This document shows, one piece after another, positions 1 to 45,105 of a DNA stretch of 45,105 nt; within the stretch, counting starts at the first letter, position 1, and each line of letters begins with the position of its first letter. The stretch comes from Methylacidimicrobium cyclopophantes (GTDB lineage: Bacteria; Verrucomicrobiota; Verrucomicrobiia; Methylacidiphilales; Methylacidiphilaceae), in assembly GCF_902143385.2 (NCBI RefSeq), contig NZ_CABFUZ020000259.1, positions 1 through 45,105 of the forward strand, given 5' to 3'. Under the pieces are notes generated by a model. That model was given only the letters and a program-made list of their open reading frames with translations. It ran no database searches and had not been told where the DNA came from. The position numbers and the translations under genes were made by a program.

Positions 1-22
1 CAAGCAGAAGACGGCATACGAG
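1..22. other. Illumina P7-type adapter at left end
   Basis: The first 22 bases, beginning CAAGCAGAAGACGGCATACG, match the Illumina P7 flow-cell/PCR primer. The match stops after position 22, where CTCTTCC or AT would be expected if the adapter continued. This is library sequence, not genome. Genuine sequence probably starts at about position 23, in the leader of the first gene. Confidence 0.93.
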
Positions 23-72
23 CCGCCCGCTCGACAGAGGCGAGAGGAAGGCTGTAATTTGCCCGGGAGACA

Positions 73-1629
73 ATGACAGTTCGCCAGCCAACGCCGGTTG
101 GGCAGACGGTAGGGATCAAGGTCCCTCCCACCGCGGTCGTCATTTTCGGCGCGTCCGGAGATCTTACTCATCGAAAGATCATCCCCGCCTTCTATCACTT
201 GCAGAAGAACGGTCATCTGCCGGACGGGATGGCCATCATCGGCTTCGCACGGCGAGAGCAGTCCGAGCAGCAATTTCGAGAGGGACTTCGGCAATCCCTG
301 GAAGACTTCTCCCACACCCAGCCCATCGATCAGTCGGTCTGGACGGCGCTCGAGTCCCATCTCTACTACCACAAGGGAGACCTGTCGAACCCGGAGGATT
401 ATGTGGCGCTGGCGGAGCGCCTTCGGACCCTGCCCGAGGCGAGCGCCTTCCGTGAGAACCATCTCTTTTATTTGGCCACCGCTCCCAACTTTTTCCCTGT
501 GGTGGCGGAAAACCTGGGCAAAGCCGGACTGCATGCTCGGGAAGGAGTCACTGGTTGCCGCCGGCTGATCGTCGAAAAGCCATTCGGAACCGATCTTCCC
601 TCGGCGCGGAGTCTCAACGAGACCTTGCACAAGGTCTTCCCGGAACGCTGCATCTTCCGCATCGATCACTACTTGGGAAAAGAAAACGTTCAAAACCTCC
701 TCTACTTCCGCTTCGGCAATTCGATTTTCGAGCCGCTCTGGGATAGGCGGTACATCGATCATGTACAGATCACCGTGGCGGAAACCCAGACTATCGGATC
801 CCGCGGCGGCTATTACGACATGGCCGGCGCTTCTCGAGACATGTTGCAGAACCATTTGATGCAGCTCTTCACCCTGATCGCCATGGAACCCCCCGCTTCC
901 TTGGAGGCGGAATCGATCCGCGATGAGAAAGTGAAAGTCCTCCGTTCGGTTCCGACTCCGACTTCGGAAGAGGTGTTGCGAAACAGCGTGCGGGCCCAGT
1001 ACGGGCCCGGAATCCTGGGGGGGAGGACGGTGCGTCCCTATCGGGAGGAGGATCGTGTTTCCCGTCGTTCCCTGACGGAGACCTACGTCTGCTTGCGGCT
1101 GGAGATCGACAACTGGCGCTGGTCCGGCGTTCCCTTTTATCTCCGCACTGGAAAAGCGCTCAGCCAGCAGTATACCGAGATCTGCATCGTCTTCCACCGT
1201 CCTCCTTGCGTGCTTTTCGCGCACAGCTTGAAACACATCGCTCGGAATTGGCTGAAAATCCGAATCCAGCCGATCGAAGGCATCCATTTGCTGTTCAATA
1301 CGAAAGTGCCGGCCCAGCCGCTGATCCAAGAGGCGCGGATGAACTTTTACTACCGGCGTCAGGACCACTACTTCCCGGAGGCATACGAACGCCTGCTCTT
1401 GGACGCCTTGATCGGGGAGTCGACTCTCTTTACCCGCTCCGATGAGGTGGAGCAGGCTTGGCGGATCGTTGACGCGGTGCAGGAGGCATGGAAAGAAGAG
1501 GAGCTGGATCGACTTCCCCTCTACGCCCCCGGTTCCATGGGGCCGGTGGAAGCGGAGGAGCTTTTGCGCCGGGAAGGCAGGCGATGGGGAGATCCTCCTT
1601 GCGAGGAGGAAGAACAACTTTTGGAGTAA
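73..1629 (+). CDS. zwf: Glucose-6-phosphate 1-dehydrogenase
   Basis: This cytosolic enzyme oxidises glucose-6-phosphate to 6-phosphogluconolactone with NAD(P)+, the entry step of the oxidative pentose phosphate pathway. The protein has 518 residues, a normal family length. The N-terminal nucleotide-binding signature GASGDLTHRK is at residues 26-35. EKPFG around Lys169 and the active-site signature RIDHYLGKE at 196-204 are both intact. The C-terminal domain includes the PFYLRTGK stretch. The ATG at 73 follows a GGGAGA Shine-Dalgarno-like sequence. pgl starts 2 bases after the stop, so the first two pathway enzymes form an operon. The promoter is not visible because the adapter cuts the upstream region to about 50 bases. 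Confidence 0.97.
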   Translation: MTVRQPTPVGQTVGIKVPPTAVVIFGASGDLTHRKIIPAFYHLQKNGHLPDGMAIIGFARREQSEQQFREGLRQSLEDFSHTQPIDQSVWTALESHLYYHKGDLSNPEDYVALAERLRTLPEASAFRENHLFYLATAPNFFPVVAENLGKAGLHAREGVTGCRRLIVEKPFGTDLPSARSLNETLHKVFPERCIFRIDHYLGKENVQNLLYFRFGNSIFEPLWDRRYIDHVQITVAETQTIGSRGGYYDMAGASRDMLQNHLMQLFTLIAMEPPASLEAESIRDEKVKVLRSVPTPTSEEVLRNSVRAQYGPGILGGRTVRPYREEDRVSRRSLTETYVCLRLEIDNWRWSGVPFYLRTGKALSQQYTEICIVFHRPPCVLFAHSLKHIARNWLKIRIQPIEGIHLLFNTKVPAQPLIQEARMNFYYRRQDHYFPEAYERLLLDALIGESTLFTRSDEVEQAWRIVDAVQEAWKEEELDRLPLYAPGSMGPVEAEELLRREGRRWGDPPCEEEEQLLE

Positions 1630-1631
1630 GG

Positions 1632-2312
1632 ATGGCCGTAGTTTCGATTGAGTTTTCCGAAGAGAAGGCATGGATAGACCGTCTCACGGACGATTTTCGG
1701 ACTCTGCTCGCTGGAAGCCGATCGACGGATCGTCCCTTCCACGTCGCCCTTTCGGGCGGCTCTACCCCGACACCCCTCTATCGCCACTGGGCGACACAAG
1801 AGTTCCCTTGGGAGCGGATAGACTGGTGGATCGGCGACGAGCGCTGGGTTCCTCTCACCGATCCGAGAAGTAATGAAGCGATGATCCGGGGCAGCTTGGG
1901 AATCGGTTTGGGCGGCCGTCTTCGCTTGAGGAGTTGGCATCGGGCGGAGGATCCGGAGGACGCGGCGAACCTCTACGATAAGGCGTTACGGGAGGAGCTC
2001 GGCTCGCCCCCTGTCTTCGACCTGATCCTCTTGGGAATCGGAGAAGATGGCCACACAGCCTCTCTCTTTCCGGGCAGTCCGGCTTTGGACGAACGGGCGG
2101 CTTACGCAGTTCCCAATCCCGCACCGGGCGGCGGACCGCTTCGGTTGACCCTCACCTATCCCTGCCTCAATGCGGCCCGTTCCGTTTGGTTTCTCGTCGC
2201 CGGCCGAGCCAAGAAAGAGATCGTCCAGCGGGTCTTATCTTCGGACAAGGCGCTTCCGGCGGCCCGGATTGAGGCTGCGGACCAGCGGCTCTATTGGGTT
2301 GGCGGTCGATGA
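1632..2312 (+). CDS. pgl: 6-phosphogluconolactonase
   Basis: This 226-residue protein of the DevB/glucosamine-6-phosphate-isomerase-like family hydrolyses 6-phosphogluconolactone to 6-phosphogluconate, the step after zwf. Visible signatures are SGGSTP at residues 41-46, GDERWV at 68-73, and the family motif GIGEDGHTASLFPG in the second half. The reading frame is open further upstream inside zwf, but the ATG at 1632, two bases after the zwf stop, gives the usual length and N-terminus. A purine-rich stretch in the end of zwf can serve as ribosome binding site. The 3' end overlaps the next gene by ATGA. Confidence 0.95.
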   Translation: MAVVSIEFSEEKAWIDRLTDDFRTLLAGSRSTDRPFHVALSGGSTPTPLYRHWATQEFPWERIDWWIGDERWVPLTDPRSNEAMIRGSLGIGLGGRLRLRSWHRAEDPEDAANLYDKALREELGSPPVFDLILLGIGEDGHTASLFPGSPALDERAAYAVPNPAPGGGPLRLTLTYPCLNAARSVWFLVAGRAKKEIVQRVLSSDKALPAARIEAADQRLYWVGGR

Positions 2313-2983
2313 GAGGATCTTGGGCTCTTTCTCGCTTCTTTTCCGCCATCTGCCTCGCGGTCGGATGGGTGCTTCTCGGCGGTCCTCCCCTCCATGCCGC
2401 CTCGGATGAAAAGGAGGTGCTCTTCGCTCAAGCGTATCAGGACGCCCTCGTCGCCTTTCATCGGAAGGATTGGCGAGCAGCTCAGGAGGCGATCGACAAG
2501 GCACGTCGCATCGACCCCGACGAACCTCGAGGGTTGGTGCTTACCGCGAGGATTCTGCTCAAGAAAAAGGAGTATGAGTTAGCTCAGGCCGATCTTCGAG
2601 AGGCGCTTCGGCGTAGGCCCCAGTTCGGACCGGCGCTCCGTGCTTCCGGAGATTTGGCATTCGCCCAGCGGAGGTTTGCCGACGCGTTCCGCCTCTACAA
2701 CGAAGCGCTGCTGCGCGAGCCGGGCGACAAGGACATCCTTCTCAAGATGCTCTACTGTCAAGTCATGCTCGGGGATCTCGGCGCGGCGGAACGGCTGCTG
2801 GCGCAGTTGAGCCCTTTCGACGAAACCAATCCCGCCTATTATTTCGGGGAGGCCGCCATTTTCCACGTCCGGGGCAAGCGGCAGGAAACGGATTTGCTCC
2901 AGACAGCTCGGGTCATGTACGGTAATGATGTCTTCGCCGACTACCTCGGCGATTATGAATTCTTGTTTGCCGATCATCGATAG
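2309..2983 (+). CDS. Exported TPR-repeat protein of unknown function
   Basis: A 224-residue protein with a probable Sec signal peptide: basic start (MRGSWALSR), hydrophobic stretch, and likely cleavage near residue 30 after LHA. The mature part is made of tetratricopeptide-like helical repeats, for example the segments around AFHRKDWRAAQEAIDKARRI and AFRLYNEALLREPGD. TPR proteins are usually scaffolds for protein interaction. Nothing here indicates a partner. The ATG at 2309 overlaps the pgl stop as ATGA, implying translational coupling; an in-frame TTG at 2294 is a less likely start. Its link to the pentose phosphate genes is positional only. Confidence 0.8.
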   Translation: MRGSWALSRFFSAICLAVGWVLLGGPPLHAASDEKEVLFAQAYQDALVAFHRKDWRAAQEAIDKARRIDPDEPRGLVLTARILLKKKEYELAQADLREALRRRPQFGPALRASGDLAFAQRRFADAFRLYNEALLREPGDKDILLKMLYCQVMLGDLGAAERLLAQLSPFDETNPAYYFGEAAIFHVRGKRQETDLLQTARVMYGNDVFADYLGDYEFLFADHR

Positions 2984-3031
2984 AGTGCGTAAGGTCGGCT
3001 CCTTCCGCGGAGGCTGAATTCTGGCTTTGTC

Positions 3032-3103
3032 GGCGGGGTAGCCAAGTGGTAAGGCCGGGCTCTGCAAAAGCCCTATGCGTGGGTTCAATTCCCACCCCCG
3101 CCT
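3032..3103 (+). tRNA. tRNA-Cys (anticodon GCA)
   Basis: A complete cloverleaf can be folded. The acceptor stem GGCGGGG (3032-3038) pairs with CCCCGCC (3096-3102). The anticodon stem GGGCT/AGCCC holds the loop CTGCAAA with anticodon GCA at 3064-3066. The T arm is GTGGG-TTCAATT-CCCAC. The discriminator base is T, as expected for tRNA-Cys. The 3' CCA is not encoded, so it must be added by a nucleotidyltransferase. Confidence 0.96.
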
Positions 3104-3177
3104 CTTGCTTCCGGACCTCCTGAGCAAGAAGCACCGCTCCATCCCACGGCTTTCCCGGCGAATTCGGGGATAGAGTC

Positions 3178-3207
3178 TTGACTCAAGCGACCGGCTTTTG
3201 CAAAAGC
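3178..3207 (+). promoter_or_regulatory. Possible promoter/operator of the L,D-transpeptidase gene
   Basis: A good -35 hexamer TTGACT (3178-3183) sits inside the short inverted repeat GAGTC-TT-GACTC (3173-3184). It is followed by the perfect 14-base palindrome GCTTTTGCAAAAGC (3194-3207), which ends 9 bases before the ATG at 3217. No good -10 hexamer is seen at the right spacing, so the palindrome may be an operator or chance. Confidence 0.3.
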
Positions 3208-3216
3208 TGAGCCGCA

Positions 3217-3936
3217 ATGTCCTCCTACTCCAATGGGATGGCGCATCTTCCGCCGGAACGACGGCGGAGGTGGATCGTAGCCGCTCTTTTCCTCGTTGGA
3301 GCTTTGGTTGCCCTCCCGGGATGCGCTGGCGGCGGGAAGCCATCGAGTGGGGTGAGCAGCGGGCGAGTTTCCTGGGGGAGCGTGCCCGGTGGCCCCATTC
3401 CGCCGGATCGAATTGTGAAGGTTTCGTTGCGAAGCCAAACGGTCTACGTCCTCGACGGCGCTCAAGTCATCTGGGCTGCGGCTACCAACGTGGGGAAACC
3501 CGGACATGCGACGCCGACCGGATCCTTTCGAGTGGAGCAAAAGCTCCAGAGAAAGCGATCGGGCTCCTATGGATTTTGGGTGAACGGGAGGCGCGTGATC
3601 CCAACGGAGAGCAGAAGCGGGAGTCCTCCCGGATCGGGCTGGCACTATGTGGGATATCCCATGCCCTACTGGGTCGAGTTCTTGCCGGGATACGGATTCC
3701 ACGAAGGATACGTCTGGGCGGAGCCCCATACGCATGGGTGCTTGCGACTCCATGGTTCCGCCGCCGAGCAGTTCTTTCGCCTTGTCGAGGTTGGGACTCC
3801 GGTGAGGATCAGCATGACGCAGCCGGAAGACGAGACGGTCGGCGGAAGCGTTCCTCGTTTTGACGACTCCCATGCTCCGGATCCCGCGAATGAATTTCTG
3901 GTTTCGGATGAGGTCTTTGCGCGACCCTGGGAATAG
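3217..3936 (+). CDS. L,D-transpeptidase (YkuD domain) lipoprotein
   Basis: Predicted periplasmic peptidoglycan cross-linking enzyme (YkuD/ErfK family), 239 residues. A basic N-terminus (RRRR, 15-18) and hydrophobic segment lead to a lipobox LPGC with Cys36, so the protein is probably lipid-anchored. The YkuD active-site signature is HTHGCLRLHG, with the nucleophile Cys175 and nearby His171 and His173; it differs from the usual SHGCIRL form only mildly. The ATG at 3217 is used; a second ATG at 3238 would still keep the signal. The family forms 3-3 cross-links or attaches lipoproteins; which applies cannot be told. The gene stands alone downstream of tRNA-Cys and converges with ileS. Confidence 0.88.
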   Translation: MSSYSNGMAHLPPERRRRWIVAALFLVGALVALPGCAGGGKPSSGVSSGRVSWGSVPGGPIPPDRIVKVSLRSQTVYVLDGAQVIWAAATNVGKPGHATPTGSFRVEQKLQRKRSGSYGFWVNGRRVIPTESRSGSPPGSGWHYVGYPMPYWVEFLPGYGFHEGYVWAEPHTHGCLRLHGSAAEQFFRLVEVGTPVRISMTQPEDETVGGSVPRFDDSHAPDPANEFLVSDEVFARPWE

Positions 3937-4023
3937 CGAGCAATTCTCCGAAACCTTCTCCGGTGGCCGGCGAAAGGGCTCGCCCCTTCCTCGGACTTGG
4001 TTTTTCCACCTCGCCGCCGCCGT

Positions 4024-6882
4024 TTAGGATCGGCTCCGATTTGCTTGAACGACGCCGGTGCAGCGCGGGCAGAGGGCTGGATGCGCTGGGTCGGTCTTTC
4101 CGACCTCTTCGGAATATTTCCAGCAGCGGGCGCATTGTCGGCCGGATGCCGGTCGGACCCTCACCGCTGGGGATTCTCCCCGGCGCACGCGCACTCGAGA
4201 AACCAGAAAAACTTCGGCGAGCAGCTCCTCGTCCGCACTGTCAAAATGGGGCGTCTGCACCTCCACCTCGGCTTCCAAGGCCTTGCCGATCTCCTTGGCC
4301 CGGCGGCTGACCTCCAAAGCCTCGTTGGAGAGAGCGCGGAGCTCCAGGATCCGGGTCCAGCGTTCGGCGAACGGGGGATCGCTCTTCGGGGCCGCTTCTT
4401 CCGGGAAGAGCTCGAGGTGGACGGAGGCTTTCTTTCCCAAAGCCTCCCACGCCTCCTCGGCCGTAAATGGAAGGATGGGAGCCGCAAGGCGGAAGAGACT
4501 TTCCGCCATCCGGTGGAGCAGAGTCTGAGAGGCGCGCCGGGCCGTGCCGTCGGCGGCATCGCAGTAGAGCCGGTCCTTGAGAACGTCGATGTAGAAGGCG
4601 GAAAGCTCGGTCGAGCAGAAGCGGGTGAGCGCGTGGCAAGCAGCCGGGAACTCGTAGCGTCGGTAGGCCTCGACAACGGTCCGAACGAGGATCCGCAACC
4701 GGTCGGCCATATATCGCTCGAGTTCCGGGAAATCCTCTTCGGAAACCCGATTCCGGGATGGGTCGAAATCATGGAGGTTGGCCAGGAGGATGCGAAAGCT
4801 GTTCCGCAGGAGGCGATAGGTATCGGAGATGCGGGAGAGGATCTCTTGGGAAAAGGGGACGTCGTCCCGATAATCCTCGCTCGCAACCCAAAGCCGGACG
4901 ATGTCCGCCCCGAATTGGCTGATGAATTCGGGGAGGCCGCGGGCTCCCGCCATCTTGGAGAGCTTGCGGCCGTCGAGATCCATCACGAAGCCATTGGTCA
5001 AGACGGTCCGGTAGGGAGCCTGTCCGCTTCGGGCGACCGAGAGCAGGAGAGAGGATTGGAACCAGCCGCGATGCTGGTCGCTCCCTTCCAGGTAAAGGTC
5101 GGCGGGGAATTCCCCGCGGGGGCGGAGCACGGCCGCATGGCTCGAACCCGAATCGATCCAAACGTCGAGCGTGTCGGCTCCTTTACGCAGTCCCGCCGGC
5201 AGGCCGAGTTTCCGGGCCAGAGCTTCCTCGTCGGTCGCATACCAGAGATCCGTCCCCTCTTTCGCCACCTCCCGAGCGAGCTTGCGAATGGCCTCCGGTT
5301 CGAGAACGGCACTCCCGTCCGGCCGGTAAAACACAGGAAGCGGGATACCCCAGTAGCGCTGTCGGGAGACGCACCAGTCCCGCCGGCTCTCGACCGCGCC
5401 GCGGATCCGGTTGCGTGCCCGGGCGGGAAGCCACTCCACTTCCTCGATCGCCCGAAGCGCCTCTTGTTGAAAGGCTTTCACGTCGATGAACCATTGGCGG
5501 ACCGACCGGAAGATGATGGGGGTCTTCGAGCGCCAGCAATGGGGGTAGTCGTGCTCGTAATCCCGCTTCGCCCAGAGAAAGCCCGCGGATTCGAGCAATT
5601 CGATGATTTTGGGATTGCCCTCCTCCCGGACGGAGAGGCCGACGAGCTCGGGAAGCCCGCATTCTTCGGTGAATCGCCCTTCGTCATCGACGGGGGAGAG
5701 GGGAGGCAGCCCGTGTTCCTGGCCGAGCAGGTAGTCTTCCATTCCGTGTCCGGGGGCGATGTGGACGAAACCGGTACCGCTCTCCCCCGTCACGAAGCTC
5801 GCGCCGTAGACCAGACCCGTGCGGGGCAAGAGCGGGTGGCGATAGCGAAGCCCGAGGAGCTCTTCGCCTCGGGGGAAATGGCGTACGCAGGGAGCGTTCT
5901 CGAGACCGGGTATGGCGTGCGCCCGCGCTTCCGCAACGAGAAGATGGCGGCCGCGGGCCGAGTAGAGTCCGTAGGGGAGCTCTGGGTTGAGGGCGACGGC
6001 AAGATTGGCTGGCAATGTCCACGGAGTCGTCGTCCAGATAAGAAGCCTCGCGTCTTCGGAGATGCCGACTTCCCGGCAGCTTTCCGGCAAAAGAGGAAAC
6101 TCGACGTCGATCGCCGGGTCGATTTGGGGCTGATACTCCACCTCGGCCTCCGCCAGAGCCGTCCGGCAACCGATGCTCCAGAAGACGGGGCGGAGTCCTT
6201 CGAAGACCAAGCCCTTTTCGACGAGATCGGCAAAGAGGAGGAGGACCTCGGCTTCGTAGGCGGGATCCATGGTTCGATACGGATGTTCCCAGTCCCCGAA
6301 GATGCCGAGCCGTTCGAACTGCTCGCGCTGGATCTCGACATAGCGCTGCGCATACTCCGCGCACTTCCGGCGGATGTACAGCGGACCGTGCCGCTCGTAT
6401 TGGAAACCCTTGTCATCCGCCTTGATTCCCTCCTCGCCAGCGTGAACCTCGCCTTTCGGAATGGGAGCACCACCTGGGAGCTCCACCTTGGCCTCAAGGA
6501 ACTCGCCGGAGGGCAACTCCTTGATAGGAATGAGCGAGCCAGGAACCCGAACAAAAGACTCCTTCACGACCTTGGTTTCGATGGGGAGACCGTGGCAGTC
6601 CCAGCCCGGGATGTAGGGGGCGAAAAACCCCATCATGTTCCTCGACTTGAGAACCAGATCCTTGAGCGTCTTGTTGAGAGCATGGCCGAGATGGGCGTCT
6701 CCGTTGGCGAAGGGGGGACCGTCGTGGAGAATGAATCGCGGACCGGCGCTGCGTGCCCGGAGGATCTGCTCGTAAAGATTTTCCCGGCGCCACCGCTCCA
6801 GAAGGAGCGGCTCCCGTTTCGGCAGCTCGGCGCGCATCGGAAACGAGGTGCGCGGCAGAAGGACCGTATCGCGGTAATCCAT
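4024..6882 (-). CDS. ileS: Isoleucyl-tRNA synthetase
   Basis: Class I aminoacyl-tRNA synthetase of 952 residues, charging tRNA-Ile in the cytosol. The HIGH motif appears as HLGH (64-67) after GPPFANGDA. The editing domain and anticodon-binding region follow. The C-terminus has the bacterial zinc site with Cys917, 920, 938 and 941 (CARC...CPRC). The usual KMSKS loop reads KLSKM (640-644) and is followed by AGA rather than a KGN-like sequence, which is unusual. The start MDYRDTVLLPRTSF at 6882 is chosen because the open frame upstream only overlaps pheS. It begins 5 bases after the pheS stop, so the two synthetase genes are co-transcribed. Confidence 0.97.
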   Translation of the reverse strand: MDYRDTVLLPRTSFPMRAELPKREPLLLERWRRENLYEQILRARSAGPRFILHDGPPFANGDAHLGHALNKTLKDLVLKSRNMMGFFAPYIPGWDCHGLPIETKVVKESFVRVPGSLIPIKELPSGEFLEAKVELPGGAPIPKGEVHAGEEGIKADDKGFQYERHGPLYIRRKCAEYAQRYVEIQREQFERLGIFGDWEHPYRTMDPAYEAEVLLLFADLVEKGLVFEGLRPVFWSIGCRTALAEAEVEYQPQIDPAIDVEFPLLPESCREVGISEDARLLIWTTTPWTLPANLAVALNPELPYGLYSARGRHLLVAEARAHAIPGLENAPCVRHFPRGEELLGLRYRHPLLPRTGLVYGASFVTGESGTGFVHIAPGHGMEDYLLGQEHGLPPLSPVDDEGRFTEECGLPELVGLSVREEGNPKIIELLESAGFLWAKRDYEHDYPHCWRSKTPIIFRSVRQWFIDVKAFQQEALRAIEEVEWLPARARNRIRGAVESRRDWCVSRQRYWGIPLPVFYRPDGSAVLEPEAIRKLAREVAKEGTDLWYATDEEALARKLGLPAGLRKGADTLDVWIDSGSSHAAVLRPRGEFPADLYLEGSDQHRGWFQSSLLLSVARSGQAPYRTVLTNGFVMDLDGRKLSKMAGARGLPEFISQFGADIVRLWVASEDYRDDVPFSQEILSRISDTYRLLRNSFRILLANLHDFDPSRNRVSEEDFPELERYMADRLRILVRTVVEAYRRYEFPAACHALTRFCSTELSAFYIDVLKDRLYCDAADGTARRASQTLLHRMAESLFRLAAPILPFTAEEAWEALGKKASVHLELFPEEAAPKSDPPFAERWTRILELRALSNEALEVSRRAKEIGKALEAEVEVQTPHFDSADEELLAEVFLVSRVRVRRGESPAVRVRPASGRQCARCWKYSEEVGKTDPAHPALCPRCTGVVQANRSRS

Positions 6883-6887
6883 GGGGG

Positions 6888-7928
6888 TCAAATCGGAGAG
6901 CTCAGGTTGCGCAGGAAGCGGACGTCGTTTTCCGTGAAGAACCGGAGGTCCGGAACCTCTCCGACGATCATCAAGAGGCGTTCGATGCCGAACCCGAAGG
7001 CGAATCCTGAATAGCGGTCCGGGTCGATGCCGACACCCGTGAGGACCTTGGGGTGGACCATCCCGCAGCCGCAAAGTTCGAGCCAATCCTTTCCCGCCTG
7101 CGAGCGGCCGGGCCGGAAGCCGTCGATCTCGAAGCTTGGCTCGGTAAAGGGAAAGTAGTGAGGGCGGAAGCGAAAGCGGGTATCGTGACCGAGCAGCTCC
7201 CGGAAGACGAGCTCGAGCGTCCCCTTGAGGTCGCGCAGGCTCACGTCCTCATCGACGACGAGTCCTTCCACCTGGAAGAAGGCGATCGAGTGGGTGGCGT
7301 CGATTTCATCACGCCGGTAGCAGCGCCCAGGAGCCACGATGCGAATGGGAGGTCGTTGCCTTTCCATGACTCGGATTTGGACGGGGCTCGTCTGGCTTCG
7401 AAGCAGGAGGCGGCCGCCTTTGGGGGAAGGATCGGCGAGGAGAAGGGAGGAATCTCTCAGAAAAAAGGTATCCTGTTCGTTCCTAGCGGGATGATCGGGA
7501 GGAGTGTTGAGAGCATCGAAATTGTAGAATTCCGTCTCCACCTCCGGTCCGTCGGCGAGGGCGAAGCCCAGCCTGCGAAAGATCTCCACGATCTGTCGGG
7601 ACATGCGGGAAATCGGATGGAGAGAACCCTCGGCCACCGGGCGACCCGGCAAGGTGGTATCGAGCGAAGCGGATTGGACTGAAGCGGGGGTGAGGGCCGC
7701 ACGCTTCTCCCGGATAGCCGCTTCGGCCCGATCCTTGAAGGCGTTGATGGCCCGTCCGACCTCGCGCCGGCGTTCCGGCGGCAGGGTGGAGACGGAGGCG
7801 AGCAGGGCGGGGATGATCCCCTTGCGACCGAAATAGCGGATGCGGATCTCCTCAAGAGCGGATTCCGTCTTCGTCGCCGCCAGCGCGGCTTGCAGCTCGC
7901 TCTCCCGATCTTGTATTTCCTTTTCCAC
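6888..7928 (-). CDS. pheS: Phenylalanyl-tRNA synthetase alpha subunit
   Basis: A 346-residue catalytic alpha subunit of the alpha2-beta2 class II synthetase. An N-terminal coiled-coil arm (residues about 1-90) precedes the catalytic core, with DTFFL in the motif region and GFGIERLLMI as class II motif 3 near the C-terminus. The start is GTG at 7928, preceded by a clear GGGAG Shine-Dalgarno sequence about 7 bases upstream. The partner pheT is not next to it: ileS follows directly, so pheT must lie elsewhere in the genome, unlike the common pheST arrangement. Confidence 0.96.
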   Translation of the reverse strand: MEKEIQDRESELQAALAATKTESALEEIRIRYFGRKGIIPALLASVSTLPPERRREVGRAINAFKDRAEAAIREKRAALTPASVQSASLDTTLPGRPVAEGSLHPISRMSRQIVEIFRRLGFALADGPEVETEFYNFDALNTPPDHPARNEQDTFFLRDSSLLLADPSPKGGRLLLRSQTSPVQIRVMERQRPPIRIVAPGRCYRRDEIDATHSIAFFQVEGLVVDEDVSLRDLKGTLELVFRELLGHDTRFRFRPHYFPFTEPSFEIDGFRPGRSQAGKDWLELCGCGMVHPKVLTGVGIDPDRYSGFAFGFGIERLLMIVGEVPDLRFFTENDVRFLRNLSSPI

Positions 7929-7982
7929 GAATCGCTCCCTTGTTAGCGAAAGAGATCTCCCCTCGATGGATCCGCCGTTCCG

Positions 7983-9893
7983 TTACGGAACGGGCGCCGC
8001 TCCCGCGCTCCGGCCCGAGGAGACCTCTTCGGGCGGAAGGACCGTGGCCGTCGGAATCCGATTTTGTTTCGCTCCCCGGTGGAGGAACATGAGGAGAATA
8101 CCGCCGCAAATCAAGATCGAGCCGATCCACTTGCACGGCCAGCCCGGGTCGTAAAGAACCTGGAGGGTGGTCTCGTGGAGGTCGCGGGGATTCCAGGAAG
8201 CCTGAGAAAATTTGTAGTTGCGTCCCAGCGCCGAACGCCAAAAACCTCCAGGAAAGGTGGCCGGCACGTTCATGTGTGCGACCTCGACTCGCTCCGAGCC
8301 CGTTTTTGGATCGCGGAATCGGACGGTGGCTTGAAAGTCGACCGGGGCGTCGCTCCCTTCCTCCCGAGGAACGGCGAACTTTTCCAAGGAAATTTGGAAG
8401 GGGAGCGATCGGCTTTCGAGCCCATAGGCGACGTGCACCGGAATCCCTTCCACCGTAAATGTTTGACTTAGACCGGAGAGAATCCAGAGCGGCGGGGATT
8501 TTACCTGATTCTTGGGATCCTCGACCCAGCCTCGGATGCCGGAGCCGATGGCCATCGTAAAAGGTACGCTGGCTTCGCGCTTGCGAATGGCGGATTGGAT
8601 GGAGGCATGGGGCTCATACCGCAGGAGCGAAGCCTCCCAGTCGGCCCACCCCAGAGAGAAGATCTCTCCGGGAGTTGCGCTGCCCTCCGCGGAGATCCGG
8701 CCCCGCCGGTCGAATGCCCGATAGCCGATGCGGCCGTCGTCCGGGCGTCGCCACAGGAAGAGACCGGAAGAGGAAGCTGTGCCTTCCGCCCAGCGAAGCT
8801 GCACCAAAACCGCGGGATTGTCGGGACTCTCCGAGAGGGAGGTAGGCTTTCCCTCCCGCATCGCGAAGTTGGGCCAATATCCGCGGAGCTCCGCTTTCGC
8901 GCCGCCGGGCAGATCAATGGTCTTGTCGAGATGGGCGGTAACCTCCCAGGCGTTCTTTTGTCCCGATGGGGAGATCGCCACCAAAAGCATTTGCCGGCTC
9001 TCCTCGTCCGGAACGAGGAAAAAGCGGTAGCGGGAAGGAATCCCCTCGACCGAATGGATGACGGGCTGCTCGGGAGCGCGCGCGAAGACGACTTGCGCCT
9101 CGTGCAGCAGACGCCCCGAAGAGGGCGAGGGTGGCTCCGAAAGCCAGTGGATCTTTGCCAGGCCGAAGAAATCCTGGGTCTGGTGGGAGGGCTCATTTTC
9201 CAAAAGAGCCAGAAGAGTTTTCTGCCCGACCATTCGGCTCTGGAGGACCAGAGTCGCGCCGGCGCCCGCAGAAGGATCGGAGGAGGGCGCGACTTCCTCG
9301 GCCAGAATCAAGTCCGAGGAGAAATCGTCGACCACCAAACGAAGATCCGTTCCCGGAACGGAGAGCTTGCGTGGCCGGCTCTCCCGCGGGCGCCAGAGCT
9401 CTGCGGGGAAGGAGACCCGGTAAATCTCCCGGCGAAACGGATCTTCGAGAAAGACGGCGGTCTGATTGAGAGTGACCCGTTCTTCTGGCGGATCTCCGAT
9501 TCGGAGGTGGACGAGACCCTCGAAGCCTCCCAGCCGGCCAATCATCGCTCCCGTCAGGAGCAAGATAATCCCATAGTGGGTGATCACGAAGCCGAGATGG
9601 CGTGGCTTCCAGGGAATCCGGGTGAGCGTCACGGCGAAGAGATTGAGGCAGAGAAGGATGAGCCAACCAAGAAACCAGGGGGATCGATAGACGTAGTATT
9701 GGGCGACCGCCGAATCGAAGCGTGACTCGATCCACGTTGCGCCCGCGCAGGCGGCGGCGAGGGTGAGGAGAAGGCCGACGGCCAGCGGCAGGGAGCCAAA
9801 GGCGTGGATGACTTTCCAAAGCGCGGACTTGCGCCTGCGTTCAGCGATGAACTCTTGGCGCGCCTGGTCGGAGAGGGAAGTGAAGAATTTCAC
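7983..9893 (-). CDS. resB: Cytochrome c biogenesis protein ResB
   Basis: ResB/Ccs1 family membrane protein, about 636 residues, of system II cytochrome c maturation, which together with CcsA/ResC delivers haem to apocytochrome c outside the membrane. Three N-terminal membrane segments (near ALWKVIHAFGSLPLAVGLLL, FLGWLILLCLNLFAV and ITHYGIILLLTGAMI) are followed by a large periplasmic domain and one C-terminal membrane segment (WIGSILICGGILLMFL), the ResB topology. The start is uncertain: GTG at 9893 gives a typical N-terminus but has no strong ribosome binding site. A long open frame extends further upstream into fhs and is ignored. No ccsA is adjacent. pheS follows after 54 bases. Confidence 0.85.
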   Translation of the reverse strand: MKFFTSLSDQARQEFIAERRRKSALWKVIHAFGSLPLAVGLLLTLAAACAGATWIESRFDSAVAQYYVYRSPWFLGWLILLCLNLFAVTLTRIPWKPRHLGFVITHYGIILLLTGAMIGRLGGFEGLVHLRIGDPPEERVTLNQTAVFLEDPFRREIYRVSFPAELWRPRESRPRKLSVPGTDLRLVVDDFSSDLILAEEVAPSSDPSAGAGATLVLQSRMVGQKTLLALLENEPSHQTQDFFGLAKIHWLSEPPSPSSGRLLHEAQVVFARAPEQPVIHSVEGIPSRYRFFLVPDEESRQMLLVAISPSGQKNAWEVTAHLDKTIDLPGGAKAELRGYWPNFAMREGKPTSLSESPDNPAVLVQLRWAEGTASSSGLFLWRRPDDGRIGYRAFDRRGRISAEGSATPGEIFSLGWADWEASLLRYEPHASIQSAIRKREASVPFTMAIGSGIRGWVEDPKNQVKSPPLWILSGLSQTFTVEGIPVHVAYGLESRSLPFQISLEKFAVPREEGSDAPVDFQATVRFRDPKTGSERVEVAHMNVPATFPGGFWRSALGRNYKFSQASWNPRDLHETTLQVLYDPGWPCKWIGSILICGGILLMFLHRGAKQNRIPTATVLPPEEVSSGRSAGAAPVP

Positions 9894-9910
9894 CCGGACG
9901 GATGGGATGC

Positions 9911-9963
9911 TTGTCGCGTGTTTAGAGACATTTATGGTAGACGGGAGAGCGCGGGGAAGCCAA
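9911..9963. promoter_or_regulatory. Predicted overlapping divergent promoters for fhs and resB
   Basis: On the plus strand TTGTCG (9911-9916), a 16-base spacer and TATGGT (9933-9938) could drive fhs. On the minus strand TTGGCT (9963-9958), an 18-base spacer and TACCAT (9939-9934) could drive resB. Both -10 elements use the same ATGGTA bases, so polymerase could not occupy both at once. Each hexamer matches consensus at only about four positions. Confidence 0.3.
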
Positions 9964-10013
9964 GAGGAAATCCATATGCGGGAAAACCGCCGAGAATCCA
10001 ATCCGGAGGAAGT

Positions 10014-11693
10014 GTGAGCCATCCGTTTACAGACTTGGCCATTGCGCAGCATGCTCATCTGGCTCCTATCGAGCAGATCGGGGCTCGGCTCGGAATTCCC
10101 AAGGACGCTCTCCTCCCCTACGGACGGGGGTGTGCCAAGCTCCGCTGGTCCTTTTTGAAAAGCTTGCGCCACCGCCCGCAAGGTCGATTGATTCTGGTCA
10201 CGGCGATTACCCCTACTCCGGCTGGGGAGGGGAAGACGACGACGGCGATCGGACTGGCCGACGCCTTGCAGCGGCTCGGTCAAAAGAGCGCGGTCTGCCT
10301 GCGGGAGCCGTCGATCGGACCCATTTTCGGCCGGAAGGGAGCGGCTACGGGGGCGGGAAGGGCGCAGGTAGTTCCGCGGGAAGAGATCAACCTCGAGTTT
10401 TCGGGGGACTTCGCTGCGGCCGGTCTTGCGCACAACTTGCTTTCGGCCCTTCTAGACAACCACTTCTATCAAGGCAACGAGCTTCGCCTCGATCCGAGCC
10501 GACTGCAATGGAAGCGGGTCGTCGACATCAACGACCGGGCTCTGCGTCAAATCGTCGTGGGTCTTGACGGCCGGAAGGGGTGGGTGCGGAAGGAAGGATT
10601 CGAAATCGTAGCGGCGTCGGAGGTGATGGCGATCCTCTGCCTGGCTCGGGACTACAACGATCTGAGGAGCCGTCTCGGTCGGATTCGCGTTGGAGCCTGC
10701 CTGGGAGGCCGATCCGCGACGGCAGCGGATCTGGGGGCGGCAGGAGCCATGGCCGCCATCCTTCGGCACGCCTTCCTCCCCAACCTCGCCCAGACGCTGG
10801 AGCAGGTTCCGGCCTTCATTCACGGGGGGCCCTTCGGGAACATCGCCCACGGGTGCAGCTCCATTACCTCCGTGGAAGCGGCCGTGAGCCTCGCGGATTG
10901 GGTGGTCACCGAAGCGGGCTTTGGAAGCGATCTTGGAGGGGAGAAGTTCGTGGATATTTTTTGTCGTCAATCGGGCCTGCGGCCGGCGGCTGCGGTGATC
11001 GTCGCAACGATCCGCGCTCTCAAGTATCACGGCGGGTTGCCGTTGGACGCTCTCGACCGGGAGGATTCGGGAGCCTTGGAGGCGGGGTTCGTCAACTTGG
11101 AGAGGCATGTGCGGATCATGCGGGATCTCTTGGGACTGCCCGTAGTCGTCGCTTGGAATCGTTTTTCCTCGGATACGGATGCCGAATTGCGGTGCGCGGA
11201 GGAAGCAGCGAGGAGGATCGGGGTTGCTTCGGCCGAGTGTCGTCATTGGGCGGAAGGAGGGGCGGGAGCCGAGGAGCTCGCCCGAAAGCTTTTGGATGTG
11301 GCGGAGAGAACACCTTCTCGTTTCCGGTTTCTCTACGACGACGATATCCCTCTTTGGGAAAAAATCGTTTCCGTGGCGGAAAAGGTCTACGCTGCCGGAG
11401 AGGTGACGACCAAGCCGTCCGTTCGGCGAGCGCTCGCTCGCATGGAGGAGGAAGGTTTCGGAAAGCTTCCCATCTGCTTTGCGAAAACTCAGTATTCGTT
11501 TTCCGCCGATCCCCGCCGCCGCGGAGCCCCGGAGGGTCATTCTCTGCCCGTGCGCGAGGTTCGTCTGGCCGCCGGCGCCGGCTACGTACTCGCCCTCTGC
11601 GGGGAAATTCTCACCATGCCGGGGTTGCCTGAGGAGCCCGCTTCCCTTCGGATCGACATCGACGAGGATGGTCGGATCGTGGGCGTTCTCTAA
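10014..11693 (+). CDS. fhs: Formate-tetrahydrofolate ligase
   Basis: ATP-dependent ligase joining formate to tetrahydrofolate to give 10-formyl-THF, in cytosolic one-carbon metabolism; 559 residues, the normal family length. The nucleotide-binding loop TPAGEGKTTTAIGLADAL is near residues 65-85, followed by REPSIGPIFG and the family stretch QVVPREEINLEFSGDF. The C-terminal MPGLPEEPA motif is present. The frame is open upstream to 9804, but GTG at 10014 behind GGAGG gives the expected N-terminus (VSHPFTDLAIAQ). The usual GGAAGGGYAQV-like loop reads GAATGAGRAQV here. In methylotrophs this enzyme links formate to serine and purine synthesis; it also occurs in many other bacteria. Confidence 0.96.
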   Translation: MSHPFTDLAIAQHAHLAPIEQIGARLGIPKDALLPYGRGCAKLRWSFLKSLRHRPQGRLILVTAITPTPAGEGKTTTAIGLADALQRLGQKSAVCLREPSIGPIFGRKGAATGAGRAQVVPREEINLEFSGDFAAAGLAHNLLSALLDNHFYQGNELRLDPSRLQWKRVVDINDRALRQIVVGLDGRKGWVRKEGFEIVAASEVMAILCLARDYNDLRSRLGRIRVGACLGGRSATAADLGAAGAMAAILRHAFLPNLAQTLEQVPAFIHGGPFGNIAHGCSSITSVEAAVSLADWVVTEAGFGSDLGGEKFVDIFCRQSGLRPAAAVIVATIRALKYHGGLPLDALDREDSGALEAGFVNLERHVRIMRDLLGLPVVVAWNRFSSDTDAELRCAEEAARRIGVASAECRHWAEGGAGAEELARKLLDVAERTPSRFRFLYDDDIPLWEKIVSVAEKVYAAGEVTTKPSVRRALARMEEEGFGKLPICFAKTQYSFSADPRRRGAPEGHSLPVREVRLAAGAGYVLALCGEILTMPGLPEEPASLRIDIDEDGRIVGVL

Positions 11694-11826
11694 GGAACGC
11701 GACCTCTCCCCGCCGATGAGAGACGGGAGGGCGCGCAAGCAGGTCCGAATCGTAGCGAAAGCGGCTTTTTTTCCACCGGGGGAGAGCGTAGACTTTAAAT
11801 GCGTACGACGCCGTCCGGTTCCTTTC

Positions 11827-12297
11827 ATGTACCGTTGCCTCTTGGTTCCGCTGGAGCAGAGTCCTCTCGATCAGGTTGTGTTACGCCATGCCTCTGAGCT
11901 CGCCCGGCTTGCGGGAGCGCGACTGGTGCTTCTTCATGTCTCACCCCTTCCGGCCTTCCCCTTGGCAGGCATCGAAGAGTGGACTCTGGAATCCGGCGAA
12001 CGGATCGCTCTTCGTCAGGACGAAGCGATGCATCGGGCGCGACACTATCTCGAAGAGATGGCCCAGGACTTGCGCGGCAAAGGCCTATCCGTAAAGGTGG
12101 AGCTCGCCCTCGGAGATCCGGTCGGCCAGATCGTACGGAGCGCGAAGGAGCAAGAAGCCGATCTGATCGTGATGGGGAGTCACGCGCATACGATCTTGGG
12201 AGCGCTCTTCGGCAGGAGCACTTCCATCCCGGTTCGGCGGCTGGCGGAAGTGCCGATCCTTCTTGTGCGGACCGAGCGCCAAGCGGCCGATCAATGA
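11827..12297 (+). CDS. Universal stress protein (UspA family)
   Basis: A single-domain Usp of 156 residues with the Rossmann-like core (N-terminal YRCLLVPLEQSPLDQ, then RLVLLHVSPLP). Near the C-terminus the ATP-binding-type segment MGSHAHTILGALFGRSTSIP resembles the G-x2-G-x9-G-S pattern but lacks the usual second glycine spacing, so nucleotide binding is uncertain. The ATG at 11827 gives a standard Usp start. The 133 bases between fhs and this gene contain no obvious terminator, only an AT-rich ACTTTAAAT patch at about 11791-11799. Its 3' end overlaps the convergent lepB by 7 bases. Role: probably stress or nucleotide sensing; the partner is unknown. Confidence 0.9.
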   Translation: MYRCLLVPLEQSPLDQVVLRHASELARLAGARLVLLHVSPLPAFPLAGIEEWTLESGERIALRQDEAMHRARHYLEEMAQDLRGKGLSVKVELALGDPVGQIVRSAKEQEADLIVMGSHAHTILGALFGRSTSIPVRRLAEVPILLVRTERQAADQ

Positions 12298-13439
12298 ATC
12301 CAACCCCAACGGGGGCTAAACGGCCAATAGACGAATAGTCCGGTCCCCACCAGGTCGTTTCGCGGAACGGGACCCCAAAAGCGGCTGTCTTGGCTGTCGG
12401 GGCTGTTGTCGCCCATGGCCCAATAGCCATCCTTCGGCACGACTACTTCTTCTTCCGGAGAGAGCAGGTATTGTTGGCCAGGGAGGATGACGTACCCGTG
12501 ATAGCCGTTGCGCGCGGCTTCGACGCGGGCCATGGCGGCATTTGGAGGGGTGGTGCTTCCATTGATACGCAAAAAGGGGGGGTCGATCCGAAGCCTGTCG
12601 CCGGGAACTCCGACGCACCGCTTGATATAAAAGAGCGATCCCTCCATCCCGTGATCCCGCAAGGTCGATTCGATCCCCTCGATGCCGGCCGTCCGGAAGA
12701 CGAAGACCTCGCCTCTTCGCGGGGGGTGAAAGTTGTAGACCGCCTTGTTGACCAGAACTTGGTCCCCGGCCACGGTCATGAAGTTGAAAACAGGCTCTCC
12801 CGCCCGGAAAAATAACCCGGGCCGGAGTCCCACCTTGTAGACCAAGGCGGGCGCCGGAACCCAGACTCGCTGCTTCTCTCCGTCGTCGAACAAGAGGTCG
12901 GTGTATTCGACGAGAAATTTTCCGGGGACCAGATCGGTGAGGGAAGCATCGTGGGCGAGCCGGAGATAGTGATATTGCCTGCCGAAGAGGAGAAGGTGGA
13001 AAAGCCGGATCGGTGCCGCAGGAGGCGGTTCCACCCGGGCGACCGTTTGGATCCCATACAAGGTCGGCTTCATCGAATCGGTGGGAATCTTGAACGGCTG
13101 GAGAAAATAGGCGCGGATCGCGAGGGCCGCCGCAATCGCGACAAGGAAAATCTCCACGTTTTCCCGCAGTCCCGCCCATCGTTTCGGCGGAAAGAGCCGC
13201 GCCGCCAGCTTTTCCCCTTGGTCGAGGAGGAGCGGGGCCGTCGTCCCCGTCGATTCCGGTGCCGCAAGATAGGAAGCTACATTCTTTTCGAAGGCTTCCG
13301 CCTCCTGTTGGGACTCTGGAGAAAGCAGATCTTTCTGACGGATGCGGAGCCGCCGGATCGCCTTTCGCAAATGCTCCAACTCTCTGCGGTGACGGCGACT
13401 CTCTCGCCGGTTCGATAGCGATGAGGGTGCGGATCTCAC
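12291..13439 (-). CDS. lepB: Signal peptidase I with large internal insertion
   Basis: Membrane-bound S26 serine protease removing signal peptides from Sec and Tat substrates; 382 residues. A charged cytoplasmic N-terminal region (1-100) precedes one membrane segment (VEIFLVAIAAALAIRAYFL). The catalytic Ser122 lies in PTDSMKPT and the catalytic Lys273 in YIKRCVGVPGD. The late box GYWAMGDNSPDSQDSRFWG is intact. About 100 residues separate Ser122 from GDQVLVNK, against fewer than ten in E. coli. The start is GTG at 13439, overlapping the lepA stop (GTGA) with GGAGG seven bases upstream inside lepA, so lepA and lepB are coupled. The gene converges with the Usp gene and overlaps it by 7 bases. 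Confidence 0.93.
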   Translation of the reverse strand: MRSAPSSLSNRRESRRHRRELEHLRKAIRRLRIRQKDLLSPESQQEAEAFEKNVASYLAAPESTGTTAPLLLDQGEKLAARLFPPKRWAGLRENVEIFLVAIAAALAIRAYFLQPFKIPTDSMKPTLYGIQTVARVEPPPAAPIRLFHLLLFGRQYHYLRLAHDASLTDLVPGKFLVEYTDLLFDDGEKQRVWVPAPALVYKVGLRPGLFFRAGEPVFNFMTVAGDQVLVNKAVYNFHPPRRGEVFVFRTAGIEGIESTLRDHGMEGSLFYIKRCVGVPGDRLRIDPPFLRINGSTTPPNAAMARVEAARNGYHGYVILPGQQYLLSPEEEVVVPKDGYWAMGDNSPDSQDSRFWGPVPRNDLVGTGLFVYWPFSPRWGWIH

Positions 13440-15244
13440 GTCCCGGCCTCCGTTTTCAGAATCTGCAGAAAGGCTTCCTGCGGAATATCGACGCGGCCAA
13501 AGGTCTTCATCCGTTTCTTGCCTTCCTTTTGCTTTTCCAGAAGTTTGCGTTTCCTCGTGATGTCTCCTCCGTAGCATTTGGCCGTGACGTTCTTCCCCAC
13601 GGAGCCGATGTCCTCCCGTGCCAAGATCTTGCTTCCGACCGCCGCTTGGAGCGCGATTTTGAACAGATGCCGTGGGATTAGTTCCCGCAGTTTGGAGAGA
13701 ATCGCTCTCCCCCGAGATTCGGCTCGACTGCGCGCCACGATGCACGAAAAGGCTTCGACGGGTTCTCCATTGACGAGAATATCGAGCTTGATCAGATCTT
13801 CGGTCTGGTAGGGAGCGGGTTCGTAATCCATCGATCCGTAGCCTCGCGTGAGCGATTTCAACCGATCGTTGAAATCCACCAGGATTTCGCTCAAGGGGAT
13901 CCGGCATCGCAGCATCACGCGGTTTTCGCCCGCCGATTCGGTCGATTCGCAGATTCCACGCTTTTCCAAGACGAGCTGAAGGATCTCTCCGATTCGTTCC
14001 GTCGGAATCAGAAGAAAGGCCCGCACCGTCGGTTCCGCGATGCTTTCGATCATCGAAGGATCCGGCATTCGCAGTGGGTTGTCGACCTCGAGAAGTTTGC
14101 CATTGGTTAGATGCACTTGGTAGACGACGCTCGGGTAGGTGGCAAGAATCTCGACCTCGTGCTCCCGGCGCAGCCGCTCCTGGACGATTTCCATATGGAG
14201 CAAGCCGAGGAATCCGCATCGCAAGCCGGAGCCGAGCGCCGCGGAGCTCTCTTGGGTGAAGACGATGGCCGGGTCGTTGATCTGGAGCTTCGACAGGGCG
14301 GTCTTGAGCTTTTCGAAGTCGGCCGGGTTGAGCGGATAGATGCCGCTGAAAACCATCGGCCGAGCTTCCTGGAATCGGGCAAGCGGTTCCGATGCCGGGT
14401 GGTGGGCCGAGGTGAGGGTGTCTCCGATCTTGACCTCGAGCGGGCTCTTCATGTTGGCGATCACATAGCCGGTCGCCCCCGCCTCCAGGCGCTCTTGAGG
14501 CGCCATCTTGGGATTGAAAACGCCCACTTCCTTGATTTCGTAGACGCTCTGGGTCGCCATCAGGAGGATCTTTTGGCCTCGCGCGAGCTCTCCGGAACGA
14601 ACCCGGACGTAGAGGACAACCCCCCGATAGGGATCGAAGACCGAGTCGAAGACAAGCGCCCGTATGATCCCGTCGGGAAACGGCTGCGGAGGGGGGATCC
14701 GACGGACTACGGCCTCCAGGATCTCGGCGATTCCGATCCCTTCCTTTGCGCTCGCCAGCACCGCTTCCTCCCCCGGAATCGCAAGGACCTCCTCCAGCTG
14801 CCGCTTTACCGCCGCTGGATTGGCGGTAGGGAGGTCGATCTTGTTGATGACCGGAATCAAATGAAGATTTTGCCTCGTCGCCAGATGGACGTTGGCAACG
14901 GTTTGCGCTTGGACCCCTTGGGCGGCATCGATCACGAGCAGAGCTCCTTCGCAGGCCGAAAGGCTCCGGGAGACCTCGTAGGAGAAATCGACATGGCCCG
15001 GTGTATCGATGAGGTTGAGTTGGTAGCTTTCGCCATCCTCCGCCTCATACCGCATCGTCACGGGGTGAGCCTTGATCGTGATTCCCCGCTCCCGCTCCAG
15101 GTCCATGGAGTCGAGAAGTTGATCCTGCATCTGCCGCTCGGGAATCGTCTTCGTAGCCTGGAGCAGGCGATCGGAGAGCGTCGTCTTTCCGTGATCCACG
15201 TGAGCGATGATACAAAAATTACGAATTCGGGCCGGGGGAAACAT
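13436..15244 (-). CDS. lepA: Elongation factor 4 (LepA), ribosomal GTPase
   Basis: A 602-residue translational GTPase (EF4) that acts on stalled or mis-translocated ribosomes. The N-terminus has the G1 motif AHVDHGKTT and the usual DRLL start; DTPGHVDF and NKIDLP follow as later G motifs. The C-terminal LepA-specific domain ends with the conserved region containing AKCYGGDITRKRKLLEKQK. Length is normal. The start is ATG at 15244. lepB is coupled downstream by a GTGA overlap, the classic lepA-lepB arrangement also known from E. coli. Confidence 0.98.
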   Translation of the reverse strand: MFPPARIRNFCIIAHVDHGKTTLSDRLLQATKTIPERQMQDQLLDSMDLERERGITIKAHPVTMRYEAEDGESYQLNLIDTPGHVDFSYEVSRSLSACEGALLVIDAAQGVQAQTVANVHLATRQNLHLIPVINKIDLPTANPAAVKRQLEEVLAIPGEEAVLASAKEGIGIAEILEAVVRRIPPPQPFPDGIIRALVFDSVFDPYRGVVLYVRVRSGELARGQKILLMATQSVYEIKEVGVFNPKMAPQERLEAGATGYVIANMKSPLEVKIGDTLTSAHHPASEPLARFQEARPMVFSGIYPLNPADFEKLKTALSKLQINDPAIVFTQESSAALGSGLRCGFLGLLHMEIVQERLRREHEVEILATYPSVVYQVHLTNGKLLEVDNPLRMPDPSMIESIAEPTVRAFLLIPTERIGEILQLVLEKRGICESTESAGENRVMLRCRIPLSEILVDFNDRLKSLTRGYGSMDYEPAPYQTEDLIKLDILVNGEPVEAFSCIVARSRAESRGRAILSKLRELIPRHLFKIALQAAVGSKILAREDIGSVGKNVTAKCYGGDITRKRKLLEKQKEGKKRMKTFGRVDIPQEAFLQILKTEAGT

Positions 15245-15298
15245 GCGGTCGTTCTCTTCTTCTTATAATGCGGAACGCGTGCGCCGCAAAACGTTTAC

Positions 15299-15319
15299 CG
15301 CGCAAGATCCTCTTGCGCG
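15299..15319 (-). terminator. Hairpin between alpha-E gene and lepA
   Basis: A perfect 9-bp inverted repeat, CGCGCAAGA and TCTTGCGCG with a 3-base loop, lies about 50 bases past the alpha-E stop and 55 bases before lepA. On the minus strand it is followed by GGTAAACGTTTT, a poor T-tract. It could terminate or attenuate transcription entering lepA. Confidence 0.4.
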
Positions 15320-15368
15320 CAGAGGGCGGTTGCCGCTTTCCCTTCTCCGGGGGCCCTCCGTCGGAGAG

Positions 15369-16271
15369 TCAGTGAAAGGAACGTTCGATTTCCTGGTGGA
15401 GGTGATTGCAGCCGACTGCAAGCTCGACCAATCGCTCGCCGAGGCCTCCCGCCCCGGTGTTTTTGCACGATTCGAGGGTCGTCGCGATCGTAAGAGCCGC
15501 TTCGGAGGCGGGAACAAGGTGATAGGCGCTGCCGGCTCCGAGGCGCTCGAGGAGGTCGGAGACGGCTTCCAACAGGTTCACGAAGCTCCTCGGCAGCCGG
15601 CTCTCTCCCAAAAGAGAGCGGTAGACGATGTCCCCGCCATAGTAGGGGCCTCGGATCGTCCGGTACGCCTGAAGGGAAGAAAAAGCGCGAAGCAGCGCGG
15701 CTTTTTCCTCCAAGGAAGGAGGAGTGGCGCAGCCTTCCTCGGAAGCGAGTGCGCACAAGGCCGCCGTGAGATTCCCCATTTCCTCGACGCTCCGGCCCAG
15801 GGCGAGCCAATCGGCGGCTATCCCCCGTTCCATGGAAGAACGGGCGATTTCGTAGATCGCGGTGATGCACTGCACCCCTTGACGGGAAAAAGCAGGAGGA
15901 AACGGCGTTGCGGCGGAGCCCGGCGATGGGGCTAGCCCGGTCGGCAATTCGTTCAGCAGCTCCCAAAGCTCTTCCGGAAGCTCTTCCCGCACATTGCGGG
16001 CGTTGAGCCGAGCGGATTCGATCGAGCTCCTGGCGGAAAGGGAATTTTCGCCGGCTTCCAGTAACCAGAAGAGTTCGCCCCTCGGCCCCAATGTCGGAGA
16101 GGAGAAGGGGGTTCGCAGGGCGCGACGCAGCCGCTCGAGGCGGGCTTCTCCTCTCCCTTGGCCGTATTCCCAGCAGAGGGGCCAATAGGCATCGGCGAGG
16201 CGAATCGTGTCGAGAGCGCGCGTCAAGTAGCGGGAAAACCAATAGAAGGAGTCCGCCTTTCGAAAGATCAT
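15369..16271 (-). CDS. Alpha-E domain protein (DUF403 family)
   Basis: A 300-residue, mostly helical protein of the alpha-E (formerly DUF403) family. The start MIFRKADSFYWFSRYLTRALDTIRLAD is the characteristic opening of the family, and the regions SSMERGIAADWLALGRSVEEMGN and RTIRGPYYGGDIVYRSLL also fit. The biochemical function is not established; comparative genomics links the family to circularly permuted ATP-grasp ligases in a predicted peptide-synthesis or modification system. Here its ATG (16271) overlaps the stop of exactly such an ATP-grasp gene (ATGA), strongly suggesting a complex or consecutive steps. A transglutaminase-like gene often found with the pair is absent from this window. 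Confidence 0.88.
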   Translation of the reverse strand: MIFRKADSFYWFSRYLTRALDTIRLADAYWPLCWEYGQGRGEARLERLRRALRTPFSSPTLGPRGELFWLLEAGENSLSARSSIESARLNARNVREELPEELWELLNELPTGLAPSPGSAATPFPPAFSRQGVQCITAIYEIARSSMERGIAADWLALGRSVEEMGNLTAALCALASEEGCATPPSLEEKAALLRAFSSLQAYRTIRGPYYGGDIVYRSLLGESRLPRSFVNLLEAVSDLLERLGAGSAYHLVPASEAALTIATTLESCKNTGAGGLGERLVELAVGCNHLHQEIERSFH

Positions 16272-17785
16272 GGCTCCACGCTGGCCCGGAGCGTTTCCTC
16301 CCGCGCGTCGGCTCGTAATACCCAGGTATCCTTGCTGCCGCCTCCTTGGCAGGAGTTGACGATGAAGGATCCCTCGCGCAGCGCGACTCGGGTCAGCCCC
16401 CCGGGTATGACCGCAGGGGCGGGACCGAGGAGGACGAAGGGACGAAGATCGATCCTCCGGGGCTGGAGACGCCCATCGATCCAGCAAGGGACTTCGGAAA
16501 ACGACAGTACGGGCTGCGCGATGTAGTTGCGAGGCTGGGCGAGAATCTTTTCCCGAAAGGCGGCCCTTTCCGGAGCGCTGCTCGTCGGCCCAAAGAGCAT
16601 GCCATACCCCCCCGCTTGGCTGACCTCCTTGACGACGAGGTTCCGTAAGTTGGCGAGAACGTGATCTCGCTCGGCGGGCCGTTCGCAGAGAAAAGTCTCT
16701 ACGCTCGAGAGAATGGGTTCCTCTCCGAGGTAATAGCGGATCAACGAAGGCACGAAGGGGTAGATCGCCTTGTCGTCCGCCACCCCCGTTCCGATCGCGT
16801 TGACCACGGTGAGGCGGCCCGAACGGCAAGCCGCCATGAGTCCGGGTACGCCTAGGAACGATTCCGGGCGGAATGTGACCGGATCGAGGAAATCGTCGTT
16901 GACTCGCCGGTAGATGGTTCCGACGCCCTTCCAGCCGGAAGAGGTCCGGAGTTGCACTTTCCCGTCGACTACCGCCAGGTCTCGGCCTTCCGCCAAAGGG
17001 ACCCCCATCTCTTGAGCAAGAAAGGAGTGCTCGAAGTAGGCGGGATTATGGCTGCCCGGCGTCAACAGGATGGCGAGATCATCCCGCGCCGCCTCCGGGC
17101 GAAGGGCGTAAAGCGCGTCGCGCAAGAGGGTGGAATAGGCCTCGATGGAAGCCACTGGGGCGGCTCGAAAGAGGGAAGGGAAGATTCGACCCAAAACCCG
17201 GCGGTTGGCCAGCATGTAGGAAGCCCCGCTCGGAACTCGCAAGTTGTCTTCCAAAACGACGAAGCCGCTTCGCAGCCGCAAGAGATCGCATCCCGCAATC
17301 GCTACATGGATTCCCTGGGCTACGGGAGCTCCTACCATCTCTCTGCGGAACTGCGAAGAGCCCAAGACGAGCTCGGGAGGAACGACCCCTTCGTGCAAGA
17401 CGCGGGCCTTGTTGTAGATATCGCGGAGGAAACAATTGAGCGCGGTCACCCGCTGGATGAGCCCCTTTTCGATCTGATCCCACTCCGAGGCCGAGAGAAT
17501 GCGCGGCAAAATATCGAAGGGGAAGACTCGTTGCTCGTTCTTCGAGTCGATCGAGAAGGTCACTCCCCGGCGGGAAAGTTCCTCGGCGGCGGCTTCTTGT
17601 CGATCTTCCCACGTTTCCGGAGAAACGGTTTCGAGGAACTTCCAAAGACCCCGATACGGGGGTCGTGGACGCATTCGGCGATCGACCATTTCGTCCAAAT
17701 GGGACCGGAGCCGGTAGTCTCGGCCGGGCAGACAGTTTCGCCGGCCAGGAGAAATCCCGGATTCGCCCGGAAGCGTCAACTGCAT
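16268..17785 (-). CDS. Circularly permuted ATP-grasp protein (DUF404/DUF407 type)
   Basis: A protein of about 505 residues of the circularly permuted ATP-grasp family. Recognisable stretches are RVFPFDILPRILSASEWDQIEKGLIQRVTALN near the N-terminus, VVLEDNLRVPSGASYMLANR, AILLTPGSHNPAYFEHSFLA, TIYRRVNDDFLDP and VNAIGTGVADDKAIYPFVP. The family is predicted to form amide bonds with ATP; its substrate is unknown. The ATG at 17785 is the likely start, with only a weak ribosome binding site; the open frame beyond it reads into neighbouring sequence with poor composition. It overlaps the alpha-E gene by ATGA and lies 65 bases after the aldo/keto reductase. Confidence 0.88.
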   Translation of the reverse strand: MQLTLPGESGISPGRRNCLPGRDYRLRSHLDEMVDRRMRPRPPYRGLWKFLETVSPETWEDRQEAAAEELSRRGVTFSIDSKNEQRVFPFDILPRILSASEWDQIEKGLIQRVTALNCFLRDIYNKARVLHEGVVPPELVLGSSQFRREMVGAPVAQGIHVAIAGCDLLRLRSGFVVLEDNLRVPSGASYMLANRRVLGRIFPSLFRAAPVASIEAYSTLLRDALYALRPEAARDDLAILLTPGSHNPAYFEHSFLAQEMGVPLAEGRDLAVVDGKVQLRTSSGWKGVGTIYRRVNDDFLDPVTFRPESFLGVPGLMAACRSGRLTVVNAIGTGVADDKAIYPFVPSLIRYYLGEEPILSSVETFLCERPAERDHVLANLRNLVVKEVSQAGGYGMLFGPTSSAPERAAFREKILAQPRNYIAQPVLSFSEVPCWIDGRLQPRRIDLRPFVLLGPAPAVIPGGLTRVALREGSFIVNSCQGGGSKDTWVLRADAREETLRASVEP

Positions 17786-17850
17786 GGCAACCCCGGAGTA
17801 GCAGAAAGCGTGCCGGGGTGCTCGGCTCGGAGACGAAGCTCTTTGGAGGC

Positions 17851-18831
17851 TCAGAGCGGTGGCGCCAGGAATTCCGGTCCGATCGGTTCCGGGATTCTCC
17901 GTTCGAGAATCCGGTCGATTTCGGCCAGCTCCCGGTCCGAGAGCGGAGAGGAAGGCAACTGGATCGCATCCGAAATCTGCTTCGGAGTTCGCGCTCCCCA
18001 GAGCACCAGAGAGATTCCCGGCTGCTGGAGCGCCCACTTCGCAGCAAGCTGCGGGAGCGTCCATCCTCGGGCTTGGGCCAAGAGGCGAAGATCGTCGACC
18101 GCGGAAAGGGAGCGGAGAAAGGCTTCCCCTTGAAATTTGGGGTCTCGACAGCGAATGTCGCCGGTGCCGAAGACCTGGTGCCGCTGAAATTTGCCGGTGA
18201 GCAGACCCCGGCAGAGAACGCCGTACGCCACGACGCCGATGCCGTTTTCCCGGCAGTAGGGAAGAACATCCCGCTCGATGCCCCGCTCAAAAAGATTGTA
18301 AGGAGGCTGGTCGGTATGGAGCGGCGCCGCCTTTCGCCAGGCATCCATTTGGTTCGGGGAGAAGTTGCTCACTCCCAGCGCGCGGATCTTTCCTTGCGAC
18401 CGGAAGGAGAGCAGAGTCTGCGCCGTCGACTCGATCGGCACTCGAGGATCGGGCCAGTGAATCTGGTAGAGGTCGATCGAATCGATTCCCAATCGGCGGA
18501 GGCTCTCCTCGATCTCCCTACGGAGCCGTTCCGGACTCGAATTTCTTCGGATCTCCTCCCGCTCATTCCATTCGAGACCAGCCTTTGTCGCGATGACGAC
18601 CTTATCGCGTCCCACGCGTCGAATCGCCTTGCCGACGATTTCCTCCGCGCGTCCGAATCCGTAGACCGGAGCGGTATCGACGAAGCAAATGCCGCCATCG
18701 ATCGCCGTCTCGATCGCGGCGATCGCTTCCCCCTCGTCGGCACCGCCCCACATCCAGCCTCCGATGACCCAGGTGCCCAAGCCGATCCGGGAGATCCGTT
18801 TCTCCAACCCCGGTAGCGACGTATACTCCAT
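17851..18831 (-). CDS. Aldo/keto reductase
   Basis: A 326-residue NADPH-type oxidoreductase with a TIM-barrel fold. The catalytic tetrad is present: Asp52 and Tyr57 (VDTAPVYG), Lys83 (IATKAG) and His125 (YQIHWPD). The C-terminal cofactor-binding region around LVLWGARTPKQISDAI is also typical. The substrate cannot be predicted. The ATG at 18831 follows GAAGAAAAAGG; a longer upstream frame (to 19380) is antisense or out-of-frame shadow of the preceding gene. It sits between the DUF374 acyltransferase and the ATP-grasp gene, all on the minus strand, and may belong to the same transcript. Confidence 0.93.
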   Translation of the reverse strand: MEYTSLPGLEKRISRIGLGTWVIGGWMWGGADEGEAIAAIETAIDGGICFVDTAPVYGFGRAEEIVGKAIRRVGRDKVVIATKAGLEWNEREEIRRNSSPERLRREIEESLRRLGIDSIDLYQIHWPDPRVPIESTAQTLLSFRSQGKIRALGVSNFSPNQMDAWRKAAPLHTDQPPYNLFERGIERDVLPYCRENGIGVVAYGVLCRGLLTGKFQRHQVFGTGDIRCRDPKFQGEAFLRSLSAVDDLRLLAQARGWTLPQLAAKWALQQPGISLVLWGARTPKQISDAIQLPSSPLSDRELAEIDRILERRIPEPIGPEFLAPPL

Positions 18832-18878
18832 GCCTTTTTCTTCTTCGCTCAGTCCGTCGAAGACCGCGGCTTTCGATG

Positions 18879-19637
18879 CTAAGGAAGGCGGGCGTTCTCC
18901 GCAACGGTGGTCTGCTCGCTTTCGGGAACCACGTCTCGGCGGAGAGCCGCTTCGAGTGCGGTGCGGCGGGCAGCGAGCTCCGCGGGGGAGTCGTTTTTCG
19001 GCGGGTCGATGAGGCTGCCCACGCGGATCCAGCAGGTGGAAAACGGATGCGGGATTTGGAAGCGATCCCAACTCCGCAGCTCTGACTTTCGGGAAAAACG
19101 GCAGGTGATGGGGAGAATGGGGCGCTGGAGGATCTGAGAGATTTGCAAAACGCCGTCTTGCACCCGGTATCGCGGCCCGCGGGGTCCGTCGGGAGTGACC
19201 GCGATGTCGCGTCCTTCCCGTCCCAGGCGGAGGATGGTCCGGAAGCCGACGCCTCCACGACGGGAGGAAGATCCTCGAGCGGCTTCGAATCCGAAACGGG
19301 AGAGGAGGCGTGCCAGGACCTCTCCATCGTTGCTCGCACTCACCAAGGCTACGAGCTTCCGTCCCGGGAAGTGCCGGCAATAGAGGGCCGGCATGATGAG
19401 GAGGCGGTTGTGCCAGAACGCAAAGATCAGCGGCTCTTTCGGGGGGCGGCTCACGATCCCTTTCGGATCTTCGATCATGACTCGAAGGGTCCGCGTCAGG
19501 CTGCGAATGAAGAAGGCGGCTAAAGCCGGAGAAAGGCGTGTGCGGAGAGAACGGCGCCGGGAGGCGAGCCAGGAAGTCCGGTGTTCGGAGCGGAAAGACT
19601 CCGGCCGCATTCCTTTTGCTTCGAGGTCCGAGTTCAT
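18879..19637 (-). CDS. Lysophospholipid acyltransferase-like protein (DUF374)
   Basis: A 252-residue protein of the DUF374 branch of the lysophospholipid/lipid A acyltransferase superfamily. The acceptor motif reads FAFWHNRLLIMPALY, in which WH replaces the usual H-x4-D context as in DUF374 members, followed by SASNDGEVLARLLSRFGFEAARGSSSR and TPDGPRGPRY. Members are thought to act on Kdo/lipid A precursors or phospholipids at the inner membrane of Gram-negative bacteria; the substrate here is inferred. The ATG at 19637 overlaps the stop of the CNNM/CBS gene (ATGA). A longer frame upstream is a shadow inside that gene. Confidence 0.85.
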   Translation of the reverse strand: MNSDLEAKGMRPESFRSEHRTSWLASRRRSLRTRLSPALAAFFIRSLTRTLRVMIEDPKGIVSRPPKEPLIFAFWHNRLLIMPALYCRHFPGRKLVALVSASNDGEVLARLLSRFGFEAARGSSSRRGGVGFRTILRLGREGRDIAVTPDGPRGPRYRVQDGVLQISQILQRPILPITCRFSRKSELRSWDRFQIPHPFSTCWIRVGSLIDPPKNDSPAELAARRTALEAALRRDVVPESEQTTVAENARLP

Positions 19638-20980
19638 TCCGATTCGGAGGGCGTTTCCGGGAATTCTTCCGGGAGTCGTTCGATCCGCACCCGCCGGAAT
19701 TTCTGGGGGATCACATCTTCGGCGATCAGGCGAAATCCATCGACGTCGAGAGTCTCGAACCTTCTCGGCTGTCGACCCCATTGCGCTAGGCACCATTGCG
19801 ATACGGTTTGGGTCGTTTCGGTGGGAAGCGGCCAATTGGTTTCGATCGCCAGATCGCGTAAGGGAAGGTCTCCGTCGACGGTCGCCGAATTTTGGGTCAA
19901 TTCATAGATCGGGCTCTTCTCGATGTCGAATTCGTCGCGAATGTCACCCACGAGCTCTTCGAGTACATCTTCGAAGGTCACCAAGCCGATCATCCGGCTG
20001 TCAGGATCCGTCACGATCGCCATATGGGTCCGCGCCTTCCGAAACTCCTCAAGCATCGCGGGGAGGAGAATATTCGGCGAGAACAAAAGGGCGGGGCGGA
20101 GAATGGAAGCCAAAGTCGTCTGTTTGCCCAAAGCGATATATTGCCAAAGCAGCTCCTGGAGGAGAACGATCCCGACGACCTGCTCGGGACTCTCGCCGCA
20201 TACCGGGAATCGGCTGTACCCGGAACTCTGGGCGGTGCGGATCGTTTCCTCGATGGGGGCATCCCGCCAGAGCACGACCGCTCGCTCCCGCGGCACCATG
20301 ACCTGTTCCGCACGGGTTCTGCGGAGCCGGAGCGCCTTGACCATGATCTTGTTGATCAACTCGTCGAAAGGGTGGGCATGCGGAGAGTGAATGAGGATCT
20401 GTTGGAGCTCTTCGGGGCTCAGGAAGGGGCCGCCGCTCTCCGGCTTCGGAAGGGCGAAACCGAGCAGCCGAAGAAGCCAGTCGGCTGTCTGATGGAGGAT
20501 CCAGACAAAAGGATAGAAGAGGTAGTAGAAGACAACCAGGGGGGGGCTCAGCAAGAGGACGATTTTCTGGGAATATTGGAGAGCCAGAAATTTCGGGGCG
20601 AGCTCGCCGAGAGCGATGCAGACGAAGGTGATCAGACTGAAACCCAACAGAGAGCTCAGCGAGTCGAGGTAGGGCCCTTTCGGAAGGCCGATGGAACGAA
20701 GGAGGGGACTGAGCCAATCGGCCAGAATCGGTTGGCCCGCCCAGCCGAGACCGATGCTGGCCAAGGAAACGCCGATCTGGATCGCGGGCAAGAACCGATC
20801 GGGCTCACGGACCATCCGCAACGCGAAGGGAAGCCGCCAATCGGAGCTCTTCAACAAGAGCTTGAGCTGGGTGACCCGTACTTTGACGATCGCGAACTCG
20901 ATGGCTACGAAAAACGCGTTGGCCGCCACCAACAGCGGCAGCAAAAGGGCTCTCCACCCAGAATCCGCCCCCGTATCCAT
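19634..20980 (-). CDS. CNNM/CBS-domain transporter-like protein (hemolysin/CorC family)
   Basis: A 448-residue membrane protein with the order CNNM (DUF21) transmembrane domain (about 1-200), paired CBS domains (about 215-335), and a C-terminal CorC/HlyC domain (about 355-435). The DUF21 region includes FFVAIEFAIVKVR, and the CBS region includes VMVPRERAVVLWRDAPIEETI and VTFEDVLEELVGDI. Homologues (CorC, YtfL, MpfA) are implicated in magnesium or other divalent-cation export; the older hemolysin label is not supported functionally. It is the first gene of a long minus-strand run ending in lepB and is divergent from folC across about 100 bases. Confidence 0.92.
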   Translation of the reverse strand: MDTGADSGWRALLLPLLVAANAFFVAIEFAIVKVRVTQLKLLLKSSDWRLPFALRMVREPDRFLPAIQIGVSLASIGLGWAGQPILADWLSPLLRSIGLPKGPYLDSLSSLLGFSLITFVCIALGELAPKFLALQYSQKIVLLLSPPLVVFYYLFYPFVWILHQTADWLLRLLGFALPKPESGGPFLSPEELQQILIHSPHAHPFDELINKIMVKALRLRRTRAEQVMVPRERAVVLWRDAPIEETIRTAQSSGYSRFPVCGESPEQVVGIVLLQELLWQYIALGKQTTLASILRPALLFSPNILLPAMLEEFRKARTHMAIVTDPDSRMIGLVTFEDVLEELVGDIRDEFDIEKSPIYELTQNSATVDGDLPLRDLAIETNWPLPTETTQTVSQWCLAQWGRQPRRFETLDVDGFRLIAEDVIPQKFRRVRIERLPEEFPETPSESE

Positions 20981-21080
20981 TCTTTTCTGTCGTTCCGACT
21001 GCCGAAGGTTGTGGCGTGCCCGAAGTCCCTTGGGTAAAAAATGGTTTCCGTTAAATGGCGCCTAGACGCTTCGCTTCGTC

Positions 21081-22463
21081 ATGACTTTTGCGTCCTCACC
21101 CTGCCCCGGTCGTCCACGACGTTTGTCAGAGGAGGAGAGTGAATACCGAGAAGCGCTCGCCTTTCTCGGTCGTTGCCGACGATGGGGAATGAAGCTCGGG
21201 CTCAAAAATATGGAGCTTTTGGCCCGAGCGGTCGGCTCGCCGCAAGACGGATTGCATTTTCTTCACATCGCCGGCACCAACGGCAAAGGTTCGACAGCCT
21301 CCTTCTTGGCCTCCGCGCTTCGCGCCGCCGGCTACCGTGTCGGCCTGTATACTTCGCCCCATCTCTGTACTATCCGTGAAAGAATTCAGATCGACGGGGC
21401 CATCACTTCAAAGTGGGAATTTACTCGCTGGATCCGGAAGCTTCAAGCGGCAATCCGCAACCTGGAGGAAACGCAACCGGGATTTGCTCCGACGTTTTTC
21501 GAGGTTCTTACGGCCGCCGCCCTTCTCGCCTTTCGCGATGCGGAGGTAGATTGGGTGGTTTGGGAGACGGGCCTGGGGGGCAGGCTCGATGCGACGAACA
21601 TCGTCCGCCCGGAAGCGTGCGTCATTACCACGATCGGGCTGGAGCACACCCATCACCTCGGCTCTTCCCTCGCCGAGATCGCTTGGGAAAAAGCGGGCAT
21701 TCTCAAGCCGGGCATCCCCGCGGTCGTCGGAGACGTCCAGGAAGAGGCTCGGGAGACGATCCGCCGGAGGGCCGACCAAATCGGAACTCCCCTCCTGGAG
21801 GTGGGGGGACTCGTGGAGGAATCGTGCGCGGGCGGAGATCTGCATCAAGGGGCACGGATCGGCGGACAACGGCTCATCCTAGGGCTGTTGGGAAGGCACC
21901 AAGTGAGCAATGCGGCTTGCGCCTACGCGCTTCTGCGGCTGCCTCTTTTTTCAGGAAAGCCTCTTCCGCAAAAGGCGATTCGGGCCGGCTTCCGATCGGT
22001 CCGCTGGCCCGGCCGCTTCGAGGTGCTGCAGCAAGATCCGCTTTGGATCCTGGACGGCGCGCATAACCCGCAGGCTGCCGAAGCCCTTCTGGAAACATGG
22101 CGGAGCTCTTTCGGCACGCAACCCTACCATCTGGTTTTCGCGGTCTTGACGGACAAGGACTTCGCCGCAGTGGCCGGCACGCTTGCTCGGCAAGCGGAGC
22201 GAGTCAGCCTCGTGAAGCTCTCCACGGAGCGTGGGCTCGATCCCTGCCGGCTGATCGGATTCTTTCCCGGTATTCCCTGCCAGGCGTATCGTTGCTGGGG
22301 AGAAGCCAGGCGGGCGTTGGAAAAGGATCCGGGGCCTCTGTTGGTGACCGGCTCCCTTTTTTTGGTCGGCGAAGTGCTCGCCGATCATTGGGGTCTCCAT
22401 CCTGAGTTCGAATCGAATGAGCTGCTTGAGCCTCCCCGTGTCTATTCCGATGGTCCTTTTTGA
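21081..22463 (+). CDS. folC: Folylpolyglutamate/dihydrofolate synthase
   Basis: A 460-residue Mur-ligase-like enzyme that adds glutamates to folates and may also make dihydrofolate from dihydropteroate. The P-loop HIAGTNGKGST, YTSPHL, the second ATP-site region WETGLGGRLDATN, DGAHNP in the C-terminal domain and the terminal VTGSLFLVGE are all present. ATG at 21081 is used; no clear Shine-Dalgarno sequence precedes it. It supplies polyglutamylated folates used by enzymes such as the formate-THF ligase elsewhere in the window. The 3' end overlaps the HAD gene, so the two are probably co-translated. Confidence 0.96.
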   Translation: MTFASSPCPGRPRRLSEEESEYREALAFLGRCRRWGMKLGLKNMELLARAVGSPQDGLHFLHIAGTNGKGSTASFLASALRAAGYRVGLYTSPHLCTIRERIQIDGAITSKWEFTRWIRKLQAAIRNLEETQPGFAPTFFEVLTAAALLAFRDAEVDWVVWETGLGGRLDATNIVRPEACVITTIGLEHTHHLGSSLAEIAWEKAGILKPGIPAVVGDVQEEARETIRRRADQIGTPLLEVGGLVEESCAGGDLHQGARIGGQRLILGLLGRHQVSNAACAYALLRLPLFSGKPLPQKAIRAGFRSVRWPGRFEVLQQDPLWILDGAHNPQAAEALLETWRSSFGTQPYHLVFAVLTDKDFAAVAGTLARQAERVSLVKLSTERGLDPCRLIGFFPGIPCQAYRCWGEARRALEKDPGPLLVTGSLFLVGEVLADHWGLHPEFESNELLEPPRVYSDGPF

Positions 22464-23118
22464 TCTGGTCGGCACGATCCTGACTCCGGCCGTTCCCGTA
22501 GGAGAAACCTATGCGGCCATGGCCGCCCGGCATGGCCTTCGGGTCCCGCCGGAGGCGATTGCGCAGAGGTTCCCGCTTGTACTGAGCCGGTATCGGTGCC
22601 GGCCGCGAGCGACCGTTCCGTCGGACGGAGAGGATCGAGCCTATTGGAGGGAGATTCTTTTCGAAACTCTCTCTCCCGAGATCGATTCTTGGCCCGGGAA
22701 TCGGGAAGCGCTTGTCGAGGAACTTTACGGGCACTACGGCGGCGGAAACGCTTGGAGGCTCTACCCCGAAGTGCGGGGCGTCCTTCGGGCCTTGCGGAAG
22801 AAGGGAGTGCGTCTGGGGATTCTCTCCAATTGGGACCGGCGAGCTCATGGCGTGCTCTCCGATCTCGGGCTCAGGGAATTCTTTTCGGTCATTTTGCTCA
22901 GCGCCGAACTGGGAGCGGCAAAACCGGATCCCTATCTCTACCGCCTTGTCTCCCAGCGGATCGGCCTTCCGGCCGCTTCTCTTTTCCTTGTCGGCGACGA
23001 CGTAGAAAATGACGGTACGGCTCCTCGCGCCTGCGGTTTCGGAAGCTGGGTCTGCCGGAGACCGGAGCGAACCCTCGAAATGTTGCCGCTTCTCTCGGCA
23101 AATGGAGTGCTGTCGTGA
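22450..23118 (+). CDS. HAD-superfamily hydrolase, DREG-2-like
   Basis: A protein of about 222 residues with the HAD Rossmann fold. Motif I reads FDLVGTIL, so the nucleophile Asp5 is present but the usual second aspartate (D+2) is valine. Motif II is ILSNWD, motif III the lysine in AAKPDPYLY, and motif IV GDDVENDGTAPRACGF. The N-terminal pattern VGETYAAMAARHGL resembles the DREG-2/HDHD3 branch, in which the D+2 residue is also often replaced. Substrate unknown. An in-frame ATG at 22417 would add 11 residues with more overlap into folC; the start at 22450 fits the fold better. It overlaps folC by 14 bases. Confidence 0.85.
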   Translation: MVLFDLVGTILTPAVPVGETYAAMAARHGLRVPPEAIAQRFPLVLSRYRCRPRATVPSDGEDRAYWREILFETLSPEIDSWPGNREALVEELYGHYGGGNAWRLYPEVRGVLRALRKKGVRLGILSNWDRRAHGVLSDLGLREFFSVILLSAELGAAKPDPYLYRLVSQRIGLPAASLFLVGDDVENDGTAPRACGFGSWVCRRPERTLEMLPLLSANGVLS

Positions 23119-23149
23119 TCGGCGCTCCTCCGGCCGCGATCATCGGCCG

Positions 23150-23178
23150 TGTACATGCATCGCCTTTCTGTTTATTCT
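23150..23178 (+). promoter_or_regulatory. Possible promoter of sdhCAB
   Basis: TGTACA (23150-23155), a 17-base spacer and TATTCT (23173-23178) form a plausible sigma-70-like promoter 22 bases before the ATG at 23200. If real, it rules out the earlier in-frame GTG at 23149 as the sdhC start. Confidence 0.3.
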
Positions 23179-23199
23179 AGCGCTGCCGTAGCAAGACCC

Positions 23200-23889
23200 A
23201 TGACGGAAAGGAACGCTATATCGACGATCGGGCTGAAGATCCTCATGGGCATCACGGGCTTCATCCTCGTGGGGTACGTGAGCCTTCACATGTTGGGTAA
23301 CTGGCAGGTCTTTCTTCCCGCAGTCTATATCAATCAGTATGCATACCTGCTCAAATCGATTCCGCTCGTTCTTTGGACGGTGCGCCTCGTCCTCTTCGTT
23401 GCTTTCGTCGTCCACATTTGGTCCGCCATTCGCCTGGCGCAACTGCGCCGATCGGCTCGGCCGGTCCCCTACGATCAGCGCAAGCCCAATGGGGCGAGCT
23501 GGGAATCGCGCTCGATGTTGCTGACCGGGATCGGCCTCGGGCTCTTCGTCGTCTTTCATCTCTATCAGTTTACTTGGCATCTTCCCCCGTTTTCTGCATT
23601 CGAAGGCTTTACCGCGCGACTCTCTGAGACATCGCGATCGGTGCCCGACGTGCATCGCATGATGGTGGAAGGATTGCGGAATCTCTGGGTTGCCGGAGCG
23701 TATCTGCTCGGAATGGGCTGTTTGTTCTTTCACGTTCGTCACGGAATCGACGGGCTCTTCAGCTCGCTCGGGCTGGTCAATCGGCGCAGTTTCCCTTGGG
23801 AGCGATGGTTGGCCCATGCGTTGGGCTGGGTGTTTTTCCTCGGATTTTCCATCATCCCCGTGGCGATTGCGCTCGGGTGGGTCCGGTAA
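23200..23889 (+). CDS. sdhC: Succinate dehydrogenase/fumarate reductase cytochrome b558 subunit
   Basis: A membrane anchor of about 229 residues with five hydrophobic segments, the single-polypeptide type-B anchor found with sdhCAB in Bacteroidota, Firmicutes-like and many PVC bacteria. Candidate haem ligands in or at the membrane segments are His30 (SLHMLGNW), His72 (VVHIWSA), His120 (VVFHLYQF) and His178/His181 (FFHVRHG), consistent with a dihaem subunit. It binds quinone and anchors SdhAB. The start is uncertain: ATG at 23200 gives a typical N-terminus, while GTG at 23149 would add 17 residues. It is 81 bases downstream of the HAD gene and 26 bases before sdhA. Confidence 0.92.
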
Positions 23890-23915
23890 CAGCGGGGAAA
23901 GAAGCGACCGAATCG

Positions 23916-25832
23916 ATGAAGGTGCCCGATGCCAGAATTCCGGAAGGTCCGATTGAAGAGAAGTGGCAGAGATGCCGCGACCGACTCGATTTGGTATCTC
24001 CCGCCAATAGGCGGCGGATGCGCGTGATCGTGGTCGGGACCGGCTTGGCGGGTAGCTCGGCGGCCGCCTCCCTTGGGGAGCTCGGGTATTCCGTGGATTG
24101 CTTTTGTATCCAAGACAGCCCCAGGAGAGCCCATAGCGTAGCCGCGCAAGGCGGGATCAATGCGGCGAAAAACTACCGGAACGACGGTGATTCGGTCTAT
24201 CGGCTCTTCCGAGAGACGATCAAAGGGGGGGATTTTCGCTCCCGCGAGGCCAATGTCTATCGCTTGGCCGAGCTCAGCGCACGGATCATCGATCAGTGTG
24301 TCGCGCAAGGAGTGCCTTTCGCTCGCGAGTACGGCGGATTGCTTGCAAACCGCTCCTTCGGCGGGGTGCAAGTTTCTCGGACTTTCTACGCACGAGGGGC
24401 AACCGGCCAGCAGCTGTTGCTCGGCGCCTATGGTGCCCTCAATCGGCAGATCGGAGTGGGTCGGGTGGAGATGCATCCCCGGACCGAAGTACTCGATCTG
24501 GTCGTGAGCGACGGGCGCGCCCAAGGGGTGATCGTCCGCGACCTTGTGAGCGGTCGGATTTCGGCTTATGCCGCCGACGCGGTCGTCCTGGCGACCGGCG
24601 GCTACGGAAACGTCTTCTATCTATCGACCAACGGGAGGGTCTCCAACGCGACCGCGATTTGGCGGGCGTATAAGCGGGGGGCGGGATTCGCCAATCCCTC
24701 TTTTACCCAAATTCATCCGACCTGCATTCCACCGTCGGGTGGCTCCCAATCCAAGCTGACCTTGATGTCGGAATCTCTGCGGAACGATGGGCGCATCTGG
24801 GTGCCGAAAGCTCCAAACGACCGGCGACCTCCCGACCGGATACCAGAGGCCGAACGGGACTATTTCCTCGAGCGAATGTATCCGAGCTTCGGAAACCTCG
24901 TCCCTCGAGACATAGCCAGTCGGGCCCTCAAACGGATGTGCGACGAGGGTCGCGGCGTGGGTCCCAACGGGCTAGGCGTCTACCTCGACCTGGGCGACGC
25001 CCTACGGCAACTGGGTGCGGAGGCGATTCTCGAGAGATACGGGAATCTCCTCGAGATGTATCGCCGGATCACCGGCGAAAATCCGATGGAGCAGCCGATG
25101 CGGATCTACCCTGCCATGCATTACGTAATGGGCGGGCTGTGGGTGGACTATCATCTCATGTCGACGATCCCCGGGCTCTTCGTCCTGGGCGAGGCCAACT
25201 TTTCGGATCACGGAGCGAATCGGCTGGGCGCGAGCGCACTGATGCAGGGCCTCGCCGACGGATATTTCCTATTGCCCTACACGATCGGGGATTATCTCTC
25301 GCGGAAGAAGAGCGGTTGCCTCTCCCCGGATGCGCCCCCGTTTCGGGATGCGCTCCGGGATGCGGAAACGCGGCTGGCGAAGCTTTTGGGGCTTCGGGGG
25401 ACGAAGACCCCCTCCGAGTATCATCAAGAGCTGGGAGGGTTGCTCTGGCGACATTGCGGCATGGAGCGCAACGCCGATGGTCTGCGGGCGTCGATCGAGA
25501 AGATTCGGGAACTCCGGGAGTCGTTCTGGAAGAATGCGCAGCTCGTCGGGCGGGGTGATAGTTACAATGTAGCGCTGGAGTCGGCCGGGAGGGTGGCGGA
25601 TTTCCTAGAGCTCGGCGAGCTCCTCTGCCTCGACGCCCTTTCTCGGGAGGAGTCCTGCGGCTGCCACTTTCGGGAGGAATATCAGACACCGGAGGGAGAG
25701 TGTCTGCGGGATGATCGCCGGTTCGCCCATGTCGCGGTCTGGTTCTTTCGAGGGGAAGCGGAGGCCCCGGAGCGCGCGGTCGAGCCGCTTCGCTTTGAGA
25801 GCCTGGAGCCGGTGGCGAGGAGTTATAAATAA
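23916..25832 (+). CDS. sdhA: Succinate dehydrogenase/fumarate reductase flavoprotein subunit
   Basis: A 638-residue flavoprotein catalysing succinate-fumarate interconversion. The FAD dinucleotide motif [19 protein letters not shown] begins near residue 39. The covalent FAD histidine is His73 in AHSVAAQGG. The substrate-binding [10 protein letters not shown] region and the catalytic arginine context [15 protein letters not shown] are intact. Length and context match type-B enzymes. The ATG at 23916 is preferred; the open frame upstream overlaps sdhC. It lies between sdhC and sdhB in a C-A-B operon. The direction of catalysis cannot be told from sequence, but in an aerobe it would normally be succinate oxidation in the TCA cycle. 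Confidence 0.97.
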
Positions 25833-25836
25833 GGTA

Positions 25837-26607
25837 GTGAGGGTCATCCTACGTATCTGGAGACAGCCCTTCCCGGAAGAGCGGGGCGGTTTCGTGGAGT
25901 ACGTTCGAGAGAACGTCCGTCCCGACATGTCCTTTCTGGAGATGCTCGACGAGCTCAATCACGATCTGGAGCTCGAAGGAAAGGAACCGATCGCCTTCGA
26001 GCACGACTGCCGGGAAGGGATTTGCGGAAGCTGCTCGCTCATGATCAACGGTCGGCCGCATGGCCCGGGGAGGGCGACGACGAGTTGCCAAGTCTACATG
26101 CGGAGTTTCCGGGACGGAGAGCAAATCACGGTGGAACCTTTCCGCACGAAGGCCTTTCCCGTGATCAAGGACCTTGTGGTCGATCGAAGCGCCTTCGACC
26201 GGATTCTCCAAGCGGGGGGCTATATTTCGGTCGGTACCGGGCAAGCTCCCGAAGCCAACACGATCCCGGTGCCCCACGATGTGGCCGAGGAAGCCTTCGA
26301 CGCCGCACATTGCATCGGTTGCGGCGCCTGTGTAGCCACCTGCATCAACAGCGCCGCAGTGCTTTTCGTCGGTGCGAAAGCGAGACATTTGGGGCTCCTC
26401 CCTCAAGGGAAGTTGGAGCAGGATCTTCGAGTCTTGCGGATGGTCCGCGCCATGGATCGCGAGGGCTTCGGCGCATGCAGCTTCACGAGGGCTTGCGAAG
26501 CGGTCTGTCCAAAAGAAATTTCAGTCGAAGTGATCTCCGCTCTCAATCGCGCCTATTGGTTGGCCCGGACGAAGGAGTTTCTCGGCTGGAGAAAGCCGAT
26601 CGCCTAA
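25837..26607 (+). CDS. sdhB: Succinate dehydrogenase/fumarate reductase iron-sulfur subunit
   Basis: A 256-residue electron-transfer subunit. The [2Fe-2S] ligands are Cys58, 63, 66 and 84 (CREGICGSC...SC). The second domain has CIGCGACVATC for the [4Fe-4S] centre and CSFTRACEAVCPKEI for the remaining centre. It passes electrons from SdhA to SdhC. The start is the GTG at 25837, four bases after the sdhA stop, giving VRVILRIWRQ; AGGAG lies 14 bases upstream inside sdhA and TAAGG closer. The longer frame upstream overlaps sdhA and is rejected. Confidence 0.96.
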   Translation: MRVILRIWRQPFPEERGGFVEYVRENVRPDMSFLEMLDELNHDLELEGKEPIAFEHDCREGICGSCSLMINGRPHGPGRATTSCQVYMRSFRDGEQITVEPFRTKAFPVIKDLVVDRSAFDRILQAGGYISVGTGQAPEANTIPVPHDVAEEAFDAAHCIGCGACVATCINSAAVLFVGAKARHLGLLPQGKLEQDLRVLRMVRAMDREGFGACSFTRACEAVCPKEISVEVISALNRAYWLARTKEFLGWRKPIA

Positions 26608-26666
26608 GGTGGGCCGCTCCGCCGGTCGTCCTTGCCCCGGAATGGCTCGGAGCGGAAAGGAAACCC

Positions 26667-27737
26667 ATGGAGAAAAGAGAGTATCTCGGTTTGCAGGGAG
26701 TCGGCCGCCTTCTCGATTGGCTCCATCGCCATTTCTTTTGGGCTCTCTTGGCGGCGCATGGGTTGGCGGCAATCGCTCCGAATCTCGGGCAGCGGCTCCG
26801 GGGCCTGACTCTCGGGTCGGTTTCGATTCTCGGAGAACCCTTCTCGCTTTCGCTGCCGGTGCTTCTCCTCTTTCTTTTGCTCTGGAACAGCGGATTCGGC
26901 GTTCCCGGAGGCCAATTGGCCGCGCTCTTCCGCAACCTTCGAGCCCTCATTCCGGCTCTTCTCGCCAATTTCCTGATCCCCCTTCTCTTTCTCGCGGGGC
27001 TGCGCACCCTCCTCGGGCCGTGGCACAACCCGGAGGAAGTGGAAAACCTAGTGATGGGCCTTGGACTGGTCGTGGCCATGCCCATTGCAGGAGCTTCGGC
27101 GGCATGGTGCCAGAATGCCGGAGGTGATATGGCGCTTTCCTTGGGATTGGTGCTTACGTCGACTCTTCTCAGTCCGCTGTCGGGTTCTCTTTCCCTTCAC
27201 GCTGTGGCGTCGATGGTGGGAGGAGACTACGCGGAGGACCTTCGCGAAATGGCCGGACGCGGGATGGGAGTCTTCCTCGTGATCTGCGTCATCCTCCCGT
27301 CGCTTCTCGGAATTCTGGCCCGCAGGCGGGCGGGCGATGCCCTCTTCGCCCGGTTCCGGCCCGCCTTGCGGCCGGCCAATGAGCTCATTCTTCTTTGGCT
27401 GATTTACATGAATGCCGCCGCCGCTCTCCCCTACGCATTTCGCCATTTCGATGGGGATTTTCTTGCGATGCTCCTCATCGGTTCCGGTATCCTTTGCCTG
27501 CTCCGTTTCCAGTCCGGAGATTGGCTCGGACGGCTTTTGAAAACCTCTGTTCCGGAGAGAACCGCACTGGTCTACGGTCTCGGGATGAACAACAACGGCA
27601 GCGGATTGGTCTTGGCGACCGTCGCGGTTCCCGACCATCCATTGGCGATTCTGCCGATCGTTTTCTACACCCTCCTGCAGCAGGTGACCGCCGCTTGGTA
27701 TTATAGCTACCGGCTCCCACGACGCGAGCAGCGTTAG
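26667..27737 (+). CDS. Bile acid:sodium symporter (SBF/BASS) family transporter
   Basis: A 356-residue integral membrane protein with about nine or ten hydrophobic segments. The C-terminal stretch GMNNNGSGLVLATVAVPDHP and the central MPIAGASAAWCQNAGGDMALSLGLVL resemble the crossover regions of SBF/BASS proteins, which move organic anions such as keto acids or pantothenate with sodium. The substrate is not predictable. The ATG at 26667 is preceded by AAAGGA. It follows sdhB by 59 bases on the same strand and could be read through from the sdh promoter. It converges with pstB. Confidence 0.8.
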   Translation: MEKREYLGLQGVGRLLDWLHRHFFWALLAAHGLAAIAPNLGQRLRGLTLGSVSILGEPFSLSLPVLLLFLLLWNSGFGVPGGQLAALFRNLRALIPALLANFLIPLLFLAGLRTLLGPWHNPEEVENLVMGLGLVVAMPIAGASAAWCQNAGGDMALSLGLVLTSTLLSPLSGSLSLHAVASMVGGDYAEDLREMAGRGMGVFLVICVILPSLLGILARRRAGDALFARFRPALRPANELILLWLIYMNAAAALPYAFRHFDGDFLAMLLIGSGILCLLRFQSGDWLGRLLKTSVPERTALVYGLGMNNNGSGLVLATVAVPDHPLAILPIVFYTLLQQVTAAWYYSYRLPRREQR

Positions 27738-27803
27738 TCCGCATGTCGCATCAGGTTCGTACCCGAGGCAGCGCAAACCGGCGTGGATGCGAGGAAACGG
27801 AAT

Positions 27804-28631
27804 CTATCCATAGCGGCCGGTCAGATAGTCTTCCGTCTGTTTTTGGTGAGGGTTCGTAAAAAGCTTCTTGGTCGACTCGAACTCGATGAGCTTCCCTTCC
27901 AGGAAAAAGGCGGTAAAGTCCGCCGTCCGCCCCGCTTCCTGCAAGTTGTGCGTCACCAGCACGATCGAATAGTGCTCCCGGAGATCCCGGATGAGCGATT
28001 CGATTTGCGCCGTCGCGATGGGATCGAGGGCCGAGCAGGGCTCGTCCATGAGCAGCACTTCGGGTCTGACGGCGAGGGCTCTGGCGATGCAGAGCCGCTG
28101 CTGCTGGCCGCCGGAGAGTTCGGTCCCCGGGGCATGGAGCCGGTCCTTCACCTCGTTCCAGAGTGCCGCCATTCGAAGGGCTTCCTCGAGCCGTTCTTCC
28201 AGGAGGCTTCGGTTTCGGATACCGGCCAGTCGCAAGCCGACCAGCACATTCTCTTGAATGCTCATGGTCGGAAACGGGTTCGACTTCTGAAAGACCATTC
28301 CTACGCGGCGCCGGAGAAGAATGGGGTCGACCTTCGGATCATAGATGTCTTCTCCGAAAAGGCGAACCCTGCCTTGAATCCGCACTCCCGGAGTAAACTC
28401 GTGCATTCGGTTGAGGGTTCTCAGGAAGGTGCTTTTTCCGCAGCCGCTGGGTCCGATGATCCCCGTCACCTGACGAGCGGGAATTTCCAGAGAGATCCCG
28501 TGCAGGACGGGACGGCTTCCGAAGGCGACACGCAACTCTTCGATTTGGAAAGCAGCCGGGATTTTCTGCGGATCGGTTTCCCGTGAAGAAGCGGGAGCCG
28601 AACCCTCGGGATCGGGCAGACTTCGGCTCAT
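27804..28631 (-). CDS. pstB: Phosphate ABC transporter ATP-binding protein
   Basis: A 275-residue ATPase of the high-affinity phosphate importer, at the inner face of the membrane. Walker [10 protein letters not shown], the ABC signature LSGGQQQRL, and Walker [14 protein letters not shown] are intact, as is the switch His in LVTHNLQEA. The first 30 residues, rich in Pro, Ser and Glu, are a non-conserved extension. Its ATG overlaps the pstA stop (ATGA). It is the last gene of pstSCAB; no phoU follows, because the next gene is on the opposite strand. Confidence 0.97.
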
Positions 28632-29539
28632 CGGGTCTTCCCCTTCGACAGGATCCGGACCACGGCGTTCATTAGGAAAACCAACGCAAGCAGGACCAGG
28701 GCCCCCGCCCAGGCTTGCCTATGCCAATCCGGGTAGGGAGAGATCGCATAGGCAAAGATTTGCAGCGGGAGCGCGGCCATCGGTTCGTCCAAGCGGGAGG
28801 CCCAGACGCGGTTCCCGAAAGCGGTGAAGAGCAGAGGAGCCGTCTCGCCGGCAACGCGAGCAGCGGCAAGCAGAACGCCGGTGACGACTCCTCGCCGGGC
28901 GGTTGCCAGGACGATATGGAGGATCACTTGGCTCCTCCGAATCCCCAGGGCCAGTCCGGCTTCGCGGTAGGCGGGAGGAACGAGCCGGACGACATCTTCG
29001 GTCGTCCGCAAAATCAAGGGGATCATAATAAAGGAAAGGGCCAATCCGCCGGCAAGGCCGGAAAAAGTTTTCATGCGGAGGACGACCCAGGAATAGACGA
29101 CGATACCCCAGATGATCGAAGGAACGGCGTTGAGAACGTCCGCAGTGAACCGGATTGCCGCGCGAAGGCGGGGTCCTCCGTACTCGCAGAGGCAGACTCC
29201 TCCCAGGACGCCGATGGGGGCTCCGATGGCTGTCGCTACGGCGACCAAGATACAGCTTCCGACGACCGCATTGGCCATCCCCCCCCCGGTTTCGCCGACG
29301 GGTTTCGGCAATTGCGTGAGAAAGTCCCACGTGAGAGAGGATCCGCCGGAAGAGAGAAGAAAGACGAAGATGAGCAGCAGCGGACTGATCACCACGATGG
29401 CCGCAAGCGCTGAAACAATCTGGAACAAGCGGTCGAGAATCTTCCGCATCCGATAGCGGGGGGAATCCCCCATCCCTTTCGGGAATCCGTCCGTCCGCGT
29501 CTTCCGTTGCGGAGCGCGAGGAGTGGGGGAGGGGCTCAT
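28628..29539 (-). CDS. pstA: Phosphate ABC transporter permease PstA
   Basis: A 303-residue inner-membrane permease with about six hydrophobic segments. The binding-protein-dependent transport loop (EAA-like) is seen around [29 protein letters not shown]. It pairs with PstC to form the phosphate channel. Its ATG overlaps the pstC stop and its stop overlaps the pstB start, each by ATGA, so the three proteins are translationally coupled. Confidence 0.96.
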
Positions 29540-30561
29540 TGCTTCGTCTCGATGGGTTGCAGGGGCAGAGGCCGGGGCGAAAAAAAGAAGGGTACATTGT
29601 GGATCAGCAAGCGGGCGAAAAAGTTGACGATGAGGGTCACGGCCACCAGGGTCAGGCCGATTGCGAAGAGGGCGGAAAGATGCTCTTCAGAAGTGGCCTC
29701 GGCGAATTCGTTGACCAAAACGCTGGCCAACGTGTAGCCGGGGGCGAAGAGGGAGAGGAGGATCTCGGGGCGGTTCCCGATCACCATCGTGACCGCCATG
29801 GTCTCTCCCAAGGCTCGGCCCAAACCCAGGACCCCGGCGCCGACCAGTGCGCTGCGGCCATACGGAAGCACGGCGACCTGAATCACTTCCCAGCGGGTAG
29901 CCCCCAAAGCCCAAGCAGCTTCCCGCAGCGTCGGCGGAACCGAACGTAAGATCTCGATCGCCAGGGAAGTAATGATCGGAGTGATCATGATCGCGATGAC
30001 CAAGGCACCCGCCAAAAGGCTCACCCCGTAAATCGGACCCTGGAAGAAAGGGAGCCAGTGGAAGGCCTTTTGCAAAAAAGGGAAGGCGGACTGCCGTAAC
30101 CAGGGTACCATCTCGAACATGGCCCAGAGTCCCCAGACAACGCTCGGAACGGCTGCCATGATGTCGATCAATCCCAGGACGGGGCGACGAAGCCAGACCG
30201 GAGCGAGCTCGGTCAAAAAGAGCGCGGTCGCGACCGAAAGGGGGAACGCCAAGAGCAGCGCGATGGCGGAGGAGAGGAAAGTCCCGTACAAAAACGGGAG
30301 AGCTCCAAATCGTCCGGCGACCGGATCCCACTGGGACCCTGTGAGAAATGCCATGCCGTATCGGCTGATCGCCTTTTCCGCTCCCCGATAGAGCTCCCAT
30401 CCGAGCAAGCCCGCGAGGACGAAAACGGAGATGCCCATTGCCACGGCCACGATCCCGAACCCTTTGTCGAGAATCCAGCCGGGGGCGAAGGACGCATTCC
30501 GCAAAGCGGCGGAAGCGCGGAAAGGCTCATTCGGAAATCTGTCGGCGTGGCGGCCTTTCAC
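29536..30561 (-). CDS. pstC: Phosphate ABC transporter permease PstC
   Basis: A 341-residue permease with six main membrane segments after a hydrophilic start of about 30 residues. The EAA-like loop is PPTLREAAWALGATRWEVIQVAVLP, and the GLIDIMAAVPSVVWGLWAMF region is typical of PstC. The start is GTG at 30561, 9 bases after the pstS stop; no strong ribosome binding site is seen, so coupling to pstS is likely. Confidence 0.95.
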   Translation of the reverse strand: MKGRHADRFPNEPFRASAALRNASFAPGWILDKGFGIVAVAMGISVFVLAGLLGWELYRGAEKAISRYGMAFLTGSQWDPVAGRFGALPFLYGTFLSSAIALLLAFPLSVATALFLTELAPVWLRRPVLGLIDIMAAVPSVVWGLWAMFEMVPWLRQSAFPFLQKAFHWLPFFQGPIYGVSLLAGALVIAIMITPIITSLAIEILRSVPPTLREAAWALGATRWEVIQVAVLPYGRSALVGAGVLGLGRALGETMAVTMVIGNRPEILLSLFAPGYTLASVLVNEFAEATSEEHLSALFAIGLTLVAVTLIVNFFARLLIHNVPFFFSPRPLPLQPIETKQ

Positions 30562-30570
30562 GACAGTCTC

Positions 30571-31602
30571 TTATCGGATCTCCCGCAAGCTTTCCAGCAC
30601 CCGTTCCCGGAGACGGGGGGGCAGAGGTGCGTAGTCGAGCGGAGCTGCGAATGCTTGGCCGTCGGTGAGGCACCAGCGCACAAAAGCCAGGAGCTTTTTT
30701 GCTTTTTCCTGGTTCGGAGGGTTCTGGTAGAGCAGCAGCCATGTCAAGCCTGCGATGGGATAGGCCCAAGGGCCTTCGGCATTGGCGATCGAGATCCGGA
30801 AGTCGCTCCGATCGAGAGCGCTCGATTCCAACGCCTCCGTGACCGACCGTGGAGAAGGAAGCACATAATTCCCAGAGGGATTTTGGATGGCGGCGACGGG
30901 AAGACGATTCTGGACGGCGAAAGCCAATTCCAGGTAGCCTATGGAGCCGGGAAGGGAACGGATCTGCCCTGCGACTCCTTCGTTTCCCTTGGCTCCGATG
31001 CCGGTCGGCCATCGCACGGCGGTTCCCCGTCCCGCGATCCGGGCCCATTCGGGACTCACCTTCGAGAGGTAGTCGGTAAAGATATAGGTGGTGCCGCTTC
31101 CGTCGGAGCGGTGGACGACTACCAGAGGGAGCGAGGGGAGCCGGATTTCCGGATTGATCCGGGCGAGCCGCGGGTCGTCCCAGGAGTGGATCCGGCCCAG
31201 GAAGATGTCGGCCACGATATCCGCGGTAAAACGCAGGGGAGGGGATCCGGGAAGATTGTAGGCGAGGGCGTCGGCCCCGGCAACCATAGGGATATGGAGA
31301 ATCTTGCCGGGCGCAGCCCTAAGCAGAGCTTCGCGCATGGGGCTGTCGGAGGCTCCGAAGTCGACCGTCTGATGGAGAAGCTGCTGTTGTCCTCCCCCGG
31401 ATCCGATCGCCTGATAGTTGAAGCGGACGGAGGGGTCGAGACGCTCGTAGGTCGTAAACCAGCGAGCGTAGAGGGGGTAGGGAAAGGAGGCTCCGGCACC
31501 GTTGATCAGGGGCCTTGTCTCGTTTCGCGGAGCTCCGAACATCAGCCAAAGAAGAGCCAAGGCCAACAGGAGGAAAAGGTTCCAAGCGTTGGGAATCCTC
31601 AT
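30571..31602 (-). CDS. pstS: Phosphate-binding protein PstS
   Basis: A 343-residue periplasmic phosphate-binding protein. One N-terminal hydrophobic segment (LFLLLALALLWLMFG) acts as a signal peptide or anchor; there is no lipobox cysteine. Phosphate-contacting motifs are GAGASFPYPLYARW, QAIGSGGGQQQL, FGASDSPM and RSDGSGTTYIFTDYLSKV. The ATG at 31602 is chosen; the frame extends far upstream, but into sequence reading as a shadow of the divergent gene. It is first of pstSCAB. I saw no convincing Pho box in the 170-base divergent upstream region. Confidence 0.95.
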   Translation of the reverse strand: MRIPNAWNLFLLLALALLWLMFGAPRNETRPLINGAGASFPYPLYARWFTTYERLDPSVRFNYQAIGSGGGQQQLLHQTVDFGASDSPMREALLRAAPGKILHIPMVAGADALAYNLPGSPPLRFTADIVADIFLGRIHSWDDPRLARINPEIRLPSLPLVVVHRSDGSGTTYIFTDYLSKVSPEWARIAGRGTAVRWPTGIGAKGNEGVAGQIRSLPGSIGYLELAFAVQNRLPVAAIQNPSGNYVLPSPRSVTEALESSALDRSDFRISIANAEGPWAYPIAGLTWLLLYQNPPNQEKAKKLLAFVRWCLTDGQAFAAPLDYAPLPPRLRERVLESLREIR

Positions 31603-31658
31603 GGGAAAGATGGGCGGCCCTTCGGTCGAAAGCCTATCAGTCCGATCTGCTTTTTGCC

Positions 31659-31691
31659 AGAAGGCGCCGTCTTTCGAGCCGGAGAAGGCGC
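31659..31691. repeat. Direct repeat pair upstream of pstS
   Basis: The 9-mer AGAAGGCGC occurs at 31659-31667 and 31683-31691, 24 bases apart start to start, in the 170-base region between the divergent pstS and the DsrE-like gene. It might be a regulator binding site for pstS (57-89 bases before its ATG), but the spacing does not match the known Pho box (11 bases). Confidence 0.25.
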
Positions 31692-31772
31692 ATCTCTTTT
31701 CTTTTGGGCGATTGACCCTCGCCATTTGCTTGTGCCACAAGAGGAGACGGAACTTCTTCTCGTCAAGGACAA

Positions 31773-32063
31773 GTGGAGAGAGAAAAGCCGGTTCTTGTCG
31801 TGGTGGATGCCGATCCTTCGCGGAGTCATCGGGCGGCAGAGGGTCTTCGGATTGCGGCGGGGCTATCGATGTATCCGGGGATTCGCGTGACCGTCCTGCT
31901 CGGGGAGCATGCGGCTCGGGCGTGGCGCACGCGGTCGGCTCGGCGGGTCGATGCGGAAGTCTGGGATCGGGCTCTTGCAGATCTGGTCGAGAATCGTGTG
32001 CCCGTGCTGGAAGAGGAACCTTCCGGCATCGCTTGGCAAGGGGTGATACGGTTTGCGGAATAG
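31773..32063 (+). CDS. Small DsrE-like fold protein
   Basis: A 96-residue cytosolic protein. The opening PVLVVVDADPSRSHRAAEGLRIAAGLSMYPGIRVTVLLGEHAA follows the beta-alpha-beta pattern of the DsrE/TusD family (strand, then helix with ALRLA-like residues, then VTVFL strand). It contains no cysteine, so it cannot be a persulfide carrier like DsrE or TusD. The start is GTG at 31773, with AAGGA three bases upstream. The prenyl synthase starts 27 bases downstream, so it is the first gene of the hopanoid block. Family assignment is moderate; function is unknown. Confidence 0.65.
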   Translation: MEREKPVLVVVDADPSRSHRAAEGLRIAAGLSMYPGIRVTVLLGEHAARAWRTRSARRVDAEVWDRALADLVENRVPVLEEEPSGIAWQGVIRFAE

Positions 32064-32090
32064 AGCCGCAAACAAGGGGAGGGACGCAGG

Positions 32091-32975
32091 TTGAACACGG
32101 ATATCCACGCCTATCTGGCGGAACGGAGGAGGGTGATCGATGAGGCGCTACGGAGCTACCTGCCTCCACCCACGAAAAAGCCCCGAATCCTTCACGAGGC
32201 GATGAGCCACAGCCTGTTTGCAGGGGGGAAGCGACTGCGACCAACCCTCTGCTTGGCGGCATGCGAGGCGGTGGGGGGCGACTCGGCCGCCGCGCTTCCG
32301 CTCGCCTGTGCGGTGGAGTGCGTCCATACCTACTCTCTCATCCACGACGACCTCCCCGCCATGGACAACGACGATTGGAGAAGGGGGAAGCCGACCCTTC
32401 ACAAGATTTACGGAGAGGCCGTGGCCATCCTGGCGGGAGATGCTCTTCTGGCCGAGGCCTTCGAGATCGCTTGTCGCTACCCCGGGGGCAGCTACGGATC
32501 GGCGGTCGTGGTCGGGGAGTTGGCTCGCGCTTCCGGAAGCCGTGCTTTGGTGGCCGGTCAAGTCGCCGATCTAGAGGCGGAGGGCAAGGAGATCTCGGTT
32601 CGAGAGCTTCGAGCGATCCACTTGCGGAAGACCGGCGCCCTGATCACGACGTCTCTCCGTTTGGGAGCCATGGCGGGAGAGGCCAGCCGCGAATCGTTGC
32701 GAGCGATCACTGAGTTCGGCCGATTCCTGGGACTAGCCTTTCAGGTGATTGACGACATCCTGGACCTGACCCAGACTCGCGAAACCTTGGGCAAGAGCGC
32801 TGGGAAGGATCTTGCGGCGGAGAAAGCCACCTATCCCCGCCTCTTGGGTCTCGAGGGAGCGCAGCAAGCGGCGCAGCGATACACCGCTCGCGCCCATGAG
32901 GCGCTTGCTGCCCTGGGGACGAGGGGTGCCACCCTCGCTGCGTTGGCTCGCCATCTTCTCGCACGGGAGAGCTAG
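32091..32975 (+). CDS. ispA: Farnesyl/geranylgeranyl diphosphate synthase
   Basis: A short-chain trans-prenyl diphosphate synthase of 294 residues, making C15 (or C20) chains from IPP and DMAPP. FAGGKRLRP is near the N-terminus. The first aspartate-rich motif is DDLPAMD (the DDx4D bacterial FPPS form) and the second is DDILD. Chain length is inferred from this form and from position: farnesyl diphosphate is the precursor of squalene for the cyclase encoded next. The start is TTG at 32091, behind GGGGAGGGA; there is no nearby ATG. The gap to shc is 15 bases. Confidence 0.93.
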   Translation: MNTDIHAYLAERRRVIDEALRSYLPPPTKKPRILHEAMSHSLFAGGKRLRPTLCLAACEAVGGDSAAALPLACAVECVHTYSLIHDDLPAMDNDDWRRGKPTLHKIYGEAVAILAGDALLAEAFEIACRYPGGSYGSAVVVGELARASGSRALVAGQVADLEAEGKEISVRELRAIHLRKTGALITTSLRLGAMAGEASRESLRAITEFGRFLGLAFQVIDDILDLTQTRETLGKSAGKDLAAEKATYPRLLGLEGAQQAAQRYTARAHEALAALGTRGATLAALARHLLARES

Positions 32976-32990
32976 GAGCAGGCGATCGGC

Positions 32991-35123
32991 GTGGCTCGGC
33001 TGGAGACGCTGTTTTGGGTTGACGCTGACCGGTTTTGCGCGCTATCTGCCGACGTTCCTATGCGATCCGGCAAATTGTTTTCCCAACCTTCCGAAGGCAA
33101 AACGAAAACAAAGCCCGTCTTGGTGATCGAGGAGACACTCGACCATGCCCAAGCGGTCGGGCTGGCCGTTGCCCGAGCGCAAAGCTATCTTCTCTCCACC
33201 CAAAAGCCCGATGGACATTGGGTGGGAGAGCTCTTTGCCGATGTGACCCTGGCTTGTGATCGAATCTTGCTCATGCATTGGCTCGGCAAGGTCGATTATC
33301 GCAAGCAGGCCCGATTCGTAAAACACATCCTGGATCGGCAGTTGCCCGACGGCGGCTGGAATATCTACCCCGGGGGTCCCAGCGAACTCAACGCGACGAT
33401 CAAAGCCTACGCCGCCCTCAAGTTGGCGGGTTTCGCCCCGGAGGATCCGGTGATGGAGCGGGCTCGGTCAACGATCCTACGGCTGGGAGGGATTCCCAAG
33501 TCGATGACCTACACGAAGTTGGGATTGGCACTCCTTGGCATCTATCCTTGGCATCAGCTCCCGGTGATTCCGCCGGAGATCATGCTTTTCCCGTCCTGGT
33601 TCCCCTTTCATCTCTACAAGATGTCGGCTTGGACCCGGACGATGCTGGTCCCTTTGATGATCATCCACCACTTCAAGCCGACCCGCCAGCTTCCCCTCCA
33701 TCTGCAACTGCATGAGCTCTTTCCTGCGGGCGCGGAGCAGGAAGGCCTTTCCTGGATTTGGTCCGCGAAGCTCTTTTCCAAAAGGAATTTCTTCTTGCTT
33801 TGCGACAAGCTGCTCCAACTTTGGGACCGTTCTCCTTGGAAGCCTCTGCGAGCTCGGGCCTTGAAAAAGGCGGAGGAGTGGTTGACGCAGCGGATGGGAG
33901 CCGGCTCCGACGGCCTCGGGGCGATCTTCCCGGCGATGCACTATGCGATCGTCGCGCTCAAGGCCTTGGGATATCCCGAGGAGAATCCCCTCTACCAGAA
34001 AGCGGTTCGCGACTTCGAGGGTCTGGAGGTAGACGAAGGGGAAGAGCGCGACTTTCGGGTCCAACCTTGCCTTTCGCCCGTCTGGGATACGGCGGTCGCG
34101 GGCGTGGCCTTGAGCAAGTCCGGGTTGCCTCTCGATCAGGCGGAGCTTCGCAAAGCGGCCGCCTGGCTCATGGAGCGAGAAATTCAGGTGCGGGGCGACT
34201 GGTACGTAAACAATCCCCATCCGGAATGCAGCGGTTGGGCATTTGAGTATAACAACGTCTATTATCCCGATGTCGACGACACGCTGATGGTGCTTCTCGC
34301 GTTGTTGCGCATCGAGACCGAAGATGAGGAGAGAAAGCGGGAAGTGATCGACCGGGCTTTCCGCTGGGTAGTCAGCTTTCAATGCCGGAACGGCGGTTGG
34401 GCGGCCTTCGATAAAGACGTCAACAGCCCCTGGCTCGAGGACGTGCCTTTTGCCGACCACAATGCCATCCTCGATCCGCCCTGCTCCGACATCACCGCCA
34501 GAGCCCTTGAGCTGGCAGGGATGTTGGGAGTCAAGCGCACCGAGCCTTTCGTGCAGCGGGGAATCCGCTTTCTCCGGGAGACGCAGGAATCCGACGGCTC
34601 GTGGTTCGGTCGATGGGGAGTGAACTATGTCTACGGGACATGGCAAGCGCTCCGTGGATTACGAGCGATCGGGGAGGACATGAACCAACAGTGGATTTTG
34701 CGGGCGCGTGACTGGTTGGAATCCTGTCAGAACGAGGATGGCGGATGGGGAGAAACGCCGGATTCCTACGAAAACCCTCAGCTCAAAGGTAGGGGACCGA
34801 GTACCGCTTCGCAAACGGCCTGGGCGATCATGGGAATTCTTGCGTGCGGAGAAGCCGATCGACCCAGCGTGCGGCGAGGGGTTTCCTATCTTCTGCGGAA
34901 GCAGGATCCGGACGGTTCTTGGCCGGAAGAGTTCCTTACGGGCACGGGATTTCCGGGTGTCTTTTATCTGAAATACGACATGTACCGGAATGCCTGGCCC
35001 CTGCTTGCGCTCTCCGAGTATGCCAAAGCCCTCTCGGCGGCGAAGGAACAGACCGAGGCTTGGGTTCGTGCCACCCTCTCCGTCGCGGTTCGCTCCCGTT
35101 CCAGCGCCGGCGGAATCGGATGA
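32991..35123 (+). CDS. shc: Squalene-hopene cyclase
   Basis: A monotopic membrane enzyme cyclising squalene to hopene/diplopterol. From the GTG at 32991 it has 710 residues; an in-frame ATG at 33060 would give 687 and is a possible true start, as neither has strong ribosome-binding signals at ideal spacing. The catalytic DxDD motif is PDVDDT (Asp427, Asp429, Asp430 in the longer numbering). Several QW-type repeats occur, such as QLPDGGWNIYP, QCRNGGWAAFD, QESDGSWFGRW, QNEDGGWGETP and QDPDGSWPEE. The stop overlaps the hpnG start (ATGA). Squalene synthesis genes (hpnCDE) are not in this window. Confidence 0.97.
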   Translation: MARLETLFWVDADRFCALSADVPMRSGKLFSQPSEGKTKTKPVLVIEETLDHAQAVGLAVARAQSYLLSTQKPDGHWVGELFADVTLACDRILLMHWLGKVDYRKQARFVKHILDRQLPDGGWNIYPGGPSELNATIKAYAALKLAGFAPEDPVMERARSTILRLGGIPKSMTYTKLGLALLGIYPWHQLPVIPPEIMLFPSWFPFHLYKMSAWTRTMLVPLMIIHHFKPTRQLPLHLQLHELFPAGAEQEGLSWIWSAKLFSKRNFFLLCDKLLQLWDRSPWKPLRARALKKAEEWLTQRMGAGSDGLGAIFPAMHYAIVALKALGYPEENPLYQKAVRDFEGLEVDEGEERDFRVQPCLSPVWDTAVAGVALSKSGLPLDQAELRKAAAWLMEREIQVRGDWYVNNPHPECSGWAFEYNNVYYPDVDDTLMVLLALLRIETEDEERKREVIDRAFRWVVSFQCRNGGWAAFDKDVNSPWLEDVPFADHNAILDPPCSDITARALELAGMLGVKRTEPFVQRGIRFLRETQESDGSWFGRWGVNYVYGTWQALRGLRAIGEDMNQQWILRARDWLESCQNEDGGWGETPDSYENPQLKGRGPSTASQTAWAIMGILACGEADRPSVRRGVSYLLRKQDPDGSWPEEFLTGTGFPGVFYLKYDMYRNAWPLLALSEYAKALSAAKEQTEAWVRATLSVAVRSRSSAGGIG

Positions 35124-35839
35124 TCGGCATAGCGTTCGCCGTCAAGCATGAGGCCAAGGAGCTTCTTGCCGCGCTCGAAAAGAAGCGGTGGGAAAAGACA
35201 CCCGAGGCTCTGCTCTGCACGGGCCGAATCGGCGAAAAGCAGATTGCAGTGGCCATCGTCGGCATGGGACGGGAAAGGGCGGCGCGAGGGAGCGAGCTCT
35301 TCCTTCGGCGGTTTCCCCTGCGTTTGTTGATTCTCGCCGGATATGCCGGAGCGCTTCGGCCCGACATCCAGCGCGGACAAATCGCCGTGGCGTCCAATTA
35401 TCTGGATGCAGGATCGGCGCTCTGGTTTTCCGGAGGAGAGGTTCCCGAATTGCGCATCGCGACGACGGATGTCGTCGTGGGAGACCCGGAAAGCCGGCGA
35501 AAGCTTGCCGAGGAAACCAACGCCGATCTCGTCGATATGGAGACCGATGCGGTCGCAAGCGTGGCACGAGCTCGAGGAGTTCCCTTCGTGAGCCTTCGGG
35601 TCGTCACCGATGGCTTCGAGGACCGACTTCCGGTGGACGCCATTGCTGCAGCCTGGGAAAGCGAAGGGGGCACCGTTCGCGCGCTCCCGTTGACCATTTA
35701 CCTCGCGACCCATCCCGGGGAGATCGGCCCGCTGCTGCGGTTCGCCCGATTCCTCCCGGAGGCGCGTCATCGATTGACACGAAGGCTCCTGGAGCTAGTG
35801 TACAGCTTGGGAGGAGGCGGAGGAACGAGTGGAATCTAG
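35120..35839 (+). CDS. hpnG: Hopanoid-associated nucleosidase/phosphorylase HpnG
   Basis: A 239-residue protein of the purine nucleoside phosphorylase/MTA-SAH nucleosidase superfamily. The N-terminus IGIAFAVKHEAKELL and the segments VGMGRERAARGSELFL, ILAGYAGALRPDIQRGQIAVAS and VDMETDAVASVARARGVPF follow the fold, including the conserved MET ribose contact. In hopanoid pathways HpnG removes adenine from adenosylhopane, the step before bacteriohopanetetrol; that role is inferred from direct coupling to shc (ATGA overlap). HpnH, the preceding radical-SAM step, is not in the window. The upstream in-frame extension overlaps shc and is rejected. Confidence 0.88.
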   Translation: MIGIAFAVKHEAKELLAALEKKRWEKTPEALLCTGRIGEKQIAVAIVGMGRERAARGSELFLRRFPLRLLILAGYAGALRPDIQRGQIAVASNYLDAGSALWFSGGEVPELRIATTDVVVGDPESRRKLAEETNADLVDMETDAVASVARARGVPFVSLRVVTDGFEDRLPVDAIAAAWESEGGTVRALPLTIYLATHPGEIGPLLRFARFLPEARHRLTRRLLELVYSLGGGGGTSGI

Positions 35840-36155
35840 GCCGATCGAAATCACCCCGAAGGCGCGGGACGAAATTCAAAGGCTCGCGGCGATTCGAGGG
35901 GCATCACACTTCCGTATCGCCGTGACGCGGGGAGGCTGCGCCGGTTGGGAATATCAGATCGACTTTGCGGCGGCACAACCGGACGATATCGAGTGGCAGG
36001 AAGGGGAGATTCGGATCGCCGTCGATCGAGCCAGCGTTACGCGGCTCCAGGGGGCTATCCTCGACTACCAGGGCGGACTTACCGGAGCCGGGTTCCGCTT
36101 CCGAAACCCCCATGCGCGCGGAACTTGCGGCTGTGGGACTTCCTTCGAAGCGTGA
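35829..36155 (+). CDS. A-type iron-sulfur cluster carrier (HesB/IscA/ErpA family)
   Basis: A 108-residue protein with the three conserved cysteines of A-type carriers: Cys37 in GGCAGW, and Cys100 and Cys102 in CGCGTSF. A normal-length family member, expected to hand Fe-S clusters to apoenzymes in the cytosol. The start is GTG at 35829, overlapping hpnG by 11 bases, so it belongs to the hopanoid transcript. A possible client is the radical-SAM enzyme HpnH or the isoprenoid Fe-S enzymes IspG/IspH; this is inference from context. Confidence 0.93.
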   Translation: MESRPIEITPKARDEIQRLAAIRGASHFRIAVTRGGCAGWEYQIDFAAAQPDDIEWQEGEIRIAVDRASVTRLQGAILDYQGGLTGAGFRFRNPHARGTCGCGTSFEA

Positions 36156-36164
36156 AGCCCGCCG

Positions 36165-36184
36165 GCGCGCATCGGCAGGCGCGC
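36165..36184. other. GC-rich hairpin after the A-type carrier gene
   Basis: Two GCGCGC arms (36165-36170 and 36179-36184) with an 8-base loop lie 10 bases after the stop. There is no following T-tract. It may weaken read-through into leuS; otherwise the 113-base gap shows nothing clear. Confidence 0.25.
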
Positions 36185-36268
36185 TTCCCCCGTCGCCGAT
36201 GATGACAAGGCGCCGGGAGACGAAAAACCCTTTTGCTTTCTTCGGCGACATGCCATGTAGAGGCGATA

Positions 36269-38740
36269 ATGGAAGCACGTAGGGCTTACCCGTTCGACCG
36301 AATCGAGCCGAAATGGCAGCGGATCTGGCGAGAGCGGAGGGTCTTCCGCGCCGCCAATCCGGGCGAGCCGGGTGCGCAAAAGCCGAAGTATTACGTATTG
36401 GACATGTTCCCCTACCCCTCCGGCAGGGGACTCCATGTCGGGCATCTGGAAGGCTACACCGCGAGCGATATCGTGGCTCGCTACAAGCGGATGCGGGGAT
36501 TCAACGTGCTGCACCCGATGGGGTGGGACGCCTTCGGCCTGCCCGCGGAGCAGCATGCGATTGCAACGGGGATTCATCCGCGGATCACCACCGAGCGTAA
36601 TATCGCAAACTTCCGAGCGCAGATCGAAGCGATGGGCTTTTCCTACGATTGGTCTCGGGAGATCAAGACGACCGACCCCGGGTACTACCGCTGGACACAG
36701 TGGATCTTTCTGCAGCTTTTCCGTCGCGGGCTCGCTTACGTCGCGGAAGCGCCGGTCTGGTACTGCCCAGCTCTGCAGACCGTCTTGGCCAACGAAGAGA
36801 TTCTTCCTTCCCCTGAGGGCCCTGTTTCGGAGCGGGGACACCATCCAGTCGAGAGGCGACCTTTGCGGCAATGGATGCTGCGCATTACGGCGTATGCGGA
36901 ACGGCTGCTTGCCGACTTGGATCTGGTGGAATGGCCCGAATCCATCAAGGAGATGCAGCGGAACTGGATCGGTCGAAGCGAAGGAGCCGCCATCCGCTTC
37001 CCCATCGAGGGAAAGGACGTTTCGGTGGAGGTCTTCACGACTCGTCCGGACACGCTCTTCGGTGCGACCTACTTGGTATTGGCTCCTGAGCACCCCTTGG
37101 TGTCGGAGATCACTCGGCCGGAATGTCGGACGGCCGTGGAAGCCTATCAACAGGAAGTCGCCAAGAAGAGCGACTTGGAGCGGTCGGAGCTCAGCGGAGG
37201 GAAGACGGGCGTTTCCCTCGGCTCCTTTGCGATCAATCCCGCGAGCCGGGAGCGGATCCCGGTCTGGATCGCCGATTACGTTCTGATGTCGTACGGGACG
37301 GGAGCCATCATGGCCGTTCCGGCCCATGACGAGCGGGACTACGAATTTGCCACGCTCTTCGGCCTTCCCGTGCGATCCGTGGTGCGGCCGGCGGATTCAT
37401 CGGATCCTCCGGCGCGATGTTTCTCCGGAGAGGGAATCGCCTGCTCCTCCCGATTTCTCGATGGCTTACCCACACGCGAGGCCAAGAAGGCGATGATCGC
37501 CTGGCTTGAGGAAAAAGGCGTGGGTAAGCGGACCGTCCAGTATCGCCTCCGCGATTGGCTCTTCTCTCGGCAGCGATACTGGGGAGAGCCCTTCCCGATC
37601 ATCTGGCGGAACGGGAAAGCGGAAGCGGTGCCCGAAACGGAGCTGCCCGTTCTTTTGCCCGAGCGTAAAGAATTTTCCCCCGAGAAGGGCGGGTTCGCTC
37701 CTCTCTCCCAAGAGAAGAGTTGGGTCGAATTACCGGACGGCGGCCGGCGGGAGACCAACACGATGCCTCAGTGGGCCGGTTCCTGCTGGTACTATTTGCG
37801 GTATCTCGATCCTGCGAACGGACAAGCGCTGGTCTCCCCGGTTGCGGAACGCTATTGGATGGGGCCGCAAGGCGTAGACCTCTACATTGGAGGGGCCGAG
37901 CACGCGGTGCTCCACCTCCTCTACGCCCGATTTTGGCACAAGTTCCTTTACGATATCGGGGTGGTTTCGACTCCCGAACCGTTTCATCGCCTCGTCAACC
38001 AGGGAATCATCCTGGGCGAAGACGGACGGAAAATGTCCAAATCCTTTGGGAACATCGTCAATCCGGACGGGCTGCTCCGGGAATACGGTGCCGACACCGT
38101 GCGCCTCTTCGAGATGTTCCTTGGACCGCTCGAGCAGATGAAGCCCTGGTCCTCGCAAGGACTCGAGGGTCCCCATCGTTTTTTGGCTCGTGTCTGGCGG
38201 CTGGTGATGGAGGAGGATGCCGAAGGGCGGTGGACTCCGCGTCCCGGGCTTTCGACGGAAGAAGCTCCTCTGGAAGTCCGGAGGATTCTTCATCAGACAA
38301 TTCGGAAAGTGACCGACGACCTGGAGCAGCTCTCCTTTCATACAGCCATCGCCCAGATGATGATTCTGGTGAATGCGTTGACCCGGCAACTCGTCCAATG
38401 GAGATGCGTCCTCGAGCCGCTGATCCTGCTTCTTTCGCCCTTCGCTCCCCATCTCTGCGAAGAGCTCTGGTCGGCGCTCGGTCAAACCGATTCCTTGGCG
38501 TACGCGAGATGGCCGGAAGCCGACCCTCGGCTGCTGGCCGAGGAAGAAGCGGAGTGGGTGATCCAGATCAACGGCAAGGTGCGCGGTCGGATGACGGCGG
38601 CGCGCAGCCTCGGTCGAGAAGAGGCGGAAGCTTTGGCACGCCGGCGGCCGGAGATCGAGGCCTGGATCGAAGGAAAATCCGTGCAGAAGGTAGTCTTCGT
38701 TCCCGGGAAGCTGTTGAACTTCGTGGTCGGGCCGAGTTGA
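36269..38740 (+). CDS. leuS: Leucyl-tRNA synthetase
   Basis: An 823-residue class I synthetase charging tRNA-Leu. The HIGH motif is HVGH (56-59) after PYPSGRGL. The CP1 editing domain includes TTRPDTLFGATYLVLAPEHPL and VPAHDERDYEFA with the editing Asp. KMSKS is intact at 588-592 (GRKMSKSFGN). The C-terminal domain ends in QINGKVRGRM...VQKVVFVPGKLLNFVV. The ATG at 36269 follows AGAGG; the upstream frame to 36233 is not needed. It converges with pmbA. Confidence 0.98.
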   Translation: MEARRAYPFDRIEPKWQRIWRERRVFRAANPGEPGAQKPKYYVLDMFPYPSGRGLHVGHLEGYTASDIVARYKRMRGFNVLHPMGWDAFGLPAEQHAIATGIHPRITTERNIANFRAQIEAMGFSYDWSREIKTTDPGYYRWTQWIFLQLFRRGLAYVAEAPVWYCPALQTVLANEEILPSPEGPVSERGHHPVERRPLRQWMLRITAYAERLLADLDLVEWPESIKEMQRNWIGRSEGAAIRFPIEGKDVSVEVFTTRPDTLFGATYLVLAPEHPLVSEITRPECRTAVEAYQQEVAKKSDLERSELSGGKTGVSLGSFAINPASRERIPVWIADYVLMSYGTGAIMAVPAHDERDYEFATLFGLPVRSVVRPADSSDPPARCFSGEGIACSSRFLDGLPTREAKKAMIAWLEEKGVGKRTVQYRLRDWLFSRQRYWGEPFPIIWRNGKAEAVPETELPVLLPERKEFSPEKGGFAPLSQEKSWVELPDGGRRETNTMPQWAGSCWYYLRYLDPANGQALVSPVAERYWMGPQGVDLYIGGAEHAVLHLLYARFWHKFLYDIGVVSTPEPFHRLVNQGIILGEDGRKMSKSFGNIVNPDGLLREYGADTVRLFEMFLGPLEQMKPWSSQGLEGPHRFLARVWRLVMEEDAEGRWTPRPGLSTEEAPLEVRRILHQTIRKVTDDLEQLSFHTAIAQMMILVNALTRQLVQWRCVLEPLILLLSPFAPHLCEELWSALGQTDSLAYARWPEADPRLLAEEEAEWVIQINGKVRGRMTAARSLGREEAEALARRRPEIEAWIEGKSVQKVVFVPGKLLNFVVGPS

Positions 38741-38819
38741 CGGGCGGAAGGCGGAAGCGGCTCCGGCAATGTCTTTCGCACAAGCTTCAAAAATGAGCGA
38801 TAGGATTAGCGGACGATCG

Positions 38820-38861
38820 GCGGGCGTGCCTCGAGGCATGCAAAGCCCCGCCGCCGCCCGC
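38820..38861. terminator. Convergent hairpin region between leuS and pmbA
   Basis: GCGTGCC-TCGA-GGCATGC (38824-38841) forms a 7-bp hairpin (one G-T pair). An outer pairing GCGGGCG (38820-38826) with CGCCCGC (38855-38861) is an alternative. It sits between two converging genes and ends at the pmbA stop. No T-tract follows, so intrinsic termination is doubtful. Confidence 0.3.
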
Positions 38862-40196
38862 TCATGACGCTTGGGAGACAGAAGAGAAGGTAAATTCCTT
38901 GGCGACGAGCGCCGGCACGCAAGCGGGCAGATCGTCGATCTCCGACCCGACCGTCGCCTCGGGCTTTCCCAGAGCGAGAACATTTTTGAGAAGGTTCACC
39001 GGGCTTTCGTTGAATCGGAAGTTGTTCACCGGATGGGCGATCTTCCCCTTTTCGATCCAAAAGGTTCCGTCCCGGGTCAGGCCCGTGAGGAGGAGTGTGC
39101 GCGGATCCACCGTCCGGATATACCAGAGCCGGGTGATCAACAGGCCTCGATCGATGCCCTGGATCAATTCTTCCCTCGATCGATCGCCGCCCGACAGGAG
39201 CAGATTCGTCGGCTCGGGAACTACCGGAGCCTTCTTCTCCTGTGCCCAAAATCGCGAGCGGATCAACTCGCGCAGCGTGCCTCTCTCGATCCAGCTCCGC
39301 GGTGCGGCGGGCAGCCCGTCGGTCGAATAGATGGAGCCGGGTGCCGTGGAGTCTCCTGGATCCGAGCGAAGAGTGACGGAATCCGCAAAGAGCTTCTCGC
39401 CCAGAAGAGTCCCTCCTCCCGGCCGAGAAAGAAAGCTTCTCCCCTCGTCGGCAGGACGGGCCTGGAGGGAAAGCAAGAGGAAACCGACTAGATCGCATAC
39501 GGCCGAAGGCTCGAGCAGAACGGTGAATTGTCCCGGGTCGAGGGCTTGCGGATGACGCGAGCGCAGAGCCTTTTCCATTGCCTGCTCCACGAGGGAGCGG
39601 AGGGAAATCTCGGCGGGAGAATAGGCTGCGACTGCGGCCCACCCCGCCCCTTCCCCATCTCGGGTTCGTGCGGAGACCGCGTAGTGCAAGCGAGTCGCCT
39701 GCTGAAAGACCCAAAGGCCGGTCGTGGCCATATAGGCCGAAAAGCTGGTTTCACATTCCAGAAAAGCGGCCCCGATGACCCGCTTGGCCTCCGCCGCCGC
39801 AAGAATCGTCGTGGCCTGCTCGGCGAGGGCCTTTGCCGTCAACCGCGCCGCCTCCGCGGAATAGCCCTGGGCGGCGGGATAGATTTGGGGGGGAGGAGGA
39901 GGAAGAAATTCGGGATCTTCCGGAGAAATTCGCGCGATCTCTTCGGATCGCCGGACGAGCGAGGCGAGGTCGCCAGGGTCCGCCTTATTCCCCGCAGCTT
40001 CTCCTCGACGCTTCCCGAAGGAGGATTCGACGCGGCAATGGAAGCCCTCGTCCTCGCCGTCTGTCGTGACCGTATTGCGGGCAATGCGGACGTTGAGGCG
40101 GGTCCAGCCCGAGATCTCGGCGACGGCGGTTTCCGCCCGGGAGTAGGAGAGGAGCTTGGTGCCAATTTCCCGGACTTCCCCTTCCGAGAGGATCAT
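38862..40196 (-). CDS. pmbA: TldE/PmbA-type metallopeptidase subunit
   Basis: A 444-residue PmbA/TldE family protein, the non-catalytic partner in the TldD-TldE heterodimeric protease that processes peptides such as microcin B17 and CcdA in E. coli. Conserved PmbA regions are seen near the C-terminus (RTVDPRTLLLTGLTRDGTFWIEKGKIAHPVNNFRFNES). It carries no HExxxH zinc motif and no signal peptide. The ATG at 40196 is preceded by GGGAGG at good spacing and overlaps the tldD stop (ATGA), so the two subunits are made together. Confidence 0.92.
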   Translation of the reverse strand: MILSEGEVREIGTKLLSYSRAETAVAEISGWTRLNVRIARNTVTTDGEDEGFHCRVESSFGKRRGEAAGNKADPGDLASLVRRSEEIARISPEDPEFLPPPPPQIYPAAQGYSAEAARLTAKALAEQATTILAAAEAKRVIGAAFLECETSFSAYMATTGLWVFQQATRLHYAVSARTRDGEGAGWAAVAAYSPAEISLRSLVEQAMEKALRSRHPQALDPGQFTVLLEPSAVCDLVGFLLLSLQARPADEGRSFLSRPGGGTLLGEKLFADSVTLRSDPGDSTAPGSIYSTDGLPAAPRSWIERGTLRELIRSRFWAQEKKAPVVPEPTNLLLSGGDRSREELIQGIDRGLLITRLWYIRTVDPRTLLLTGLTRDGTFWIEKGKIAHPVNNFRFNESPVNLLKNVLALGKPEATVGSEIDDLPACVPALVAKEFTFSSVSQAS

Positions 40197-41761
40197 GCTC
40201 CCCTCCCGGTATTCAGCACATGGATGCCCCGAAAGCGAGCGGGTACGACTCCATGAGAAACCGGAGCCGATTGGACCGGCTGTCCCTTCCCGCAAGAAAG
40301 GGTTCCCCCGAGCCAGTACTCCTTTGCGCCGCCGAGGCCGTCACAAGCATTCCAGAACGGCACGGTGGTCCCTTGGTAGGCAACGTCCCGGAGCATCTCC
40401 CCGAGCTTGCCCTTCCGGATTTCGTAGAAGAGCTGCCCTCCAAACTGAAAGTTTTTCCGTTGTTGATCAATGCTCCAGCTTCCGTCTCCGACGATGTAAA
40501 TCCCATCCTCGACGCCGGCGATCAACTCCTCCAGGGAGACATCCCGTTCCGACGGCTGCAAGGAGATGTTGGGCATGCGCTGGATCGGGAAGTAGGCGTG
40601 TCCCTCCGCGAAGGAGCAGGCGTTCGAATGAGGCAGGCCGATCCAGCGAGACTGGCCGATCGCCATTTGAAAATTTTCGAAGCGTCCTCGGGAGATGATC
40701 GGAAATCGAGCGAAGCGCGCCGGCATTCCATCGTCGTCGTAGGCCGCGGTCGCCAAGCCTCCCGGCTGATCCCGATCGGCCATCACCGTCACGATCTCGC
40801 TGGCAAAGCGCAAGCGGCCTCGGTCGGATGGCTTGACAAAGGTGGTACCGGCAAAACCCGCTTCATAGCCGAAGGCCCGATCGAGCTCGGTCGAGTGGCC
40901 GATCGTCTCGTGCAGGGTAAGCCACAGGTTCGTCGGATGAATTACCAGATCCTTCTTCCCCGCGGTGACAGGTTTGGCCTGGAGCTTGCGGCGTGCGTCT
41001 TCCGCCGCCTGCCGCGCCTCGAGCTTCCAATCATGGGATAAGACGTACTCGAAGCCGGCCGCCCTGGGTGGCAGGAGACTCGATCGGCTGGCGAAGCGTC
41101 CCGTTTTCGGATCGGTGGCGGTGACGGTGAGGTGGGGATAGGTTCGGAAGAAGAGCTGCTCGAGAAAGGAGCCGCGGCTCGACGCGAAAAACTTTTCCTG
41201 CCGAACGAAAAGGAAGAAGCTCCGACAGAAAGGAGCCCCGGCCGCCCGAGCTTCCGCATTGATTTTCAGGAGCTGCTCCGCCTTGCGATCCAGAGGGATG
41301 GCGAAAGGGTCCTGCTCGGTAGGCACGCGCCAGCGGTCGGTCTTTGCTTCGATCGACTCCAGTTCGACGAGCTGGGTCGCGAGAACTCGGTTGGCCTTGG
41401 CTACTTCTACCGCGTTTCGTGCGCACGCGGACGCATGGGCCGGGTCGAGTACGCTCGTCGAGCTGAATCCCCAAACCCCGTTGACAAGGACACGTACGCC
41501 GAGACCGCTGCTGGTCGACACCTCGACGTTCTCAATGCGCTCTTCTCGGGCCGACAGCAGTTCCGACTCGGTAAAAAGAACGCGTAGGTCGGCATATCCG
41601 GCTCCCGCGGTGCGAGCGGAGTCCAAGGCCGCCTCCGCGAGCCGAGCGGCTTCTTCCCGACGGGAAGAGGGGTCGTCGGACGATGCAGCGGCCAAAGGAG
41701 AGCCGCCTCCGAGAAGGCCGGCAGCCAGGCTTTGAAGAAATTTTCTGCGGGAGATGCTCAT
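40193..41761 (-). CDS. tldD: TldD-type metallopeptidase with Tat signal
   Basis: A 522-residue TldD family zinc peptidase. The active-site helix HETIGHSTELD holds His284, Glu285 and His289. The N-terminus MSISRRKFLQSLAAGLLGG is a clear twin-arginine signal (SRRKFLQ followed by a hydrophobic stretch and an Ala-rich cleavage region near residue 26), whereas E. coli TldD is cytosolic. The start is ATG at 41761, with GGAGA about 14 bases upstream. It is the first gene of the pair with pmbA and divergent from the M20 gene. Export of the folded protein is predicted; the partner has no signal. Confidence 0.92.
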   Translation of the reverse strand: MSISRRKFLQSLAAGLLGGGSPLAAASSDDPSSRREEAARLAEAALDSARTAGAGYADLRVLFTESELLSAREERIENVEVSTSSGLGVRVLVNGVWGFSSTSVLDPAHASACARNAVEVAKANRVLATQLVELESIEAKTDRWRVPTEQDPFAIPLDRKAEQLLKINAEARAAGAPFCRSFFLFVRQEKFFASSRGSFLEQLFFRTYPHLTVTATDPKTGRFASRSSLLPPRAAGFEYVLSHDWKLEARQAAEDARRKLQAKPVTAGKKDLVIHPTNLWLTLHETIGHSTELDRAFGYEAGFAGTTFVKPSDRGRLRFASEIVTVMADRDQPGGLATAAYDDDGMPARFARFPIISRGRFENFQMAIGQSRWIGLPHSNACSFAEGHAYFPIQRMPNISLQPSERDVSLEELIAGVEDGIYIVGDGSWSIDQQRKNFQFGGQLFYEIRKGKLGEMLRDVAYQGTTVPFWNACDGLGGAKEYWLGGTLSCGKGQPVQSAPVSHGVVPARFRGIHVLNTGRGA

Positions 41762-41931
41762 CGCATTCCGTACTCGGTCTCCTTTTACCCATAGCAAGGT
41801 CCGGAGGGCGGGGGCAAGGGCCGGTTTGTTCTTTCCAAGGGGGATCGCGGCCGGCGAAGGGAGGAGAGAGCGTACCGAGAAAAAGGCTGCGATCGCGTGC
41901 CGCCGTGATAAAAAGAAAGAAGAGGCAAAAC

Positions 41932-43188
41932 GTGAATATCGACGCGGAAGCTTGGCTGGAAAATCACCTGGGTGAGCTCTGCGCCTTTCTCGGCGAGCTC
42001 GTGCGCATTCCGACTGTGAATCCTCCCGGACGCAATTATACGGTTCTGGTCGAAAGACTGGAAACGAAGCTGCGGGAGCTCGACTTATCCGTCGAGAGGT
42101 TAACCGTTCCCGAGGAGGTTGCCGCAAAGTCCCTGCCTCCCGGCTCCGCCGATTTGCCGCGGCACAACGTTATCGGCAGATGGGATGTCGGAGCCAAAAA
42201 GACCGTTCAGTTCAATTCCCACTACGACGTGGTTCCGGAGGCGGGAGCTTGGAAGCACGATCCTTTTTCCGGAGAGCGCGACGGCGACTGGCTTTTCGGC
42301 CGGGGGACCGCCGACATGAAGGGATCGCTTGTCGCGAGCCTCTTCGCGGTCGAAGCGCTCCGGCGAACGGGCATCCGGCCGCGGGTGAACGTGGAGCTCG
42401 CTTTCGTGGCCGACGAGGAGATCGGCGGAGAGCTCGGCACAGGGTATCTCGTCAGCCATCGCAGAGAGCTTCCGGATTTTGCCATCGTTTGCGAAGGGGG
42501 AGCGGCGGGCAAAATCGGGATCGGCCATAACGGCATTGTGCAATTGGAGGTGACGGTCCTCGGCAAAGGAGGGCATTCGGCCTATCCTAGGGGGACGGTA
42601 AACGCTTTCGAGCGGATGATCGCTTTCGCCGCGAGCCTCGAGCCGCGGATCAAGGAGACGTTGGCCGATCCTCGGAAGCGGTTCACGACCCCGTCGGGCG
42701 AAAGGTTGGAGCCCGTGGTCAATCTGGGAGGGATCTTCGGACCCGGAAAGGCGGGGAAGGTGAACATCATTCCTGGCGAAGCCCACTTCACGATCGATCG
42801 CCGGCTTACTCCGGTCGAGGAGGTGCCGGTAGTGGAGAAGGAATTGCGGGAAATGATCCGATCGACCGCCGAGCGGTGTCGAGCGGGAATTCGGATTCGA
42901 AAGATCCATACGACGGCTCCGTGTGCGCTCTCGCCTCGTTCCGTGCTGCCCCAGCAGTTCCGAAAGGCGGTGGAGGCGGTACGGGGAGGACATGCGCGTT
43001 TCACCGTCAATCGAGGAGCGACCGATATGCACTACTACGCTCGAAAACGGGGCATCGATACGATCGGCTACGGGGTTGAGGGGAAAAACATCCACGGAGG
43101 CGAGGAACGGATTCCTGTCGACGATCTAGTGACCACCGCGCAGGTGTACGCTCGATTTCTGCGCGATTTCGCCCCTACGGGGCCGTAG
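41932..43188 (+). CDS. M20-family metallopeptidase/deacylase
   Basis: A 418-residue cytosolic M20 enzyme (ArgE/DapE/carboxypeptidase G2 type). Metal-binding and catalytic residues are visible in SHYDVVP (His, Asp), GRGTADMKG (Asp), DEEIGG (Glu-Glu) and the C-terminal NIHGGEERIPVDDL (His). The dimerisation domain lies between, around GKGGHSAYPRGTVNAFERM. The substrate, amino-acid amide or dipeptide, cannot be decided; the ArgE, DapE and dipeptidase branches share these motifs. The start is GTG at 41932 behind AGAGG; the frame upstream reads the divergent tldD leader. The 170 bases to tldD presumably hold both promoters. Confidence 0.9.
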   Translation: MNIDAEAWLENHLGELCAFLGELVRIPTVNPPGRNYTVLVERLETKLRELDLSVERLTVPEEVAAKSLPPGSADLPRHNVIGRWDVGAKKTVQFNSHYDVVPEAGAWKHDPFSGERDGDWLFGRGTADMKGSLVASLFAVEALRRTGIRPRVNVELAFVADEEIGGELGTGYLVSHRRELPDFAIVCEGGAAGKIGIGHNGIVQLEVTVLGKGGHSAYPRGTVNAFERMIAFAASLEPRIKETLADPRKRFTTPSGERLEPVVNLGGIFGPGKAGKVNIIPGEAHFTIDRRLTPVEEVPVVEKELREMIRSTAERCRAGIRIRKIHTTAPCALSPRSVLPQQFRKAVEAVRGGHARFTVNRGATDMHYYARKRGIDTIGYGVEGKNIHGGEERIPVDDLVTTAQVYARFLRDFAPTGP

Positions 43189-43218
43189 GATCTGCCGATG
43201 CAGGGAGCGGCGGAGGGG

Positions 43219-43240
43219 CTGTTCCGCCGGCGCGGAACGG
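43219..43240. terminator. Hairpin after the M20 gene
   Basis: GTTCCGC-CGGC-GCGGAAC (43221-43238), extendable by two pairs including a T-G to 43219-43240, lies 30 bases after the stop. The downstream bases are GC-rich, so it may stabilise the 3' end rather than terminate. Confidence 0.35.
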
Positions 43241-43292
43241 CTGCTATGGGGCGGTCGAGGCGGTCGGCGGATCCCGCGGGAGGAAAGTTTGC

Positions 43293-43889
43293 GTGAAGGG
43301 CCCGTCTCTCTTTGTTCCGCTATGGTTGCTTGCGATGGCGGCGTGCATTCCGTTTCCGGCCTTCCCGCAACAAGAGCCCTTCGAAGCCGGCGTTGGCATC
43401 GTCTATGCGGAGGGGCATGCCTTCCTATTAAAAGCCCCCGAGGGATGGATTCTCGACAGGGAGTCCCGCGGGAAGACTCGCAGGGAACCTGTCTTTTATC
43501 CCGTCGGCTTCACGGCGAAAGACACGCCGGTTCTGATATGGGCCGGCTCGCAACGAGCCGAGCCCGGCGGCCGAGGTCGAATCGAAACGCTTTTGGAAGA
43601 GAAGCGGCGCTCGCTTGCTCCGCCGCTGGGAAGCGGAGCGAAGTCTATTCGGGTCGCCGAATGGCGGGTCGGCAAAGGACTCCATGCCGATGTCTTCGCC
43701 TTCGTATCGGACCCGAAGGAGGATTCGCTCCTGGAAAGCATGGCTTGTATCCGAACCGCGGTTTCGATCGACTATGTTGTAGTCAAGGCGAAGGACGAGT
43801 CGTTTTATGGCCGATCGCTAGCCGCTTTCGCATCAATCGTGAAGTCGTATATTCCCTTCCAAGGCGGTACGGTCTATATCCCTCGATGA
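43293..43889 (+). CDS. Exported protein of unknown function
   Basis: A 198-residue protein with an N-terminal signal peptide (MKGPSLFVPLWLLAMAACIPFPAFPQ; cleavage likely near residue 26). Cys18 is followed by IPF and the preceding residues are MAA; this is not a convincing lipobox. The mature part has a strand-rich pattern (GIVYAEGHAFLLKAPEGWILD, then FYPVGFTAKDTPVLIWAG) resembling small periplasmic domains such as those of PsbP-like or lipoprotein-transport folds, but no family can be named. The start is GTG at 43293, with GGAGG 10 bases upstream. It precedes the kinase-MurQ gene by 79 bases. Confidence 0.75.
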   Translation: MKGPSLFVPLWLLAMAACIPFPAFPQQEPFEAGVGIVYAEGHAFLLKAPEGWILDRESRGKTRREPVFYPVGFTAKDTPVLIWAGSQRAEPGGRGRIETLLEEKRRSLAPPLGSGAKSIRVAEWRVGKGLHADVFAFVSDPKEDSLLESMACIRTAVSIDYVVVKAKDESFYGRSLAAFASIVKSYIPFQGGTVYIPR

Positions 43890-43968
43890 GGCTTTCATCC
43901 GAGGGGCGGTTGCCTTGCCGAGAGGCTAGTTGACGGCACCCGTTCCGTACCCGGAAGAGACCACATCC

Positions 43969-45062
43969 ATGGAGGCGACGCTGGGAATCGAAGGCGGAGC
44001 TACCAAGACGACCTGGGTTGTCTTGGATGCCGAAGGTCGGGTTCAAGCGACGGGTCGAATCGGTCCGGGAAACGTCAGCTTGCTCCGGGAGGAGGAGCTC
44101 CGGGCCTTGCTCGCCGCGATCCGCACGGAAACGGGGGGACAGTTTCATTCCATCGGAGCGGCTTTTGCCGGTTGCCATCTGGCGGCGCAGCGGGAGCGAA
44201 TTGCGGGACTGCTGCGCGTCTTTTGGCCGTCGGCAAAGAGGGTGGTGGTCGCCGAAGATGCGCACTCGGCCTTCGCGGGCGCTTTCGGTTCCGGAGAGGG
44301 GATTGTCGTCATTGCGGGAACGGGCTCGAACGTGCGGGGATACCGAGAAGGGCGCTGGGCGCGGGCCGGTGGCTGGGGCCATATTTTGGGAGATCCCGGC
44401 AGCGCGTACGACTTGGCCCATATCGCTCTCCAGCGAGTCTACGATGCGTTTGACGCCACGGAGGGCCTTGTCCCGCTGGGCGAGTCCTTTCTGGAAAGAA
44501 CCGGCCAGAAAGATCTGGAGGAACTTTTCGTCTACATCCATTCCGACCCGTCCAAAGATCGCATCGCGGCGCTCGCCCCCTGCGTTCTGGAAAGCGCGGC
44601 CGCGGGCGACCGGTTCGCCGTCGACGTCGTCCTTTCCCGGTGCGGCCTGTTAGCAGACCAGGTGAAATGCGTGGCGGAGAAGCTCCGTTTCGATCGGCCG
44701 AAGGTCGCGCTGGTCGGCGGACTCTTCGAGCACAGCGAAGCCTATGCGCTGCTCTTCGAAGAGCAAGTCCGTTCGCGGCTTGCGGTGAGCACGGTTTTTG
44801 TCTCGCGCGTTCCGGGAGCGGTGGGTGCCGCTCGCTTGGCGGACGAGGCTGCGGAAGAGCATCCGGGGGTCGAGCCGAAGCCGAGTCGCATTCTCTTGCG
44901 AGAGAGCGCGACTTCCCTGGATGGTGCGCTCACCGAAGAGAGAAACCCGAGATCTCGTTTCCTCGATCGAAAGTCGGTTCCGGAACTCGTGGAACTCTTC
45001 CTCGCGGAAGAGCGATTGGTCGAGGAGGCGCTTCGAGAGCGGAAAGAGGAGATTGCCGCTGC
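43969..45062 (+). CDS. BadF-family sugar kinase fused to MurQ-like etherase (3' truncated)
   Basis: A partial protein, 364 genuine residues before the adapter. Residues 1 to about 300 are a BadF/BadG/BcrA/BcrD-type ASKHA kinase: phosphate-1 loop GIEGGATKTTWVVLDAEG, GTGSN and GGWGHILGDPGSAYDLA in the middle, and adenosine-site VALVGGLFE. This family includes GlcNAc kinase and the MurNAc/GlcNAc kinase MurK. From residue 321, TEERNPRSRFLDRKSVPELV matches the N-terminus of MurQ, the MurNAc-6-phosphate etherase, which opens MurNAc-6-P to GlcNAc-6-P and lactate. The frame stays open with no stop between. It would phosphorylate and cleave recycled peptidoglycan sugar in one chain. The ATG at 43969 is used; TTG at 43930 is in frame. 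The rest of the SIS domain lies beyond the contig. Confidence 0.85.
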
Positions 45063-45105
45063 AGATCGGAAGAGCTCGTATGCCGTCTTCTGCTTGAAAA
45101 AAAAA
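45063..45105. other. Illumina adapter read-through and poly-A at right end
   Basis: From 45063 the sequence begins AGATCGGAAGAGCTCGTATG and continues as the reverse complement of the P7-type adapter to 45096, then nine A. This is adapter read-through with typical trailing A, not genome. It continues the reading frame of the last gene, adding 15 false codons (apparent residues ADRKSSYAVFCLKKK) to an uncorrected translation. Confidence 0.97.

Follow-up and report, generated by a model that had tools for sequence, protein, structure and literature searches.

A twin-arginine signal on TldD and a leaderless PmbA partner point to a putative exported branch of the TldD/TldE peptidase family

Introduction

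The closest described system to the gene pair analysed here is TldD/TldE of E. coli (TldE is also named PmbA; MEROPS M103, PDB 5NJ5). In the account given in PMC5810440, the metal of E. coli TldD is bound by His262, His267 and Cys454, and the site is held by Lys456, Glu270 and Asp272. Peptidases of this family are described in PMC5810440 and PMC10885120 as trimming unfolded N-termini and as not being sequence-specific. A second point of comparison is provided by Tat hitchhikers such as PaoABC, in which, as presented in PMC4273604, a signal on one subunit takes leaderless partners along; those of the PaoABC type are redox cofactor enzymes. Finally, an uncharacterised operon with two TldD genes and a MoxR-like ATPase gene is mentioned for Stenotrophomonas in PMC7688217, where some of its genes are given as lower in biofilms in all isolates.

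An exported TldD/PmbA pair was not found described in the open full-text literature, searched under names other than the older peptidase U62. The same literature yielded no TldD with a Tat signal and no modulator of DNA gyrase named together with twin-arginine. One article, PMC11508158, mentions TldD and twin-arginine, apart from each other in the text that was matched, and is also the sole match for PmbA with twin-arginine.

We analysed a 45,105-nt stretch of DNA from Methylacidimicrobium cyclopophantes, in full length referred to as the window; all coordinates refer to it. The original prediction was that its TldD opens with a Tat-type signal, that the adjoining PmbA has no leader, and that the two may be exported together to act on periplasmic peptides.

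Results

The features of the locus are listed in Table 1. The pair is the only TldD/PmbA pair in the 2.28-Mb source genome (G000), which contains one match to PF01523 and two to PF19289. In the window TldD all three TldD/PmbA domains of Pfam scored over cut-off; in PmbA domains 2 and 3 were matched, and domain 1 was not detected by Pfam. TldD retains H284, E285, H289, E292, D294, C490 and K492, corresponding to the E. coli set, and thus has the HExxxH motif and the Cys ligand that characterise M103. The PmbA sequence contains no HE, as befits the inactive partner of the same fold. The pair therefore shares with E. coli TldD/TldE the domains, HExxxH plus Cys, the Glu/Asp/Lys tether, the inactive partner and the adjacent or paired genes. 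The window TldD shares 90% identity with its counterpart in Methylacidimicrobium tartarophylax (L031), and it scored below cut-off both with the E. coli equivalog PRK10735 of NCBIfam (39.7 bits, cut-off 513) and with archaeal TldD NF040952 (125.9 bits, cut-off 635). Two actinobacterial pairs (L034, L035) have a TldD 43-44% identical to it and an adjoining PmbA, but differ in having no Tat signal and an acidic PmbA.

Table 1. Coordinates of the gene pair, its predicted signal and metal site, and the divergent neighbour
Feature	Position in the window	Strand	Remarks
tldD	40193..41761	-	522 aa, ATG start; Tat-type TldD of the Cys branch
pmbA (tldE-like)	38862..40196	-	444 aa, leaderless, without HExxxH
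Predicted Tat signal peptide, residues 1-26	41684..41761	-	predicted cleavage after AAA
Twin-arginine codons (Arg5-Arg6)	41744..41749	-	
HExxxH metal and catalytic motif (His284-His289)	40895..40912	-	equivalents of His262 and His267 in PMC5810440
Third metal ligand, Cys490	40292..40294	-	Asp in the operon-linked branch
M20-family ArgE/DapE deacylase, divergent neighbour	41932..43188	+	no signal by sequence

The two genes share four bases where the ATG of pmbA meets the stop of tldD, an arrangement present in 9/9 Methylacidiphilaceae pairs measured. Among 26 pairs overall, the distance from TldD stop to PmbA start ranged from -4 to 97 bases. TldD and PmbA distances are correlated (32 loci, one pair each), with a Mantel r of 0.975 that was reached in 0/2000 permutations, includes shared descent and is no proof of contact. 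AlphaFold models of TldD and of PmbA, built from few alignment rows, had a mean pLDDT of 35 each, too low for use. The M20 gene adjoins the pair in 6/6 Methylacidiphilaceae neighbourhoods compared and may be a mere neighbour.

We next consider the N-terminus of TldD. It reads MSISRRKFLQSLAAGLLGGGSPLAAASS, with RR at residues 5-6 followed by 21 uncharged residues and an AxA before residue 27. Signals were scored by hydropathy and by the pattern RR.[FGAVML][LITMVF], which we take to be that of TatP. No signal is given for E. coli TldD in the descriptions of it that we cite, unlike the window TldD. The validity of the N-terminus depends on the start codon, and a later start that removes the twin arginines had been named as a possible objection to the original prediction. 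When six Methylacidimicrobium-type genes were compared with the window, DNA identity was 0.53-0.56 over the 60 bases upstream of the ATG and 0.91 over the first 30 bases that follow it. Within those 30 bases, identity was 0.98 at codon positions 1 and 2 and 0.76 at the third position. Coding selection thus begins at the tldD ATG, making a later start unlikely; the jump in identity and the third-position changes led us to discard this candidate. The RR motif, the hydrophobic stretch and the cleavage motif of a Tat substrate, as judged by pattern and hydropathy, are all found at this supported start. In the other genus of the family, Methylacidiphilum-type genes (L008-L010) start at a TTG with LNCDRRNFIK, and Tat-type TldDs of Pseudomonadota have starts of the kind MDRRDFLQFAGAGIGALLLPVYGRAIAAEE. 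Across the two phyla the N-terminus keeps RR, the hydrophobic stretch and usually AxA, while the remainder varies. A Tat translocase, as judged by TatC, is available: TatC is present in single copy in G000 and was found in 22/22 genomes checked.

To place the signal in the family, we refer to a TldD tree with 47 rows. The motif was present in 32/33 rows of one clade and in 0/14 other rows; the pattern was sought in as many as 75 residues preceding the core, a span that can take in untranslated frame, and the rows were checked by eye. The clade comprises Methylacidiphilaceae, another verrucomicrobial lineage and Pseudomonadota. Its Cys branch holds 13 rows, 10 of them from Methylacidiphilaceae and 3 belonging to the class of G478. 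Its Asp branch holds 20 rows: L084, found in the verrucomicrobial genome G257, and, for the remainder, members of the same phylum as G288, which is the source of L032 and an alphaproteobacterial MAG according to its record. The motif is present in the operon-type rows L056, L061, L063 and L076; one L055 row is cut by the locus edge. The 14 rows without it include two actinobacterial rows that branch beside the clade, and the branch uniting these with the clade (35 rows in total) has a support of only 81/95. A second sample was drawn from the family of G385, in which 49 genomes matched; 5 were already in the earlier set, the loci of 27 new genomes were read and 17 were outside this reading. Here, 30/30 TldDs with a complete N-terminus carry the motif. 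Given 32/33 against 0/14 rows, together with 30/30, a chance RR motif was ruled out. The Tat-type start of TldD is thus borne out by its uncharged stretch, its AxA and the clade-wide motif, and a survey of homologues, as the original prediction had proposed, found the signal to be a property of this clade. Conservation in two phyla, the start-codon comparison and the occurrence of TatC strongly support the predicted Tat targeting of TldD.

The clade is patchy, yet common in some families, as indicated by match rates from 3/321 to 49/119. TldD matches were found in 22/288 genomes of the window's phylum at 1e-3, in 22/398 of the phylum of G288 at 1e-40, in 4/289 of the class of G478 at 1e-70, in 3/321 of the class of G413 at 1e-60 (all already known) and in 49/119 of the family of G385 at 1e-60. 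In the window's own family, six of seven searched genomes have TldD; G008 is without it. Homologues annotated on plasmids carry the name TldD/PmbA family protein. Two Tat-type TldD genes adjoin one PmbA gene in L088, L089, L092, L097 and L112.

The two branches of the clade differ at the third metal ligand. At the Cys position, Asp was found in 20/20 tree rows of the Asp branch and in 27/27 sequences of the second sample read to their end (a further three run off the end of their locus); examples are L084:9467-11476 and L087:6886-8949. The Cys branch has Cys in 13/13 rows, as do 13/14 of the other rows (L033 gave no pattern match), and in ordinary paralogs the Cys site was matched by pattern in 5/10. 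The Asp would presumably bind the metal.

The window PmbA starts MILSEGEVREIG. Neither an RR motif nor an uncharged stretch of more than 5 residues occurs near this start, and the protein begins at its folded domain. PmbA starts were scored in both samples (26 in the first set, 24 in the second; the broken L029 frame was excluded), and the motif was matched in 1/50. The sole match, ARRVLV in L085, lies in a charged stretch with a hydrophobic run of at most 4 residues and is meaningless. The PmbA starts thus agree with the original prediction of a leaderless partner, and the signal is on one subunit only, as in Tat hitchhikers.

If PmbA shares the compartment of TldD, its surface may show it. 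The mean net charge of PmbA was -1.2 at 24 loci with a Tat-type TldD versus -11.0 at 14 loci without. Within genomes, the Tat-paired PmbA was less negative than the ordinary paralog in 11/11 cases and the Tat-type TldD in 9/10. The MoxR protein encoded in the operon described below is more negative per residue than PmbA at 12 loci; note that it is a different protein and expected to be cytosolic. The charge shift possibly arose once or twice, so that the contrasts offer few independent cases, and a single ancestral shift accounts for most of the charge figures. A low Cys content was also considered as a sign of export and is absent in the window's family, where TldD has a mean of 6.4 Cys compared to 5.0 in the leaderless outgroup.

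The charge data bear on a reading in which TldD is exported alone via Tat, as a homodimer or with another partner, and PmbA remains cytosolic. In favour of this reading, PmbA itself lacks a signal, some loci have two Tat-type TldD genes per PmbA gene, and homodimers of E. coli TldD are reported as possible in solution in PMC5810440. However, according to the same source the E. coli activity needs both proteins. In addition, the two genes are always adjacent, with the four-base overlap in the window's family, and co-diverge, and the charge of PmbA tracks the signal on TldD. On balance we regard export of TldD alone as unlikely.

The one exception in the clade provides a further comparison. L086 (the same gene as L052; G478:C6:4055000-4071000) is the only leaderless member: the frame of its TldD (7700-9259) has a stop 14 codons before the first ATG and no motif. 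Its PmbA has a charge of -11, compared to +8 and +3 in the Tat-bearing sisters, and G478 holds no other TldD/PmbA pair. Together with the charge data, L086 fits co-export with one reversal, a reading based on few independent contrasts. Eleven Tat-bearing proteobacterial genomes also hold ordinary TldD/PmbA genes (in G932, PmbA only). In G000, G265, G072, G413 and G257 there is no other complete pair (G257 has one extra fragment).

The latter five genomes lend weight to another alternative, namely that the N-terminal segment is not used for export, or exports a small share, and that the pair is a cytosolic enzyme, as in E. coli; as the only pair in its genome, the window's pair would then serve the ordinary role. 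Two features count for such a cytosolic pair and against co-export: the Cys ligand, replaced in the operon-linked branch, is retained in that of the window, and the M20 neighbour is cytosolic by sequence. Coding selection on the N-terminus, the retention in both phyla of RR, a hydrophobic stretch and, in most cases, AxA, and the ordinary genes found besides the Tat-type pair in the eleven proteobacterial genomes argue against it. We give a purely or largely cytosolic role a low probability, below that of TldD being exported alone.

A role in PQQ maturation was also considered, in which the pair would trim PqqA. A link of tldD to PQQ is known from Gluconobacter, and Methylacidiphilaceae carry PqqE. 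On the other hand, PqqA is made in the cytosol, and the distributions do not agree. G008, a near-complete genome of the same family (other genus), has PqqE and TatC without any TldD/E, and G257 has a Tat-type TldD but no PqqE over cut-off. Because the distributions of PqqE and TldD/E disagree in G008 and G257, we rejected this role, which appears highly improbable.

Analysis of the gene neighbourhoods revealed an operon downstream of the pair in 12/16 cases. It encodes a DUF4159 protein, a MoxR-type AAA ATPase, a DUF58/VWA protein and a BatA-type membrane protein, and most of the 12 operons also hold a large protein without Pfam match. These loci (L084 and L087-L097, from G257, G445, G684, G381, G315, G575, G413, G585, G558, G664, G618 and G593) carry one or two Tat-type TldD genes plus PmbA. 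The N-terminus of DUF4159 is hydrophobic and, by eye, signal-like in 10/12 loci, with RR in four, a point in favour of an exported pair. Four neighbourhoods are without the operon: two from Methylacidiphilaceae, plus L085 and L086. DUF4159 was absent from 7/7 Methylacidiphilaceae genomes; thus the pair in the window functions without this operon. A scan of the genes around L085, L086 and L111 revealed no conserved neighbour for Cys-branch members outside Methylacidiphilaceae. A search for DUF4159 in the open full-text literature found nothing. The Stenotrophomonas operon, as described in PMC7688217, resembles the operon-linked branch in gene make-up and may be the same operon; unlike Stenotrophomonas, the window's own family does without it.

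Discussion

The reading we consider the most probable, with some reservation, is an exported branch of TldD/TldE (M103) in which the Tat signal on TldD would ship a folded heterodimer with the leaderless PmbA as passenger, for peptide trimming in the periplasm. TldD would fold and take up its metal in the cytosol, where the inactive partner PmbA would join it. Guided by the Tat signal of TldD, the folded pair would then cross the inner membrane. Once periplasmic, this hollow heterodimer would trim the N-termini of unfolded or leader peptides, the activity that its E. coli counterpart has in the cytosol. The proposal that the pair travels together has gained indirect support from gene adjacency, co-divergence and the charge shift of PmbA, and would fit the Tat hitchhiker route. 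The difference from the PaoABC-type enzymes of PMC4273604 is that the predicted passenger complex is a peptidase. Action on periplasmic peptides is what we infer from the chemistry of the family; our best guess is a general trimming of unfolded or cleaved envelope peptides.

A broader reading, to which we give slightly less than an even chance, is that of an extracytoplasmic TldD/E branch, present in two or more phyla, whose assembled heterodimer would be exported by a single Tat signal. The larger part of the branch would act within the DUF4159/MoxR/DUF58/BatA operon as an envelope peptide-processing or quality-control machine, with the oxidisable Cys ligand swapped for Asp. Loss of the signal would make the pair a cytosolic TldD/E again, as in G478.

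If true, an exported branch would give the TldD/E family a second compartment and place a peptidase among the Tat hitchhikers, most of which bear cofactors. It would also suggest a reason for the use of Tat, namely that the metal is loaded before export. The Cys and Asp sites would offer a paired comparison of metal-site adaptation to the envelope, and the uncharacterised MoxR/DUF4159 operon would gain a testable place of action.

Two minor observations concern the loci of the window's family. In L029, a metagenome-derived Methylacidiphilaceae contig, the PmbA frame (5753-7084) is broken, by assembly error or decay. In the window, the short stretch that separates tldD from the divergent M20 gene (41762-41931) includes a part, ccttgctatgggtaaa, that L028, L029 and L031 share and that may contain a promoter.

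Follow-up and report, generated by a model that had tools for sequence, protein, structure and literature searches.

The window analysed here, a complete contig of 45,105 nucleotides from Methylacidimicrobium cyclopophantes, ends within a gene that joins a BadF-type sugar kinase in frame to the N-terminus of the etherase MurQ. The fusion of these two enzymes of MurNAc recycling, as a rule separate proteins in bacteria, is real and conserved and is not the oddity of one genome. We predict that this single gene encodes a bifunctional enzyme which would convert MurNAc and ATP to MurNAc-6P and further to GlcNAc-6P and D-lactate, a reading to which we assign a probability of about 80%.

Inspection of open reading frames showed that the frame starting at ATG 43969 stays open up to the end of the contig. 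An SD-like GGAAGAG lies 9 nt 5’ of this ATG and the relatives from the same genus use the same start position; a longer alternative starting at TTG 43930 is possible. In a profile search PF01869 (BcrAD_BadFG) matched residues 5–291 with E = 3.6e-29 and 102.6 bits (gathering threshold 31.5), covering model positions 1–271, and the domain contains a catalytic-type Asp97 as well as the motifs GTGSN, GGWGH and GDxGS. Residues 319/321–365 match the N-terminal positions 2–51 of the MurQ models PRK05441 and TIGR00274 with E = 0.001–0.003; with an HMM built from the relatives the same stretch reached E = 3e-16. The open frame and the matches to both models confirm the stop-free passage from kinase to MurQ described in the earlier note. 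All features are listed in Table 1.

Table 1. Features at the 3’ end of the window.
Feature	Position	Strand	Remarks
Fused kinase-etherase gene, 5’ part	43969..45062	+	364 whole codons + 2 bases
BadF/BcrA-type sugar kinase domain (PF01869)	43981..44841	+	271/271 model positions
Interdomain linker	44842..44928	+	sequence variable; 25–61 residues among relatives
MurQ N-terminal ~45 residues (LTEERNPRSRFLDRKSV...)	44929..45062	+	continues at G000 C83:1-740
Illumina adapter and A-run, not genomic	45063..45105	+	also on ends of C258, C271

Genomic sequence ends at position 45062, as had been assumed: positions 45063–45096 are an exact Illumina adapter (AGATCGGAAGAGCTCGTATGCCGTCTTCTGCTTG), followed by A’s. 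C258 and C271 end in adapter remnants too, which create spurious protein similarity between contigs (RKSSYAVFCLKK), and a second match to the window protein in the same genome, on C271, was rejected as shared adapter. The missing part of MurQ was found elsewhere in the assembly (G000; 2.28 Mb in 273 contigs, the window being contig C259). When this genome was searched with TIGR00274, the window fragment aligned to model positions 2–46 and C83:6-659 to positions 50–267 (247 bits). By blastn, the tail of C259 and the head of C83 map to one continuous region in three genomes of the same genus, with several kb matching on either side of the gap and approximately 5 bases missing between the contigs. 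The C83 frame carries both catalytic glutamates, including the one in EGAEDD (...EGAEDDREAGA...). C83 and the relatives thus bear out the expectation that beyond 45062 the gene completes an SIS/MurQ domain in which both catalytic glutamates are present; the colinearity of C83 and the same joint in the relatives show neither a misjoin nor a continuation other than MurQ, which the earlier note had named as refuting outcomes. A TERNP-like peptide further downstream in C83 (L074:740-880) was discarded as a second MurQ start: its motif is not conserved in the relatives and, judged from the translation, it runs antisense to an endonuclease-III-like gene.

A window that terminates in adapter sequence raises the question whether kinase and MurQ were falsely joined during assembly. 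However, the joint lies 134 bases inside the contig, ahead of the adapter, and 36 independent assemblies, among them several closed ones, show it too; we regard the chance of such an artefact as negligible. The full fusion, a protein of about 590 amino acids (~580–670), is encoded in 36 further genomes of Verrucomicrobiota, which belong to 12 families; at L052 a contig end removes its N-terminus. Methylacidiphilum infernorum V4 (L011), whose genome is closed, carries the full fusion. Since joint, linker region and the continuation into MurQ recur in these 36 genomes, the joint is more than chance. The gene is present in all 12 relatives belonging to the same family, although in G006, where the contig stops short, just the kinase part is visible. 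Kinase residues Asp97, G117/G119, G135/G137, Asp142 and Gly144 are invariant in 36/36 fusions, and so are Glu397 and Glu428 of the MurQ half, which we take to be the equivalents of E83 and E114 of E. coli MurQ. A separate scan of contigs with the 379-aa window protein yielded distant kinases only, as the patterns chosen for it are not conserved.

In searches with MurQ profiles the fusion at L004 passed the cut-offs of PRK05441 (320 vs 168 bits) and PRK12570 (280 vs 255 bits). For the equivalog TIGR00274 (cut-off 302 bits) L004 and L011 remained below with 267 and 298 bits, and L076, a member of the smaller of two fusion clades (clade B, see below), lay above with 372 bits. In the larger clade A the MurQ half stops at around position 256–268 of models with 291–300 positions and is without ~25–30 C-terminal residues of canonical MurQ; this shortened C-terminus is probably why clade A falls below the TIGR00274 cut-off yet above that of PRK05441. 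The best structure match of the MurQ half in the L004 model is 4lzj (E = 4e-24). Compared with MurQ of E. coli, H. influenzae and Y. enterocolitica (4lzj, 4s12) the SIS domain is ~42% identical and shares fold and both catalytic glutamates; unlike these proteins the fusion bears an N-terminal kinase, and in clade A the last ~25–30 residues are absent. The SIS domains of GKRP and of bacterial double-SIS relatives are homologous to MurQ, and Pfam names the MurQ half GKRP_SIS_N. However, GKRP binds a separate glucokinase, is not an etherase and has two SIS domains plus a lid domain, whereas the fusion has one SIS module behind a true kinase domain.

The kinase half matches the structures of a hexokinase (2e2n, E = 3e-20) and of C. 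acetobutylicum MurK (8zo3, E = 7e-19), as well as those of human NagK and T. forsythia MurK. By sequence the closest solved kinase to the window domain is the broad-specificity S. tokodaii hexokinase. Besides this hexokinase, the solved relatives include NagK and MurK, which accepts both MurNAc and GlcNAc. Alignment to 8zo3 and 2ch6 located the catalytic Asp and the ATP and sugar motifs of MurK in the fusion. MurKs of C. acetobutylicum and T. forsythia (8zo3, 8oqw, 8ow9) belong to the same PF01869 family with the same fold and catalytic Asp and are likewise partnered with MurQ, but they are separate gene products, whereas here the kinase is covalently joined to MurQ. In T. forsythia MurK the small side chains of S133-P134-L135 and T94 leave room for the lactyl ether (PMC10465942). 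The sugar site of the fusion reads G-G-W and holds no bulky Glu or His; the residue before the catalytic Asp, at the position of T. forsythia T94, is a Glu (E96) instead of Thr (PMC10465942). The position aligned to Asp71 of the S. tokodaii hexokinase is Arg or His in 25/36 fusions. The hexokinase as closest solved kinase, the Glu before the catalytic Asp and the shortened MurQ half of clade A, with its scores under the TIGR00274 cut-off, speak against our reading. MurNAc is a plausible substrate. Sequence fails to decide between MurNAc and GlcNAc; being joined to MurQ makes MurNAc, or both sugars, the likelier substrate.

The kinase half could instead act mainly on GlcNAc, like NagK, or on hexosamines broadly. 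Two parallel entry routes to GlcNAc-6P would then be joined rather than consecutive steps, one starting from GlcNAc released by NagZ and the other from MurNAc-6P supplied from elsewhere. The fusion shares its sugar-site motifs GGWGH and GDxGS with human NagK as well as with C. acetobutylicum MurK, the latter itself slightly prefers GlcNAc (PMC5790795), and G000 contains two GH3 genes, one of them NagZ-like by sequence. On the other hand, the score against the NagK equivalog NF046058 is far under its cut-off (76.5 vs 370 bits). Genome searches further revealed exactly one BadF kinase in G000, no match to AnmK and no second MurQ (TIGR00274), leaving no other candidate MurNAc 6-kinase among the BadF and AnmK kinases searched for; if the kinase half did not act on MurNAc, MurQ would be without substrate unless another kinase or a PTS importer supplied it. 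We rate a chiefly GlcNAc-directed kinase as rather unlikely, at roughly one chance in four, and prefer the consecutive reading with MurNAc as a substrate.

The contrast drawn earlier with E. coli, as an organism using a PTS importer instead of a kinase, is incomplete: E. coli also employs the cytosolic kinase AnmK for recycled anhydro-MurNAc. G000 likewise gave no matches to NagB or AmpG, and a NagA-like deacetylase was detected with 171 bits, under the equivalog cut-off of 226 bits. This gene set would fit a recycling route that leads from MurNAc through GlcNAc-6P and GlcN-6P to the cell wall rather than catabolism. The analysis came upon neither an importer nor a source of free MurNAc, which counts against MurNAc salvage. 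The same two steps are carried out by separate MurK and MurQ proteins in T. forsythia (PMC5790795, PMC10465942). Outside the phylum, where the survey covered plasmid records and a small number of loci, we found adjacent unfused kinase and MurQ genes in four genera (Bradyrhizobium, Rhizobium, Thermomicrobium and Brevibacterium), which links the two functions independently of the fusion. These pairs, for instance that of Thermomicrobium roseum, and likewise murTKQ of T. forsythia, provide the same two activities on two proteins, the fusion on one. Three apparent fusions in the four genera were dismissed: single-piece tblastn matches in Rhizobium SSA_523 and Bradyrhizobium are two adjacent genes each, and in Brevibacterium an open MurQ frame of 752 aa is most likely over-long, its N-terminal 430 residues being without Pfam match.

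We propose the following course of the reaction. The N-terminal MurK/NagK-like domain would phosphorylate cytoplasmic MurNAc, and probably GlcNAc as well, at O6 at the expense of ATP. The C-terminal MurQ domain, acting as an SIS homodimer, would then cleave the D-lactyl ether off MurNAc-6P through elimination followed by hydration, with GlcNAc-6P and D-lactate as products. NagA could deacetylate GlcNAc-6P to GlcN-6P, which would re-enter UDP-GlcNAc and wall synthesis. The benefit of the fusion most likely would be co-expression in equal amounts, with both activities kept close by a flexible tether. As the two activities would be consecutive steps and kinase-MurQ fusions arose repeatedly with the same domain order, the kinase site might also hand MurNAc-6P straight on to the MurQ site. 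An AlphaFold2 model of the L004 protein from G001 (mean pLDDT 88.7, pTM 0.54) shows two confident domains and a disordered linker at residues 296–310 (pLDDT <50), so that for the single chain no fixed domain arrangement is predicted. In addition linkers differ in length and sequence among the fusions, and relatives of family f3 keep separate, overlapping genes. The channelling suggested in the earlier note is hence unsupported and we consider it improbable.

Next, we assessed the origin of the fusion. Kinase and MurQ trees agree in separating the large clade A (families f1, f4, f8, f9, f11, f13, f15, f16, f25 and f31) from clade B (f10 and f19). A single group of all BadF-MurQ fusions was rejected with p-AU = 1.5e-110 for MurQ and p-AU = 0.003 for the kinase, the tested groups having been chosen after viewing the trees and some kinase branches being long. 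The trees thus indicate that the BadF-MurQ fusion arose more than once. In f3, kinase and murQ are split genes that share a 4-nt overlap formed by the TGA of the former and the GTG of the latter. Both trees place them within clade A; this nesting suggests a later fission of the fusion, with weak support (p-AU 0.04 and 0.013). Stand-alone kinase genes at L029 and L019 are also nested within the clade A fusion kinases, and in G030 a single kinase occurs alongside a fusion (L017).

Other domain combinations with MurQ occur as well. A ROK-family sugar kinase precedes a MurQ-like domain at L091:1055-2905:+ and L095:1697-3349:- (families f34 and f29), and the scanned C-terminal part of L101 and L102 shows a MurQ half in the same layout as these loci. 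NanE (ManNAc-6P epimerase) is fused to MurQ at L093:932-2488:- and L094:1405-2934:+ (families f45 and f34), with a BadF kinase gene overlapping the start of the fusion gene; two routes to GlcNAc-6P would here be placed on one chain. With BadF-type fusions having arisen at least twice and ROK-type fusions separately, one may speculate that selection in Verrucomicrobiota repeatedly fused a sugar kinase to MurQ because tethering would alter flux or release of the intermediate, an idea we hold only tentatively and think more probably wrong than right. If true, the fused enzyme would be a new kind of coupled MurNAc-to-GlcNAc-6P converter. Repeated fusions with two kinase families offer a natural test for a kinetic benefit of joining consecutive enzymes. 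The phylum also commonly has proteins of 510–590 aa in which two MurQ-like stretches are arranged as in GKRP (L098, L100, L103, L105), and L096:2005-6006:+ is an open frame of 1334 aa whose N-terminal part is GKRP/MurQ-like and which also contains a DUF6259 domain.

In the open-access papers to which our literature search was limited we found no description of a MurK-MurQ or NagK-MurQ fusion. The chemistry is known, and to the extent searchable the one-chain architecture is undescribed; we regard the fusion as an architectural variation on the known MurK/MurQ pathway. If our reading is correct, verrucomicrobial methanotrophs and much of the phylum would possess a one-gene route for MurNAc salvage, in a group whose cell wall was for long a matter of dispute. 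Annotation by the best-scoring model yields the name MurQ, and the kinase half can stay hidden.

G000 contains two pmoA/amoA-type genes, which point to a verrucomicrobial methanotroph, and a squalene-hopene cyclase gene (hopanoid synthesis) is located at 32991–35123 of the window. Just upstream of the fusion, a block at 38862–43188 comprises the gene of a TldD-like metalloprotease, the gene that follows it directly downstream and that of an M20 ArgE/DapE-like peptidase. Genomes of the same genus are colinear over this block, which might have a role in muropeptide processing.
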